Shown here piece after piece: positions 1 through 64,000 of a stretch of 64,000 nt of DNA; within the stretch, counting starts at the first letter, position 1, and each line of letters opens with the position of its first letter. Origin of the DNA: Marinitoga lauensis. GTDB taxonomy: Bacteria; Thermotogota; Thermotogae; Petrotogales; Petrotogaceae. The stretch spans positions 186,001 through 250,000 of the forward strand of contig NZ_QHLX01000001.1 of NCBI RefSeq assembly GCF_004135675.1. The letters are read 5' to 3'. Both the position numbers and the translations under genes were made by a program. The notes under the pieces were generated by a model. That model saw only the letters and a list, made by a program, of their open reading frames with translations, was not told the DNA's origin and made no database searches.

Positions 1-1005
1 CCTTGCTCCTCCGCCAGTGTGAACTATTCCTGCTTGTAATCCTCCCGCAATTTCAAATGTATTTTCATATTCTAACTTTGCCAGATCGCTATTTAATTTA
101 TTTATTATTTCTCTTGTTCTTGCAAAAACTATTTTGTTTAATAAATTTTGAGTAGTATATTCATAATGATCTCCAACTAAACTTAAATAATCAATTTTTT
201 TCACTATTTTAGTATCTTGAAGACAAACTGCCTGTTCTTCTAATAATCTCAAAGCTTCTTTTTCAGAAGTTTTTAATACATGCATTATATCTTTTAAAAC
301 ATATTCCATTCCAACTTCAAAATCTAAATAAAATTTAGGTATTCCATCTTTAAAGATCAGCATTCTGGCCTTTGAATGTCCTAAATCCACAACCCCAACT
401 CCAAGATTTCTATCAGAAGTATTGGTTACACCATATGCTGAAGCTAATGTGGAATCATATATTGGTATTTCACCTTCTATTAAATTTTTTATTGTGTTTC
501 TAATTGGCGCAAAAGAATTTTCAGGTACCCATACAACATTTATAAGTGCATTTAAACTATAATTAGCAACAAAAGCAACTGGATTTTTTACCTTTTTATC
601 ATCAACCTCAAAATTGACAAATTTAATATCCAAAACTTCTTTATTTAATTCTGAGTATTTTTGCTGAATATTAGATTTTATTTTTTCTAAATCCCCTTCG
701 GTTATTTCTTTAGGTTCTGAAAACTCCAACGTATAGCCTTCTCTTGAAATTTTTAATTCATTTGTAGCATAAGATAATACTATTTCTATTTCTTTAGCTT
801 TATTATTTTCTCCTTCAAGAGTATAAATTACATTCTCTATTTTTCTTCGCAAAGCTCTAACATCCTGTACCTGTCCTTTTACTATTCCTTCAGCCTGTTC
901 TATAGCCTTAGAAACAAGTTGATAACTATTTTTAGTTTCTTCTAATGCAATTCCTTTTATAAAATAATTTCCTACATCAATTGCATAAATAACCTTTCTG
1001 GCCAT
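1..1005 (-). CDS. ftsA: FtsA-like cell division ATPase (3' end cut by window edge)
   Basis: An actin-fold ATPase of the FtsA type, which anchors FtsZ to the inner membrane at the division site. The reading frame opens at ATG 1005 behind a strong AGGAGGG site and runs off the left edge, giving 335 residues. Near the N-terminus it has the phosphate-1 motif YAIDVGNYFIKGIA; around residue 215 is the second phosphate motif (GVGVVDLGHSKARM), and at the cut end an adenosine motif beginning IVHTGGGA. These motifs are typical of FtsA/MreB/Hsp70-fold proteins. It lies directly downstream of a one-TM protein and gyrB on the same strand. A PilM-type protein is the main alternative; the SHS2-like insertion between the phosphate motifs favours FtsA. 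Confidence 0.75.
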   Translation of the reverse strand, partial: MARKVIYAIDVGNYFIKGIALEETKNSYQLVSKAIEQAEGIVKGQVQDVRALRRKIENVIYTLEGENNKAKEIEIVLSYATNELKISREGYTLEFSEPKEITEGDLEKIKSNIQQKYSELNKEVLDIKFVNFEVDDKKVKNPVAFVANYSLNALINVVWVPENSFAPIRNTIKNLIEGEIPIYDSTLASAYGVTNTSDRNLGVGVVDLGHSKARMLIFKDGIPKFYLDFEVGMEYVLKDIMHVLKTSEKEALRLLEEQAVCLQDTKIVKKIDYLSLVGDHYEYTTQNLLNKIVFARTREIINKLNSDLAKLEYENTFEIAGGLQAGIVHTGGGAR

Positions 1006-1015
1006 TTTATCCCTC

Positions 1016-1486
1016 CTAATAAATGCTAATTAAGCTACCTCCAGAGAGAAGATAATAATTCCCCGGTTCATATTTTTCTAATTTATTTATTATATCTTTA
1101 AAATGATTTACAACATCTTGCCATGAATTAAATAATATTTTATAACCAATATTTATATACAATATTTTTTGTTTAAAATCTATCCTTGATATATAATTCA
1201 ACTGATTTAATGTTAATTCTGATATTTCATTTCTATGAATTAAATAATCCTTTAAATCTATAAGCGGATAGCCAACAATAGGAACATCAGAAATTTTAAA
1301 AATTATTTCATCTTTACTTAAAAGAAGATACCTTCTATTAAATTTTACCACACATATAGGTTGTTGTGTTGCATAATGATTTCTTACCTGTTGAGTTTTT
1401 GTAACAAAAAATTGCGAACCTATATAAAAAATAATAAATACGTATAGCATTGATACTACTAATAATAAAGAACGAGAAACACTCAT
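1016..1486 (-). CDS. Small bitopic membrane protein, possible divergent FtsQ
   Basis: A 156-residue protein I do not recognise from its sequence. It has one hydrophobic segment at residues 7-28 with few charges before it, then a mainly polar, beta-rich extracytoplasmic region of about 125 residues. That topology, and its place immediately upstream of ftsA with a 10-bp gap, resembles FtsQ/DivIB, which precedes ftsA in many division clusters. It is shorter than ordinary FtsQ (about 250 residues) and I see no clear POTRA motif, so this is inference from position and topology only. Its start codon (1486) is two bases from the gyrB stop, so the two are surely cotranscribed. Confidence 0.6.
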   Translation of the reverse strand: MSVSRSLLLVVSMLYVFIIFYIGSQFFVTKTQQVRNHYATQQPICVVKFNRRYLLLSKDEIIFKISDVPIVGYPLIDLKDYLIHRNEISELTLNQLNYISRIDFKQKILYINIGYKILFNSWQDVVNHFKDIINKLEKYEPGNYYLLSGGSLISIY

Positions 1487-1487
1487 T

Positions 1488-3410
1488 TTAAATATCTAAC
1501 TCCTTAACCTTTAAAGCATGTTCTTCAATAAACTCTCTTCTTGAAGATGGGTCACTACCCATTAATATTTCTAAAATTTCTTCTGTTTCAACAAGATCAT
1601 CAATGTTTATTCTAATTAATTTTCTTTTTGCAGGGTCCATTGTTGTATCCCATAATTGATCAGCATTCATTTCACCAAGACCTTTATATCTTTGAAGTGA
1701 ATATTTTGGATATTCTTTTTTTAATTCTTCTAATTCCTCATCACTATATAGATATGTTTCAAATTTTCCAGATTTAAATTTGTATAGTGGAGGCTGTGCT
1801 GCATATATTCTACCTTCTTTTATTAATTCAGGCATAAATCTAAAGAACAATGCCAATAGCAATGTTCTAATATGTGCACCATCAACATCAGCATCAGTCA
1901 TAATTATAATCTTACCATATCTTAATTTTTTTATATTAAAGTTTTCTCCAATTCCTGTTCCAATTGCAGATATAATATTAGAAACCTGTTCATTCTTCAT
2001 TAATCTTTCTATATCATGTTTTTCTACATTTATAATTTTACCTCGCAATGGTAAAATTGCCTGAAAATTTCTATCTCTTGCTGATTTAGCATTTCCACCA
2101 GCTGAATTACCTTCAACTATAAACAATTCTGTTTCATCCAAATTTGTTGAAGTACAATCAGCCAATTTACCCGGTAACGGAGAATTTTCAAAAATAGATT
2201 TCCTTTTTACTTTATCTCTGGCCTTTCTTGCATTTATACGAGCCCTTGCAGCTTCTTTAATACGTTCGAAAATCATTTTTGTATCTTTAGGATGTGAATC
2301 TAAATATTTAATCAAATATTCCGATAATACTTCATTTACAGCAACTCTTACTTCTTTACTTCCTAATTTAGCTTTTGTTTGACCTTCAAAAACAGGATCT
2401 GGGAGTTTAATACTTATGATAGCAATTAGCCCTTCTCTTACATCCTCTCCTGTAAAATTCTCATCTTTTTCTTTTAAAACACCTGTTTTCCTGGCATACT
2501 CATTCATTAGCCTTGTTAATGTGGCTTTAAAAGCAGATTCATGTTCTCCACCTTCTATAGTTCTTATATTATTTACATAACTATAAATATGTGGAAAATC
2601 ATTTCTGGTGTACATCATTGAAAACTCTACTATAATATCAGAAAAATTCTTACCTCTTGGGTTTTTTACTGCACCTTTTCCGAAAATAGGATTTTCATGA
2701 ATTGGAATTTTTTTATTTTTCTTTACAAGAAATTCCAGAAATTCTGAAATTCCCTTTTCAAATTTAAAAACATTCTTTTTGTTTCTTTTTTCATCTATAA
2801 ATTCTATTTCCAATCCCGGATTTAAAAATGCTAATTCTCTTAATCTATTTTCAATTATTTGCCCTTCTACTTCGATATCTCCATTTTCAAAAATCTCAGG
2901 ATCTGGTTTAAATTTAATATATGTTCCAGTTTTGTTTGTATCACCTAATATTTCTACTTCAGTTACCTTAATTCCTCGAGAATATTTTTGATAATATATT
3001 TTTCCATTTCTATGCACCCAAACTTCTAAATATTCTGATAAAGCATTTACAACTGAAGCTCCAACACCATGCAACCCTCCGCTAATTTTATAAGTGGCAT
3101 TATCAAATTTTCCTCCTGCATGCAATGTTGTAAATACTACCTCAAGCGTGTCTTTTTTTTCAGTTGGATGGGGGCCAACTGGGATACCTCTTCCATTATC
3201 TTTTACTTCTATTGAATCATCGCTATTTATTTTAACAATAATTTTTGTACAAAAACCACTCATATATTCATCAACACTATTATCAACTATTTCATAAACC
3301 AGATGATTTAGCCCTGGTTTTCCAATAGAACCTATATACATTCCAGGTCTTTTTCTTACTGGTTCTAATCCTTTTAATACTTTAATATTTTCTTGTGAAT
3401 ATTGACTCAT
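1488..3410 (-). CDS. gyrB: DNA gyrase subunit B
   Basis: ATPase subunit of the type II topoisomerase that introduces negative supercoils. The 640-residue length is normal for the short GyrB class. The N-terminal GHKL ATPase shows DNSVDEYMSG, DNGRGIPVGPHP and GGLHGVGASVVNALS; the Toprim domain shows the catalytic Glu in FIVEGNSAGG and the metal site in TDADVDGAHIRTL; the C-terminus has the GyrB tail YKGLGEMNADQLW. ATG 3410 sits 7 bp after GGAGGTG, so I prefer it to the TTG one codon earlier. The usual EGDSAGG reads EGNSAGG here; the catalytic Glu is kept. The gene overlaps the DUF721 gene by one base. ParE is the alternative but the neighbours and tail fit GyrB. Confidence 0.95.
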   Translation of the reverse strand: MSQYSQENIKVLKGLEPVRKRPGMYIGSIGKPGLNHLVYEIVDNSVDEYMSGFCTKIIVKINSDDSIEVKDNGRGIPVGPHPTEKKDTLEVVFTTLHAGGKFDNATYKISGGLHGVGASVVNALSEYLEVWVHRNGKIYYQKYSRGIKVTEVEILGDTNKTGTYIKFKPDPEIFENGDIEVEGQIIENRLRELAFLNPGLEIEFIDEKRNKKNVFKFEKGISEFLEFLVKKNKKIPIHENPIFGKGAVKNPRGKNFSDIIVEFSMMYTRNDFPHIYSYVNNIRTIEGGEHESAFKATLTRLMNEYARKTGVLKEKDENFTGEDVREGLIAIISIKLPDPVFEGQTKAKLGSKEVRVAVNEVLSEYLIKYLDSHPKDTKMIFERIKEAARARINARKARDKVKRKSIFENSPLPGKLADCTSTNLDETELFIVEGNSAGGNAKSARDRNFQAILPLRGKIINVEKHDIERLMKNEQVSNIISAIGTGIGENFNIKKLRYGKIIIMTDADVDGAHIRTLLLALFFRFMPELIKEGRIYAAQPPLYKFKSGKFETYLYSDEELEELKKEYPKYSLQRYKGLGEMNADQLWDTTMDPAKRKLIRINIDDLVETEEILEILMGSDPSSRREFIEEHALKVKELDI

Positions 3411-3706
3411 CAATCAACACCTCCGGAAAATTTTATATTTATTATCTTGTCATATTTCAGTTTATTATTAATATCTCTTAAGATTTTTTTCTTTTTAAAA
3501 ATTATTTCCTGTTTAATATAATTGTTTTCTATATACAAAAAAAGTGTGGAGGTCTTTAAATCTACATTAACCACCTCCACTGAGGTAAATCCATATTTGT
3601 CAAAAATTTTTTTTATTATTTGCTTCAAATCTTTCATCAGTAATATCTTTTTTAATACATTATTCTTATTACTTACTTCTTTAAAAATATCATTAAAATC
3701 TTGCAT
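3410..3706 (-). CDS. DUF721 (DciA-like) protein
   Basis: A 98-residue protein of the DUF721 type, a family that includes DciA, the helicase loader found in bacteria lacking DnaC/DnaI. The family often sits next to gyrB or recF, as here, where it directly precedes gyrB on the same strand with coordinates that touch. The core seen is a basic helical N-terminus followed by a beta hairpin (SVEVVNVDLKTSTLFLYIEN) and a C-terminal IINIKFSGG. I choose ATG 3706 (MQDFNDIF), behind GGGATT, because the longer open frame upstream encodes the tail of the neighbouring aminotransferase in another frame. Loader function is inference. Confidence 0.6.
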   Translation of the reverse strand: MQDFNDIFKEVSNKNNVLKKILLMKDLKQIIKKIFDKYGFTSVEVVNVDLKTSTLFLYIENNYIKQEIIFKKKKILRDINNKLKYDKIINIKFSGGVD

Positions 3707-3707
3707 T

Positions 3708-4528
3708 TTAATCCCAATAAGTATTATTATTAATAATGAAATCTTGCCAGTAATTAATAAGTGTTTCAGTCGTAATACCTGGCGCATTAAATGTAAAGTT
3801 TGGAACTATCCTTCTAACAGGAACTATTCCAACACTTGTGTGAGTCAAAAAAATTTCATCAGCAGAAAGCAATTCCCAAACTTCTATATTCCTTTCCTCA
3901 AAATCTATATTAAAACTTTTTACTAAATCCAAAACTATTTTTCTTGTTATCCCGGTAATATTCCGGCAGATAATGGTGGAGTAGTAATAACTCCAGCGGT
4001 AACAATAAAAATATTAGATTTTGTACCTTCAGTAACATATCCAAATTCATTTAACACTACAGCATCATAATAGGCATTATACTTTTGTCTCAAATACATG
4101 CCATAACCATTTAATGATGTTTTTACATAATAAGGGATTACAGGATTTTTTGGTTTTCTTTCACGAGATATTGTGAGTACAACACCACTTTCCCTTAAAT
4201 CATCTATTTCTATCATTGGCTCTATAAAAGCATAAAATGATTTTTTATTAGAAGTATATTTATTTAACATCAATTTAATTCTAACATCATTTTTGCAATT
4301 CAATTTTTCTATTCCTTCATTTAATATGTTTTTTAATTCCGCATATTCAGGAACTTCTAATCCTAAAAACATTGCGGATTTCTTTAATCTTTCATAATGA
4401 AAACGTAAGGCAAAAATATTTTTATTATAGGTTCTTAAAGTCTCATAAGTTGAATACCCATTAAAAAGCGAATAGTCTTCATTTTCATACTTTGTTTTTT
4501 CTATCCATTTTTGCGTATTATAAAACAT
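3708..4528 (-). CDS. Class IV PLP aminotransferase (aminodeoxychorismate lyase or branched-chain type), one-base frameshift
   Basis: A fold-type IV PLP enzyme of the PabC/IlvE/D-amino-acid transaminase family. Residues FNGYSTYETLRTYN, the lysine in YYVKTSLNGYGMYL, and the cofactor loop VTEGTKSNIFIV are characteristic. The frame breaks near 3949: after SAGILPG a stop appears, while the adjacent frame continues ITRKIVLDL and runs to NYWQDF at the end. Adding one A (GGGATAAC to GGGAATAAC) restores a single 273-residue protein, the normal family length. The start overlaps the 3' end of mtaB by 11 bp. Active-site residues do not let me separate folate (PabC) from branched-chain use; the unusual genomic setting gives no help. 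Confidence 0.8.
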
Positions 4529-5810
4529 AAGAAATCACTCCAGTGTTTTCAATATTATTAACCTTTACATTATAAAATGCATTATTAATTAAGTTTTTTT
4601 CTATTTTATGATAAATATAATATTCATCATATCCAAAACTTTCATTTTTATTTACCTTTTCTATTAAAACCTTTGTATTTTTGCCCTTCAACTCATTTAA
4701 ATACCTATTTGTTGAAATATTTATATGTTTTTGTAATTCTTTCATTCGTTCTTTTTTTATATTTCCAGGTATTTGATTTTTCATTCGAGATGCTTTAGTA
4801 TTTGGCCTATTTGAATATCTAAAAGCATGAACCCTCGAAAAATTATATATATTCAAAAAAGATATTAATTTTTGAAAATCTTTTTCACTTTCCCCAGGAA
4901 ATCCTACAATCAAATCAGCTGATACAGAAAAAGATGAATTTATTGAATAAATCATATCAAATAAATTATATAAATATTTTTCTGTATATTTTCTTCCCAT
5001 ATTTCTTAAAATATTATCCGAAACATGTTGTAATGACAGGTGAATATGTTTTTCAAAAATAGGACTTTCATTTAATATTCTAATTATTTCTTCATCAATA
5101 AAATCTGGATATAATGAGCTAATTCTAAACCTGATTTCCTCATTGTTATACTTTTCATTTAAATCATATATCAATTTTTTCAAATTATAATCAGTACTAT
5201 AACCAAAATAAGAAAGATTTATTCCGGTAAATACTATCTCTTTAATACCTTCCTTATATATCTCATTTACTTTTTTGAATATATCCTCTTTATCAACACT
5301 TCTAATCTTATTACCTCTTGCAAAAATAATTCTACAATAACTACAAAATTCAAGACATCCTTCTTCAATTGGAAGAAAGTATCTTGAATAAGAACTATAT
5401 GGTTTAGAAGGAATAAAAACTTTTTCTTCTAATTTATTCCAATATATTTTATCTACAAATATCCCTGTTTTATCAATATACTTATCAATATATTTCTTTT
5501 CAAGATTCCCAAGAATCAGATCAGCTCCTGCATTTTTTAGTGCTTCAACATTTGTATGCGAATAACACCCAACAACTATAACCTTTTTATTTTTATTTTT
5601 TCTTTTTATTCCTCTTATTAATTGTTTAATCTTTCTCTCCGCTTCCGAAGTTACAGTACAAGAATTTATCAATACATATCCACTATTACTATCTTTTTTG
5701 TCATAAGAAACATCAAAATTAATATGCTCTAATTTTTCTCCAATAAATTCACTTTCTGCTTGATTTAATTTGCAACCAAAAGTAATAATATTTATTTTTT
5801 TTATACTCAC
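4518..5810 (-). CDS. mtaB: tRNA t6A37 methylthiotransferase MtaB-like radical SAM enzyme
   Basis: Methylthiolates N6-threonylcarbamoyladenosine at position 37 of tRNA. The protein (430 residues) has the N-terminal UPF0004 domain with three cluster cysteines (TFGCKLNQAE, NSCTVTSEAE, VVGCYSH), the radical SAM motif in EEGCLEFCSYCR around residue 150, and the SAM-binding stretch ending in LIVGFPGESEKDF. The NSCTVT and GCKLNQ forms fit MtaB better than MiaB (which has TLGCQMN). The C-terminal TRAM domain is short and degenerate. The GTG start at 5810 overlaps the stop of the upstream CBS gene (GTGA), typical translational coupling. Confidence 0.85.
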   Translation of the reverse strand: MSIKKINIITFGCKLNQAESEFIGEKLEHINFDVSYDKKDSNSGYVLINSCTVTSEAERKIKQLIRGIKRKNKNKKVIVVGCYSHTNVEALKNAGADLILGNLEKKYIDKYIDKTGIFVDKIYWNKLEEKVFIPSKPYSSYSRYFLPIEEGCLEFCSYCRIIFARGNKIRSVDKEDIFKKVNEIYKEGIKEIVFTGINLSYFGYSTDYNLKKLIYDLNEKYNNEEIRFRISSLYPDFIDEEIIRILNESPIFEKHIHLSLQHVSDNILRNMGRKYTEKYLYNLFDMIYSINSSFSVSADLIVGFPGESEKDFQKLISFLNIYNFSRVHAFRYSNRPNTKASRMKNQIPGNIKKERMKELQKHINISTNRYLNELKGKNTKVLIEKVNKNESFGYDEYYIYHKIEKNLINNAFYNVKVNNIENTGVISYVL

Positions 5811-6265
5811 GATTCTTCCAATATCCCCTTTGCTGCAAGACTCAATAATTTAATTCTTCTAACAATACCAACTAATCTATTATCATAATCTACCACAGGC
5901 ACTATTTTTAAACTATTTTTTATTATCACATCTGCCACATGCAGAGCTGTATCATCATAATAAACTTTTGTCGGGTTTTTTTCCATTATTTCAGAAACGG
6001 GTTTATGTAAAATACTTCCTAATCCTTTTATAAATTGCTGTGAGTCAGGAATAAATGATGTGGATTGCATTAAAGAAAGATATCCTGGTATAGATGCTTT
6101 TATAACCATAGATTCACTTAACAAACCTACAAGGTGAAATTCTTTATCAACAATGGGTAAAGCTGAATATCCATGTCTTTCACATAAAGTAATAAACCTT
6201 TCTATAGTAACATCTACCACCAAAGATGTAACATCCTTTAGCATAATATCTTCTACTCTCATCAT
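5807..6265 (-). CDS. CBS-domain pair protein
   Basis: A 152-residue stand-alone pair of CBS domains, a module that senses adenine nucleotides or SAM. The first repeat covers about residues 1-65 (VEDIMLKDVTSL ... LSESMVIKAS), the second about 85-150 (VSEIMEKNPTKVYYDDTALHVADVI ... KIVPVVDYDNRLVGIV). No other domain is attached. The start overlaps the stop of the PfkB kinase (ATGA) and the end overlaps mtaB, so the three are one transcription unit. It might act on the kinase next door, but nothing in the sequence proves this. Confidence 0.8.
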   Translation of the reverse strand: MMRVEDIMLKDVTSLVVDVTIERFITLCERHGYSALPIVDKEFHLVGLLSESMVIKASIPGYLSLMQSTSFIPDSQQFIKGLGSILHKPVSEIMEKNPTKVYYDDTALHVADVIIKNSLKIVPVVDYDNRLVGIVRRIKLLSLAAKGILEES

Positions 6266-7218
6266 TTCACCTTCTTTGTTTCAAAATAATCAAGATATTT
6301 ATTAATTTCTTCTTTACTTTCAATATATTTTTCTATATGATGTACTTTGGCAATAGCTGTTGCCATACCAAATTTTGCAGCCTCAAGATAATTATAGCCA
6401 TTATTTAATATATAATAAATTATACCAGTCATAAATGAATCTCCAACACCAAACAAATGAGATCTATCGACTTTTTCATTTACTGCAAATAGCCACACGC
6501 CGTCATTTGTAGCAATAATATCTCCCTCAACATGATAACTTAGAACAGCCAATTTTGCTCCATGTTTAATAATATCTTCTGCAGCATAAATATAATCATC
6601 CAATTCTTTTAATTCTCTATCAAAATATTTCTTTTCTTTCCTTAAATCAACTCTTACAACCATTGGACAGGATTTTTCTAGTGCTTCATTAAAATGCTCT
6701 CCATTTGCTTCCATATAAGTTGTAATACCATTCTTTTTAGCTAATGAAAATAATGTAGCATAAATATCTTTAGGCACATTTGGTGGAACACTACCAGAAA
6801 TTAAAACATGTTCAACTAATGATAAAGAATTCTCATATCTTTGAATTAAATGCTCAATATCAACGTCAGTAACTTTCGGACCACTAGAATTGATTTGAGT
6901 TATTGTATGATTTACTAAATCCAGAATTGCAATATTTTCACGTGTTTCTTCTTCCACAAAAATAAAATTAGATGTAATGTTTCTATCTTCTAATAATTTT
7001 TCAAGAAAAACTCTTCCAATAAATCCTCCCAAAAAACCCAAAGCCATATTTTCCACACCTAATTTACTAAGCATTTTAGAGACATTTACACCTTTCCCAC
7101 CTGGTTCCATAAAAGCATTCGATGGATTTGAAATCCTAAACATTTTACCGCATTTGAAATTTTCTACAATTATCTCTCTATCAAGAGAGGGATTTAAGGT
7201 TACAGTCATTACATCCAT
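6262..7218 (-). CDS. PfkB-family sugar-phosphate kinase, 1-phosphofructokinase-like
   Basis: ATP-dependent kinase of the FruK/LacC branch of the PfkB family, acting on fructose 1-phosphate or tagatose 6-phosphate. It opens with the branch signature VTLNPSLDREI, has the glycine pair in MEPGGKGVNVSKMLSKLG and the catalytic segment FGVGDSFMTG with the base aspartate kept (the usual form is GAGDSF). There is no PTS gene nearby, so the substrate is uncertain. I use ATG 7218, seven bases after AGGGG, rather than the TTG at 7224. It is first in a unit with the CBS gene and mtaB. Length 318 residues is normal. Confidence 0.75.
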   Translation of the reverse strand: MDVMTVTLNPSLDREIIVENFKCGKMFRISNPSNAFMEPGGKGVNVSKMLSKLGVENMALGFLGGFIGRVFLEKLLEDRNITSNFIFVEEETRENIAILDLVNHTITQINSSGPKVTDVDIEHLIQRYENSLSLVEHVLISGSVPPNVPKDIYATLFSLAKKNGITTYMEANGEHFNEALEKSCPMVVRVDLRKEKKYFDRELKELDDYIYAAEDIIKHGAKLAVLSYHVEGDIIATNDGVWLFAVNEKVDRSHLFGVGDSFMTGIIYYILNNGYNYLEAAKFGMATAIAKVHHIEKYIESKEEINKYLDYFETKKVK

Positions 7219-7256
7219 ATTCAAGCCCCTAAATATATAATCCTTTTTTCACTTTA

Positions 7257-7265
7257 ATTATACCA
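7257..7265 (-). promoter_or_regulatory. Candidate extended -10 promoter for the PfkB operon
   Basis: On the minus strand this reads TGGTATAAT, an extended -10 element about 40 bp before the start at 7218. No good -35 hexamer is visible, which an extended -10 can tolerate. The same nonamer occurs before several other genes in this window. Confidence 0.45.
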
Positions 7266-7335
7266 CAAATCATTTAATTATATACAAAGATTATTTTCTA
7301 TTTGATAATCATTTATTATGAATTAAATCGTTTCG

Positions 7336-8835
7336 TTAATATTTTCCAAATCTTTTACTTCTAACTATATTAATTATATTTTGTAAATATTTCACTTTAA
7401 ACAAAAATGTAAATAGCAAATAAATAATAGCACCTGCAAACACTAATATTACCGTATATATATTAGAAGAACTCAACATTTTTAATAAGTATAAACTCAA
7501 CAGCATCCCAGAGGTAGAAATAATAATTTTAATTACTTCAATATAATCATTTTTTGTAAAATGCACAAAAAATTCCCAACCTAATATTATCATACCAATA
7601 AACCCTGAAATGCTGGTAGCCAAACCTATGCCCGCAACCCCTATATATTTAGCTAAAATTATATCCAGAACAATATTTATTAAAACCATTACAAAAGAAA
7701 TTCTGGTTGGTTTTTTTGTATTTAATCTTGAATAATAATTTCTAACTAAAATCCCATGTATAGAATAAAATATAATTCCAATAGAATATGTGACTAAAGT
7801 AAAAGCTGTTATTAGAGTATCTTTTTCTGTAAAGCTACCTCTTTGATAAATTAATTTTATTATTTCTTTGCTTAAAATTATCAACCCTGATGATGCAGGT
7901 ATCGTTAAAAATAATGATATTAAAATCGCATCTTTGAATTCCTGTATAAATTTTTCTTTTTTATTATTAAATGATAATTTTGATAATCTAGGTAAAATCA
8001 CATTTGCTATACTAACAGAAAAAATAGCTAATGGTAATTGATATAATCTTAAAGCATATTGAATTGTTGCAACTCCTCCTTCACCTGTCCACGAAGCGAC
8101 ATTTGTATCAACAATACTATTAATATGAGAAATAGCAACACCAAAAAAAGCTGGTATAAACATTCCCATTATTTCTTTAACATATTCCTGTTTTAAAGAA
8201 AAATAGTAATGGAAATATTCTTTTTTATTCAAATAAATCAATAATGCAACCATCTGAAAAAATCCGCCTAATAAAAAACCAATAGTTGGTCCATAAATAC
8301 GTATTGAAAAAATATAAGAAAATATTATTCCTAATATGGTGAAAACATTGGTTATAGCAGGAGAAACAGCAGAAACAAAAAAATTATTTTCATGATACAA
8401 TATACCTGAAAGTATAGACCATATTGAAATAAATGTAATAAATGGAAATGTTAATTTCATAAGTTTTGAAGATAATATTAAATATTCTTTTTCAAGACCA
8501 CTGCCCAACATTTTGGCAAAAAATGGTGAGAAAAAAAATACAAAAATATATATTAAAGCTGTTATTAGAATTAAAAAATTTATAGCAGTGCTTGCAAAAA
8601 TATCAGCTTCTTTACCTTTTTTTCTGGTATATAATGGGATAAAAACAGTAGAAAAAGCCCCTTCTGCAAATATACGTCTTAGAAAGAAAGGTAACAATAT
8701 TGCTATAATATAGGCATCATATTCACCACTTCTTCCAAAATAATAGGCAAATAATATATCTCGAAATAATCCTAAAAATCTGCTCACCATTGTAGCTGAA
8801 GCAAAAATTGCTGTAAATTTCATTATATCAGACAC
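7336..8835 (-). CDS. murJ: Lipid II flippase MurJ (MviN family)
   Basis: Polytopic membrane protein of the MOP superfamily that flips the peptidoglycan precursor lipid II across the inner membrane. At 499 residues it matches the family, with about 14 hydrophobic segments. Family motifs include SRFLGLFRDILFAYYFG near the N-terminus, RRIFAEGAFSTVFIPLY at about residue 54 and the central LYQLPLAIFSVSIANVILP. The GTG start at 8835 is eight bases after AGGAGG. It is monocistronic or second after the CoA-binding gene, from which a terminator separates it. Confidence 0.9.
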   Translation of the reverse strand: MSDIMKFTAIFASATMVSRFLGLFRDILFAYYFGRSGEYDAYIIAILLPFFLRRIFAEGAFSTVFIPLYTRKKGKEADIFASTAINFLILITALIYIFVFFFSPFFAKMLGSGLEKEYLILSSKLMKLTFPFITFISIWSILSGILYHENNFFVSAVSPAITNVFTILGIIFSYIFSIRIYGPTIGFLLGGFFQMVALLIYLNKKEYFHYYFSLKQEYVKEIMGMFIPAFFGVAISHINSIVDTNVASWTGEGGVATIQYALRLYQLPLAIFSVSIANVILPRLSKLSFNNKKEKFIQEFKDAILISLFLTIPASSGLIILSKEIIKLIYQRGSFTEKDTLITAFTLVTYSIGIIFYSIHGILVRNYYSRLNTKKPTRISFVMVLINIVLDIILAKYIGVAGIGLATSISGFIGMIILGWEFFVHFTKNDYIEVIKIIISTSGMLLSLYLLKMLSSSNIYTVILVFAGAIIYLLFTFLFKVKYLQNIINIVRSKRFGKY

Positions 8836-8860
8836 AAAAACAACCTCCTATATTATAAAC

Positions 8861-8880
8861 AAAAGCCCATGCGGGCTTTT
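8861..8880 (-). terminator. Rho-independent terminator, CoA-binding gene
   Basis: Perfect 8-bp stem AAAAGCCC/GGGCTTTT with a 4-base loop, placed directly after the stop of the CoA-binding protein gene and before murJ. It is symmetric and could work in both directions. Confidence 0.75.
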
Positions 8881-8881
8881 A

Positions 8882-9259
8882 TTACATAGTTTCTACCATT
8901 ATACATTTATGAAACAAATATTCAACTTCTGGATCATTTAAAGATTCCAAATATTCTTTTATTTCATCTGATTCTGCACCTGGTTGATACCAGAATTTTT
9001 TAAAACCATTTTCATAAGCTTCTTTTGTAACTTTTAATCCTATCTTTGGCGGAACTACAAAATTAAGAATATCTACTTCTGGTAAATCTTTTACTGATTT
9101 ATATGTTTTTATACCATCTATTTCATCATAATTTGGAGTTACCGGATAAACTTCATACCCTTTAGAAACTAAGTCTTTTAATATTTTATAACCAAATTTC
9201 GATTTATTTGTTGTAGCTCCAATTAATCCAACTTTTTTTATTTTATCAATATCAAACAT
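8882..9259 (-). CDS. CoA-binding (Rossmann) domain protein
   Basis: A 125-residue single-domain protein of the CoA-binding family (YccU-like; PF13380 type), related to the N-terminal domain of succinyl-CoA synthetase alpha. It shows the nucleotide loop IGATTNKSKFGYKILKDL, the strand VYPVTPNYDEIDG, VVPPKIGLKVTKEAYENG and WYQPGAES, the last matching the family W.Q.G motif. The function of the family is poorly known. RBS AGGAGG precedes ATG 9259. It follows an AEC transporter by 12 bp on the same strand and ends at a terminator. Confidence 0.8.
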   Translation of the reverse strand: MFDIDKIKKVGLIGATTNKSKFGYKILKDLVSKGYEVYPVTPNYDEIDGIKTYKSVKDLPEVDILNFVVPPKIGLKVTKEAYENGFKKFWYQPGAESDEIKEYLESLNDPEVEYLFHKCIMVETM

Positions 9260-9271
9260 CTATACAACCTC

Positions 9272-10183
9272 CTATATAAAATTTATAAGATAATACAATA
9301 AAGGTATTGTTATTATTGAAAACAAAGTACTGATAAAGACCATTAAATTTCCAAGGGCAGGGTTTATTTTCAATTCTTCAGTTATAAAAGAAACATTCAT
9401 CCCAACTGGCATTCCAACTTCTATAACAAAAATTCCTGCAAGAATTGGATCTATTTTTAATAATTTAACTAAAAATACAGCTATTACTGGAAAAATTATT
9501 AATCTAAATAAAGTTGTTAAAATCGTATCATATAAATCATAAATCTTAATTTTTATTCTTGATAACGAGACTCCTATATTAATTAAAATTATTACTATAC
9601 TGGCTTCTTTTATCATTTTTAAAGGTTCATATAAAGTAAAAGGCAAATTTTCCCATGATAATCCATTTGCTCCTAAAATCCAACCAACTAAAAAACCCCA
9701 CAACATAGGAAGTTTCAACATATTTGTTAAACCTTTTTTTATATTTCCAGTTAAAATTACTATCCCTACGGAAAAAGATAATAAAGTCATTACAATAACA
9801 TACATAACTGCTTTAGCTATATATTCTTCACCAAAAAGAGCACTTACTACAGGATAACCCAAATATCCACCATTAGAAAACATTAATGCAAATGCAATTA
9901 TTCCCCATTCTGATTTTATCAATCCTATTTTCTTTAGTAGTAGTGGTAAAATTATAGCAAGAACAAATATAAATATGTATCCAAAAAAGAATGCTTTTAA
10001 TTCTTTAATCATAGGAGGATTTGAATTTATTGCTGTAAATGCTAAAACATTTCCTGATATCCATAATGTCACTTTATTTAAAATTTTATTATCCAAGTTA
10101 GAAAAAGCTTTACCAAAAACATATCCCACAAAAATTATAATAAATAATGGTAAAATTTTAAAAAGCGTAAGAAAAAAAAGCAA
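9272..10183 (-). CDS. AEC-family transporter (auxin efflux carrier-like permease)
   Basis: A 303-residue membrane protein with about ten hydrophobic segments in the two-times-five arrangement of the auxin efflux carrier/AEC family, which in bacteria includes malate and other organic-acid exporters. Recognisable elements are the N-terminal LPLFIIIFVGYVFGK and the C-terminal half EVGMPVGMNVSFITEEL, a family hallmark. Start is a TTG at 10183, six bases after GAGGTG. It overlaps nothing and is followed closely by the CoA-binding gene. The substrate cannot be read from the sequence. Confidence 0.75.
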   Translation of the reverse strand: MLFFLTLFKILPLFIIIFVGYVFGKAFSNLDNKILNKVTLWISGNVLAFTAINSNPPMIKELKAFFFGYIFIFVLAIILPLLLKKIGLIKSEWGIIAFALMFSNGGYLGYPVVSALFGEEYIAKAVMYVIVMTLLSFSVGIVILTGNIKKGLTNMLKLPMLWGFLVGWILGANGLSWENLPFTLYEPLKMIKEASIVIILINIGVSLSRIKIKIYDLYDTILTTLFRLIIFPVIAVFLVKLLKIDPILAGIFVIEVGMPVGMNVSFITEELKINPALGNLMVFISTLFSIITIPLLYYLINFI

Positions 10184-10189
10184 ATATAA

Positions 10190-11380
10190 TCACCTCGCTG
10201 ATTTTAAAGCGTAAACCTCTGTTCCTATCCCTGTTAAAAAATCAAGGAGTTCTACATCCTGGTTGAGCAATCTTATACATCCATGAGATATTCTTTTTCC
10301 TATTTCCCATGGTTTTGTAGTACCATGTATCCCATATTGTTCTACTGATAATTGAAGCCATCTACTGCCAACACCATTTATAATTGACCCTGGCTTTATA
10401 TATTCTCCATACCAATATAATGCAGGTTCTTTTTCCTTATACATGATTCTATAATATCCTGGTGGTGTTGCATCACTTCTACCAACAGCTGCAGGAAAGG
10501 TCAATACTTTTTTTCCAAGATAATATAAATTAAGAATAGATTTATCAAGATCAACGGTTATTATTAATGGACTTTCTCCAAATTTCAATTTTCCAATTTT
10601 TAATAATTGACCAGGATAAATTGTTTTCGGGTCTGAAATATTATTATATAATATTATTTCTCCAGGTTTTACATCATATTTTCTGGCTATCTTATATATT
10701 GAATCACCTTTCTTTACAAGATAATTATCAATAAATCTTACCCGATAAGATGCTCCTTTCAAATTTGATGATGCATAAAACCAACCTTTTTTGAAAAATT
10801 TAATTTTTTTTACTCTTTCAATATTATATTTATTCAAATAAGAAATTTTTATTTCATGAAAACCATCTTCGATATCTTCAGGTAAATAATATAAATTACT
10901 TTCGCTATTGTATATTTTTATTCTATTATCAAGATATACATTTTCTACATGAAATCTCCCATTAGAGTTATTAACTAAAACACCTTTCCAACCATCTAAT
11001 GTTTCTATAGTAGAAACTTCTATTTTTATTTCATCAAAAAAATCTTTAAGTTCAAGAAAATTATTAGCTATTATTTTTTTTCTTCCATTTAAAGAATCAT
11101 ATTCTATCTCCAGGTTTAAAACGTCATTCCTGCTAAAATCATTAATATTTATTCTTATGTCAATATAAGTCGGACTATAAGAATAATCTGGTATTATTCT
11201 AAAACCTATTGTGGTTAAAAAAACTTTAGGATTTATCATTCTTTCTTCTGTAATTACCCTTAAATAAATAATATCATTATGAAATTTTAAAAATGTTATA
11301 GAATTTTTAGCCAGAATAATAGTTTGCAATATAATCAATAATCCTAAAAGCAATATCTCTTTTTGAACTTTTTTCAACAT
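10190..11380 (-). CDS. Secreted L,D-transpeptidase with LysM domain
   Basis: Cell-wall cross-linking enzyme of the YkuD family. A signal peptide or anchor occupies residues 1-24 (MLKKVQKEILLLGLLIILQ and following). A LysM domain lies near residue 210-260 (VKKGDSIYKIARKYDVKPGE ... IYPGQLLKIGK). The C-terminal YkuD domain carries the catalytic set YGIHGTTKPWEIGK and ISHGCIRLLNQD with nucleophile Cys. I place the start at ATG 11380, nine bases after GGAG, because the open frame further upstream encodes CoaBC sequence. The start region therefore overlaps the last 74 bp of coaBC in another frame. The middle region between TM and LysM is unassigned beta-rich sequence. Confidence 0.85.
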   Translation of the reverse strand: MLKKVQKEILLLGLLIILQTIILAKNSITFLKFHNDIIYLRVITEERMINPKVFLTTIGFRIIPDYSYSPTYIDIRININDFSRNDVLNLEIEYDSLNGRKKIIANNFLELKDFFDEIKIEVSTIETLDGWKGVLVNNSNGRFHVENVYLDNRIKIYNSESNLYYLPEDIEDGFHEIKISYLNKYNIERVKKIKFFKKGWFYASSNLKGASYRVRFIDNYLVKKGDSIYKIARKYDVKPGEIILYNNISDPKTIYPGQLLKIGKLKFGESPLIITVDLDKSILNLYYLGKKVLTFPAAVGRSDATPPGYYRIMYKEKEPALYWYGEYIKPGSIINGVGSRWLQLSVEQYGIHGTTKPWEIGKRISHGCIRLLNQDVELLDFLTGIGTEVYALKSAR

Positions 11381-12521
11381 GGGTAACATCTCCATTTTAT
11401 TTATTATATCTACTTCGTTTAAATTTGAATCAAAACCTATTTCTTTTTTAGACACATCATTTGCAACTATTAAATCACAATTTTTTCTTTCAATTTCTTC
11501 TTTGCATAATCCAATAAATCATTGGTTTCCGCTGCAAAACCTACTAATACTTGATTTTCTTTTTTAACTTACCTAATTCCTTTAAAATATCTGGATTTCT
11601 TTCTAATTCCAATGTAATATTTTCATTTTCTTTCTTTATTTTTTTATCAGAATAATTTTTAATCTTATAATCCGAAACTGCTGCAGACATAATAATTATG
11701 TCAGCTTCTTTATAATGCTTCATTACCTCATTTTTCATTTCTATCGCTGTAGTTACGTTAATTAAATTTTTTAATATATATGGTGGTTTAATATTGGTTG
11801 GCCCAGAAATAAGTGTTACTTCTGCTCCTCTATATGAAAATGCTCTTGCCAATTCATATCCCATTTTCCCACTTGATTTATTCGTTATATTCCTAACAGG
11901 ATCTATTGGTTCAACTGTTGGGCCAGCTGTTATTAAAACTTTTTTATTTTTCATATCTTTTTTTGCCAAAGAATATTCTAAAAATTCTAATATCATTTCA
12001 TTTTCTGGATATCTACCTTTTCCAATTTCTCCACATGCCAGGTGACCAACTTCCGGTTCAACAATAATCCATCCATCATTTTTTAATATTTCTAAATTTC
12101 TTTGTAATGCTGGGGACTCATACATTCTTGTATTCATAGTGGGAACCAATATTTTAGATTTTTTTCTAAAAGCGAGAGCTATTAAAGATAATAGATCATC
12201 AGCAAATCCATTTGCAATTTTGGCAATAATATTAGCAGTTGCTGGAGCTATTACTAAAGCATCTGATTCCATTGAAAGTTGTGTATGTGGAATCCAACCG
12301 TCTTTTACTTCATTAAAATAATCTGTATAAACAGGACAATTTCCAACTGCTGAAAAAACAACAGGAGAAATCATCTTTTTAGAATCTTCTGTTAAAACAA
12401 TATTTAAATCCACTTCTAATTTCCTTAATTTCGATGATAAATCTACTGCCTTATATATAGCTATACCACTACTAACTCCTAATATAACCTTTTTATTTTT
12501 AATATATTCATTTAAAAACAC
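11307..12521 (-). CDS. coaBC: Bifunctional CoaBC (phosphopantothenoylcysteine synthetase/decarboxylase), three frameshifts
   Basis: Makes 4'-phosphopantetheine in CoA synthesis. The CoaC half has the flavin/substrate features ILGVSSGIAIYKAVDL, APATANIIAKIANGFADDLL and PTMNTRMYESPA; the CoaB half has ITAGPTVEPIDPVRNITNKS and SGKMGYELARA. Reading breaks three times: near 11564 (A6), near 11485 (A5) and near 11398 (A4). One added A at each site gives continuous KKENQVLVGFAAETNDLLDY, KEKNCDLIVANDVSKKEIGF and NKNGDVTHVEKSSKRDIA, ending NYYSG, for 405 residues, the normal length. As this is an essential gene, sequence error is the likely cause. The GTG start is doubtful: one further missing A would let ATG 12511 (MNIL...) follow AGAGGTG. 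Confidence 0.9.
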
Positions 12522-12523
12522 CT

Positions 12524-14439
<1,916 letters not shown>

Positions 14440-14443
14440 TTTA

Positions 14444-15148
14444 TCACCAACCTAAGTAATTTTCTATTACTATTTTATCTTTTAATACTTCTTCTGGACT
14501 TCCATAAGCAATAACATTCCCCTTATGTAAAACATATAAAACATCTACGACTTCAGCAATTTCATCAACGTTATGATCTGTGACAATAACTCCTAAATTC
14601 TTTTTCGACAACGTTTTTATTATTTTTTGTATATCTTTAACTGTAATTGGATCAATCCCAACAAAAGGTTCATCTAACAGAATAAATTTCGGATTGGTTA
14701 TCAATGTTCTTGCAAATTCTAACCTTCTCTTTTCACCACCAGAAAGTGAATCTGCTATTTGTTCCTTTAATTCATATATTCCAAATTCCGTTAAAATATC
14801 TTTTATAAACTCTTCCTTATTTTTGATTTTCAACATTGTAGCTATTAAATCCATATTATCCCAAACGGTTAAATTTCTAAACACAGATGGTTCCTGCGGA
14901 AGATAAGCTATTCCATTCTTAGCTCTTACATGAACAGGTAAATGCGTAATTTTTTTATTGTCCAAATATATATCCCCACTTTTAGGAACTACAATTCCCA
15001 AAATAGATTTAAATAAAGTAGACTTACCAGCACCGTTGGGACCCAAAATCCCAACAATCTTACCAGTGCTGGCTTCAAAATCTACTTTATTCAATACTGT
15101 TTTTCTCCCATACTTTTTCGTTATTTTTTTACATACAAGATTATGCAT
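14444..15148 (-). CDS. lptB: LPS export ABC transporter ATPase LptB-like
   Basis: Cytoplasmic ATPase of the LptBFG complex that extracts lipopolysaccharide-type lipids from the inner membrane. Complete ABC motifs: Walker A GILGPNGAGKSTLFK, Q-loop YLPQEPSVFRNLTVWDN, signature LSGGEKRRLEFARTL, Walker B FILLDEPFVGIDPI and the H-loop TDHNVDE. The PQEPSVFRNLTV and DPITV strings are typical of LptB and distinguish it from LivF/LivG. At 234 residues it is the normal size. It follows ompH by four bases on the same strand, consistent with an envelope-biogenesis operon for the Thermotogota outer sheath. Confidence 0.85.
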   Translation of the reverse strand: MHNLVCKKITKKYGRKTVLNKVDFEASTGKIVGILGPNGAGKSTLFKSILGIVVPKSGDIYLDNKKITHLPVHVRAKNGIAYLPQEPSVFRNLTVWDNMDLIATMLKIKNKEEFIKDILTEFGIYELKEQIADSLSGGEKRRLEFARTLITNPKFILLDEPFVGIDPITVKDIQKIIKTLSKKNLGVIVTDHNVDEIAEVVDVLYVLHKGNVIAYGSPEEVLKDKIVIENYLGW

Positions 15149-15152
15149 AATA

Positions 15153-15650
15153 TTATTTTTTCAATAATTCTATAATTTGCGGTGTAATATCAACTAATTC
15201 ATCGGCATAAATAACTGATGGCTCATAAAGAACCAAATTATAACCATTTTCTTTTGCATATTCTATAACTTTATTCTTTACTTCATCTAATATTTGGTTG
15301 GTTTTCTGTGTATATTCATCTTGAATTGCTTTTTGATATTCTGATACTCTTGTTTCTAATTCTTTTTGTTTTTGAGCTAATTCTTCTGCAGATGCGCCTG
15401 ATTTCTTTAAATTCTCAAAATCCTGTTTCATTTGATTGATTTTATTCTGATAATATTGAAGATCATTTTTATATTTTTCCTGCAAATCCACCCATTTATA
15501 ATAATTTTGAGTAACCTTTTGCATTTGAACAAAAGCAATTTTTAAGTCTTTACCTGTTTGCTTCTGACCTTCAGATATACCAATCTTCGGAATAAATAAA
15601 AATGATAATAAAACTACTGCCACAACTAAAAGTTTTGAAAAGTTTTTCAC
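15153..15650 (-). CDS. OmpH/Skp-family periplasmic chaperone
   Basis: Secreted chaperone-like protein for outer-membrane (toga) proteins. About 165 residues: a basic start and hydrophobic signal peptide (residues 1-26, LVVAVVLLSFLFIPK), a short beta strand IAFVQMQKVTQNY, a long charged coiled coil at about 60-125 (LQEKYKNDLQYYQNKINQMK and following), and the closing strand YNLVLYEPSVIYA. This is the Skp layout and length. I prefer GTG 15650, seven bases after AGGAGGTG, over the TTG at 15653. It is first in the ompH-lptB unit and has a good promoter upstream. Confidence 0.8.
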   Translation of the reverse strand: MKNFSKLLVVAVVLLSFLFIPKIGISEGQKQTGKDLKIAFVQMQKVTQNYYKWVDLQEKYKNDLQYYQNKINQMKQDFENLKKSGASAEELAQKQKELETRVSEYQKAIQDEYTQKTNQILDEVKNKVIEYAKENGYNLVLYEPSVIYADELVDITPQIIELLKK

Positions 15651-15685
15651 CAAAAAACACCTCCTGAATTTTATTCTTAAAATAT

Positions 15686-15714
15686 ATTATATCATCAATT
15701 TCTAATTTTAAGAA
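15686..15714 (-). promoter_or_regulatory. Sigma-A type promoter of ompH-lptB operon
   Basis: On the minus strand TTCTTA (15709-15714), a 17-bp spacer, and a perfect TATAAT (15686-15691), about 36 bp before the ompH start. Spacing and -10 are consensus; the -35 matches four of six. Confidence 0.6.
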
Positions 15715-15852
15715 AATATTTTTATAACTATTTTGTTTTACTTTTCTTAATTTATAATACATATTTCTGAATAATTTATTGTTTTTTATTTAACATAATA
15801 ATGTTATTATATCATTACCCCTATCCTCCTTAAAATAAATATAAGGAATTCA

Positions 15853-15876
15853 CGGAGCTTTTAGCTCCGTTTTTTT
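15853..15876 (+). terminator. Orphan plus-strand terminator
   Basis: Stem CGGAGCT/AGCTCCG with a short loop followed by seven T on the plus strand, and no T-run in the other direction. No plus-strand reading frame lies upstream in the 255-bp gap 15651-15908, so it may end a small RNA. It sits next to the glyA terminator. Confidence 0.55.
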
Positions 15877-15879
15877 ATT

Positions 15880-15910
15880 AAAAAATAACCCCAATTGGGG
15901 GCTATTTTTT
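15880..15910 (-). terminator. Terminator of glyA
   Basis: Hairpin AAAAATAACCCC / GGGG.CTATTTTTT with a 4-base AATT loop at the 3' end of glyA. It is symmetric, with A and T tracts on both sides, so it could be bidirectional. Confidence 0.7.
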
Positions 15911-17180
15911 AATATATCTTTCCTTTATATAATGGGAATTTTTCACATAATTTTTTTACTTTTTCTTTTATATTGATTTTAACCTCTTCATCTAATGTTC
16001 CATCTTCATCTTTTATATTTGATATTACTTCGTTTATTAATTCAGCTATTATTTTCATTTCCTCTTCTTTCATTCCCCTTGTTGTAATTGCAGGAGTACC
16101 TATTCTAATACCACTTGTAACGAATGGAGAACGTGTTTCTTTTGGAATAGTATTTTTATTTACAGTTATACCAGAAGCTTCCAGTGCCTTTTCAGCAGCT
16201 TTACCTGTTACTCCTTTTTCATTTAAATCAACAAGGAATAAATGTGAATCTGTTCCACCAGAAACAATTCTAAATCCTAATTTTTCCATTTTTTCTGCCA
16301 ACTTTTTAGCATTTTTTATAACCTGTTTTTGATATTCTTTAAATTCAGGAGTTAGCGCTTCCTTAAACGCAACTGCTTTAGCTGCAATAACATGCATTAA
16401 AGGTCCTCCTTGAATTCCAGGGAATATACTTTTATTTATCAATTTATATAATTCTTTATCATTTGTTAAAATCATTCCACCTCTTGGACCTCTTAATGTT
16501 TTATGGGTAGTTGTTGTTACAACATGTGCATATTCTAATGGATTAGGATACAATCCAGCTGCTACCAAACCAGCAAAATGCGACATATCTACTACTAAGT
16601 AAGCTCCCACTTTATCTGCAATTTCTCTAAATCTTTTAAAATCAATAATTCTTGCATAAGCACTTCCACCAGCAACAATAACTTTTGGTTTATGTTCTAA
16701 AGCTAATTTTTCTACCTCATCATAATCTATAACTTCTGTTTCTTCATTAACGCCATATTGAACAACATTAAATATTTTTCCAGAAAAATTGACAGAAGCA
16801 CCATGTGTCAAATGTCCACCATGACTTAATGACATACCCATTAAGGTTTCTCCAGTTTGCATTAAAGCTAAATATACTCCCATATTTGCTTGAGATCCTG
16901 AATGTGGTTGAACATTTGCATATTTTGCTCCAAATAATTCCTTTGCCCTGTTTCTTGCTAGCGTTTCTGCTTCATCAACAAATTCACACCCACCATAATA
17001 TCTTTTTTTAGGATATCCTTCTGCATATTTATTAGTTAAAACACTTCCCATTGCTTCCATTACAGCTTGAGAAGCAAAATTTTCTGAAGCTATTAATTCC
17101 AAACCATATTCTTGCCTATTCAATTCCTTCAACACTATTTCATGAATTTCGGGATCAACATTTTTTAAATTTTCCCACAT
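15909..17180 (-). CDS. glyA: Serine hydroxymethyltransferase
   Basis: PLP enzyme converting serine and tetrahydrofolate to glycine and 5,10-methylene-THF. The 423-residue protein has [29 protein letters not shown] near the N-terminus, the cofactor loop [35 protein letters not shown] and the Schiff-base lysine in [15 protein letters not shown]. Of two nearby ATGs I choose 17180, because 17186 lies only two bases from the AGGAGG site. It stands alone, divergent from the fermentation operon, with a terminator at its 3' end. Confidence 0.97.
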
Positions 17181-17286
17181 ATTCATTCCTCCTTAATTTT
17201 AATTATTAATTGTATCAAAATATATTACCTTTTCTTATATCGCTCATATTATACAACATTATTTTTATAAAAACCAGTATCAATAT

Positions 17287-17314
17287 TGAAAAAAATTTCG
17301 TGAAATTTTTTTCA
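17287..17314. repeat. Perfect 13-2-13 inverted repeat in the glyA/aminotransferase divergent region
   Basis: Arms TGAAAAAAATTTC and GAAATTTTTTTCA flank a central GT. The dyad lies in the 259-bp region between glyA (minus) and the aminotransferase operon (plus). It could be an operator for a dimeric regulator or a transcribed hairpin. Several TATAAT-like hexamers follow at 17320-17375, so promoters for the operon probably lie there, but I cannot pick one. Confidence 0.5.
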
Positions 17315-17439
17315 CACAGCATATAATCACATATAATTGTATATAACCAGATATATGGCCTTATAATCAACTTTGTAAATTTTAAATTAAAAGTGTAAAA
17401 TAAAACCGAGAAAAAAACTAAATTTGGAGGGGTGATATT

Positions 17440-18690
17440 ATGAAATTCGAAAGTAAATATTCTGTAACGGTAAAAAGAATTAAATCTAACATTATTAGAG
17501 AATTGCTTAAAACAGCTACTCAAGAAGGCATTATTTCATTTGGTGGAGGAATTCCAGATCCTGAAACATTTCCAATAGAAAAATTATCAGAAATTTCCAA
17601 ACAAGTTATTATGAATGAATATAAAATTGCTTTGCAATACGGCTCCACTGAAGGGGATCCAGAATTAATTAAGCAATATATCAAATTATTGGAAAAATAT
17701 GAAGATATACATTGTCTTGATGAAGAAAATTTAATGATTACTACAGGTTCACAGCAGGCTTTGTTTATAATAGGCACAGTATTTTTGGATGAAGATAGCT
17801 ACTGTGCAGTTAGCAAACCTATATACTTAGGTGCAGGTAGTGCATTTAACCAAAGAAATCCTAATTATATAAGTATTCCTTTAGAAAAAGATGGAATGAA
17901 TTTAGATGTTTTAGAAAAAGAATTAGAAAAATTAGAAAAAGATGGGAAAATTGATAAATTCAAATTTGTATATACAGTAAGCAATTTCCACAATCCTGCT
18001 GGTACAAGTTTATCTTTAGAGAAAAGAAAAAGATTAATTGAATTAGCTGAAAAATATGACTTTATCATTATTGAAGATGATCCTTATGGTGCATTAAGAT
18101 TTGAAGGAGAAAAATTACCAAGTATCTTCAAATTAAACAAAGGTGAAAGAGTTATATTATTAAACACATTTAGTAAAGTATTATCTCCTGGATTAAGAAT
18201 TGGTGTAATTATAGGAAATAAAGAATTAATTAAAAAAATGGTTTTAGCTAAACAGGGTATGGATTTATGTTCTTCAACATTAACCCAAAGAATAGCAGCA
18301 AGATTTATGGAAAAATATGATTTATTCGAAGAAATACAACCTACTATCAAATTATATAAAGAAAAGAAAGATAAATTTATGGAAGCTTTAGATAAATATT
18401 TAGGAGATATTGAAGGTATTGATTGGATACATCCTGAAGGTGGATTATTCTCATGGATTACCTTACCTAAAGATTTTGACACAATGGAAATGTTTGAATT
18501 TGCAAAAGAAAACAAAATTATTTATATCCCTGGTGAAACATTTTATGTTGATGAGCCAGAAAGAAATACTATGAGAGTATCATTCTGCTTACCTTCATTT
18601 GAAGAGTTAGAAGAAGGAACAAAAAGATTAAGAAAAACTATTGAAGAATATGCTAATAAAAAAGGTTTAGAATTAAAATTAAAAAAATAA
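17440..18690 (+). CDS. PLP-dependent class I/II aminotransferase (2-aminoadipate/branched-chain type)
   Basis: Fold-type I aminotransferase of the LysN/MocR-core group, which uses amino acids such as 2-aminoadipate, leucine or aromatic residues with 2-oxoglutarate. The 416-residue protein has ISFGGGIPDPETFP at the start, YGSTEGDPELIKQYI, VSNFHNPAGTSLSLEKR, the cofactor aspartate region IIEDDPYGALRF and the Schiff-base lysine in LNTFSKVLSPGLRIG. RBS GGAGGGGTG precedes ATG 17440. It is the first gene of a nine-gene plus-strand unit; with the kinases and 2-oxoacid oxidoreductase downstream it would supply the 2-oxoacid from an amino acid. The exact substrate is inferred from context. Confidence 0.85.
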   Translation: MKFESKYSVTVKRIKSNIIRELLKTATQEGIISFGGGIPDPETFPIEKLSEISKQVIMNEYKIALQYGSTEGDPELIKQYIKLLEKYEDIHCLDEENLMITTGSQQALFIIGTVFLDEDSYCAVSKPIYLGAGSAFNQRNPNYISIPLEKDGMNLDVLEKELEKLEKDGKIDKFKFVYTVSNFHNPAGTSLSLEKRKRLIELAEKYDFIIIEDDPYGALRFEGEKLPSIFKLNKGERVILLNTFSKVLSPGLRIGVIIGNKELIKKMVLAKQGMDLCSSTLTQRIAARFMEKYDLFEEIQPTIKLYKEKKDKFMEALDKYLGDIEGIDWIHPEGGLFSWITLPKDFDTMEMFEFAKENKIIYIPGETFYVDEPERNTMRVSFCLPSFEELEEGTKRLRKTIEEYANKKGLELKLKK

Positions 18691-18710
18691 TCACTAAGTG
18701 AGGTGAAAAA

Positions 18711-19771
18711 ATGAATCGAATTTTAGTTATTAATCCAGGTTCCACTTCAACCAAAATAGCAGTTTTTGAAAACGAAAAATTAATAGTATCAGAAGAAGTT
18801 TCTCACTCTCCTGAAGAATTAGATAAATATGAAAAATTAATGGATCAAATAGATTTAAGAAGAGATGAAATAAAAGATTTTATTGAAAAATATGGATATA
18901 AAATGACAGACTTTAATGCTATTGCAGCAAGAGGGGAGTTCTACCTCCTTTAGAAAGTGGAACATATAGAGTAACAGAAGAAATGGTTGACTTTTTAAAG
19001 AATAAAACAAAAATAGAACACGCTTCAAATTTAGCTGCAGTAATTGGGTGGGAGCTGGCAGAAAATAATATACCTGTATTTATTACTGATCCTGTTTCTG
19101 TTGACGAATTTATACCTGAATCAAGAATTTCTGGAATACCTGAAATCGAAAGAAAGAGTTTGTATCATGCACTAAATATGAAAAGTGTTGCACGTAAAGC
19201 TGCTAAAGAATTAAATAAAAAATATGATGAATGTAATTTTGTAATAGTACATTTAGGTGGCGGAATTTCTATTGGAGCACAAAGAAAAGGTAAAATGATT
19301 GATGTCAATAATGCTAATGATGAAGGTCCATTTAGTCCAGAAAGAACAGGCGAACTACCTGTTGGAGACTTAGCAAAATTAGCTTTTTCTGGCAAATATT
19401 CTAAAAGGGAACTAAAAAAGAGATATATTGGCAAAGGTGGATTAGTTGCTTATCTTGGAACTAATGATTTAAGAGTTGCAATGAAAAAAGCAGAACACGA
19501 TGAATATGCAAGAAAAGTTGTGGAAGCTATGGCTTATCAAATTGCTAAAGAAATTGGCGGAATGGCTGCAATATTAAAAGGAAAAGTTGATGCAATTATT
19601 ATTACTGGTGGAATGGCTCGAAATGATGATTTTATTGATATGATAAAACAAAGAATATCAAAAATCGCTTTAATAATGTTATATCCTGGTTCATTCGAAA
19701 TGGAAGCATTAGCCGAAGGTGCATTAAGAGTATTAAATAACGAAGAAAAGGCTAAAGATTGGAAAATGTGA
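18711..19771 (+). CDS. buk: Butyrate kinase family (acyl-phosphate kinase) 1, one frameshift
   Basis: ASKHA-fold kinase making ATP from butyryl- or branched-chain acyl phosphate. It opens with the family phosphate motif [19 protein letters not shown], has [26 protein letters not shown] in the middle and DAIIITGGMARNDDFI near the end. The frame breaks at about 18934: AARGEFYLL-stop, whereas one added G in GGGG gives AARGGVLPPLESGTYRVTEE. The repaired length, 353 residues, is normal. It lies 20 bp after the aminotransferase and 9 bp before the phosphotransacylase. A second paralogue follows at 20686. Confidence 0.9.
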
Positions 19772-19780
19772 GGTGAAATC

Positions 19781-22437
<2,657 letters not shown>

Positions 22438-22457
22438 TTTAAAAAAGGAGGGATACG

Positions 22458-22688
22458 ATGGAATACAAAAACAAGGTTGAAATTGATCAAGAAAGATGTA
22501 AAGGATGTGGTCTTTGTATAGATGCATGTCCTACGGGTACATTGGGTTTTTCTGAAGGTTTTAATGCTAAAGGATATCATCCTGCTGCAGTAGTTAATCC
22601 AGAAAAATGTATTGGATGTGGATTCTGTTATCAAATGTGTCCCGATGTATGTATAACAGTTTCAACATTAGAAAAAGCTAAAGCTTAA
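22458..22688 (+). CDS. 2-oxoacid:ferredoxin oxidoreductase delta subunit (2[4Fe-4S] ferredoxin)
   Basis: A 76-residue ferredoxin with two cluster motifs, CKGCGLCIDACP and CIGCGFCYQMCP, separated by about 28 residues. This is the form of the delta (VorD/KorD) subunit, which passes electrons from the TPP site to free ferredoxin. RBS AGGAGGG stands upstream. It is followed after 9 bp by the alpha subunit gene. Confidence 0.9.
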   Translation: MEYKNKVEIDQERCKGCGLCIDACPTGTLGFSEGFNAKGYHPAAVVNPEKCIGCGFCYQMCPDVCITVSTLEKAKA

Positions 22689-22697
22689 GGAGGGATA

Positions 22698-23756
22698 TTG
22701 ATGGCTGAAAAAGTAATGGTAAAAGGTACTGAAGCAATTGGTGAAGCCGCCATAAGGGCTGGATGTAGATTATATTTTGGTTATCCTATTACACCACAAA
22801 GTGAATTAACTGAATATATGTCAAGGAGAATGCCTCAAGTTGATGGTGTTTTTTTACAAGCAGAAAGTGAAGTTGCTGCTGTAAATATGTTATATGGTGC
22901 AGCATCAACAGGACATAGAGTTATGACTTCAACATCTTCACCAGGTTATAGTTTAATGCAAGAAGGTGTTTCATATATTGCTGGTGCAGAATTACCAGTT
23001 GTATTTGTTAATGTTGTTAGAGGTGGTCCTGGATTAGGCGATATTCAACCTGCTCAAAGCGATTATTTCCAGGCTACAAAAGGTGGAGGACACGGTGATT
23101 ATAGACTTGTTGTTTATGGTCCAGAATCATTGCAAGAAGCTGTTGAATTAACCGCAAAAGCTTTCGATGTAGCAGATAAATACAGAAATCCTGCTTTAAT
23201 TCTTGCAGATGGTATGTTGGGTCAAATGATGGAACCAGTTGAGTTCCCTGAATTTAGAGACTTAAGCACTTTACCAGATCATAGTTCATGGGCAATGCAA
23301 GGTGCTAAAGGAAGAGAACCACACAAAATAACTTCATTTGATATAAATGAGTATGTATTAGAACAAATGAATTTAAGATATCAAGAAAAATATAAGAAAA
23401 TCATTGAAAACGAACAAATGTGGGAAGAATATAAAACAGATGATGCTGATATAATAATAGTAGCATATGGTACAATGGGAAGAATCGCAAAAACAATTGT
23501 AAATATGGCCAGAGAAAAAGGTGTTAAAGCTGGTTTATTTAGACCTATTACTTTATGGCCTTATCCATATGAAGCATTGGCAAAATTAGCTGATCAAGCT
23601 AAATTATTCTTTACAGTAGAAATGAGTATGGGGCAAATGGTAGAAGACGTAAAATTAGCTGTTAATGGTAAAAAAACTGTTGAATTCTATGGTAGAACTG
23701 GTGGAGTTGTTCCTACACCAAATGAAGTATTAGCAAAATTAATGGAATTGATATAA
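22698..23756 (+). CDS. 2-oxoacid:ferredoxin oxidoreductase alpha subunit (VorA/KorA type)
   Basis: Alpha subunit of a ferredoxin-dependent 2-oxoacid oxidoreductase, which oxidatively decarboxylates 2-oxoisovalerate or 2-oxoglutarate to acyl-CoA. The 352-residue protein shows GTEAIGEAAIRAGCRLYFGYPITPQSELTEYM, FLQAESEVAAVNMLYGAASTG, TSSPGYSLMQEGVSYIAGAELP and DIQPAQSDYFQATKGGGHGDY. The size and motifs fit the four-subunit VOR/KOR class, not the fused pyruvate enzyme. The adjacent acyl-phosphate kinases favour branched-chain oxoacids. Confidence 0.9.
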   Translation: MMAEKVMVKGTEAIGEAAIRAGCRLYFGYPITPQSELTEYMSRRMPQVDGVFLQAESEVAAVNMLYGAASTGHRVMTSTSSPGYSLMQEGVSYIAGAELPVVFVNVVRGGPGLGDIQPAQSDYFQATKGGGHGDYRLVVYGPESLQEAVELTAKAFDVADKYRNPALILADGMLGQMMEPVEFPEFRDLSTLPDHSSWAMQGAKGREPHKITSFDINEYVLEQMNLRYQEKYKKIIENEQMWEEYKTDDADIIIVAYGTMGRIAKTIVNMAREKGVKAGLFRPITLWPYPYEALAKLADQAKLFFTVEMSMGQMVEDVKLAVNGKKTVEFYGRTGGVVPTPNEVLAKLMELI

Positions 23757-23771
23757 GAAAGGAGGAAAATT

Positions 23772-24527
23772 ATGTCTTATAAAATAAAATTTAAAGGTCC
23801 AGAATCTTTAAGTGGAAAAGAATTTACATATTGTCCAGGATGTCATCATGGAATTGTACATAGACTTGTTGCTGAAGTTATAGACGAATTAGGAATAAGA
23901 GAAAAAACATTGATGGTTGCTCCAGTAGGATGTTCTGTTTTTGCATACGAATTCTTTGATGTTGATGGAACAGTTGCACCTCACGGAAGAGCTCCAGCAG
24001 TTGCTACAGGTATGAAAAGAGCAATGCCAGAAAATGTAGTTTTCACATACCAGGGCGACGGTGACTTAGCAGCTATTGGTACAGCTGAAATCTTACATGC
24101 TGCAAATAGAGGAGAAAAAATAACTACTATATTTATAAATAATGCTATATATGGTATGACTGGAGGTCAAATGGCTCCTACAACATTATTAGGTATGAAA
24201 ACAACTACTTCACCATATGGAAGAAGTGCTGAAAATGAAGGTTATCCTCTACATATGGCTGAACTATTATCAAACTTACCTGGTGTTGCTTATTTAGCAA
24301 GAACAAAGGTTAACAAACCACAAGATGTATTAAAAACTAAAAAAATGATTAAAAAAGCTTTCTTAGCTCAAATTGAAGGTAAAGGTTTTGGTATGGTTGA
24401 AGTATTATCAACATGTCCTACAAACTGGGGTATTCCACCAGTTGAAGCAAACAAATGGTTAGAAGAAAATATGGTCCCAGAATATCCATTAGGTGTTTAT
24501 GTTGATAAGGTGGGTGATGAAAAATGA
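23772..24527 (+). CDS. 2-oxoacid:ferredoxin oxidoreductase beta subunit (TPP-binding)
   Basis: Catalytic beta subunit with thiamine pyrophosphate. The 251-residue protein has the N-terminal [45 protein letters not shown] and the TPP/Mg motif [21 protein letters not shown] followed by [16 protein letters not shown]. These are standard for the VOR/KOR beta subunit. It is 15 bp after the alpha gene and overlaps the gamma gene by 4 bp (ATGA). Confidence 0.92.
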
Positions 24528-25066
24528 AACATCATGCATTTATAGCTGCTGGTTTTGGTGGACAGGGTGTTATGTTATTTGGAAAAATTTTATCCTTAGC
24601 TGCAATGTATGAAAATCTATATACTACATGGTTACCTTCATACGGTCCAGAAATGCGTGGAGGTACAGCAAACTGTACAGTAGTTCTTTCAGAAGAATAT
24701 ATTGCTTCACCAGTTGTTGATCAACCAACAGAAGTTATTGCATTCAATATTCCTTCAATGTATAAATTCGAAAAATTATTACCAGAAAATGGAATTCTAT
24801 TATTAAACTCGTCAGTTATTGACAGAGATCCAGAAAGAACTGATATTCAAGTTTTCAAGATTCCTGCAAATGATATTGCTGATGAATTAGGTAACGTAAA
24901 GGTTCAAAATATGGTTATGTTAGGCGCTTACTTAAAAGCCACAGGAGCTGTTTCTTTTGATTCAGTAAAAAAAGCTTTGGAAAAATCATTAAAAGGTAAA
25001 AAAGCAGAATTATTGGATATAAATTTAAAAGCTATTGAAGCAGGAATGAATGCTTTAGTAAAATAA
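24524..25066 (+). CDS. 2-oxoacid:ferredoxin oxidoreductase gamma subunit
   Basis: Gamma subunit of the 2-oxoacid oxidoreductase, 180 residues. It begins [20 protein letters not shown], the family hallmark, followed by [23 protein letters not shown] and [14 protein letters not shown]. With the delta, alpha and beta genes it completes the four-subunit enzyme. It is the last gene of the plus-strand operon, ending four bases before a bidirectional terminator. Confidence 0.92.
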
Positions 25067-25100
25067 AATAATCCCCGGTGATTTTTTCACCGGGATTATT
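25067..25100. terminator. Bidirectional terminator between the oxidoreductase operon and the GGDEF gene
   Basis: Stem CCCGGTGA/TCACCGGG with a T5 loop, extended on both sides by AATAAT/ATTATT. The two convergent units share it; the GGDEF stop codon (25096-25098) is inside the hairpin. Confidence 0.8.
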
Positions 25101-25869
25101 CATAAAATTCTATTCTATTTTTACCATTATCCTTAGCTCTATATACAGCTAAATCGGCTTCTTTAATCAATTGATCTACATTTTTATTTCCATCAAATAT
25201 TGATAATCCTTGACTCACTGTTATTTTAATTTGGTGACCATTTATATGTACAACATTATTTTCTACTGCTAATCTTATTCTTTCACTAACTTTAAGTGCA
25301 TTTTCCTTAGAAATGTTAGATAATACTATCAAAAATTCTTCTCCGCCAAGCCTTCCAATAGAATCATAATATCTAATCTTTTTTCTTATAAGTTCAATAG
25401 TTTTTCTTAAAACTTCATCACCTGCATCATGACCGTAGGTATCGTTAACTCTTTTAAAGTTATCAAAGTCAAGCATTGAAACAACAAATGTCCTATTTTC
25501 CCTTTTCGATCTTTCTATTTCTTTTTTTAAAAAATCTGTAATAGCCCTTCTATTATAAACACCTGTTAAATAATCAATTAAGGACAATTTCCTTAATTCA
25601 TTTATTAATTTAACTTTTTTTAACCCAATTCCTATTCTATAGTTTAATTCTTCAACATTGACTGGATTTAAAATAAAATCATCCGCTTCCAATAGTTTCT
25701 CATCTAAAGAATCAACTACCAAAATCGTATAAATATTATTTTTTGATAAATTACCTGATACAATAATATCTACAGAATTCAATTCTGTATTTTCATCAAA
25801 AAATACATATTCAAATTTTAGATTTTCTAGTTTTTCTTTATCTATAAGATCTTTTTCTATTGCAATCAT
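25096..25869 (-). CDS. Diguanylate cyclase (GGDEF domain) with degenerate receiver-like N-terminus
   Basis: Synthesises cyclic di-GMP. The C-terminal GGDEF domain (about residues 95-257) has DYLTGVYNRRAITDFL, DFDNFKRVNDTYGHDAGDEVL, the active-site loop RLGGEEFLIVL and the closing YRAKDNGKNRI; the RxxD inhibitory site five residues upstream reads RYYDS and may be functional. The first about 90 residues look like a receiver domain without a clear phosphoacceptor. I choose ATG 25869 over an upstream ATG lying in the terminator hairpin; this leaves the start only seven bases from a TATAAT box, suggesting a leaderless message. Confidence 0.88.
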   Translation of the reverse strand: MIAIEKDLIDKEKLENLKFEYVFFDENTELNSVDIIVSGNLSKNNIYTILVVDSLDEKLLEADDFILNPVNVEELNYRIGIGLKKVKLINELRKLSLIDYLTGVYNRRAITDFLKKEIERSKRENRTFVVSMLDFDNFKRVNDTYGHDAGDEVLRKTIELIRKKIRYYDSIGRLGGEEFLIVLSNISKENALKVSERIRLAVENNVVHINGHQIKITVSQGLSIFDGNKNVDQLIKEADLAVYRAKDNGKNRIEFYE

Positions 25870-25874
25870 ACTAT

Positions 25875-25883
25875 TATTATACC
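25875..25883 (-). promoter_or_regulatory. Extended -10 promoter of the GGDEF gene, possible leaderless start
   Basis: Minus strand TGGTATAAT ends six bases before ATG 25869, which would put the transcription start at or next to the start codon. The upstream part of the promoter overlaps the arsR terminator. Confidence 0.5.
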
Positions 25884-25887
25884 ATAA

Positions 25888-25913
25888 AAAATCCACATCT
25901 AAAGATGTGGATT
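25888..25913 (-). terminator. Terminator of arsR
   Basis: Minus strand stem TCCACATC/GATGTGGA with a short TTTA loop followed by six T. It overlaps the arsR stop codon region and directly abuts the promoter of the GGDEF gene. Confidence 0.75.
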
Positions 25914-26226
25914 AAGAATTTTTTATCATTTTATGAGCTTCTTGCAATTCCTCATGAACAATATTTTTAGCATCATTAAATAATTTAAATATTGCCTCAT
26001 ATTTCAAATCACAAAAAACAATATTACCTTCTTTTCTTTTTCTAACTATACCAACATTTTCTAATATTTTTAAATGTTGAGAAATACTTGATTGAGTTAA
26101 ACCAAGCTCCTCTGAAATTTCAATTATATTGCATTTCCTATTTTTTAATATTTTTAATATTCTCAAACGAGTTGGATGAGACAATGCTTTAAAAATTTCT
26201 GCAATTAATTCACATTCATCCATCAT
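25912..26226 (-). CDS. ArsR-family transcriptional regulator
   Basis: A 104-residue winged-helix repressor. The core is IFKALSHPTRLRILKILKNRKCN followed by the recognition helix ISEELGLTQSSISQHLKILENVGIV and the wing RKRKEGNIVFCDLK. The cysteines visible (in MDECELI and RKCNII) are few, and the CxCxxC alpha-3 metal site of ArsR/SmtB is not present, so the ligand is unknown. It is separated from the flavoprotein gene upstream by about 80 bp containing TATACT-like boxes, so it may have its own promoter and autoregulate. Confidence 0.88.
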   Translation of the reverse strand: MMDECELIAEIFKALSHPTRLRILKILKNRKCNIIEISEELGLTQSSISQHLKILENVGIVRKRKEGNIVFCDLKYEAIFKLFNDAKNIVHEELQEAHKMIKNS

Positions 26227-26307
26227 TTTAGCCTCTCTTTTTTTTAATATTAATCACTCTTCAAATATAGTATAATCTAATTTATTTAAATTATATAATG
26301 AATAAAT

Positions 26308-27585
26308 TTAATTTTCTATTAATTTTCTCGCTTCAATTATTCCATGAGCTGTTGCATGTACAATACTTCTTGTTTGACCTGAACAATCTCCAATAAACTT
26401 TAAATTTTCAAATAAATTGTTATCTAATTTTTTTCCATAAAATTTAACTTCTACACCATATAAAAGATTTTCTTCATCAGCAACACCTGGAATAATTTTA
26501 TTTAAATTATCTATAAATTCTATTAATGATACCGATGTTTTACTTGGAAAAACAAGATTTAAATCACCTAAAACATATTCTTCAGAACTTAATGTTGGAA
26601 ACACTTTCCATAATTTTTTTGTTCTTTTTCCTTTTTTGAAATCACCGTATGTTTGTAATATAACTTTATTTCCACCAGCTAAAATATTAGATAATTTTGC
26701 AATATATGAACCATATCCATTTGGATCATTAAAAGGTTTTGTAAATGAATGTGTTACCAATATAGCAAAATTAGTATTAGTAGATTTTTGATCATGAATT
26801 GCATGTCCATTTACCGTAATAAAATCTGAATATTTTTCAGTAACTACATATCCTGATGGATTATTACAAAATGTTCTTACCAACTGACCGTTAGATGATT
26901 TGAATTTTACTTTAAATTCATACAATGCCTCATTTAACTCTTTAACAACAATATCAGGTAATTCAAATCTTACTCCCAAATCTACTTTTGTATTGGATAA
27001 TATAATATCTGGATATTTCTTTGTTAATGTATCTATTAATTTAAATCCACTTCTTCCTACAGCGATATACACCCTGTCAAATTCTTCTTTTATTTCCTCT
27101 CTTATTTCTCTATCTATATATTCAACAATTACTTTTTCATTTATCTCTATATCTTTAACTAATGAATTAAATTTAAAATGCACTCCTTTTCTAACAAATT
27201 CCTCATGTGCATTTTTCAAAAAAATCTTTAACTTATCTGTTCCAATATGAAAAAATTCTGATTCCACCAATTTAAATCCATTTATAAAAAATTTCTTTTG
27301 TAATTCTTCTAAATTTTCTCTTGTTCCTATTTCAGGCTCAGTTTCTGATAATTCAGAATAATAATCTACAATTTCTTTTTGCAACTGTTTATCAAACAAT
27401 ATTTCTTCTAAATCTCCACCCATTTCCGATGAAACAAATAATTTCCCATCTGCTCTGATACCGCTTATCGAAGAAGAAAAAATATCTTTGTTCATTTCAT
27501 ATACAATTACTTCATGTTTGTTTGAATCTACCTCTTTTAAGAATCCCACTGCTGCTGCACCAAAACCTATAATAGCTATTCTCAT
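26308..27585 (-). CDS. FAD-dependent oxidoreductase (uncharacterised NAD(P)/FAD family)
   Basis: A 425-residue flavoprotein with an N-terminal Rossmann dinucleotide motif (IAIIGFGAAAVGFLKEV), a central FDRVYIAVGRSGFKLIDTL typical of the second nucleotide contact, and a C-terminal FIGDCSGQTRSIVHATAHGIIEARK that binds the FAD pyrophosphate. This architecture is shared by a family of uncharacterised FAD-dependent dehydrogenases related to BaiN/YhiN-like and geranylgeranyl reductase-like proteins. Note that the first glycine motif is GFGAAA rather than GGGPAG. Substrate unknown. A terminator stands just upstream of its start, so it forms its own unit. Confidence 0.75.
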   Translation of the reverse strand: MRIAIIGFGAAAVGFLKEVDSNKHEVIVYEMNKDIFSSSISGIRADGKLFVSSEMGGDLEEILFDKQLQKEIVDYYSELSETEPEIGTRENLEELQKKFFINGFKLVESEFFHIGTDKLKIFLKNAHEEFVRKGVHFKFNSLVKDIEINEKVIVEYIDREIREEIKEEFDRVYIAVGRSGFKLIDTLTKKYPDIILSNTKVDLGVRFELPDIVVKELNEALYEFKVKFKSSNGQLVRTFCNNPSGYVVTEKYSDFITVNGHAIHDQKSTNTNFAILVTHSFTKPFNDPNGYGSYIAKLSNILAGGNKVILQTYGDFKKGKRTKKLWKVFPTLSSEEYVLGDLNLVFPSKTSVSLIEFIDNLNKIIPGVADEENLLYGVEVKFYGKKLDNNLFENLKFIGDCSGQTRSIVHATAHGIIEARKLIEN

Positions 27586-27605
27586 GTTATTCCTCCTTCC
27601 AAAAT

Positions 27606-27632
27606 AAAAAAACTGAAACCTTTCGGTTTCAG
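27606..27632 (-). terminator. Terminator of the 59-aa winged-helix gene
   Basis: Minus strand stem CTGAAACC/GGTTTCAG with a four-base loop followed by seven T, starting two bases after the stop codon at 27634. Confidence 0.8.
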
Positions 27633-27633
27633 C

Positions 27634-27813
27634 CTATTTTTTTATAGTATAATAGCATCTCTTTGGAGATACAACTTTTTCTTCTTTTTTTAATTTTTTT
27701 ATAGCTTTATCCACTTCCTTTTTGTCTAATCCTGCTTTTTCTGCAATTTCCGCTGATTTTAATGGTTCATTAGATTCAGATAAAACCTTTACTACTAATT
27801 CAATAGAATCCAT
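27634..27813 (-). CDS. 59-residue winged-helix protein
   Basis: A short gene with GGAGGGATTTTT before ATG 27813 and a terminator right after the stop. The protein begins MDSIELVVKVLSESNEPLKS and continues with a helix-turn-helix pattern, AEIAEKAGLDKKEVDKAIKK, then a basic LKKEEKVVSPKRCYYTIKK wing. This is the layout of a minimal winged-helix DNA-binding domain similar to those in small archaeal-type regulators or in MarR/Rrf2 relatives. Codon use and the clean RBS and terminator make it a real gene. Target unknown. Confidence 0.75.
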   Translation of the reverse strand: MDSIELVVKVLSESNEPLKSAEIAEKAGLDKKEVDKAIKKLKKEEKVVSPKRCYYTIKK

Positions 27814-27891
27814 AAAAATCCCTCCTCATTACACATTTAGTATTATATATTTTTACGCAATTTTTGTCAACTATAGTATTATTTTTTATAT

Positions 27892-28671
27892 CTATTTTAT
27901 TAAAAGCCCTATTTTATATACATTTTCTAATTTTTTCAACCCATGTGGCGATAATTCTGTTATTTCATAGGTTAAATCCATGCCTGCTTCATGTTGTCCT
28001 TTATGTTCACCATTTTTCCACAATTTTGAATGCGTTACATCATATACTACTCCATTTACCGCTACATATGCCTTATTTCCATTTTTTCCATTAAATTTCT
28101 TTAATTCTTTTAAATCTAAAGCTAAAATACCCACTGGATATACTTTATCTAATTTTTTTAATCCATGTGGCGATAATTCTGTTATTTCATAGGTTAAATC
28201 CATGCCTGCTTCATGTTGTCCTTTATGCTCACCATTCTTCCACAATTTTGAATGTGTTACATCATATACTATTCCATTCACTGCTACATATGCCTTATTT
28301 CCATTTTTTCCATTAAATTTCTTTAATTCTTCAAATGTAAATATAAGATATCCAACTGTTTCTGCCTTTTCTAATTTTCCTAATCCATGTGGCGATAATT
28401 CTGTTATTTCATAAGTTAAATCTTTTCCTGCTTCATATCCTTTATGTTTTCCGTTCTTCCAGTCTTTTAAATACGTCACATCATATACTATTCCATTTAC
28501 TGCAATCCAGGTGTCATTTCCATTTTTACCATTATTGTTTTTCAAAACTTCATATGGAATCAATGAATATTTAGGCTGAAATTTTTCTAAATTTAATTCT
28601 TCTATACTCAAAATTTCTGAAAAAGTGAACACACTTAAAACTACAAAAACAAATACAAAAAACTTTCTCAT
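27892..28671 (-). CDS. Secreted protein with three tandem cytochrome-b5-like heme domains
   Basis: A 259-residue exported protein: signal peptide at 1-19 (MRKFFVFVFVVLSVFTFSE), then three copies of a roughly 74-residue cytochrome b5-like heme-binding domain (PF00173 type). Each copy has the sequence pattern GKNGN..(W/Y)(I/V)AVNG(I/V)VYDVT, then WKNG(K/E)HKG, AG.DLTYEITELSPHG. Histidines in the HKG and SPHG segments are kept in all three and are the likely axial ligands. Copies 2 and 3 are nearly identical also at the DNA level (222-bp period). It follows a four-TM heme-type membrane protein by 12 bp, suggesting an electron-transfer pair outside the cytoplasm. Confidence 0.85.
   Translation of the reverse strand: MRKFFVFVFVVLSVFTFSEILSIEELNLEKFQPKYSLIPYEVLKNNNGKNGNDTWIAVNGIVYDVTYLKDWKNGKHKGYEAGKDLTYEITELSPHGLGKLEKAETVGYLIFTFEELKKFNGKNGNKAYVAVNGIVYDVTHSKLWKNGEHKGQHEAGMDLTYEITELSPHGLKKLDKVYPVGILALDLKELKKFNGKNGNKAYVAVNGVVYDVTHSKLWKNGEHKGQHEAGMDLTYEITELSPHGLKKLENVYKIGLLIK
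27917..28560. repeat. Three 222-bp tandem direct repeats within the b5-like gene
   Basis: The DNA period is 222 bp; the segment from about 27940 to 28110 recurs at about 28162-28332 with only scattered single-base differences, and a more diverged third copy follows at about 28384-28555. They encode the three heme domains. Confidence 0.85.
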
Positions 28672-28683
28672 AAAAATTCCTCC

Positions 28684-29088
28684 TTATAACAACCACGGAT
28701 CTATTAAATGAATCAATAACAATATAATTAAAATAAACCCAACATATCTATGCCATTTAATCCATGCTTTCTTAAATAATTTTATTTTTCTTAATAAATA
28801 AACCAGGAACATTAAAATAATTCCAAACCATAAAATTATCCCTGTATGTAAATAAAGATTTCCATTTAGTTCTATATAACCATGAATAATACCTGTAATA
28901 ATCAACAAAATACCGGACAATTTATGATATCTTTGTAGTATTTTAATAATACCAATAAAATATTTTTCAATTCTATAATTTTTATTTCTTATAAAAACTC
29001 TATATATTCTTCTCACTACAAATAATGAAAGGTTAAATGATAAAAAGAAGACATTTAACCAACCGAGTGATTCAATTATTTCCTGCAC
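28684..29088 (-). CDS. Four-TM bis-histidine heme membrane protein (ferric-reductase/cytochrome b561-like)
   Basis: A 134-residue membrane protein with four hydrophobic helices. Two helices each carry a His pair 14 residues apart: HKLSGILLIITGIIH and HRYVGFILIILLLIH. This spacing is the classic two-heme signature of ferric-reductase-like transmembrane and b561-type proteins. Its gene is directly upstream of the triple b5-like gene (12-bp gap), so the pair probably moves electrons across the membrane to a periplasmic acceptor. There is no flavin domain in the window. The electron donor and acceptor are unknown. Confidence 0.75.
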   Translation of the reverse strand: MQEIIESLGWLNVFFLSFNLSLFVVRRIYRVFIRNKNYRIEKYFIGIIKILQRYHKLSGILLIITGIIHGYIELNGNLYLHTGIILWFGIILMFLVYLLRKIKLFKKAWIKWHRYVGFILIILLLIHLIDPWLL

Positions 29089-29099
29089 TATTTATCACC

Positions 29100-29983
29100 T
29101 TACTTAATTAATCCTAATCCTTTAAGATAATTCTTTGCCACAATTTCCGGTTCTAATCCAACAACATCTACTAAATAATTAAGCCTAATAATAATATTTT
29201 CATTCAAATATAATGTCAATGGTTTTAGAATTTCTTTTATTTCAGGATATTTTTTTAAGATTTCTTCTCTTACTAAAACTGCAGGATTATATAAAGGAAA
29301 GAAATGTTTATCATCCTCTAAAACTATCAATTTATATTTAAGTAGCTTTGCGTCTGTAGAATAAACCATCGCTACATCTATTTTCCCAGAGGAAACCGCT
29401 TCATATGTAAGTCCTGCTTCCATAGTTTTCACATTTTTTTAGGAACATTCATATTATATGCTCTGGCCATTGCAAAAAAACCATCTGCTCTTTCATAAAA
29501 TTCCGGATTAACTCCAAAAATAACCTTATTACCTTCATTGACAAATTTTGCTAAATCCGATAAAGTTCTTAAATTATTTTTCTCTGCAAATTCACTTTTT
29601 ACAGCCATTGCATAAGTATCATTAAATGGTATCATATTTATCCAAACAATCTTATTTTTCTCATAATCAAGTTTTGATACTTCATTAAATAATTCATAAG
29701 GATTATAGATATTCTTTTTTTGTTTAAAATATGCAGCCCATGCAGTTCCTGTATATTCTGAATAAATATCCACCTGTCCATTCTCTATGGCAGCCCTTAG
29801 AGGAAATGATGTTAATCCAAATTGCTCCTCAACTTTAAATCCTGCATCTTTAAGAAGATAAGATATCATATTGGCAATAATATAACCTTCGGTAAACATT
29901 TTAGAACCAACTACAACAGTCTTTGCTGCAAATACATTAAAACTCATAATCACAATTAACATTACAATTCCAAATTTTTTCAT
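29100..29983 (-). CDS. Osmoprotectant (OpuC-type) ABC transporter substrate-binding protein, one frameshift
   Basis: Binds glycine betaine, choline or carnitine outside the cytoplasm. A signal peptide covers residues 1-19 (MKKFGIVMLIVIMSFNVFA); then KTVVVGSKMFTEGYIIANMISYLL and VDIYSEYTGTAWAAYF, which are family landmarks. The frame breaks at about 29439: NVPKKM-stop, whereas one added A in A6 gives NVPKKNVKTMEAGLTYEAVSSGKIDVAMVYSTDA. Repaired length 294 residues. I use ATG 29983, which follows AGGAGGGG, not the upstream ATG at 30007. It is last in a four-gene transporter unit. Confidence 0.88.
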
Positions 29984-29996
29984 AATAAAACCCCTC

Positions 29997-30644
29997 CTAA
30001 ATTTCATTTATTAAACCTTTTGAAACATATTTTTTCTCTAATGCACCTAAAAAAGCATCAACTCCAACCGCCAAGATAGAAACAGGAACAACTCCAGCAA
30101 ATATCATTGGTGCATTATAATGCGAAAGACCTGTAAATATAATTACTCCCAATCCTCCACCGCCTATAACAGATGCTACCGTAGCAGTTGCAATATTTAT
30201 TACAGCTGAATTTCTCAACCCAGAAAATATTGCTGGTAAAGCTATTGGTATTTCAATTTTATATAAAATATCCCTTTCACTCATTCCCATTCCTTTTGCA
30301 ACTTCATAAATGTTAGAATTTATACTTACTATACCAGAAGTTGTATTGAAAATAATAGGAACCAATCCATATAAAAACAAAGCTGTTATTGCAGTAATTT
30401 TTCCTATACCCATAAATAAAAATATTAAAGCTATTACAGCAACACTTGGTATAGATTGGGTTATTCCTGTTATAGATAATGCTAAGTTAGTATATTTTTT
30501 TCTTTTTTCACGAGTAATATAAATTCCAATAAAAATGCCTATTGCCGAAGATAAAAACCAGGATAAGAAAAATATAAATAAATGTTCTAAAGTTCTTTGA
30601 ATTACCATATCAAAATTACTAAACATATAAGAAAATATATACAT
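29997..30644 (-). CDS. Osmoprotectant ABC transporter permease (second)
   Basis: A 215-residue inner-membrane permease of the OpuBB/OpuCB type with five to six hydrophobic segments. The conserved cytoplasmic EAA loop reads VAKGMGMSERDILYKIEIPIALPAIFSGLRNSAV. It lies between the ATPase gene and the binding-protein gene with a 1-bp gap to the ATPase. Together with the permease at 31695 it would form a heterodimeric channel. Confidence 0.88.
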   Translation of the reverse strand: MYIFSYMFSNFDMVIQRTLEHLFIFFLSWFLSSAIGIFIGIYITREKRKKYTNLALSITGITQSIPSVAVIALIFLFMGIGKITAITALFLYGLVPIIFNTTSGIVSINSNIYEVAKGMGMSERDILYKIEIPIALPAIFSGLRNSAVINIATATVASVIGGGGLGVIIFTGLSHYNAPMIFAGVVPVSILAVGVDAFLGALEKKYVSKGLINEI

Positions 30645-30645
30645 A

Positions 30646-31682
30646 TTATTCCCCCAATATAGAGTTATATTCTAAAACTCCAATAACTTCACCTTTTTTC
30701 AAAATTGGTAGATAATGAATATTATTTTTAAACATTATATTTATTCCTTCCAAAACACTATTATCAAAGTTAATGTATTCTTTTCTTAAATTCTTCCTTT
30801 TATTTTTCACATCATTTAATGTCAAAAATCCTTCATACTTCTTATCAAAAAAAACATAACATTTTGATTTCAGTTTTTTAATTTCCTCAAATGATTTTAC
30901 AATAATAAAATTATTTTTCAATAATTTTTCAGCTTTTACAAACTCTAAAAAGTTTAATTCTGCATTTTTCCCTAACAAATTTTTAACAAAATCATTTTTA
31001 GGTTTTTTAATAATGCTTAAAGTCCCATCATATTGTTCTAATGTACCTTTATTAAAAATAGCTATTTTATCTCCTAATTTTATTGCTTCTCTAATATCAT
31101 GAGTAACAAATACTATTGTCTTTTTTAATCTTTCTTGAATTGTTAAAAATACATCTTGGAGTATTTCCCTATTTATAGGGTCTATTGCACCAAAAGGTTC
31201 ATCCATTAATAAAATCTTCGGATCTGCTGCTAATGCTCTTGCAACACCAATTCTTTGCCGTTGCCCACCAGATAATTCAAGAGGATATTTATCAACTACT
31301 TCATCATATTCTAAATTTACAAGTTCTATTAACTCTTTTACCCTATTTTTTATTTTTTTCTTATCCCACCCAAGTAATTTTGGAACAACAGAAATATTTT
31401 CAAAAACATTGTAATGTGGAAATAATCCAATTTCTTGAATAACATATCCAATACTTCTTCTTAATTGTATTTTATCTATTTTATCAATTGAAATACCATC
31501 AAATTGAATATCTCCAGATGTTCTTTCAATAAGTCTGTTAATAAGCTTTAAAGTTGTTGTCTTACCACAACCAGACGGACCTATCAAAACGGTTATTTTT
31601 CCATCATCAATCATTAAATCCAAATCTTTTACTGCATAAAAATCGCCATATTTTTTTGATATTTTTTTAATTCAATAGCCAT
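30646..31682 (-). CDS. Osmoprotectant ABC transporter ATP-binding protein with CBS domain, one frameshift
   Basis: ATPase of the betaine/choline importer. Motifs: Walker A LIGPSGCGKTTTLKLINRL, Q-loop GYVIQEIGLFPHYNVFENI, signature LSGGQRQRIGVARAL, Walker B ILLMDEPFGAIDP, H-loop FVTHDIREA. The last 60 residues (FLTLNDVKN ... NNIHYLPILKKGEVIGVLEY) form CBS-like sequence that in OpuA/OpuC senses ionic strength. The N-terminus is displaced: from ATG 31682 (after GGAGGA) the frame stops at once, but one added A in the A-run near 31664 gives MAIELKKISKKYGDFYAVKD joined to the rest, 345 residues. Confidence 0.88.
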
Positions 31683-31694
31683 TTTTCTCCTCCA

Positions 31695-32348
31695 TTATTT
31701 TATCTTTAATCCTCTTGGAGTAATTACCTCTTCAATTTTTAACATTAAATAGTTTAACCCTATTCCTAAAATTGCAAGCAAAATTACCCCTGTTATTATC
31801 ATTTCATATCTACCTCTACTAAGCCCGGCAAAGATAAAATATCCTAATCCACCAGCAGCAATATAATAACCTATTGTTGCAACACCAACACCCATAACCA
31901 CTGAATTTCTAATTCCAGACATTATTATAGGAAGAGAAAGAGGAATTTTTATTTTAAATAAAATTTGAAATTCTGTCATCCCCATACCTTTAGCTGATTC
32001 TATCATCCGTTTATCTAATGTTTTTACTGCAACCAGAGTATTTCTAATCATAGGCAAAAGCGAATAAATTACAAGGGCAATTATAGCAGGAGGTTTACCT
32101 AAACTCATATGAAAAGGAGCAAGAAGAATTACCATTATTCCAAAAAGTGCAGGAGAAGGAATTGTCATCAAAATATTTGCTATATATAGTACTATTTGAG
32201 AAATTTTTCGATTTTTGGAAATCAACAATCCTATACCCACACCTATAATTATTGCAAATGGTAATGCAGTACCTATAATCTGAAGATGATTTAAAAGTTC
32301 TTTTATTATTTTTTCATAATTGTATGAAAGATATTTTATGTAAGACAT
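31695..32348 (-). CDS. Osmoprotectant ABC transporter permease (first)
   Basis: A 217-residue permease of the OpuBB/OpuCD type. The EAA loop reads SAKGMGMTEFQILFKIKIPLSLPIIMSGIRNSVVMG, and TM segments IGTALPFAIIIGVGIGLLI and ILMTIPSPALFGIMVILL match the family. It is the first gene of the transporter unit, 12 bp before the ATPase. It resembles the second permease in size and loop, as expected for the two-permease OpuC arrangement. Confidence 0.88.
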   Translation of the reverse strand: MSYIKYLSYNYEKIIKELLNHLQIIGTALPFAIIIGVGIGLLISKNRKISQIVLYIANILMTIPSPALFGIMVILLAPFHMSLGKPPAIIALVIYSLLPMIRNTLVAVKTLDKRMIESAKGMGMTEFQILFKIKIPLSLPIIMSGIRNSVVMGVGVATIGYYIAAGGLGYFIFAGLSRGRYEMIITGVILLAILGIGLNYLMLKIEEVITPRGLKIK

Positions 32349-32382
32349 TTTATCCCCCAGGAATATTATAACGTAATTGCAA

Positions 32383-32985
32383 TTAAATTACAAAATCAAA
32401 ATTATGATTTATTTCATACAAATGTTCCTGATCATAATCAAAAGATTTTATCTTTGCCGGGATACCAGCTACCAGGCAATTGGAAGGAACATCTTTTAAA
32501 ACAATTGAGTTGGCAGCAACCACAGAGTTATCTCCCACGACAATATCTCCTAAAACCTTTGCTCCAGTTCCAATTATAACATTTTTTCCAATAGTTGGAT
32601 GTCTTTTACCCTTCTTTATATGTTTTGCACCTAATGTTACTTGATGATAAATTAATGTTCCGCTTCCCACAGTAGCAGTTGAACCTATAACTACTCCTAT
32701 TCCATGGTCTATTACAATTCCGGGGTCTAATCTTGCTGCAGGATGAATATCCATAGAATACAATATTTTACTTAACATATATAAAAAATAAGCTATTGGA
32801 TATATTTTATACTTATAGAAAAAATGATAAATTCTATAATAAACCAGACCATGAAACGCTGTATTAAATAAAACTACACCTATTTTATTATTAGAAGCCG
32901 GATCTTTAATAATATATTCATTTAAGTCCTTTTTTAAATTTTTAAAAATTTGAATAAAATCTATTATAAAATTTACTATTATCAT
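32383..32985 (-). CDS. cysE: Serine O-acetyltransferase
   Basis: First enzyme of cysteine synthesis, acetylating serine with acetyl-CoA. The protein (200 residues) is a short, EpsC-like form. The C-terminal left-handed beta helix has the hexapeptide repeats DIHPAARLDPGIVIDHGIGVVIGSTATVG, TLIYHQVTLGAKH, GKRHPTIGKNVIIGTGAKVLGDI and AGIPAKIKS; the catalytic histidines are in DIHPAA and DHGIGVV. The helical N-terminal domain is present but short. No cysK is next to it. A 12-bp palindrome overlaps the region just upstream of its RBS. Confidence 0.88.
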   Translation of the reverse strand: MIIVNFIIDFIQIFKNLKKDLNEYIIKDPASNNKIGVVLFNTAFHGLVYYRIYHFFYKYKIYPIAYFLYMLSKILYSMDIHPAARLDPGIVIDHGIGVVIGSTATVGSGTLIYHQVTLGAKHIKKGKRHPTIGKNVIIGTGAKVLGDIVVGDNSVVAANSIVLKDVPSNCLVAGIPAKIKSFDYDQEHLYEINHNFDFVI

Positions 32986-32995
32986 ATTATCACCT

Positions 32996-33007
32996 CGATT
33001 TAAATCG
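32996..33007. repeat. 12-bp palindrome next to the cysE ribosome binding site
   Basis: CGATTTAAATCG is a perfect palindrome touching the GGTGA site that precedes cysE ATG 32985. A possible operator or a translational control site; no T-box or other riboswitch structure is visible in the 98-bp upstream gap. Confidence 0.35.
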
Positions 33008-33083
33008 GATATTTTTTGTCATCATTATTATATCATAATATGGATAATTTTTATCTTATATTTTGTTAAAATCTTTTTACTGA

Positions 33084-34036
33084 TTAATATATTTCAATAT
33101 CGAATATCATAGTAGAAATTTCATCTAAATTTCTATCCACATATGCTGGATATGGAATAATACCATTTTTTCTACATTGATTTATATAATTATCAATAAT
33201 CTCAATATTTAAATTATCGTTATCTACAATATAATCGATACTTAAAACAAATTTTTTTGAGTCTATAATTTTTCTTAAAAATTGTAACCTGTAATTAATT
33301 TCATCACTTTTTACAATTTTCACCTGACCATTTTCTTCAATAGTTGTATAAAACAGATCTTCTATCCCTATACCAGATATGACATTCAAATATTTATTAT
33401 TAAAATCATATTCAAGAATATCCTCTCCATTTTGTGGCACAATCAAAAAATTAGGATTTTTATTTCTCGCATATTCCGCAATTTTTATTACAAATTGAAT
33501 CATATCATCTGCTGTTTCTTCTATATTTCTCCTTTCAGAAATTGGTGCTTCTCCTTTATCGGGCCAATAATAATAAGCATCTATAATATCAAGATAAGCG
33601 CCAGAAAATCCCATTGATATTAATTTATCTATATATCCTAATATTATGTTTTGCCATTCTGCATTCCAATATTTTACCTTATAATTACCTTGCCATTCCT
33701 CGTTTTCCGGGCCAAGCCATTCTGGAGGAGTTGTATTCCATTCACTTTGCCAATAATATCTATAATTTTCAGCTTCCCAATACTAATATAAGCCAGCGGT
33801 ATAATACCCATTTGTTTTATTTTTTTAATGTCTTCATTTGAATATTTACTACTTTCCTTACCATCACGAGTATAATCCATTACCAAATAATTAATAGGAT
33901 AAGTTATTATTTCATCAATATCCAGATTTTGTAATTGATAAACAAAATACTTATTCTCATACTGTATAGGATCCAAAATACATGATGATAATAATAATAA
34001 AACTAAACTTATAAACATAAAAAGAAGTTTTTTCAT
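33084..34036 (-). CDS. Lipoprotein of the TM1410/MJ1477 (GH114-like) glycosidase family, one frameshift
   Basis: A TIM-barrel protein related to endo-alpha-1,4-polygalactosaminidase (GH114). The signal has a lipobox LLLLSSCIL with cysteine near residue 19. Barrel landmarks are YPINYLVMDYTRDG, GIIPLAYISIGEAENYRYYW, GFSGAYLDIIDAYYYW and PNFLIVPQNGEDILEYD, the last holding candidate acidic residues. The frame breaks at about 33777; one added G in GGG gives ISIGEAENYRYYWQSEWN and a 317-residue protein. It has its own promoter (34072). The real substrate may be a surface or biofilm polysaccharide; this is inference. Confidence 0.8.
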
Positions 34037-34071
34037 TTTATCATCTCCTCAAATTTATTTGATATATTTAT

Positions 34072-34080
34072 ATTATACCA
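34072..34080 (-). promoter_or_regulatory. Extended -10 promoter of the glycosidase gene
   Basis: Minus strand TGGTATAAT about 36 bp before the ATG at 34036, followed by GAGGAGATG as RBS. No clear -35. Confidence 0.45.
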
Positions 34081-34116
34081 AATAAATTGGATAAAAAATA
34101 TCTATTTTTCTTTTTA

Positions 34117-34150
34117 AAAAAAAATCCTTCCAGATAACCTGGAAGGATTC
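34117..34150 (-). terminator. Terminator of the SufCB operon
   Basis: Minus strand 11-bp stem AATCCTTCCAG/CTGGAAGGATT with a five-base loop followed by a run of nine T; a strong intrinsic terminator starting a few bases after the suf stop at 34155. Confidence 0.85.
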
Positions 34151-34154
34151 ATCC

Positions 34155-35110
34155 TTATTTTAAAACGCCTTTTATAATTAATTCTGTAGCCTCGTCTTCA
34201 TCAAGGCCTTTGGCCATCAAAGTTTCAAGTTGTTGTGGATTTATTCTACCTACTGATGCTTCATGAGTTAACTCTGCTAAATCATTTTTAACCCTTAAAA
34301 TTGGAATTGTACTAATATTAACCCCATCACCTTTACTAATTTCTGTACATTCTATATGACCTTTAGAATAAGGGCATTTCCATATGCTTCATTTATTACT
34401 TCTGCCCTTGTTGAATCCTGAGCCACTATATAACTTTTTGCAATACCAGAAGAATATTCACCATTTAAATTTACTATTTCCCTTATTTCTAAATCATCAT
34501 CTTTTTTACCCCAAACCTTTGACTCTAATAATGCTTTTGAATGTTCATCTAAATCTACAAACATATCAATTTTTAATTTACCTGCTCTTGATTTTGTTAA
34601 TTTAAATCTACTATCAAAAACCGAATTTTTCCCAACCTTTGTGTAATATGATGTTTCTAAATATATTCCATCTTTCTCATTATGGAAATGTTCATCTTCC
34701 ATAAATACGATAGAATTTTCTCCTATTATCATTTCAGAATCCATTTTATGATGTATTTTACCAAAAGGGAAAGAACAATGAGATAAAAATTTAATATCAC
34801 AATTATTTCCTATTTTGTATTTTGCGTTGATATATTGCTCTCCCTGATTTTTTAAAAATCCAACACATAAATGTATTGGTTTATCCAATTTAACTCCATC
34901 TTCTATTATCATTTCATAATTCACAACACCTTCAGAAGTCTCAACATTTAAATGAATACCTTCAACTGTATTTTTACCTAATACTTTATCTCCGCTTATA
35001 ATTAGAGAAACTATATCTTTACTCAATAAATTACTTACGTCCCCACCAGCTTGTTCATAAGCCTTCTCAATCATTTCAAATTCTTTGGCATAATTCTTTT
35101 CTATATTCAT
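34155..35110 (-). CDS. Short SufB/SufD-like Fe-S scaffold protein (SmsB type), one frameshift
   Basis: Fe-S cluster assembly scaffold partner of the SufC ATPase. The C-terminal half has the beta-helix strings DMFVDLDEHSKALLESKVWG, ARAEVINEAYGNAPYSKGHIECTE and HEASVGRINPQQLETLMAKG (the family signature S..GRI....L..L...G). The frame breaks near 34372 (CCC to CCCC restores APYSKGHIEC). Repaired length is 318 residues, much shorter than SufB (about 470) and close to the single short scaffold of two-gene minimal SUF (SMS) systems. The start overlaps sufC by 4 bp. No sufS or sufU is in this window. Confidence 0.85.
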
Positions 35111-35850
35111 AGTTTCACCTCGTTTTCAATCATATCTACAGGAACATTAATATGAGAACAATTATCACATGTACTTCTATAAAATTCCGATACTTTTTTC
35201 GGATCACCTTTTGAGGTAATCTTTCCTGAACATATCAAAAATGCTTCATCCGCAACTTCTGCAATTTCTTCTCTATGTGTAATGCTTAATACAGTTCCTC
35301 CATTTGCAGTAATTATTTTAAATATTCTTTCTATCATTATATTGGACATCATGTCTATTCCTGAATCTGGTTCATCAAAGATAGCAAATTTTGGTTTTAA
35401 TATAATTAAAGAAGCTAATTCTATTCTTTTTCTTTCACCACCAGATAATGTTTTATCAACCTTTCGATGTAAATAAAATGGATTTAATCCTACGAGATTT
35501 AATATCTCTAATAATTCATTATCGCTTAAATTAATTCTTTTTCCAAGAGTTAAATATTCTCTTACCCCTAACCCTTCATATCTTACTGGTTCTTGCCAGG
35601 CCATAGTTATTCCTAATTTTGCCCTTTCTGTAATTGAAAAATCTGTTATATCTTTTCCTTCAAAATATATTTTTCCTCCATGTGTTCCTTTATAACCATT
35701 TAGTCCCATTATAATTCTTGCTAATGTTGACTTTCCAACTCCATTATTACCTAATGCTGCATAAATTTTTCCCTTTTCAAAAGTATATGTAATATCTTCC
35801 AATACTTTTCTTGGACCAGCAGAGAAACTTATATTTTTCAATTCAAGCAT
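35107..35850 (-). CDS. sufC: Fe-S assembly ATPase SufC
   Basis: ABC-type ATPase that powers the SufB-type scaffold. The 247-residue protein has Walker A AALGNNGVGKSTLARIIMGL, the SufC-type Q-loop ITMAWQEPVRYEGLGVREYL, signature LSGGERKRIELASLI, Walker B FAIFDEPDSGIDMM and the H-loop SITHREE. The C-terminus carries CDNCSH, a pair of cysteines not usual in SufC of E. coli. It forms a two-gene unit with the scaffold downstream, an arrangement known from archaea and deep-branching bacteria. Confidence 0.88.
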   Translation of the reverse strand: MLELKNISFSAGPRKVLEDITYTFEKGKIYAALGNNGVGKSTLARIIMGLNGYKGTHGGKIYFEGKDITDFSITERAKLGITMAWQEPVRYEGLGVREYLTLGKRINLSDNELLEILNLVGLNPFYLHRKVDKTLSGGERKRIELASLIILKPKFAIFDEPDSGIDMMSNIMIERIFKIITANGGTVLSITHREEIAEVADEAFLICSGKITSKGDPKKVSEFYRSTCDNCSHINVPVDMIENEVKL

Positions 35851-35995
35851 TCTTATTCCTCCCTATAATGAACTATTATAATTTTAACAAATTTATGTAA
35901 AATATACTCTATCAAAAAACTTCAAATATAAAATTTTGTAAAAAAAAGATTAATATGCTATAATTTTCTTTGAATTACAAATATAGAGGTGGCAT

Positions 35996-36691
35996 ATGAA
36001 TATCATAAAAACTGAAGTTTTTGATATTAAATACAATATAATAAAATCTAAAAGAAAAACTTTATCTATAATTATAGAAAATAATGGAAATATCATTGTC
36101 AGAGCACCAAAATTTTTATCCGATTATGAAATAAAAAAATTCGTTTTTGAAAAGAGAAAATGGATAATATCAAAATTATTAACTATTAAACCCATAGAAG
36201 AAAAAAAGTATATCGATGGTGAAAAGTTTCTGTATTTAGGAAAATATTATAAATTAATAACCATAGAAGGAAATTACGGTGTGGGAATTCAGGATAATTT
36301 CCTATATATATCCTTAAAAAAAGATTTTTTTAATAACCTTGAATTAAAAAAAGAGATGATATTGAAATGGTATAAAAACGAAGCAAAAAGAATTATAAAC
36401 GAACGTCTTAAATATTATTCTAAAATTATGAAGTTAACTTATGGAAAGGTATATATGCGCGATCAAAAAACACGATGGGGAAGTTGTTCCGGAAAAAATA
36501 ATCTTAGTTTTAATTTTAGAATAATAATGGCTCCAATGCGTAAAATAGATTATATAATCGTCCATGAATTAGCGCATATTCGCTACAAACATCATCAAAA
36601 AACATTCTGGGATTATGTCGAAAAATACTGTAATGATTATTTAGAATCAAAAAAATGGTTTAAAGAAAACGGAAAATTTTTAACATTATAG
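35996..36691 (+). CDS. YgjP/SprT-like zinc metallopeptidase (DUF45)
   Basis: A 231-residue protein of the YgjP/DUF45 family. The zinc site is the HExxH in YIIVHELAHIRYKHH, with a second histidine HQKTFWDYVEKYC further on, and upstream the family strings KTRWGSCSGKNNLSFNFRI and PMRKIDYI. Members often sit beside type I restriction genes, but here it stands before alaX with a 10-bp gap and a shared RBS style, so the two are cotranscribed. The physiological target is unknown. Confidence 0.85.
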   Translation: MNIIKTEVFDIKYNIIKSKRKTLSIIIENNGNIIVRAPKFLSDYEIKKFVFEKRKWIISKLLTIKPIEEKKYIDGEKFLYLGKYYKLITIEGNYGVGIQDNFLYISLKKDFFNNLELKKEMILKWYKNEAKRIINERLKYYSKIMKLTYGKVYMRDQKTRWGSCSGKNNLSFNFRIIMAPMRKIDYIIVHELAHIRYKHHQKTFWDYVEKYCNDYLESKKWFKENGKFLTL

Positions 36692-36701
36692 GAGGTGCTA
36701 T

Positions 36702-37805
36702 ATGATAGAAATTATCGATGTAATAAAAGAAAAAAAGAAGATATATGCAGTATCAGAAAAAAGTTCTTTTTATCCTGATGGCAAAGGTGGTCAATTAGGA
36801 GATAGAGGAAATATCGGAGATGCTAATGTATTATTTGTCGAATTCAAAAATGGAAAATATTATCATTTAATAGATAAAGAGATTACACCAGGTAAATATG
36901 AAGAAATAATAGATTTAGATAGAAGATTTGACATCTCTCAGCAACATACTGCGCAGCATATTCTTTCAGCGGCATTTGAGAAAATCGCTGATCTGGATAC
37001 TGTTGGGTTTAGAATGGCAGAAGAGTATACAACTATTGATTTAGAAATTCCTAATCTTCCAGAAAATGTTGAAAAAGAAGCGGAAAGATTATCAAATGAA
37101 ATAATTCAAAAATGCTTAAATGTTGAAGAAATAATTACAACTAAAGATGAGATCTCAAAATATAATCTTAGAAAAGAATTAAGTAATAAAGTTCATGGCA
37201 ACGTAAGACTTATTAAAATAGGTGATTTTGATATAAATCCATGTGGTGGATTTCATGTGAAAAATACTGGAGAAATAGGTTTAGTAAAAATAATTGCAAA
37301 AGAAAAAGTGAAAGGCAATTTAACAAGACTATACTTTTTAGCTGGTAATAGAGCTATAAATGATTATGATAATAGAATAAAAATAACAAAAAGCATTTCA
37401 AATTTAATGACCGCTAAGGTTGAAGAAACCCCTAAAAGAGTAGAAGAAGTTATAAATAAAATGAAAGAATATAAATCAAAATATGAAAAATTAAATGAAA
37501 AATTCGCTGAATTAATAGCAAATGATATTTTAAACAAAGCAGAAATAATAAATGACACAAAAATTGTTTACATTGATACAAAAGAAGATTACATCAATTA
37601 TTTACCTAAATTTTTACCTATGGACGAAATTATATACATTGCAAAAGTTGATAATAGATTTGAAATATCTTCAAAAAAAATAAATTGTAAGGAATTAATA
37701 AAAAATATAAAAGAAGATCATCCAGAAATAAAAGGTGGTGGCGGAGAAAATAGAGGTAGCATTGTTGGAAATATAGATATATCCGAAATAAAAAAGTATA
37801 TATAA
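36702..37805 (+). CDS. alaX: Alanyl-tRNA editing protein (AlaX-L)
   Basis: Stand-alone editing factor that hydrolyses misacylated tRNA-Ala. It is related to the AlaRS editing and C-terminal domains. The editing zinc site is in SQQHTAQHILSAAFE and the second part in INPCGGFHVKNTGEIG. Residues about 240-330 form the coiled region and the last 60 residues a DHHA1-type domain ending IKGGGGENRGSIVG. 367 residues fits AlaX-L. Its last 20 codons and terminator lie in the 110-bp segment that is duplicated on the other side of the adjacent IS, so the gene itself is intact. Confidence 0.88.
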   Translation: MIEIIDVIKEKKKIYAVSEKSSFYPDGKGGQLGDRGNIGDANVLFVEFKNGKYYHLIDKEITPGKYEEIIDLDRRFDISQQHTAQHILSAAFEKIADLDTVGFRMAEEYTTIDLEIPNLPENVEKEAERLSNEIIQKCLNVEEIITTKDEISKYNLRKELSNKVHGNVRLIKIGDFDINPCGGFHVKNTGEIGLVKIIAKEKVKGNLTRLYFLAGNRAINDYDNRIKITKSISNLMTAKVEETPKRVEEVINKMKEYKSKYEKLNEKFAELIANDILNKAEIINDTKIVYIDTKEDYINYLPKFLPMDEIIYIAKVDNRFEISSKKINCKELIKNIKEDHPEIKGGGGENRGSIVGNIDISEIKKYI

Positions 37806-37854
37806 AAAATAGCGGAATCAAATGATTCCGCTTTATTTATCCACATCTTTTTTT
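37745..37854. repeat. 110-bp target duplication, left copy
   Basis: Identical by eye to 39771-39880. It holds the 3' end of alaX, its terminator and the last codons of ogg, and it ends exactly at the first base of the IS (37855). Confidence 0.9.
37812..37834. terminator. Terminator of alaX (duplicated at 39838-39860)
   Basis: Stem GCGGAATCA/TGATTCCGC with a two-base loop followed by TTTATTT. It serves convergent alaX and ogg; the IS insertion duplicated it, so each gene now has its own copy. Confidence 0.75.
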
Positions 37855-37959
37855 CCTGAGTTTGACAGTATTTATTTCAATAAAATTTGGAAAAGCTGTA
37901 TTATTCTAAAAAACAGTTATTGTTAATTTTTTATTAAATACAAAAGTGTCATTACACCC

Positions 37960-39567
37960 CTAAATTTTATATTTTTCTTTGAATTCTGTATAGGGTGAAA
38001 TTATTTTTGGTACAGGAATATTTAATGTATTTAATATTCTTTGCCCTAATTTATTTAAATTCATTCTCGCTACAAGATGTTGCTTTTGTGTTTTAAATTC
38101 AATGTATTCCATATTTTTAATAGCTTCTCTTATTTTTTCATGAGAGTATTCAACATTATTTTTTTCCAGTTCTAATTCTAGTGTTCTTTGAATTATGTAA
38201 GATATGAAACTCATTACAATATGTCCTTTTATTCTTTTTGGTGTCCAATGAAATACCGGTCTTGTTTCAAGATAATTTTTTAATGTTCTAAATGTTTCTT
38301 CTACTTTCCATAATGTATGATATTGTTCTAATATTTCTTTTGGAGATAGTTTTGTGTTTGTTATTATTCCATAGTATCCATCGTATTTTTCATCATTTTC
38401 TATTTTTTCTATGTCCAGTATATAATTTTGTTTATTCTGTTCTTTTAAATATTTTTTCGCTCCTCTTTTACTTTTTGAATCTATATTTCCTTCTTCTAAC
38501 ATTTTTTTCGCTTTTTCTATTAATCGTAGTCTATCTGCTCTGTCTTTTTTGGCTCTTTCTTCTGAATATATTATGAGTAATCTTTTATTTTCATATTCTA
38601 CTTCTCTATATTTTATTCCTTTTGCTATTTCTATGAATTCTCCTTCAAATATATTTACTTTTTTTAACTGTTTTATTGATTTTCCTACTATGAATTCATA
38701 ATTAGAATTTTCTACTACTTCTATATTTTTTTTACTCATCATTCCTCTATCTGCTACTACTATTACTTTTCCTAATTGATATTCTTTTTTCATTTTTTCT
38801 ATTGAATCTTTAAATGTATGCCCTTCAAATGTATTTCCTGCATATATATCAAAACTAACTGGCATTCTATCCTGATCTATTGACATCCCTAATACTATTT
38901 GTGATTCATTAAATTTCTTATCTTTTGAATATCCCATTTGTAATATTTCATTTGTTTGTTGTGTTTCAAACGCTAATGTCGTTACATCGTAAAATACTAA
39001 ATCTACCGTTGTATTAAACAAACTTATCCTTTGATTATACATATGTTTTTCTATCGACTCTTTATTATCTGCCAATATATCCAATGTTCTGTATAACCAG
39101 TGCAGCATTACATCTTTTTCTTCCAGGTCTTTTTCTTTTTTAACTTCCACTTTGTTATATCCAAAATACTCTAAATTATTAAATATTCCCAATTTACTTT
39201 TCGGTTCTACTATTCTATTCATCACCATTATTTTTAGCATCTCTTCTGCATTGTATTTTATTTCTTTATCCAGTCTTTCAAAATATCTTTTCATCTCATA
39301 TCTTTCAAATATCTTATTTACTATTACTTTGGCTCCGTAATTTCTTTTATCTGGTGCTTTTTTTATATCTTCCGTATCAATATAATTTTTTAAATCAAAT
39401 ATTTGTATGAGTTTATTTACTATATTTTTCGCTTCATTTTCACTAAAAGAGTCAATCCTTCCTAAGTTTGCAACAGTTCTTTGCTTTATCTTACCATTTT
39501 CCCTATAACTTTCAACAATTCTTAAATATTCAACACCTTTGTTATTTTTAACTACTCTCAAAAACAC
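37960..39567 (-). CDS. IS1634-family DDE transposase (copy 1)
   Basis: IS4-superfamily transposase of 535 residues. DDE residues are in VFYDVTTLAFE, VVADRGMMSKKN and the YREK-type HTLWKVEETFRTLK. The N-terminal about 80 and C-terminal about 45 residues differ from the copy 2 enzyme while the middle is almost the same. I choose GTG 39567 (MFLRVVKNN), five bases after AGAGGTGA, rather than the overlapping GTG 39576. The frame is open throughout, so it may be active. Confidence 0.88.
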   Translation of the reverse strand: MFLRVVKNNKGVEYLRIVESYRENGKIKQRTVANLGRIDSFSENEAKNIVNKLIQIFDLKNYIDTEDIKKAPDKRNYGAKVIVNKIFERYEMKRYFERLDKEIKYNAEEMLKIMVMNRIVEPKSKLGIFNNLEYFGYNKVEVKKEKDLEEKDVMLHWLYRTLDILADNKESIEKHMYNQRISLFNTTVDLVFYDVTTLAFETQQTNEILQMGYSKDKKFNESQIVLGMSIDQDRMPVSFDIYAGNTFEGHTFKDSIEKMKKEYQLGKVIVVADRGMMSKKNIEVVENSNYEFIVGKSIKQLKKVNIFEGEFIEIAKGIKYREVEYENKRLLIIYSEERAKKDRADRLRLIEKAKKMLEEGNIDSKSKRGAKKYLKEQNKQNYILDIEKIENDEKYDGYYGIITNTKLSPKEILEQYHTLWKVEETFRTLKNYLETRPVFHWTPKRIKGHIVMSFISYIIQRTLELELEKNNVEYSHEKIREAIKNMEYIEFKTQKQHLVARMNLNKLGQRILNTLNIPVPKIISPYTEFKEKYKI

Positions 39568-39578
39568 AAAAATCACCT

Positions 39579-39632
39579 CTTGATTTCATAATACCATTAC
39601 TTATTATACCACAAAAATATTATGAAATCAAG
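39579..39632 (-). promoter_or_regulatory. Copy 1 transposase promoter nested in a read-through hairpin
   Basis: Arms CTTGATTTCATAATA and TATTATGAAATCAAG form a perfect 15-bp inverted repeat. The outer arm contains the -35 (TTGATT), the -10 TGGTATAAT follows at 17-bp spacing, and the inner arm abuts the AGAGGTG ribosome binding site. Only transcripts starting outside the IS would carry both arms. Confidence 0.6.
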
Positions 39633-39770
39633 AATATAACGCTATTGTTAAAAATATTTGTGTCACTACAAAAATTTTTCAACCCCCAATTTTCACCCTT
39701 TTCATCGTCGCAAACCCGCATTCTACCGTTTCGATTTTTCAAAAATCTTGAATTTGCTGTCAAACTCAGG

Positions 39771-39880
39771 AGAAAATAGAGGTAGCATTGTTGGAAATAT
39801 AGATATATCCGAAATAAAAAAGTATATATAAAAAATAGCGGAATCAAATGATTCCGCTTTATTTATCCACATCTTTTTTT
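39771..39880. repeat. 110-bp target duplication, right copy
   Basis: Second copy of 37745-37854, beginning right after the IS end. It holds a dead alaX tail and the true end of ogg. Confidence 0.9.
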
Positions 39881-40485
39881 ACCAGATACCATAAATATAA
39901 ATCTAACTTACCAATTGGTTCATTAAAGTGATTTTCCAATACATCTTTTAATATTTTTTCATACTCCAAATACCTCTTTTTCGTCCATCCTTTTGGAATT
40001 GAATCTATTAAATTATTTTCATTCATCAATCTTAAAATATGCTTATCTAAAATTGCAACTTCACCATATCCTACATTTCTCAAAAAATGACTGGATTCCT
40101 TCCAGCCTATACCTTTCATGTTTTTTACAATAAATTCTCTCATTTGATAATATGGTAAAACAAACAGATGCCGTATAGTTCCTATAATCCATCTATTAGA
40201 AACTATATATTGAGCTCTCGTCTTTGGAAATCTATGACCAACCTTCCTTAATGCATATTCCAACTCATCTATATCCAGTTTTGCAAAACCCTCTGGGCCA
40301 ATTTCATTTTGTGCTTTAATTCCTCCTTTAGCACTCCAATTAGCCGTTAAAACACAAAAGGATAATTCTGAAAATAACTCTAGTTCCGTTCCGTTTTCAC
40401 CTAAATTAACAAATTCATTCCATCTTTTTTCAACCAAAGGCTTTGCTTCAAAATAAATACTTTCGATATCCTTAATTAATTTCAT
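39859..40485 (-). CDS. ogg: 8-oxoguanine DNA glycosylase/AP lyase (Ogg2-like)
   Basis: Helix-hairpin-helix base-excision enzyme that removes 8-oxoguanine and cuts the backbone. The 208-residue length fits the small archaeal/Thermotoga Ogg2 class. The hairpin and active site are in MKGIGWKESSHFLRNVG (catalytic Lys in GWKE) and VAILDKHILRLM (catalytic Asp in LDKH). The N-terminal FCVLTANWSAKGGIKAQNEIG is also typical. The last eight codons lie within the right copy of the IS target duplication, so the gene survived the insertion unchanged. It is the last gene of a minus-strand unit with DUF554 and the lipid kinase upstream. Confidence 0.88.
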   Translation of the reverse strand: MKLIKDIESIYFEAKPLVEKRWNEFVNLGENGTELELFSELSFCVLTANWSAKGGIKAQNEIGPEGFAKLDIDELEYALRKVGHRFPKTRAQYIVSNRWIIGTIRHLFVLPYYQMREFIVKNMKGIGWKESSHFLRNVGYGEVAILDKHILRLMNENNLIDSIPKGWTKKRYLEYEKILKDVLENHFNEPIGKLDLYLWYLVKKDVDK

Positions 40486-40494
40486 ATTTTCACC

Positions 40495-41163
40495 TCATCT
40501 CCATAAAGATACAACCCAAACCAATAACGGTGAAATAATTAAAGCGGGTAAAAAATTTCCCACTTTTGTATCCTTAATTTCCAGAATCTTTAAACCTATA
40601 CCCAATACCATTATACCACCAACTGCAACTAAATCATTAAGATACATTTTGTCTGTTAAAAAGGACAATTGTGATGCCAATAAAACTATACTTCCCTGAA
40701 CCACAAGTACAGAACCCGCGGAAACCATAACTCCAAGTCCATATATAGAAGCTAAAACTGTTGAAGATATACCATCTAATAATGATTTTGTATATATCAA
40801 AGTCCCATCATTCGTTAACCCCGCATTTATAGAACCAATTATGGTTAAAGGCCCTACCAAAAATAAGATAGAGGACATAACAAACCCGGTGGAAAAATCA
40901 CCCTCTTGCATAGTATCTCCCATCTTTTTCAAAAATCCTTCTATGTTTAACCATTCACCAATTAAACCACCTATTGCCATCGAACCTAATACTATAAGAA
41001 AATTATTTGCAGATATAGTCATATTAATTCCTATTCCTAAAGAGGTCAAACCAACTGCATAAAATAATATTGTTTTGAATCTATCTGAAATGCCTTTTTT
41101 TGCAAATAAACCTAACAAACTACCTATAATAACCGCTATAGCATTTACCATTGTTGGAACCAT
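40495..41163 (-). CDS. DUF554 membrane protein
   Basis: A 222-residue integral membrane protein with about six or seven hydrophobic helices, of the DUF554 (YdfK) family. Landmarks: NAIAVIIGSLLGLFAKKGI at the N-terminus, IGINMTISANNFLIVLGSMAIGGLIGEWLNIEG, FVMSSILFLVGPLTIIGSINAGL and VLVVQGSIVLLASQL. The family has no well established function. It follows the lipid kinase with no gap (stop/start adjacent) and precedes ogg by 9 bp. Confidence 0.85.
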   Translation of the reverse strand: MVPTMVNAIAVIIGSLLGLFAKKGISDRFKTILFYAVGLTSLGIGINMTISANNFLIVLGSMAIGGLIGEWLNIEGFLKKMGDTMQEGDFSTGFVMSSILFLVGPLTIIGSINAGLTNDGTLIYTKSLLDGISSTVLASIYGLGVMVSAGSVLVVQGSIVLLASQLSFLTDKMYLNDLVAVGGIMVLGIGLKILEIKDTKVGNFLPALIISPLLVWVVSLWR

Positions 41164-42087
41164 TTACTCACCCCCAAATACATTTAATGATTTTTCTATA
41201 ATGCTAAACTTAAAAGGCGTATGTCCCAAATTCTCACCATCAACCTCTAAATATATTTTTTCTTTCGACTCAATCTCAATATTCTTTCCCCTGAACTGTT
41301 TTACCCATTTTAAATTCACAAAAGAACCATCAAATATCTTTTTTATATTTCTTATTACCTGCATCTTTGGAACATCCTTTATTAAAGTAATATCAAAATA
41401 TCCATCGTTATATATTGCATCCGGTAACATCATCATACCACCGCCACTATATTTACATATACCTACAGCCATAGTAAAAATTTTTTCATTTATAATTTCA
41501 CCATCAATTATTATTTTTGCTTTTTGAGGTTTATATTTAAATAAAGAGGTTATAAGATTTAATAAATAAGAAAATGTCCCACTTTTATTTTTATCCTTGG
41601 ATATATTAGTATTTTTAGTAACCACTGCATCAAAAAACATTCCTGCTATATTAACAAAATATCTTCTCTTTTCCTCGTTATTTTCATAATATAGAACCTT
41701 ACCAACATCCTGTTCAATTATTTTTCCATTTTTTATAACTTCTATCGCCTGAAAATAATTATTTGGAATACCTATTGTTTTTCCCCAATCATTACCTGTA
41801 CCAGTTGGTATTACTCCTATGATAATATCTTCTGGATTTGCAAAATTTTGATTAAATATCCCATTAATAATTTCATTTATTGTTCCATCTCCACCAACAC
41901 CAATAATCTTTCTATATCTGTCTTTAATAGCTTTTATCGTCAAATAATAAGCATCCATCCTACCTTTAGTAAATTCATATTCAAAATCAAACCTTTCCTT
42001 TTCTAAATTTTCTTTAATAATTGGCCATAACTTAATCGCCTTTGAACCAGAAGAATGTGGATTAACTATCATAAAATATTCCTTCAT
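41164..42087 (-). CDS. Diacylglycerol kinase-family lipid kinase (DgkB/YegS type)
   Basis: Soluble lipid kinase of the DAGK catalytic fold, phosphorylating diacylglycerol or a related lipid. The 307-residue protein shows MIVNPHSSGSKAIKLWP, the nucleotide loop IGVGGDGTINEIINGIF and GVIPTGTGNDWGKTIGIP, and in the C-terminal half MMMLPDAIYNDGYFDITLI and LEVDGENLGHTPFKFSI, all family features. It is first in the unit with DUF554 and ogg. Substrate unknown; DgkB and sphingosine-kinase-like specificities cannot be told apart here. Confidence 0.88.
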   Translation of the reverse strand: MKEYFMIVNPHSSGSKAIKLWPIIKENLEKERFDFEYEFTKGRMDAYYLTIKAIKDRYRKIIGVGGDGTINEIINGIFNQNFANPEDIIIGVIPTGTGNDWGKTIGIPNNYFQAIEVIKNGKIIEQDVGKVLYYENNEEKRRYFVNIAGMFFDAVVTKNTNISKDKNKSGTFSYLLNLITSLFKYKPQKAKIIIDGEIINEKIFTMAVGICKYSGGGMMMLPDAIYNDGYFDITLIKDVPKMQVIRNIKKIFDGSFVNLKWVKQFRGKNIEIESKEKIYLEVDGENLGHTPFKFSIIEKSLNVFGGE

Positions 42088-42128
42088 AATATTCCCCCAT
42101 ATATGTCATTTTATTATTATTTTACCAT

Positions 42129-42152
42129 AAAAAATAGGCCTTCCGGCCTATT
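42129..42152 (-). terminator. Terminator of nrdDG
   Basis: Minus strand stem AATAGGCC/GGCCTATT, loop TTCC on the plus strand, followed by six T. It overlaps the nrdG stop codon. Confidence 0.8.
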
Positions 42153-42795
42153 ATCTAAATATTATTTTATTTAACTTTAATTCTTCTTTTTTATTTTTAA
42201 TTTCAAAAATTTCCGTAGAATTAGCTATGGTTATATACCCTTTCTCATTATCCAATAAATATTCCTCAAAAAATTCAACATCTGTATCTGTTGATAAACC
42301 AGGAACATAAGTCATTCTAAACTCATAATCGATACTCGAACTCCTCAAAACTTCAATTGTCTTACTTATATCTTTCCAATAATCTTTGGGAACATTAATT
42401 AACTTATAATAATTATCTGGTTTTGCTTTTATATCCATTGCCGCATAATCTATCAATCCATTTTTTATTAAATACTTTACCATTTCCGGGTTTGTACCAT
42501 TTGTATCTAATTTTACTAAATATCCCATTCTTTTTATTTCTTGTATAAATTCTGGCAAGTCATTGTGAATAGTTGGTTCCCCACCTGTAATACACAATGC
42601 ACTTAATCTCTTTTTTAAAAATGCCAATTTATTCAATATATTCTCTTCTGTCAAAGGTTTATATTCATCAGAATAAGCTATTTCCCAATTATGACACCAC
42701 TTACATCTAAAGTTACAACCTGCGGTGTAAATCACCGCAGATATTCTTTTAGGATAATCCACAAAACTAAATGTTCTTATTCCAGCTAAAATCAT
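42151..42795 (-). CDS. nrdG: Anaerobic ribonucleotide reductase activating enzyme
   Basis: Radical SAM enzyme that installs the glycyl radical on NrdD. The 214-residue protein has the CxxxCxxC motif in AGCNFRCKWCHNWEIA, the SAM-binding ALCITGGEPTIHND, and LVKLDTNGTNPEMVKYLI. The gene is five bases after nrdD on the same strand. It belongs to the longer NrdG class found in archaea and Thermotogota. Confidence 0.92.
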   Translation of the reverse strand: MILAGIRTFSFVDYPKRISAVIYTAGCNFRCKWCHNWEIAYSDEYKPLTEENILNKLAFLKKRLSALCITGGEPTIHNDLPEFIQEIKRMGYLVKLDTNGTNPEMVKYLIKNGLIDYAAMDIKAKPDNYYKLINVPKDYWKDISKTIEVLRSSSIDYEFRMTYVPGLSTDTDVEFFEEYLLDNEKGYITIANSTEIFEIKNKKEELKLNKIIFR

Positions 42796-42799
42796 ATTA

Positions 42800-44674
42800 T
42801 CAGCTCCTTAGAACTCCTTCATTAATTTTAAACTGTATTCTTTCTACATATTCCTGTTGTTTACCATCATTCCAGTTCTGAACAGGTCTATAATATCCAA
42901 CAACCCTTGAATAAACCTCTGTGTCCTTACCACAATACGGACATTTGAAATGCTCACCTGCAATATAACCATGTTCTGGACAAATAGAAAATGTTGGAGT
43001 AATACTCATATAAGGCAAAGAATAGTTTTCAAAACTAAATTTTATAAACTCTTTTAAAGTCTCTGCATCTGTAATTTTCTCTCCAACAAAAATATGTACA
43101 ACCGTTCCGCCTGTCCATTTATTTTGCAATCCTTCCTGATGTTCCAACAAGTCAAATGGATCTTCAAAATAGTTTACCGGTGGATGAACAGAATTGGTAT
43201 AATACGGTTTATCCTTTGAACCAGACTGTTTTATACCATCTCCAAATTCATTTCTATCAATTCTTGCTAATCTATATGTTGTACCTTCTGCAGGTGATGC
43301 CTCAAGATTATATAAATTCCCTGTTTCTTTATTAAATTCATTCAATTTTTCAAGCATATAATTCATTACTTCTTCTGCGAATTTTTTTCCCTCTATATTA
43401 ACAATTCCATTATCTATACCAAAATTCAACAAACCTTCATGCATTCCAACAAAACCAATAGTAGAAAAATGATTTGCCCAATACTGTCCAGTTAATTTAT
43501 AAACACTATCAAGATATACCTTTGTATATGGATATAATCCCTGTTTAGTCCATTCTTCAACATATATTCTTTTTATTTCCAAGCTCTCTTTTGCTAACTC
43601 CATTACTTCATCAAGAAGTTGATAAAATTCACCTTTATCTCCATTTGATAAATACATCAATCTTGGCATATTAATAGTTACAACACCAATTGATCCTGTT
43701 AAAGGATTAGAACCAAATAACCCACCACGCCTTTTAACCTCTGTTTTTTCATCATCTTTTTTATCTTCATTAACAAAACCAAATGAAAGTTGTTGCATGT
43801 GTTCTAACACCTGTCTATTATCAAGCTTTAATCTGCAACACATCGATCTTGCATCTTCAGGATTCATATCAGAATTTATATAATTTGCAAAATATGGCGT
43901 TCCATATTTCATTGTCATCGTCATAATCATTGTTGCTACTTCACTGTCCCAATTAAAATCTCTTGTTATATTATATGTAGGTATAGGAAATGAAAATGGT
44001 CTACCGTCATAATCTCCTTCAAGCATTACTTCTATAAAAGCTTTATTTAAAATATCCATTTCTTTTTGAAAATCCTTATATGTTTCTTCCTTTTCTTTAC
44101 CGCCAATAATAACATGTTTATCCTTATGTGTTGAAGAAACTGTTAAATCCATTGTTATATTGCTGAAAGGAGATTGAAATCCCACTCTTGTAGGAACATT
44201 CATATTGAAAATAAACTCCTGAAGTGCTTGTTTTACCTGATTATAATCTAAATTATCATATTTAATAAAGGGTGCTAATAATGTATCAAAATTGGAAAAA
44301 GCAACCGCTCCTGCTGCTTCGCCCTGCATGGTATATAAAAAGTTAACTATCTGCCCTAATGCTGTTCTGAAATGCCTTGCCGGACCAGAAGCAACCTTAC
44401 CAGAAACTCCATTAAATCCTTTTCTTAATAACTCTTCTAAATCCCAACCAACACAATATGCAGATAATGCACCCAAATCATGTATATGCATAAATCCATT
44501 ATTATGATACTCACTTATCTTTTTATTATGTTTATCATATACCTCATTTAACCAGAATTTCTTAGTAATTTCCTGATGTATATGATTATTCAATCCCTGA
44601 AGTGAATATTGCATATTTGAGTTCTCTCTAACCTTCCAATCACTGTTATTAATATAGTTATAAATCAAATTCAT
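42800..44674 (-). CDS. nrdD: Anaerobic ribonucleoside-triphosphate reductase
   Basis: Oxygen-sensitive class III ribonucleotide reductase making deoxynucleotides. The protein has 624 residues from ATG 44674, which follows GGAGGAGGG closely; the longer upstream frame is not used. It shows HIHDLGALSAYCVGWDLEELL, DARSMCCRLKLDNRQVL, the C-terminal zinc ribbon FSICPEHGYIAGEHFKCPYCG and the glycyl radical site RVVGYYRPVQNWNDGK. There is no obvious N-terminal ATP cone before the IHQEI region, so allosteric overall control may be absent. Tandem NrdR-like boxes stand upstream. Confidence 0.95.
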   Translation of the reverse strand: MNLIYNYINNSDWKVRENSNMQYSLQGLNNHIHQEITKKFWLNEVYDKHNKKISEYHNNGFMHIHDLGALSAYCVGWDLEELLRKGFNGVSGKVASGPARHFRTALGQIVNFLYTMQGEAAGAVAFSNFDTLLAPFIKYDNLDYNQVKQALQEFIFNMNVPTRVGFQSPFSNITMDLTVSSTHKDKHVIIGGKEKEETYKDFQKEMDILNKAFIEVMLEGDYDGRPFSFPIPTYNITRDFNWDSEVATMIMTMTMKYGTPYFANYINSDMNPEDARSMCCRLKLDNRQVLEHMQQLSFGFVNEDKKDDEKTEVKRRGGLFGSNPLTGSIGVVTINMPRLMYLSNGDKGEFYQLLDEVMELAKESLEIKRIYVEEWTKQGLYPYTKVYLDSVYKLTGQYWANHFSTIGFVGMHEGLLNFGIDNGIVNIEGKKFAEEVMNYMLEKLNEFNKETGNLYNLEASPAEGTTYRLARIDRNEFGDGIKQSGSKDKPYYTNSVHPPVNYFEDPFDLLEHQEGLQNKWTGGTVVHIFVGEKITDAETLKEFIKFSFENYSLPYMSITPTFSICPEHGYIAGEHFKCPYCGKDTEVYSRVVGYYRPVQNWNDGKQQEYVERIQFKINEGVLRS

Positions 44675-44697
44675 ATTTCCCTCCTCCATAAAATATA

Positions 44698-44746
44698 ACA
44701 CGATATATTGTATCACATTAAAACATTAAATACAATATATATGTAT
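44698..44746. promoter_or_regulatory. Candidate tandem NrdR boxes upstream of nrdD
   Basis: Box 1 ACACGATATATTGTAT (44698-44713) matches the NrdR consensus ACACWATATATWGTGT at 14 of 16 positions. Box 2 ATACAATATATATGTAT (44730-44746) is a looser, 17-bp version. Equivalent bases are 32 bp apart, the about three-turn spacing known for NrdR pairs. They begin 24 bp before the nrdD start codon. Confidence 0.55.
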
Positions 44747-44828
44747 TCGGATAAATCAGGTAGAAAAATTTCAAAATCAATTCTCAAAAAATTTAGATGC
44801 AAATGTTAAGATTTTGTATAAAATTAAT

Positions 44829-44857
44829 TTGCTTTACGAATTATTTTATGGTATAAT
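44829..44857 (+). promoter_or_regulatory. Promoter of the amidohydrolase gene
   Basis: TTGCTT (44829-44834), 17-bp spacer, TGG-extended TATAAT (44852-44857), then AGGAGGGG as RBS before ATG 44893. Confidence 0.65.
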
Positions 44858-44892
44858 TTATACAACATATTTTCAACAGGAGGGGATATTTC

Positions 44893-46025
44893 ATGAAAAT
44901 TCTTTTTAAAAACGCAAATATTTATCCTATTACATCTGAACCATTTAAAGGAGACTTATTAATCGAAAATGGAAAGATTAAAAAATTAGGAAAAAATATT
45001 CGTGCTAAAGCAGATGAAGTAATAGATGTTGAAGGAAAATATATATTTCCTGGGTTTGTAGATGCTCATTCACATATCGGAGTATTTGAAGAAGGTGTGG
45101 GAATGAGCTATCAGGATGGAAATGAAATGACTGATCCGAACACCGCACAGGTTAGGGTTATAGATGCATTTTATCCAGAAGATGCTGCAATTAAAAGAGC
45201 TTTAGAAGGTGGAGTTACAACAGTAATGGTTGTTCCCGGAAGTGCTAATCCAATAGGTGGCCAGGGAGCAATTTTAAAATTCAAATCAAAAATAGTTGAT
45301 GAAATGGTTATAAAAGAACCTGCAGGGCTAAAAATGGCCATGGGGAAAATCCAAAAAGAGTATATGGTTCTCAAAACAAATTACCTGCCACAAGACTGGG
45401 AAGTGTTGCAGTAATTAGAGATTATTTTTTAAAAGTTCAAAATTATATGAAAAAGAAGGAAAAAGAAGAATTCAATGAATTTGATCTTAAAATGGAAATT
45501 GGAGAAAAGGTATTAAAAAGAGAAATACCGGCAAGAATTCATGCTCATAGAGCTGATGATATTTTAACCGCCATTAGATTATCAGAAGAATTTGGATTTG
45601 ATTTAGTAATAGAACATGCAACAGAAGCCTATAAAATTGCAGACTATATAAAAGAAAAAAACATCCCATTAGTATTGGGACCATTATTTGGATTTAGAAC
45701 AAAATTAGAATTAAAAGATATGTCTTTTGAAGCATTAAAGATAATCAATGAAAAAGGGATACTTGCAGGGTTAATGTGTGATCATCCAGTATTACATTTA
45801 GAACATGCAAACGTTCAAGCCGCATTAGGAATGAGATACGGAGCAAAAGAAGAGGACTTATTGAAAATGCTTACAATAAATCCAGCAAAGATATTAAAAA
45901 TAGACGACAGAGTTGGATCATTAGAACCAGGAAAAGATGCAGACATTGCAATCTGGAATTATCACCCATTTGACATAAGAGCAAAAGCAGAAAGCGTATA
46001 TATCGAAGGTAAAAAAGTATTGTAA
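44893..46025 (+). CDS. Amidohydrolase-superfamily protein (imidazolonepropionase-like), one frameshift
   Basis: Metal-dependent amidohydrolase. It has the N-terminal beta strand ENGKIKKLGKNIRAKADEVIDVEGKYIFPGFVDAHSHIGVFEEG with HSH metal ligands, GGVTTVMVVPGSANPIGGQG, HAHRADDI and EHATEAYKIADYI with further histidines, and LMCDHPVLHLEH. The frame breaks near 45345; one added G in GGGG gives MGENPKRVYGSQNKLPATRLG and joins both halves into 377 residues. Related Thermotogota and Clostridia proteins are annotated only as amidohydrolase. A strong promoter and a terminator show it is monocistronic. Confidence 0.85.
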
Positions 46026-46037
46026 TAACTTTAATCT

Positions 46038-46065
46038 GCACCCATTAAATAATGGGTGCTTTTTT
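46038..46065 (+). terminator. Terminator of the amidohydrolase gene
   Basis: Stem GCACCCATT/AATGGGTGC with a four-base loop and six T. It insulates the BREX operon, whose promoter starts 49 bp further on. Confidence 0.85.
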
Positions 46066-46113
46066 ATTATGTATTCAAAAAAATATTATACCGTTTATAC
46101 TATATATTGTTTT

Positions 46114-46141
46114 TTGACTTTTTAAAATAAAATGATATAAT
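46114..46141 (+). promoter_or_regulatory. Promoter of the BREX operon
   Basis: TTGACT (46114-46119), 16-bp spacer, perfect TATAAT (46136-46141). A start near 46148 would leave about 110 nt of leader before brxA ATG 46257. No BrxR-type regulator gene is adjacent. Confidence 0.65.
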
Positions 46142-46256
46142 TTAAATATAATAAATGTTAAAATTTTATGTAAAAGTAATAATATAATACTTGGATCTTG
46201 GAAATTATAAAATATTACATAGTTATTCTATAATATTAAAAATTAGGAGTGATATA

Positions 46257-46847
46257 ATGAAATATGCAACATTAAGCGGCGATAGATCATTACTAAAGGA
46301 AGTAGATATTGTTATAAACCTTTTAAATCAAGAATATTCATTAGAAAAAATAAAAGAAAAAGTTTTTGAAGAAAATATTTTCCAATATAATTCAACCTCT
46401 TCGACAAAAAGAGTATTTGCAGCATTGAAAAAAAGATTGAACTATATTGATAAAGAGCTTGTTCAAATTTTCATTTCAGCTTCATATGATACTAAAAGAG
46501 CAATAAACTTATATTTAATAATGAAATCAAACAAACTTATGTTCGATTTTATGTTTGAAATAATAAGGGAAAAATATCTATATAAAAATTTTAAATTAAA
46601 CGATTTTGAAATAAACAAATTTTTCGAAGAAAAGAAAATCCAAATACCTGAAATCTCAAATTGGAGCAAAAAAACAATTAAAAGAACTATATTAGAAATC
46701 AAAAAAATCCTTTATGATTCTGGAATACTTAAAAATAAAAAAACGATGGAAATACAATATATTTTAATAGATGATTCATTTAAAAGATATATTATTTCAA
46801 AAAGTGACGAAGTTTTTCTTGAAAGCATGGGAGTGAGCTTTAAATGA
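46257..46847 (+). CDS. brxA: BREX protein BrxA (DUF1819)
   Basis: First gene of a type 1 BREX phage-defence system. The 196-residue helical protein has the DUF1819 pattern: YATLSGDRSLLKEVDIVINLL at the start, the serine/arginine segment STSSTKRVFAALKKRLNYID, YLIMKSNKLMFDFMFEII and WSKKTIKRTILEIKKILYDSGIL near the end. BrxA is reported to bind DNA; it is needed for full activity in some systems. ATG 46257 follows AGGAGTG at good distance and replaces the longer frame from 46191. It overlaps brxB by 4 bp (ATGA). Confidence 0.9.
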   Translation: MKYATLSGDRSLLKEVDIVINLLNQEYSLEKIKEKVFEENIFQYNSTSSTKRVFAALKKRLNYIDKELVQIFISASYDTKRAINLYLIMKSNKLMFDFMFEIIREKYLYKNFKLNDFEINKFFEEKKIQIPEISNWSKKTIKRTILEIKKILYDSGILKNKKTMEIQYILIDDSFKRYIISKSDEVFLESMGVSFK

Positions 46848-47395
46848 AAATAGAAGAACGATTGAACAAAATCACAAAGATTATTGAAGATAAGGATTTT
46901 TCTAAAAATAAAGGATTAGGAAATGAAATAAGTTTTTACATATTTGACTATGATCCAAAATATGAAATACTGGTTAGATACCATTTAGATAAGATAATTA
47001 AAAATATAAAATCAAAAAAGATCAAAGAATTTAATTTATATGACATGCTTATCGAAATGTTAAAAAAAGAAAATCTGATAGATGTTGTATTAAATATGGA
47101 AAAAAATGAAGGAAGTGAAGAACTGTTAGAGGCTATAAAAACATTTGCCCCACCTGATGCGTTTATTGAAAAAATAGCTGAAGAATCTAAAAACACTGAA
47201 ATAATATTAATAACCGGTGTAGGACAAATATATCCCTTTGTCAGATCACATACGATTTTAAATAAATTACACAGTGTAATTGAAAATAAGCCTTTAATAC
47301 TATTTTATCCTGGTAAATATGATGGACAAAAATTGGAGTTATTTAATAAATTAAAAGATGATAATTATTACAGGGCATTTCCATTAATAAATTAA
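46844..47395 (+). CDS. brxB: BREX protein BrxB (DUF1788)
   Basis: Second gene of the BREX operon, 183 residues, DUF1788 family. Recognised by FYIFDYDPKYEILVRYHLDK in the first third, the central YDMLIEMLKKENLID and the C-terminal ITGVGQIYPFVRSHTILNKLH with PLILFYPGKYDGQKLELF, the most conserved part of the family. Its molecular role is unsettled; it is thought to act with PglZ and PglX. It overlaps brxA and is followed after about 18 bp by brxC. Confidence 0.9.
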   Translation: MKIEERLNKITKIIEDKDFSKNKGLGNEISFYIFDYDPKYEILVRYHLDKIIKNIKSKKIKEFNLYDMLIEMLKKENLIDVVLNMEKNEGSEELLEAIKTFAPPDAFIEKIAEESKNTEIILITGVGQIYPFVRSHTILNKLHSVIENKPLILFYPGKYDGQKLELFNKLKDDNYYRAFPLIN

Positions 47396-47413
47396 AATAA
47401 AGGGATGGAAAAA

Positions 47414-50400
47414 ATGAAAATAAAAGATATGTTTAAAAAAGATATTACCAGATATATCAAAGGCGTAATTAAAGCAGGACAGGAAAGCGAAGATATTATA
47501 TATCAGGAACTTGAAGAGTATGTGGTAACTGAAGAAATTAGAAAACATTTAAGAAACTTTTATAACATTTATAACGAAAGCTTAGAAAACGAAACCGATG
47601 AAATAGGCGTATGGATCTCGGGCTTTTTCGGTTCAGGTAAATCACATTTTTTAAAAATATTATCATATTTGCTTTCAAATAGGGAAGTCAAAGGCAGAAA
47701 ATCTATAGAGTTCTTTAGGGGAAAAATAGAAGATACAATGTTTTTTGCAGAAATAGAACGTGCTTCTTCAATTAAAACAGAAACAATACTATTTAATATC
47801 GATGCAGAAAGTTCTGCAGATGCAAAATCAGATAAAGAAGCAATTGTTAAAGTATTCAGAAAGATGTTCTATAAAAATATGGGATTATATGGTGAAAATG
47901 ATGAAATCACCAATCTGGAAAAATACTTATATGAATTTGGTAAATTAGAGGAATTTAAAAGAAAATATTATGAAAAATTTAAAAAAACATGGGAAAAAGA
48001 AGGAAGAAGAAGATTTCCTTTTGAAAAAAATAAAGTAAAAGATATAGTTGCAGAAATTATGAATATGACAGAAAAAGATAAAGCATTATTTGATTTCAAA
48101 AGCCTTGGTAACGATACCTCTATAAAAAATTTTGCAGAAGAAGTCAAAGATTATATCGAAAAAAAAGGAGACAATTTTCATCTTGTATTTCTTGTCGATG
48201 AAGTGGGACAGTATATTGGGGATAATAATAATTTAATACTAAACCTTCAAACACTTTCAGAAGAACTTGCAAACCATTGTAAAGGGAAAGCATGGATAAT
48301 AGTTACTTCGCAGGAAGACATAGATTCCATAACAAAAGTAAGGGAAAAAGACTTTTCAAAAATACAGGCAAGATTTAAAACAAGGCTTAATTTATCCTCT
48401 GTTTCCGTATCTGAAGTTATTCAAAAACGTTTGCTTGAAAAAAATTCTGTTGCTGAAAATATGTTAAATGCATTATATGAAGAAAAACATATACACTTAA
48501 AAAACGCTATTAATTTCAAAAACAGCGTTAATATTTTTAATGGTTATACAACCGCTGAAGATTTTGTAAAGCTTTATCCATTTATACCATATCAAGCCAA
48601 ATTGCTTCAAAAAGTTTTTGAACAGGTTAGAATTCACGGAAGTTCCGGAAAACACCTTTCAGAAGGAGAAAGATCAATGCTTTCAGCTTTTCAAGAAGCT
48701 GTATTATCATATATTGATTCTGAAGAAGAAATTTTAATCCCCTTTGATATATTTTATGATTCTATAGAAAATTTTCTTGCTTCAACAATACGAAGGGTAT
48801 TTGAAAATGCTAAAGAAAATAGCGCATTGAATGATTTTGATATAAGAGTATTAAAACTTCTATTTATGTTAAAATACCTTTCAAAAGAAATGCCACCAAC
48901 AATTGAAAACCTAACAACATTAATGATTGAAAATATAAACCAGGACAAAATTGAATTAAAGAAAAAAATTCAACAATCATTAATCAGACTTGAAATTCAG
49001 AATTTAATAGAAAAAATATAGACAAATACTATTTTTTGACCGATGAAGAACAGGAAATAAATAGGGAAATCAAAAAGATAGAATTAGATCCTTTAGAAAC
49101 AGATAAAAAAATTAGTGATCTAATTTTTATTAATGGCCAAATCTCACAAAAAATAAGATATAACAAGATGAATGATTTTGCATATACAAGAAAAGTAAAC
49201 GGAAATCTGGTAAGTTATCAAAATGCAGAACTTTCAATAGAAATCATAACTTCTGATAATACAATATACGATGAAGATTTTAAATTAATGTCAATAATAA
49301 ATCAAAATACCGTATATGTAAAATTAATAAACGATGAAAAATTCCTCGAAGAAACAAAAAACTATTTGAAATTAAACAAATATGTAAGAAATAAAATACA
49401 CGATGATCTTTCACAAAGTTTAGAACGTGTGGTTGAAGCTAAAAAGAATGAATTGCCAGTTAAAGAAAGAAGATTGGAATCATTATTATATGAAATAATA
49501 AAAAATTCAGAGTTCTATATTAATGGACAAAATATAGATATTTCAGGCACTTCTGTTAAAGATATAATCGAAAATGCCTTAAAAAAACTAATTGAAATAA
49601 ATTTTCCAAGAATGAATTATATCGAAAAAAATTACACAGAAAATGATTTAAAAGCAGAAATCAATAATTTTAAAATCGGTTTAGAAGGAATTGAAAATCT
49701 TAAAAACCAAAAAGCTATTGAAGAAGTTAAAAGTTATGTTGAATATCAGTTAAACGAAAATGAGACAGTAAAAGACATAATAGATTATTTCTCTAAAATC
49801 CCTTATGGATGGAGAAAGGAAGATATTATTTATTGTTTAATCAAACTATACCAGAGTAAGGAAATTGAATTTAAATTCAACAGGGAAAAGTTTACACCTG
49901 AAAACAAATCTTTTTTACAAAAATTATTAAGCAGAGACAGTGAGAGGATTGAAATCAGAAAAAAAGAAAAGATCGATACAAATACCCTGCAAAATGTCAA
50001 AAGGCTTTATCTGGAATTATTTGATGAATCACTTGAAAAAGATGACATTGACGAAATTGCGGAAATTTTAAAAATGAAGATTAAAAATGAGATTAATATT
50101 CTAAATTCTTATTCAAAAGATTGTGAAAGAAATAAATTTCCTGGCATTGAAACAATAAACGAAGGATTAAAAATATTAAGCAGAGTTTCCCTTGATTCAA
50201 ACGATAAGATGTTGTTTAAAACCTTTAATGATTTGGAAAATGTAATTATAAATTGGAAAGAAAAGTATGAAAGAATAAGACTTTTTTTGAAAGAAGGAAG
50301 CAAACAAAAAGAATTATTCATTAAATGAAGAGAGTATCTAAACAAAATAAACTCTCGTTTGAGTTCTATTGATTATACACCTGTCGAAAATGAAATAATA

Positions 50401-50918
50401 GAATTAAAAAATATTATAGACAGTCCGGAACCATACTCAAAAATAAGAAATATACCTGAATTAATCCAAAAAATAGAAAATCATGAAAAAGAACAGCTTT
50501 TCAGATTAAAAGATGAGTTTAAGAATGAATTTGAAAATCATTTTAACTCATTGCTTTTAGAGAACAACTTTTCAGAAGGATTAAAAGATAAAATAGAATT
50601 AGAAAAAATCAAAATATTGAATTCAATTGAAAATGAAGAATCTTTATTGATTTTAAAAGCATATTATCATACATGGCTAAATATAATTGATGAATTAAAA
50701 AATAAAGTAGAGGAAGAAAAGAATAAAAGAGCTTATACTGGATCAGATGATCCTTCACCTGGAAAAGCAGCTCCCCAGAAAAACCAATTAAAATAACGGA
50801 ATATATTGAAATTAAAGAAATAAAAGATGAAAATGATCTGGAAAACTTTATCAAAAAACTGAAACAAAAGCTTTTATCAGAAATAAAAGATGGAAAAAAA
50901 CTAAAAATAATAGATTAA
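47414..50918 (+). CDS. brxC: BREX ATPase BrxC, two frameshifts and one in-frame TGA
   Basis: Large AAA-type ATPase of BREX. Walker A is GFFGSGKSHFLKIL (near residue 75), Walker B VFLVDEVGQYIGDN, and SEGERSMLSAFQEAVLSYI is a family string. The frame breaks at 49011-49016 (A6; one A added gives LIEKNIDKYYFLTDEEQE) and near 50772 (CCCC; one C added gives PEKPIKITEYIEIKEI, ending LKIID at 50918). A TGA at 50326-50328 interrupts ELFIK/REYLNK in frame. With two bases added the locus codes for 1168 positions, the normal BrxC length. ATG 47414 fits AAAGGG better than ATG 47405. Confidence 0.88.
50326..50328 (+). other. In-frame TGA in brxC
   Basis: The codon interrupts an otherwise continuous reading frame (FIK, stop, REYLNKINSRLSS). 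It is not repaired by any single-base addition nearby, so it differs from the other lesions in the window: a substitution error, a real nonsense mutation, or two compensating errors. Confidence 0.7.
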
Positions 50919-50930
50919 TGGGGATTGGGT

Positions 50931-53900
50931 ATGGATAAAAAAGCTATTAAAAATTTTGCTATTAATGCAAGAAAAGAATTAATCGAAAAGGTTGAACTTA
51001 AAGCTAAATTTTATAATTTAACAAAAGAAACAATAAAAAATCCTGAAGAAAAAAACAAAAAAGTAATTATGGGAATACCTTTAAAAATTGAAGAAATAAA
51101 AGCGAGAAATAAAATAATAGAGAAGATGAACTCAGAAGGATATGAAAATGTTATTGAAGAAATTGCATACACATGGTTCAATAGGCTCATAGCAATAAAA
51201 TTTATGGAAAACAACAAATACTTTCCGGATTTTCTGCCGTTGGATATAAAAATCCTTTCGCTTGAAAACAATGAACCAGCAGTAATAAAAAATCCATTTA
51301 AAATTTCAAATTATCTTGGAATTAACAATGATGAAATCAAGATTTTATCAAATGACTTCAAAAAAAGAAATGAATTATTTAAAAAAATTATAGTAAAACT
51401 TTGTAATAAACTTCATGAATACATGCATTTTATGTTTGAAAGAATAAATGATTATACAGAATTGTTATTTCCAGACAATTTATTTGAAAAAGATGCATTT
51501 TTGTCAAAAATGTCAGAAAATATTCCTGATGAAGATTGGAAGGATGTTGAAATAATAGGCTGGCTTTACCAATTCTATATTTCAGAAAAAAAAGATGAGA
51601 CAATGGCCAAGAAAAAAGCTTATAAGAAAAATGAAATTCCTTTTGTTACACAATTATTTACTCCAGATTGGATTGTCAAATATATGACAGAAAATTCTCT
51701 GGGAAAATTATGGGTGGAAGCTAACCCTCAAACTACATTAAAAGAAAAATGGGAATATTTTCTTGAAGAACCAGAACAAAACGAAGAAGTGAAAAAAGAG
51801 CTTGAAAAAATAAGATATAAAAATATTAAGCCTGAAGAGATAAAAGTTATAGACCCTTGTTGTGGGTCAGGACATATTTTGGTATATGCTTTTGATGTTT
51901 TATATGACATATATAAAGAAACAGGAGAATTGGAAACAGAAATACCAAAATTAATATTAAAAAACAATCTTTTTGGTCTTGACATAGACAAAAGGGCAGC
52001 ACAACTAGCATATTTTTCTTTAGTAATGAAAGCAAGAGAAAAGGACAGAAGACTTTTCAGAAAAGATTTTGATATAAATGTATTTGAAATTATTGAAACC
52101 AACGAAATAGATGATGAATCCGTAGCATTATTAACTAAGAAAATGAATAATGAAGAAAAAAAAGCAACCATTGAATTAATAGAAAAATTCAAAAATGCAA
52201 AATTATATGGTTCATTAATTGAAGTGGAAAATATTGATTATTCGTTTATACTAAATCACTTAAACAATTTAAATGAAGATAATATGTTTAAATCAAATAA
52301 AATAGAATTATTAAAAGAATTAATTCTACAAATAATTAAACAAGCAGACATATTAAAACAAAAATATGATGTTGCTATTACGAATCCTCCATATATGGGC
52401 AATAAATATTTTTCTGATAACCTCAAATTCTTTTTAAAAAACAATTATTTTAATAATATAGATATATACTCTTCTTTTTCATTAAATTATACAATATGAT
52501 AAAATCGAATGGATATGTCTCTCTGATTACTAAAGATACATGGTTATTAAAAAAAAGATTTTTTTCATTAAGAAAATTTCTATTATCCAATACTCTTATT
52601 AATAATATAATAAAATTAGATAATGGATTAATGATTGATTTTAGCACTTCAATTGTTATATATCGAAAAAGTTATAACCCAACATTTAATAACTATAAGG
52701 GTTCATATTGTAGTATTTCAAAGGAAGGAGAAAAAAATGTTTATATATTAAATCAAAATCATTTTAATAATATTCCCGAAAAGATTATAGTTTTTTCCAT
52801 AAAAGAAAAATTATTAAACATATGGATTAAATCACCTAAGTTAAATGATATTTGCACAATTAGAGAGGGCTTAGCTACTGGAAATAATTATTATTATTTA
52901 AAAGAATGGTTTGAAGTAAATATTAATGAAATAAATTTCAACTTATACACTATTGATGAAATATTTAAAATAAATACTAAATTTGTTCCGCATAATAAAG
53001 GTGGAAAATATAGAAAATGGTATGGAAATAATGAAAAAATTATAAAATTAAATAAAAACACTTATCAATTTTTAAATTCATCAGGTAACAAATTACCTTC
53101 AAAATCATTTTATTTTAAAGAAGGATTAACGTGGTCTTCACTTAGTTCAAAAAAATTCTCATTGAGATATTCTAATAAAGGATTTACCTTTGATGCAAAA
53201 GGACCTATGATTTTTGTTAAACAAAAAAGAAATCTGAATATTTTATTGTCTTTTTTAAATTCAAAAATAATTGATTATTTACTAAGTAATATTTCAGATG
53301 ATCTTGATTTTAATCCAGGAGTATTGAAAATATTACCTTTCTTTATTCCTAATAAAGAAAATTTGATAAAAAAAATAATTAATTTAACCCAAAAAAACAT
53401 TGACATTTCAAAAGAAGAATGGGATGATTTCGAAACGTCTTGGGATTTCAAAAAACATCCATTGTTAAGATTTAAAGATTCCACTGAAAAAATAGAAAAT
53501 GCTTATTACAATTGGAAGAAATATGCCGAAGAAAGGTTTTATAAGTTAAAAAGAAACGAAGAAGAATTAAATAGAATATTTATTAATATATATGATCTTT
53601 CTGATGAATTGACTCCAGATTTAGATGATAAAGATATCACTATAAGTAGAGCGGATAGATTAAGAGATATAAAATCATTTATTTCATATGCTATAGGATG
53701 TATTTTCGGCAGATATTCACCTGATAAAAAAGGTTTAATCTTTGCCGGTGGAAAATTCAACATGGATGATTATCCAAAATACAAGCCTGATGAAGATGGT
53801 ATTTTGCCAATTCTCGATGGCGACTATGATTTTAAAGACGATATTGTTTCAAAATTTATCGGGTTTGTAGAATATGCTTTTGGCAAAGAATATTTAAAAG

Positions 53901-54382
53901 AAAATATTGAATTTATAGCAAAAACATTGAATGAAAAATCCACAGATCCAAAAGAAACGCTTAGAAAATATTTTATCAAGGATTTTTATAAAGACCATAC
54001 AAAAATATATAAGAAAAAGCCTATTTACTGGATGTTTACTTCCGGGAAAAAAGGCGCATTTAAAGCTTTGGTTTATTTACACAGATATGACGAAAACACA
54101 ATTTCAAGAATCAGGACAGATTATCTATTTAAGGTACAGAATATATATGAATCTTATTTCAAAACCATATCAAAATACCTGGAAAATCCAGATGAATTAA
54201 GTAGAAGCGATAAAAGAAACTATGAAAAATTGCATAAAAAATTATCAGGTTACATAGATGAAATAAAGGAATACGATATTAAAATCCAGCATTATGCTGA
54301 CCAAAAAATAAAAATAGACCTTGATAATGGTGTTGAAGAGAACTATAAGATCTTTGCAGATATTCTTGAAAAAATAAAATAA
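50931..54382 (+). CDS. pglX: BREX adenine-specific DNA methyltransferase PglX, one frameshift
   Basis: N6-adenine methyltransferase that marks host DNA in BREX. Motif I is VIDPCCGSGHILVYAFDVLYDIY, with FGLDIDKRAAQLAYFSLVMKA following, and motif IV AITNPPYMGNKY. The first frame stops at 52499 while the second opens at 52496 with MIKSNGYVSLITKDTWL. One added T in TTTTT near 52474 gives IYSSFFIKLYNMIKSNGYVS, the expected post-NPPY helix, so one 1150-residue protein is intended. The C-terminal DDYPKYKPDEDGILPILDGD and PIYWMFTSGKKGAFKALVYLHRYD match type 1 PglX. A real two-subunit split with ATGA overlap is the less likely alternative. Confidence 0.9.
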
Positions 54383-54396
54383 AGGGGCAATAAAAT

Positions 54397-56898
54397 ATGA
54401 ACATAAAAAGCTTATTAGAAGAAAAGTTTTCTAATAAAAATTATTATGAAAACAGAAAGATTGTTTTCTGGATAGATAATAAAAATAGTTTTAAAGAAGA
54501 GTTTGAGAATATCGAGATTGAAAACGTCAATAAAATCATTTTGCATCAGAACAACTTTTTTACAATAAAATATATTATTGAAGTTGAAAAACCAGAAGAA
54601 AATTTTTTGGTTTATGTAAATGATTTTGATTTATATTCAAAAGAAAACTGGTTACTTGATATATTTTTATATTCAGAAGTGTTTTATGCAGACAAGATTA
54701 GCCTTGTAATTAATGAATTAAATTTAAGTCAAAATTTAAGGAGTTTTGTAGATAGGAACGAAAAGTTTTTTAGAAGTAAGGAAAGGGTATCTAATTTAAT
54801 GTCTTTAAAAGAAGAGTTTTCTTCTGAATTTGATCTCGCTGTAGGTATGATAAGCGTACTGTCGAATTTAAAAACAATAGATTTTGAAGAAGCTATGAGA
54901 AAAATTTTATCTGAAGAATCGAATAGTGAAAACGAACTGTTGAAAAAAATCCTGAAATTTATTAACGAAGAGGATTTTTGGAATGTTTTAAAGGAACATT
55001 TCGGATATACTGGCGAAAAAGATTTAAGTTTGTTTTTATATTACCTATTCATTACCGATTTAAGCAAACAAATAAATCCAGAATTTTTAAAAGATTATGA
55101 GTCTCATATTTCTAACAAAAAAACAAATAATATTATTGTCTTTTTAAATCATTGGAGAAGTTCAGAAAGTAAGGAGTTGTATAAAGAGCTTTCGTCCAAG
55201 ATTCAAAACGACCTTAATCTGGATAGATATTTTAAAAATATTAGTTGTTCATTTGACGAAATTAAAAATGCTGAAACTTTTAGATTTTTTGATGAAATCA
55301 TTATAGATGAAATATTAAGTTCTATTGATTCAGGATATTATGATTTCAAAAAATTTACCGATATTATAAAAACAAGGAAGGAAAAATTCTGGTATAATGA
55401 TTTTTTTGAAACATATGAAGGTCTGTATTATTATTTAAAAATGCTTGAATTTGAAAAAAGGACAGAAATTTTTTTCGATAGCTTTGAGGAAGGATTTGAA
55501 AAGTATATAAAACTTTATTATAAAATGGACTTTTATTATAGAAAGTTTTATTTCAACTTTAATTCCAAACCAAATTCACATTTGAATAAGTTTGTTGAAA
55601 AGGTTGAAAATATATATAGCAAATTTACTGATGATTTAAACGATATGTGGGACAAACATTTATCAAAATTAAATGGAGATTGGGACATAAAAGGTATAAA
55701 ACAACAGCAAAATCTGTTTTCTAATTATATTTCCAATGAAAAAAAGACTGCTGTGATATTTTCTGATGCTTTAAGATATGAAGTTGGAGTTGAATTAAGC
55801 GAAAAACTAAAAGAATTACCCGGAACAGTAAAAACAGATGCAATATTAAGTGTTTTGCCTTCGATAACATCTTTAGGAATGGCTGCATTAATGCCCAAGG
55901 TTGATGAAAATATGCCAAAAAACGAATTTAAAATAAAAAAAGATAAAGTATATGTAAATAATACTGATGTTCTTGATTTTAAGAGAAGAGCCAATCTTAT
56001 TGAAAGTAACAATGATATTAAAGTTTTCAGATATAATGATTATAGAAATTTAAGCAAAAATGATAAAAGAGATGCCTCAAAAGGGAAAAAATATATATTA
56101 ATTTATCATAATACAGTTGATGAAGTGGGGGATAATGCAAAAAGTGAAGATTCTGTATTTGAAGCATGTAAAAAAGCTATTGATGAATTATACAATCTTG
56201 TAAAAGACCTTAAAAATAATCTAAGCATTTCTCATATTGTAATTACTGCGGATCATGGTTTTATATATCAATCTTCCAACCTAAATAAATTAGATAAATT
56301 GGAAAAATTAAATATTAATCAATTAATTTTAAACAAAAGATTTATTTTATCAGATGAAAATATTAATGCTGAATATGTTCATAAATTTTCACTTTCATAT
56401 ATAGATAATCCAAATTTGTGGGTTTACATTCCAAAAGGAAATTTAAAATTTAAAATACAGGGAAGCGGTTTTAAATATGTCCACGGAGGAGCGACACCTC
56501 AAGAAGTTATAATTCCTTTGATAGAATATTATGCTTCAAGAAATAATGAAAAAGCTAAATATGTCGAAATTGAATTATTAAATCAAGAAAGAAAAATAAC
56601 AAATAATTCTTATATATTAAGGTTTTTCCAGAAAGATGCTGTTTCAGATAAATTTTTATCTTCAACATATAAAGTATATTTTGAAGATAAGAACGGAAAT
56701 ATTATTTCTGAAATAATTGAAATTACTGCAGATTTAAGCGATACAGATAATAGTAAAAGAGTAATTGAAAAAAGAATAATTTTTAAAAATAATATATACG
56801 GAAGAATAAATGGAGTGCTAATAATAGAAAATCAGAATACTAAGATTAAAAATCCCTATAATTATGAAATTAATATTGCGTTTCCAGACGAATTTTAA
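54397..56898 (+). CDS. pglZ: BREX alkaline-phosphatase-fold protein PglZ
   Basis: Hallmark protein of BREX, 833 residues, uninterrupted. The phosphatase-type domain occupies about residues 440-690: AVIFSDALRYEVGVELSEKL with the metal-binding Asp and Arg, VLPSITSLGMAALMP with the Ser/Thr nucleophile region, LIYHNTVDEVGDN, SHIVITADHGFIYQ with the metal-binding Asp-His, and KYVHGGATPQEVIIPLI. The N-terminal 400 residues are helical. It follows pglX by 14 bp and precedes brxL by 13 bp. Length and motif order fit the type 1 form. Confidence 0.93.
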   Translation: MNIKSLLEEKFSNKNYYENRKIVFWIDNKNSFKEEFENIEIENVNKIILHQNNFFTIKYIIEVEKPEENFLVYVNDFDLYSKENWLLDIFLYSEVFYADKISLVINELNLSQNLRSFVDRNEKFFRSKERVSNLMSLKEEFSSEFDLAVGMISVLSNLKTIDFEEAMRKILSEESNSENELLKKILKFINEEDFWNVLKEHFGYTGEKDLSLFLYYLFITDLSKQINPEFLKDYESHISNKKTNNIIVFLNHWRSSESKELYKELSSKIQNDLNLDRYFKNISCSFDEIKNAETFRFFDEIIIDEILSSIDSGYYDFKKFTDIIKTRKEKFWYNDFFETYEGLYYYLKMLEFEKRTEIFFDSFEEGFEKYIKLYYKMDFYYRKFYFNFNSKPNSHLNKFVEKVENIYSKFTDDLNDMWDKHLSKLNGDWDIKGIKQQQNLFSNYISNEKKTAVIFSDALRYEVGVELSEKLKELPGTVKTDAILSVLPSITSLGMAALMPKVDENMPKNEFKIKKDKVYVNNTDVLDFKRRANLIESNNDIKVFRYNDYRNLSKNDKRDASKGKKYILIYHNTVDEVGDNAKSEDSVFEACKKAIDELYNLVKDLKNNLSISHIVITADHGFIYQSSNLNKLDKLEKLNINQLILNKRFILSDENINAEYVHKFSLSYIDNPNLWVYIPKGNLKFKIQGSGFKYVHGGATPQEVIIPLIEYYASRNNEKAKYVEIELLNQERKITNNSYILRFFQKDAVSDKFLSSTYKVYFEDKNGNIISEIIEITADLSDTDNSKRVIEKRIIFKNNIYGRINGVLIIENQNTKIKNPYNYEINIAFPDEF

Positions 56899-56911
56899 CG
56901 GGGTAATATAA

Positions 56912-58954
56912 ATGGAAATAAGTGAAATGAACCTTGATGAAAAGCTTAACAAATATTTTTCAGGAAGGGTTGTAAGAAAGGATTTACCAAAATTAATAAA
57001 ACAAGGAGCAAATGTTCCCATATATGTATTGGAATATTTACTTGGAATGTATTGTGCGACTGATAACGAAGAAATAATAGCGGAAGGTATTGAAAAAGTT
57101 AAAAAAATTCTTGCAGAAAATTTTGTTAGGCCAGATGAAGCAGAAAAAGTTAAATCAAAAATAAAAGAACTGGGAACTTATAAGATAATTGACAAAGTTA
57201 GCGTAAAGCTAAATGAAAAAAAGGATATCTATGAAGCACAGTTTTCAAATCTCGGAATAAAAAATGTTTTAATTCCTGTAGAATATATAAAAAAATACGA
57301 TAAACTCCTTGTTGGCGGAATATGGGCAATTCTTGATATGGAATACTATTATGACGAGAGAGTAAAAGATACAAGTCCCTTTACTATTTCTGCATTAAAA
57401 CCCATTCAAATGCCTCATCTTGATATTGAAGAAATATTTGAAGGTAGAAAGAATTTTTCAAAGGATGAATGGATTGATATTCTACTGCGTTCTGTAGGAT
57501 TAGAACCTGATAATTTTGAATATAATGTAAAATGGCATTTATTGACAAGGCTAATACCTTTTGTTGAAAATAATTATAATGTTTGTGAATTGGGTCCAAG
57601 AGGCACAGGAAAATCATATGTTTATAAAGAAATTTCTCCAAATAGCATACTAATTTCCGGTGGTCAAACCACAGTGGCAAATTTATTCTATAACATGTCC
57701 ACACGAAAAATTGGTCTCGTTGGTATGTGGGATGTTGTTGCATTTGATGAAGTTGCCGGCATTAGATTTAAAGATAAAGACGGAATTCAAATAATGAAAG
57801 ATTATATGGCATCAGGATCTTTTGCAAGAGGTAAGGAAGAAAAGCAAGCTTCTGCTTCTATGGTATTTGTTGGCAATATCAATCAGAGTATCGAAACGGT
57901 TTTAAAAACTTCACATCTTTTTTCACCATTTCCTCCTGAAATGGCAAATGATTCTGCATTTTTTGATAGAATGCACTTTTATATACCTGGTTGGGAAATA
58001 CCAAAAATGCGACCAGAATTTTTTACAGATAGATATGGCTTTATTGTTGATTATCTTGCAGAATTTTTTAGAGAGATGAGAAAAAGGACATTTTCTGATG
58101 TTATTGATAGATATTTTATTCTTGGTAAGGATTTAAATCAGAGAGATGTTATAGCTGTTAGAAAAACTGTCTCAGGTTTAGTGAAATTAATTTACCCCAA
58201 TGGCGAATTTACAAAAGAGGATATAAAAGAAATTGTTGAATATGCTTTAATTGGAAGACGAAGGGTGAAGGAACAGCTTAAAAAGATTGGAGGAATGGAA
58301 TTTTATGATGTCCATTTCTCTTATAGAGATAAAGATAGCAATGAAGAATATTTCGTTTCTGTTCCTGAAATGGGTGGAGGAAAGCTAATACCTGAAGGTA
58401 AGGAAAAACCAGGAAATGTGTATCTAGTAGCAAGAAGTATTTCAGGAATGCTGGGTGTATATAGACTTGAAAATAAGGTTAGTTCTGGTACAGGAAAATT
58501 TTCAAAATCTGGTTTTGGAAGTTTAAGAGATGCAAAAGAGGCTCTTGACATTGCCTTTAATTATTTCATATCAAATTCCAAACGTGTTTCCACTTCAATA
58601 AATACAAAAAATTTTGATTTTCTTATGCAGGTTATTGATTTACAAGGTATAGGTATGACAGGTGATTTATCGCTTGCTGAATTAATTGGACTGTTTTCAT
58701 CTGTTTTAGATAAATCTATTCTTGAAAGCATAGTTATTACAGGAACTATGACAGTAGGCGGAACAATTAATAAACTTGATAACCTTGCTGATATTATTCA
58801 GGTATCAGTTGATGCTGGTGCAAAAAAAATATTGATACCTGCATCATCAGCAGCAGATTTGGCGACAGTACCAGCAGAGTTAGTAACTAAAATTCAAATG
58901 ATATTTTATAATGATCCTATAGATGCTGTCTTTAAAGCTCTAGGAGTAAATTGA
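56912..58954 (+). CDS. brxL: BREX Lon-like protein BrxL
   Basis: Last core gene of type 1 BREX, 680 residues, intact. The central AAA domain has NVCELGPRGTGKSYVYKEI (Walker A) and DVVAFDEVAGIRFKD (Walker B), with MASGSFARGKEEKQASASMVFVGNI beyond. The C-terminal Lon-like part shows GIGMTGDLSLAELIGLFSS and TGTMTVGGTINKL with the position of the Lon catalytic region; DAGAKKILIPASSAADLATVPAEL follows. BrxL is reported to form DNA-binding hexamers or dodecamers. Its presence, rather than brxHI or brxP, sets the type as 1. Confidence 0.93.
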   Translation: MEISEMNLDEKLNKYFSGRVVRKDLPKLIKQGANVPIYVLEYLLGMYCATDNEEIIAEGIEKVKKILAENFVRPDEAEKVKSKIKELGTYKIIDKVSVKLNEKKDIYEAQFSNLGIKNVLIPVEYIKKYDKLLVGGIWAILDMEYYYDERVKDTSPFTISALKPIQMPHLDIEEIFEGRKNFSKDEWIDILLRSVGLEPDNFEYNVKWHLLTRLIPFVENNYNVCELGPRGTGKSYVYKEISPNSILISGGQTTVANLFYNMSTRKIGLVGMWDVVAFDEVAGIRFKDKDGIQIMKDYMASGSFARGKEEKQASASMVFVGNINQSIETVLKTSHLFSPFPPEMANDSAFFDRMHFYIPGWEIPKMRPEFFTDRYGFIVDYLAEFFREMRKRTFSDVIDRYFILGKDLNQRDVIAVRKTVSGLVKLIYPNGEFTKEDIKEIVEYALIGRRRVKEQLKKIGGMEFYDVHFSYRDKDSNEEYFVSVPEMGGGKLIPEGKEKPGNVYLVARSISGMLGVYRLENKVSSGTGKFSKSGFGSLRDAKEALDIAFNYFISNSKRVSTSINTKNFDFLMQVIDLQGIGMTGDLSLAELIGLFSSVLDKSILESIVITGTMTVGGTINKLDNLADIIQVSVDAGAKKILIPASSAADLATVPAELVTKIQMIFYNDPIDAVFKALGVN

Positions 58955-59019
58955 AAAACAACAGAACTTTAAGAGACTATAAAAATTTTAAAAATTTTTA
59001 AATGATCAGGGGGAGAATT

Positions 59020-59929
59020 ATGGCTATACCTACATATGATAAATTAATGTTGCCTTTATTAAAATTAATATCAGACAGAAAAATTTATGATTTAAAAACA
59101 TGTGAAAAAAATTAGCTAAACAATTGAAAATAACAGATAAAGAATTAAATGAAGCATTAAAGAGTGGAAGGAAAATATTTTACGATAGGATAAGCTGGGC
59201 AAAAACATATTTAAAAAAAGCAGGTTTATTGGAATATGTTGAAAGAGGAAAATTTAGAATAACAGAGGAAGGTATAAAATTATTACAGAAAAATCCAAAA
59301 GTTATTGATAATAAACTTTTGTTAAATTATGAAGGTTTTAAGGAATTTTATCAAGGTAGTAATAATTTAAAAAACAGGAATGACAACATTCTAACAAAAA
59401 TAAAACTCCACAAGAGTTAATTGAAGAAGCTTATCAGGAATTCAGAACATCATTGGTTGAAGATATTCTTAATCATTTATATAATGTATCTTTTGATAAA
59501 TTTGAAGAAATTGTTCTTGATGTATTAGTTAAAATGGGATATGGTGGAACTTTTGAAAATGCCAAAATGAATACAAAAAAAACAAGAGATGGAGGTATTG
59601 ACGGAATTATTAATGAAGATAGATTGGGATTGGATAAAATATATATACAGGCAAAAAAATGGAATGAAAATCAAATAATCGGAAGGCCAGAAATACAGAA
59701 ATTTTCTGGAGCTTTAGATACTCCAGGTGCAAATAAAGGGATTTTCATAACAACATCATCATTCTCGAAAGATGCTATTGATTATGTCAAAAGATTAAAT
59801 AATAAAAAAATTATATTAATCGATGGAAAGCAATTAGCTAATCTTATGATCGACTTTAATGTAGGGGTTTATGTACAGAGTTCTTTTGAAATAAAAAAAA
59901 TAGATACTGATTATTTTGAAGGAGAATAA
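59020..59929 (+). CDS. mrr: Mrr-family type IV restriction endonuclease, two frameshifts
   Basis: Modification-dependent restriction enzyme. The N-terminal Mrr_N winged helix begins MAIPTYDKLMLPLLKLISD and contains SWAKTYLKKAGLLEYVERG; the C-terminal Mrr catalytic domain has FEEIVLDVLVKMGYGG and the PD-(D/E)xK set in RDGGIDGIINED and KIYIQAKKWN, then EIQKFSGALDTPGANKGIFITTSSFS. Two single-A losses (near 59110, A7; near 59396, A5) split it; restoring both gives KTCEKKLAKQLKITDKELN and LTKNKTPQELIEEAYQEF and a 303-residue protein, the length of E. coli Mrr. It lies 65 bp after brxL and is likely part of the island. Confidence 0.88.
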
Positions 59930-60023
59930 TTTTTATATGTTAGGGGGATTTTTGTGATTTTAACAGAAGAATATATTTTAAAATTAAGAGATGATTTGAT
60001 TGATAGCGGAAATATTGCAACAG

Positions 60024-60051
60024 AAAAAGATTTAGATAAACAGTATAAACT
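60024..60051. repeat. 28-bp target duplication of IS copy 2, left copy
   Basis: Identical to 61983-62010; begins AAAAAGATTTAGATAAAC. It lies inside the McrB-like coding sequence. Confidence 0.9.
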
Positions 60052-60193
60052 CCTGCCTTTGACAGCAATTTGGCGATTTTAAGGGAAATGGAACGGTAGA
60101 ATGCGGGTTTGAGGCGTGTATTTTTCAGGAAGTCGAAAAATTGTGTGGCTAACTTTTGTTACAGAGAATTAACTATAATTAGTAATATATTAG

Positions 60194-60234
60194 TCCTTTT
60201 GGTGGTATAATATATATGACAACCACTGAAAGGA
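60194..60234 (+). promoter_or_regulatory. Copy 2 transposase promoter overlapped by an RBS-masking hairpin
   Basis: TGGTATAAT (-10, 60203-60211) precedes the RBS AAAGGAG. Arms TCCTTTTGGTGGT (60194-60206) and ACCACTGAAAGGA (60222-60234) pair over 13 bp in RNA, with two G-U pairs, burying the RBS. The outer arm is upstream of the expected transcription start, so only read-through RNA folds. Confidence 0.6.
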
Positions 60235-60245
60235 GATGTTTTAAA

Positions 60246-61850
60246 ATGTATCCTAAAATATCAAAAGTGAAAGGAAAAAGATATTTAAGGATAATGGAAA
60301 GCAAAAGAGAAAATGGAAAAGTGAAACAGCATACAGTAATAAATTTTGGAAATATAGATAAGTATAGTAAAAAAGATATAACAAAACTTGTAGATAGTCT
60401 TTTTAAAATATTTGAAATAGATGAATATGAAAAAATAGAAGATGATTTAATGGAAGAAATAGCAAGAAGAAATTACGGAGCCAAAGTAATAGTAAATAAG
60501 ATATTTGAAAGATATGAGATGAAAAGATATTTTGAAAGACTGGATAAAGAAATAAAATACAATGCAGAAGAAATGTTAAAAATAATGGTGATGAATAGAA
60601 TAGTAGAACCGAAGAGTAAATTGGGAATATTTAATAATTTAGAGTATTTTGGATATAACAAAGTGGAAGTTAAAAAAGAAAAAGACCTGGAAGAAAAAGA
60701 TGTAATGTTGCACTGGTTATACAGAACATTGGATATATTAGCAGATAATAAAGAGTCGATAGAAAAACATATGTATAATCAAAGGATAAGTTTGTTTAAT
60801 ACAACGGTAGATTTAGTATTTTACGATGTAACAACATTAGCGTTTGAAACACAACAAACAAATGAAATATTACAAATGGGATATTCAAAGGATAAGAAAT
60901 TTAATGAGTCGCAAGTAGTATTAGGGATGTCAATAGATCAGGATAGAATGCCAGTTAGTTTTGATATATATGCAGGAAATACATTTGAAGGGCATACATT
61001 TAAAGATTCAATAGAAAAAATGAAAAAAGAATATCAATTAGGAAAAGTAATAGTAGTAGCAGATAGAGGAATGATGAGTAAAAAAAATATAGAAGTAGTA
61101 GAAAATTCTAATTATGAATTCATAGTAGGAAAATCAATAAAACAGTTAAAAAAAGTAAATATATTTGAAGGAGAATTCATAGAAATAGCAAAAGGAATAA
61201 AATATAGAGAAGTAGAATATGAAAATAAAAGATTACTCATAATATATTCAGAAGAAAGAGCCAAAAAAGACAGAGCAGATAGACTACGATTAATAGAAAA
61301 AGCGAAAAAAATGTTAGAAGAAGGAAATATAGATTCAAAAAGTAAAAGAGGAGCGAAAAAATATTTAAAAGAACAGAACAAACAAAATTATATATTGGAC
61401 ATAGAAAAAATAGAAAATGATGAAAAATACGATGGATACTATGGAATAATAACAAACACAAAACTATCTCCAAAAGAAATATTAGAACAATATCATACAT
61501 TATGGAAAGTAGAAGAAACATTCAGAACATTAAAAAATTATCTTGAAACAAGACCGGTATTTCATTGGACACCGAAAAGAATAAAAGGACATATTGTAAT
61601 GAGTTTCATATCTTACATAATTCAAAGAACATTAGAATTAGAACTGGAAAAAAATAATATTGAATACTCTCATGAAAAAATAAGAGAAGCTATAAAAAAA
61701 ATGGAATACTCTGAAATAAGATTAAAAGACAAATTATTTGCATTAAGAGCCAATTTAAACGATTTTCAAAAAGCCATATTAAAAACATTAAAAATAGAAA
61801 AACCGAAAAAAATGATGGAATTAGATGAATTTAAAAAAATAATCTCCTAA
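60246..61850 (+). CDS. IS1634-family DDE transposase (copy 2)
   Basis: IS4-superfamily transposase, 534 residues from ATG 60246, which follows AAAGGAGATG; an in-frame ATG ten codons earlier is upstream of the RBS. The catalytic residues are as in copy 1 (VFYDVTTLAFE, VVADRGMMS, HTLWKVEETFRTLK). The first about 75 and last about 50 residues differ from copy 1. The frame is fully open. Confidence 0.9.
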   Translation: MYPKISKVKGKRYLRIMESKRENGKVKQHTVINFGNIDKYSKKDITKLVDSLFKIFEIDEYEKIEDDLMEEIARRNYGAKVIVNKIFERYEMKRYFERLDKEIKYNAEEMLKIMVMNRIVEPKSKLGIFNNLEYFGYNKVEVKKEKDLEEKDVMLHWLYRTLDILADNKESIEKHMYNQRISLFNTTVDLVFYDVTTLAFETQQTNEILQMGYSKDKKFNESQVVLGMSIDQDRMPVSFDIYAGNTFEGHTFKDSIEKMKKEYQLGKVIVVADRGMMSKKNIEVVENSNYEFIVGKSIKQLKKVNIFEGEFIEIAKGIKYREVEYENKRLLIIYSEERAKKDRADRLRLIEKAKKMLEEGNIDSKSKRGAKKYLKEQNKQNYILDIEKIENDEKYDGYYGIITNTKLSPKEILEQYHTLWKVEETFRTLKNYLETRPVFHWTPKRIKGHIVMSFISYIIQRTLELELEKNNIEYSHEKIREAIKKMEYSEIRLKDKLFALRANLNDFQKAILKTLKIEKPKKMMELDEFKKIIS

Positions 61851-61982
61851 AACACGCATGAAAAGCCAAAAAGGAGGAGGTGTGTGGCTAATTTCTCTTT
61901 TTATAAAAAGTTAACAATAGCTATTTTTTTGAATAATTCTACTTTTTAGAATTTTGTTGATAATAATAGTGTCAAACTCAGG

Positions 61983-62010
61983 AAAAAGATTTAGATAAAC
62001 AGTATAAACT
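61983..62010. repeat. 28-bp target duplication of IS copy 2, right copy
   Basis: Second copy of 60024-60051, starting directly after the IS end. Confidence 0.9.
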
Positions 62011-62516
62011 ATTTAGACAAAAATTTGGACCAGATGTATTAAAGAATTTAAATGGTGAAGAACTATTAGAATATGTTTTTGATCATGGAAGAAAAGATAC
62101 TCTAAATTATTGGTTAGAATTTAAAAATGATGATGAATTTCAAACAAAAAATTTTGGCGGTATTGCCAGAGGTACAGCGCTAAAATTCGGTATTTTTAAA
62201 AGTAGAAAAACTGGTGAATGGGCTATTGGCAGTTCAAAAAAATGAAATCTGTTGATGCCACTCAAGCTGCTAAAATAACTGAAAGTATAATTGTTCGGCT
62301 TCTGAAAGGAGCTTCAATCATTGAAAATTTATTAATAATTATAATGACAACACCTATGGCAAATTACCAAAAGAACGTGATGAAATTTTAGATCAATATT
62401 CTAACTATACGTGGATACGCAAATATTACTACTTAATTATTTTTTGATAAAATTGATGATTTTCATTCTGAGAAATTTCAAAAAATACAAAATTACCCAG
62501 GAAAACTATAATAAAA

Positions 62517-63104
62517 ATTTTACAGGGAATAAGAAAAGAAAAGTTTGATATGTTTAAAAAGAATCCAGAAGAATTCATATTAAAAGTTTCAAACTTGATA
62601 AATAACGAAATAGGAACAGTTTTAATCGAAAGTATAAAATATAACTTAACCAATAAAACTTATGATAACAGCATTTTTACTATAAAAAACTTCAAAGGAA
62701 AGTTAGGAGAAGATATAATAGAAGTTAAAAAACATATATACGATTATTTGAAAATCGATTCAAATATAGAAAGAAAATTTGCTGAAAATGGACTTGAAAT
62801 CGGAAAAGAAATAAAAGTCTATGCAAAATTGCTAAAGAATTTTAAAATTGAAACACCAGTGGGTAATTATAATCCAGATTGGGCAATAGTTATCGAAAAT
62901 GGTGATGAAAAAGAAATATTTTTTATAGCTGAAACAAAAGGAAGTTTAGATAGTATGGAAATTAGAGAAAAAGAAAGATTGAAAATAGAATATGCAAAAA
63001 AACATTTTGAAGCTTTAAATAGTATTTTTGAAGATAAAAAAATCAATTATGATGTAGTTGATAGTTATGAAACATTAATAAAAAAAATTAAATTGAAATC
63101 ATAA
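62517..63104 (+). pseudogene. C-terminal remnant of a type III restriction enzyme (Res)
   Basis: About 195 codons matching the end of Res subunits: LQGIRKEKFDMFKKNPEEFI, LGEDIIEVKKHIYDYLKI, the nuclease core ETPVGNYNPDWAIVIENGDE and IFFIAETKGSLDS, and REKERLKIEYAKKHFEALN. The PD...ETKG pattern is the endonuclease active site of type III Res. The helicase part, roughly 700 residues, is absent. There is an ATG at 62550 but no RBS typical of this genome, so expression as a free nuclease domain is doubtful. The left boundary near 62515 joins it directly to the McrB-like remnant. Confidence 0.8.
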
Positions 63105-63128
63105 AATTTTGTAAAAATAAAAAATAAT

Positions 63129-63175
63129 AAAAGCCTCTTCCTTGGATCAAAATAAAACCAGGAAGAGGCTTTTTT
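63129..63175. terminator. Terminator after the res remnant
   Basis: Stem AAGCCTCTTCC/GGAAGAGGCTT with a longer A-rich loop and T6. It is the original end of the res transcription unit and may act in both directions. The 208-bp stretch 63105-63312 holds no gene. Confidence 0.8.
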
Positions 63176-63312
63176 ATATGTCACATTTTTGTATTTATAA
63201 CCTTCAGGTATAATATAAATGAAAAATTATAGCCGTCATATTCTTTGAAAAGATGAAATTATAAATTAAGAATAGAAGTAGTTATAAATACATATTCAAT
63301 TCTGCTTCTATT

Positions 63313-64000
63313 CCTGCCTTTGACAGCAATTTGGCGATTTTAAGGGAAATGGAACGGTAGAATGCGGGTTTGAGGCGTGTATTTTTCAGGAAGTCGAAAA
63401 ATTGTGTGGCTAACTTTTGTTACAGAGAATTAACTATAATTAGTAATATATTAGTCCTTTTGGTGGTATAATATATATGACAACCACTGAAAGGAGATGT
63501 TTTAAAATGTATCCTAAAATATCAAAAGTGAAAGGAAAAAGATATTTAAGGATAATGGAAAGCAAAAGAGAAAATGGAAAAGTGAAACAGCATACAGTAA
63601 TAAATTTTGGAAATATAGATAAGTATAGTAAAAAAGATATAACAAAACTTGTAGATAGTCTTTTTAAAATATTTGAAATAGATGAATATGAAAAAATAGA
63701 AGATGATTTAATGGAAGAAATAGCAAGAAGAAATTACGGAGCCAAAGTAATAGTAAATAAGATATTTGAAAGATATGAGATGAAAAGATATTTTGAAAGA
63801 CTGGATAAAGAAATAAAATACAATGCAGAAGAAATGTTAAAAATAATGGTGATGAATAGAATAGTAGAACCGAAGAGTAAATTGGGAATATTTAATAATT
63901 TAGAGTATTTTGGATATAACAAAGTGGAAGTTAAAAAAGAAAAAGACCTGGAAGAAAAAGATGTAATGTTGCACTGGTTATACAGAACATTGGATATATT
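63313..64000 (+). mobile_element. IS1634-family element, copy 3 (left part, runs off the window)
   Basis: Begins CCTGCCTTTGACAGC and follows copy 2 base for base, as far as I can see, to the end of the window (offset 3261). Same orientation as copy 2, 1330 bp apart. Confidence 0.92.
63507..64000 (+). CDS. IS1634-family DDE transposase (copy 3, 5' part)
   Basis: The first 164 codons of the same transposase as copy 2, beginning MYPKISKVKGKRYLRIMESK after AAAGGAGATG and cut by the window edge in the MLHWLYRTLDI segment. No frameshift is seen. The same promoter and RBS-masking hairpin precede it (63455-63495). Whether the rest is intact cannot be known here. Confidence 0.88.
   Translation, partial: MYPKISKVKGKRYLRIMESKRENGKVKQHTVINFGNIDKYSKKDITKLVDSLFKIFEIDEYEKIEDDLMEEIARRNYGAKVIVNKIFERYEMKRYFERLDKEIKYNAEEMLKIMVMNRIVEPKSKLGIFNNLEYFGYNKVEVKKEKDLEEKDVMLHWLYRTLDI

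Follow-up and report, generated by a model that had tools for sequence, protein, structure and literature searches.

Two adjacent genes in the window, the 64,000-nucleotide stretch of Marinitoga lauensis DNA analyzed here, probably encode a small heme wire that takes electrons across the membrane to the outside. The first gene (positions 28684-29088, minus strand, GTG start) encodes a 134-residue membrane protein, a predicted bis-histidine diheme b-type cytochrome. Downstream in the same orientation, after a gap of 12 bases, comes the gene for a secreted 259-residue protein with three cytochrome-b5-like domains (positions 27892-28671, also minus strand), and a GGAGG-like site lies ahead of this b5 gene. 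We consider it likely that the pair carries out heme electron transfer across the membrane, where both heme binding and the direction of transfer are read from sequence.

The membrane protein had been proposed in a first-pass annotation to contain two His-x13-His helices. This was confirmed by the residues of the ORF, by the helices of a structure model and by the family sequences. The complete set of histidines is H55, H69, H81, H113, and H127, and the model (pLDDT 89.4) contains four helices at residues 2-33, 38-73, 82-101, and 103-129. H55 and H69, with 13 residues between them, lie in the second helix, and H113 and H127, with the same spacing, lie in the fourth. The family was represented by a selected set of 70 distinct ORF sequences from fetched loci, taken as profile matches with E up to 1e-5. 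The four histidine positions were all spanned by 65 of the 70 (32 from Thermotogota and 33 others). H55, H69, H113, and H127 were kept in every one of these 65 sequences, and the spacing was exactly 13 in both helices. Beyond these four histidines, only residues G59, G70, and G83 attained 95% identity. H81 was missing in five sequences, four from genus g11 and one from genome G062. Mean Lys+Arg counts per loop in the family were 8.3 between helices 1 and 2, 5.5 between helices 3 and 4, and 0.6 between helices 2 and 3. The Lys+Arg-rich loops 1-2 and 3-4 should therefore be cytoplasmic according to the positive-inside rule, from which we infer that H55 and H113 are on the cytoplasmic side and H69 and H127 on the outer side.

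In the secreted partner, PF00173 matched three stretches with 81.5 bits (cut-off 23.7), and the two candidate ligand histidines, in the GxH and SPH motifs, were both present in 3/3 domains; their role as ligands is suggested by the alignment. The three b5-like domains with both ligand histidines each, which had been read from the sequence earlier, were thus found, and the count of up to five hemes suggested at that time is compatible with the histidines of both predicted heme proteins. A hydrophobic, signal-peptide-like stretch was seen by eye at the N-terminus (28594-28671, minus strand, extent approximate), where the model shows a low-confidence helix at residues 2-14 and no lipobox was seen by eye. 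Domains 2 and 3 are near-identical (62/70 residues and 189/210 bases). The structure model of this protein had a pLDDT of 87.9, and its kin in the PDB were 6vz6 (E 4.7e-17) and 6nzx (E 1.1e-16), the latter being a small b5 from a Hadesarchaeon according to the portion of the report available to us (PMC7096707). The window protein is of the same b5 type as these small prokaryotic proteins, but they have a single domain, whereas it has three in tandem and is secreted. Elsewhere in the window's genome (2.6 Mb, 18 contigs, 87.9% complete), the cytochrome-b5 family gave no match.

The distribution of the two genes was examined in 101 same-class Thermotogota genomes. PF00173 matched in 36 and the membrane profile in 42; both matched in 30, b5 only in 6, the membrane profile only in 12, and neither in 53 (Fisher p 1.7e-10, relatedness ignored). 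A local b5 profile detected a b5 gene adjoining the membrane gene in G038, G044, G051, G080, and G083, all overlooked by PF00173, which brought the genomes with both genes to 35. As the local profile was run on fetched loci only, the Fisher test uses the unbiased PF00173 tally. The two genes were adjacent in 25 of the 35 genomes, apart in 9 (G013, G016, G025-G028, G032, G036, and G058, of which several are drafts with the genes on different contigs), and not assignable in G001, where contigs end. The adjacent cases include G051 and G100, in which the b5 gene is cut by a contig end. The gene pair is thus kept in other Thermotogota, where the first-pass annotation had suggested looking for it, and the observation is more than chance. 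With the local profile, all 30 genomes matching both families had two or more b5 domains, and the six b5-only genomes had a single one, which was joined to DUF2231 in G052, G055, G057, and G065 and stood alone in G068 and G069. The membrane gene was found without b5 in G010 and G011, which have a DOMON protein, and in G024, G029, G034, G037, and G062; among the last five, the loci of G024 and G062 only were read. One of six same-genus relatives, G002, matched neither gene. A wider membrane profile gave 43 matches over 103 genomes of the phylum. In G078, G093, and G095, which are counted among the adjacent cases, the membrane gene is broken next to an open multi-b5 gene, so that loss may start with the membrane part, or these breaks may be sequencing errors.

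The b5 protein is not the only partner of the membrane protein. In G010 and G011, which belong to the window's family, a secreted DOMON protein directly follows the membrane gene in the position of the b5 gene (48.9 and 53.9 bits, cut-off 32.7). These were the only 2 of the 101 Thermotogota genomes with a DOMON match, and both were without a PF00173 match; the window's genome gave no DOMON match. A DOMON gene also adjoins the membrane gene, tail to tail, in 2/2 Halobacteroidaceae MAGs (45.4 and 34.5 bits). DOMON domains bind heme through a Met and a His, and one Met and one His were kept in 4/4 of these DOMONs by eye. No relevant PDB chain was returned for the DOMON query. In a tree of 66 rows, the Thermotogota, including G010 and G011, formed one branch of 33 rows (97/92). 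At least two gains or losses of the DOMON label are required by the branches with good support, in a tree whose details are weak because of few columns. That two unrelated heme-binding folds are combined with a single conserved diheme protein is our strongest argument for electron transfer by heme. There is good reason to regard the pair as a minimal module for b-heme electron transfer through the membrane, in which the outer heme domain can be exchanged. The exchange of DOMON and b5 separates the fixed element, the diheme wire, from the variable one, the outer heme carrier, and a swappable outer domain would offer a compact system for tests of heme electron transfer.

Beyond Thermotogota, the membrane gene recurs in other anaerobes. 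Six loci were obtained by scanning named genomes, in Thermosipho, Pseudothermotoga, Proteocatella sphenisci, Anaerotalea alkaliphila, and the two Halobacteroidaceae MAGs. Directly upstream of the membrane gene, both Proteocatella and Anaerotalea encode a b5 of one domain with a lipobox-like Cys. Among 247 relatives of Proteocatella (Bacillota), 55 matched the membrane profile. In the best 30 of these 55 loci, b5 adjoined the membrane gene in 13, Proteocatella included (directly upstream in 12, divergent in one), and neither b5 nor DOMON was found within about 1.5 kb in the other 17. All 14 distinct b5 proteins from outside Thermotogota were single-domain with both histidines, and a lipobox-like Cys was seen by eye. 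Multi-domain b5 chains were found only in Thermotogota among the genomes examined.

We compared the membrane protein with known families. Its scores were below the cut-offs of DUF4405 (PF14358; 23.0 bits, cut-off 26.7), the ferric reductase-like domain (PF01794; 12.9 bits, cut-off 28), and prokaryotic cytochrome b561 (PF01292; 12.2 bits, cut-off 30.1). At E up to 0.1, 7/15 family members matched DUF4405 and 5/15 matched PF01794, the best of the latter at 0.00055. A Foldseek search of the model against the PDB gave nothing below 0.001; the best match was a designed helix bundle (E 0.36), and NOX5 (E 1.3), a formate dehydrogenase subunit, b561, and b6 were among the weak, non-significant matches. 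As designed helix bundles top this list, fold matches were not taken as proof. A profile built from 20 membrane sequences matched no PDB chain up to E 10. The diheme core of ferric reductases, MsrQ, and NOX proteins is built of His-x13-His helices. The PF01794 domain of these proteins resembles the window protein in its two His-bearing helices and in the bis-His diheme core predicted for the latter, but the window protein falls below the cut-off, has four helices, and is without a fused FAD/NAD(P)H domain.

DUF4405 (PF14358; arCOG04002) has four conserved membrane histidines, as does the window family. The accessible part of one report places DUF4405 proteins in the cytochrome b family and describes one fused to b5 in Thermococcus barophilus, for which a role in iron-dependent electron transfer was suggested (PMC5898192). 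In the passages available from another (PMC11334425), heme b is bound in vitro by one DUF4405 protein, the class is linked to flavinylated partners and has ferrosome proteins among its relatives, and the proteins are six-transmembrane, with their four histidines in an arrangement resembling that of MsrQ-like proteins. The window protein differs in having four predicted helices, not six, and the partner in its family is separate, secreted, and multi-b5 or DOMON, unlike in the T. barophilus fusion. In plants, CYBDOM proteins combine DOMON with cytochrome b561 and are reported, in the text accessible to us, to act in ferric reduction (PMC10784544, PMC10784552). They share with two Thermotogota genomes the pairing of a membrane cytochrome with an extracytoplasmic DOMON, but CYBDOM is one protein in plants, whereas here the two parts are encoded separately; the window has b5 in place of DOMON, and the PF01292 cut-off is missed. 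The prior work on DUF4405, the DUF4405-b5 fusion, and CYBDOM indicates that the general kind of system is already known. In the literature covered (titles, beginnings of abstracts, and passages, with little subscription content), we came across no account of such a pair in Thermotogota, nor of a four-helix family with fixed spacing, the exchange of b5 and DOMON, or the heme gap.

The arrangement of the DUF4405 histidines bears on one alternative, in which the same heme mechanism would serve periplasmic protection or repair in an MsrQ-like manner, through a periplasmic reductase or the removal of oxygen or reactive species, and not the disposal of fermentation electrons. The MsrQ-like arrangement favors it, a small redox protein on the outside could serve repair, and the patchy spread (42/101) suits an accessory role. 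However, no constant repair enzyme was recognized by eye beside the pair in the loci read, and we regard this alternative as unlikely.

For electron transfer by a heme wire, the following path is proposed. The 134-residue protein would hold two hemes, one between H55 and H113 near the cytoplasm and one between H69 and H127 near the outside, and single electrons would cross the membrane via these two hemes. The secreted triple-b5 protein would take the electrons at the outer face and relay or shuttle them to a periplasmic acceptor, for which small ferric or sulfur compounds or a further redox protein of the periplasm would be the likeliest candidates. We suggest iron or sulfur as the acceptor only tentatively; the context for the outlet to metal, sulfur species or a periplasmic reductase raised in the first-pass annotation is indirect. 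Judging from the neighbors, the best guess for the donor would be cytoplasmic NAD(P)H or ferredoxin flavoenzymes, and the heme would presumably be scavenged.

In the window, the gene of an FAD-dependent oxidoreductase (positions 26308-27585, minus strand; PF21688, 56.2 bits, cut-off 27) lies 306 bp downstream of the b5 gene on the same strand, which contradicts the earlier statement that no flavin gene is nearby. This enzyme is a conceivable, putative electron donor, and an FAD-oxidoreductase-like gene was also seen by eye near b5 within the genus (L011, L012, L018, L023, and L050). The companion statement, that no c-type cytochrome gene is nearby, agrees with our results: only two window ORFs of at least 80 residues contain CxxCH, one motif each, and one of these ORFs is 2-oxoacid oxidoreductase-like by eye. 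Directly upstream of the pair lies an OpuAC-type substrate-binding protein gene (positions 29100-30007, minus strand) in two frames, 29100-29432 and 29429-30007, with PF04069 in both and the break near 29432. The gene is whole, in a single frame, in the relatives G003 and G005, and rnfC is likewise split in the window's genome (G000:C17:88512-89806). The frame break and the split rnfC make an assembly error likely.

Other redox genes adjoin the pair in relatives. The pair is divergent from an nqrB/rnfD-type gene in G050, G082, G091, and G095 (families confirmed for G050 only), as is the membrane gene alone in G062. In G064, of the same genus, the nqrB/rnfD-type gene is about 3.5 kb away with a sugar-transport cluster in between. 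A 2-oxoacid:ferredoxin oxidoreductase is directly upstream in G060 and G079 (families confirmed for G079), and a glutamate-synthase-like flavoprotein pair, which we take to be Nfn-like, follows on the same strand in G038, G044, and G093 (families confirmed for G038). The neighbors thus vary by lineage, and there is no constant donor. No ApbE or flavinylated partner was recognized by eye in the loci read. The genes facing the membrane-b5 pair in G050 (L045, 4801-8726), and also in L058, L015, L019, and L068, form a second Rnf/Nqr-type cluster. It is nqrBCDEF-like, with an NqrF-like subunit over the cut-off (314.5 bits); no RnfC/NqrA gene was recognized alongside by eye, and a full-length rnfC is elsewhere in G050, far from the pair. 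The lack of an rnfC partner in this cluster was considered as a clue to the donor and dropped, as rnfC was over the cut-off in 96/101 genomes. The Rnf of Thermotoga maritima is described, in the part of the report available, as a Na+ pump between ferredoxin and NAD (PMC7414866).

The supply of heme was examined with the same genomes. Ferrochelatase was found in 0/101 Thermotogota genomes by a search that matched 8/14 control genomes, and AhbD (TIGR04545) was over the cut-off in 0/101 and in 1/14 controls. ALAD was found in 4/101 genomes, G060 alone among b5 carriers, and in 11/14 controls. The window's genome gave 12 AhbD matches below the cut-off (best E 9.9e-32), but these were taken as other radical-SAM proteins, with G040 as a possible exception. 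In G040 (C56:21733-24821), ALAD has an AhbD-like radical-SAM gene on either side (355 and 232 bits, both below the cut-off), a possible tetrapyrrole cluster; this genome matched neither the b5 nor the membrane profile. Apparently, the window's lineage is unable to make heme, as judged from genes in a genome that is 88% complete. As no known heme route was found in the window's genome or the great majority of its kin, the heme would need to be taken up.

This heme gap could also be explained by heme capture, in which the multi-b5 protein would be a heme store or hemophore and the membrane protein would pass or reduce heme for uptake. Besides the absence of ferrochelatase (101/101) and ALAD (97/101) in Thermotogota, with none in the two Halobacteroidaceae MAGs either, it is favored by the several b5 domains, which would hold several hemes. 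However, ALAD was present in 38 of the 55 relatives of Proteocatella (G104) carrying the membrane gene, in 9 of those 13 in which b5 adjoins it, and in Anaerotalea, outside the 55-genome set, which has the membrane gene as well. This is at odds with a role in heme capture alone. By eye, the pair had no heme transporter gene beside it, and electron transfer is favored by the DOMON alternative and the invariant diheme geometry, so we consider heme capture very improbable. Still less credible is a decaying relic whose hemes stay unfilled without heme synthesis and whose genes are being lost: the membrane gene is broken in 3/42 Thermotogota matches and 23/108 Thermotogota b5 domain matches lack a ligand histidine, some of them cut or partial, but the four membrane histidines are kept despite an identity to the window protein of 22-67% across 19 aligned relatives and 41/44 Thermotogota b5 sequences, fragments included, keep at least one complete domain, which suggests selection.

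Thermotogota are generally portrayed as fermenters that lack cytochromes. A conserved heme relay would give them an extracytoplasmic electron outlet, which may bear on the reduction of Fe(III) or sulfur by some Thermotogota; as heme synthesis is apparently lacking, the relay would depend on heme from neighbors. In its most specific form, our proposal is a distinct class of diheme wires of about 130 residues and four helices, with b5 or DOMON as a plug-in and with scavenged heme, in fermenting Thermotogota without heme synthesis; the wire would be fed by ferredoxin or NAD(P)H enzymes (an Nqr-type complex in several genomes of genus g24) and would discharge electrons outside. We regard this full combination as rather doubtful.

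Some minor observations were made in these loci. A winged-helix-like ORF of 59 residues (27637-27816, minus strand) lies between the b5 and FAD genes, with Pfam signals below the cut-off (HTH_11, 21.2 bits; Rrf2, 19.2 bits), and a similar ORF is present in L018. In genus g25 (L004, L005, L006, and L008), b5 and a DUF2231 membrane domain are joined in one protein, as seen with Pfam for L004 and by eye for the other three. In G069 (L007) and G068 (L009), the lone b5 has 77 residues and overlaps a ferritin-like gene at its end (PF00210, 81.1 bits), which suggests b5-driven iron redox in ferritin.
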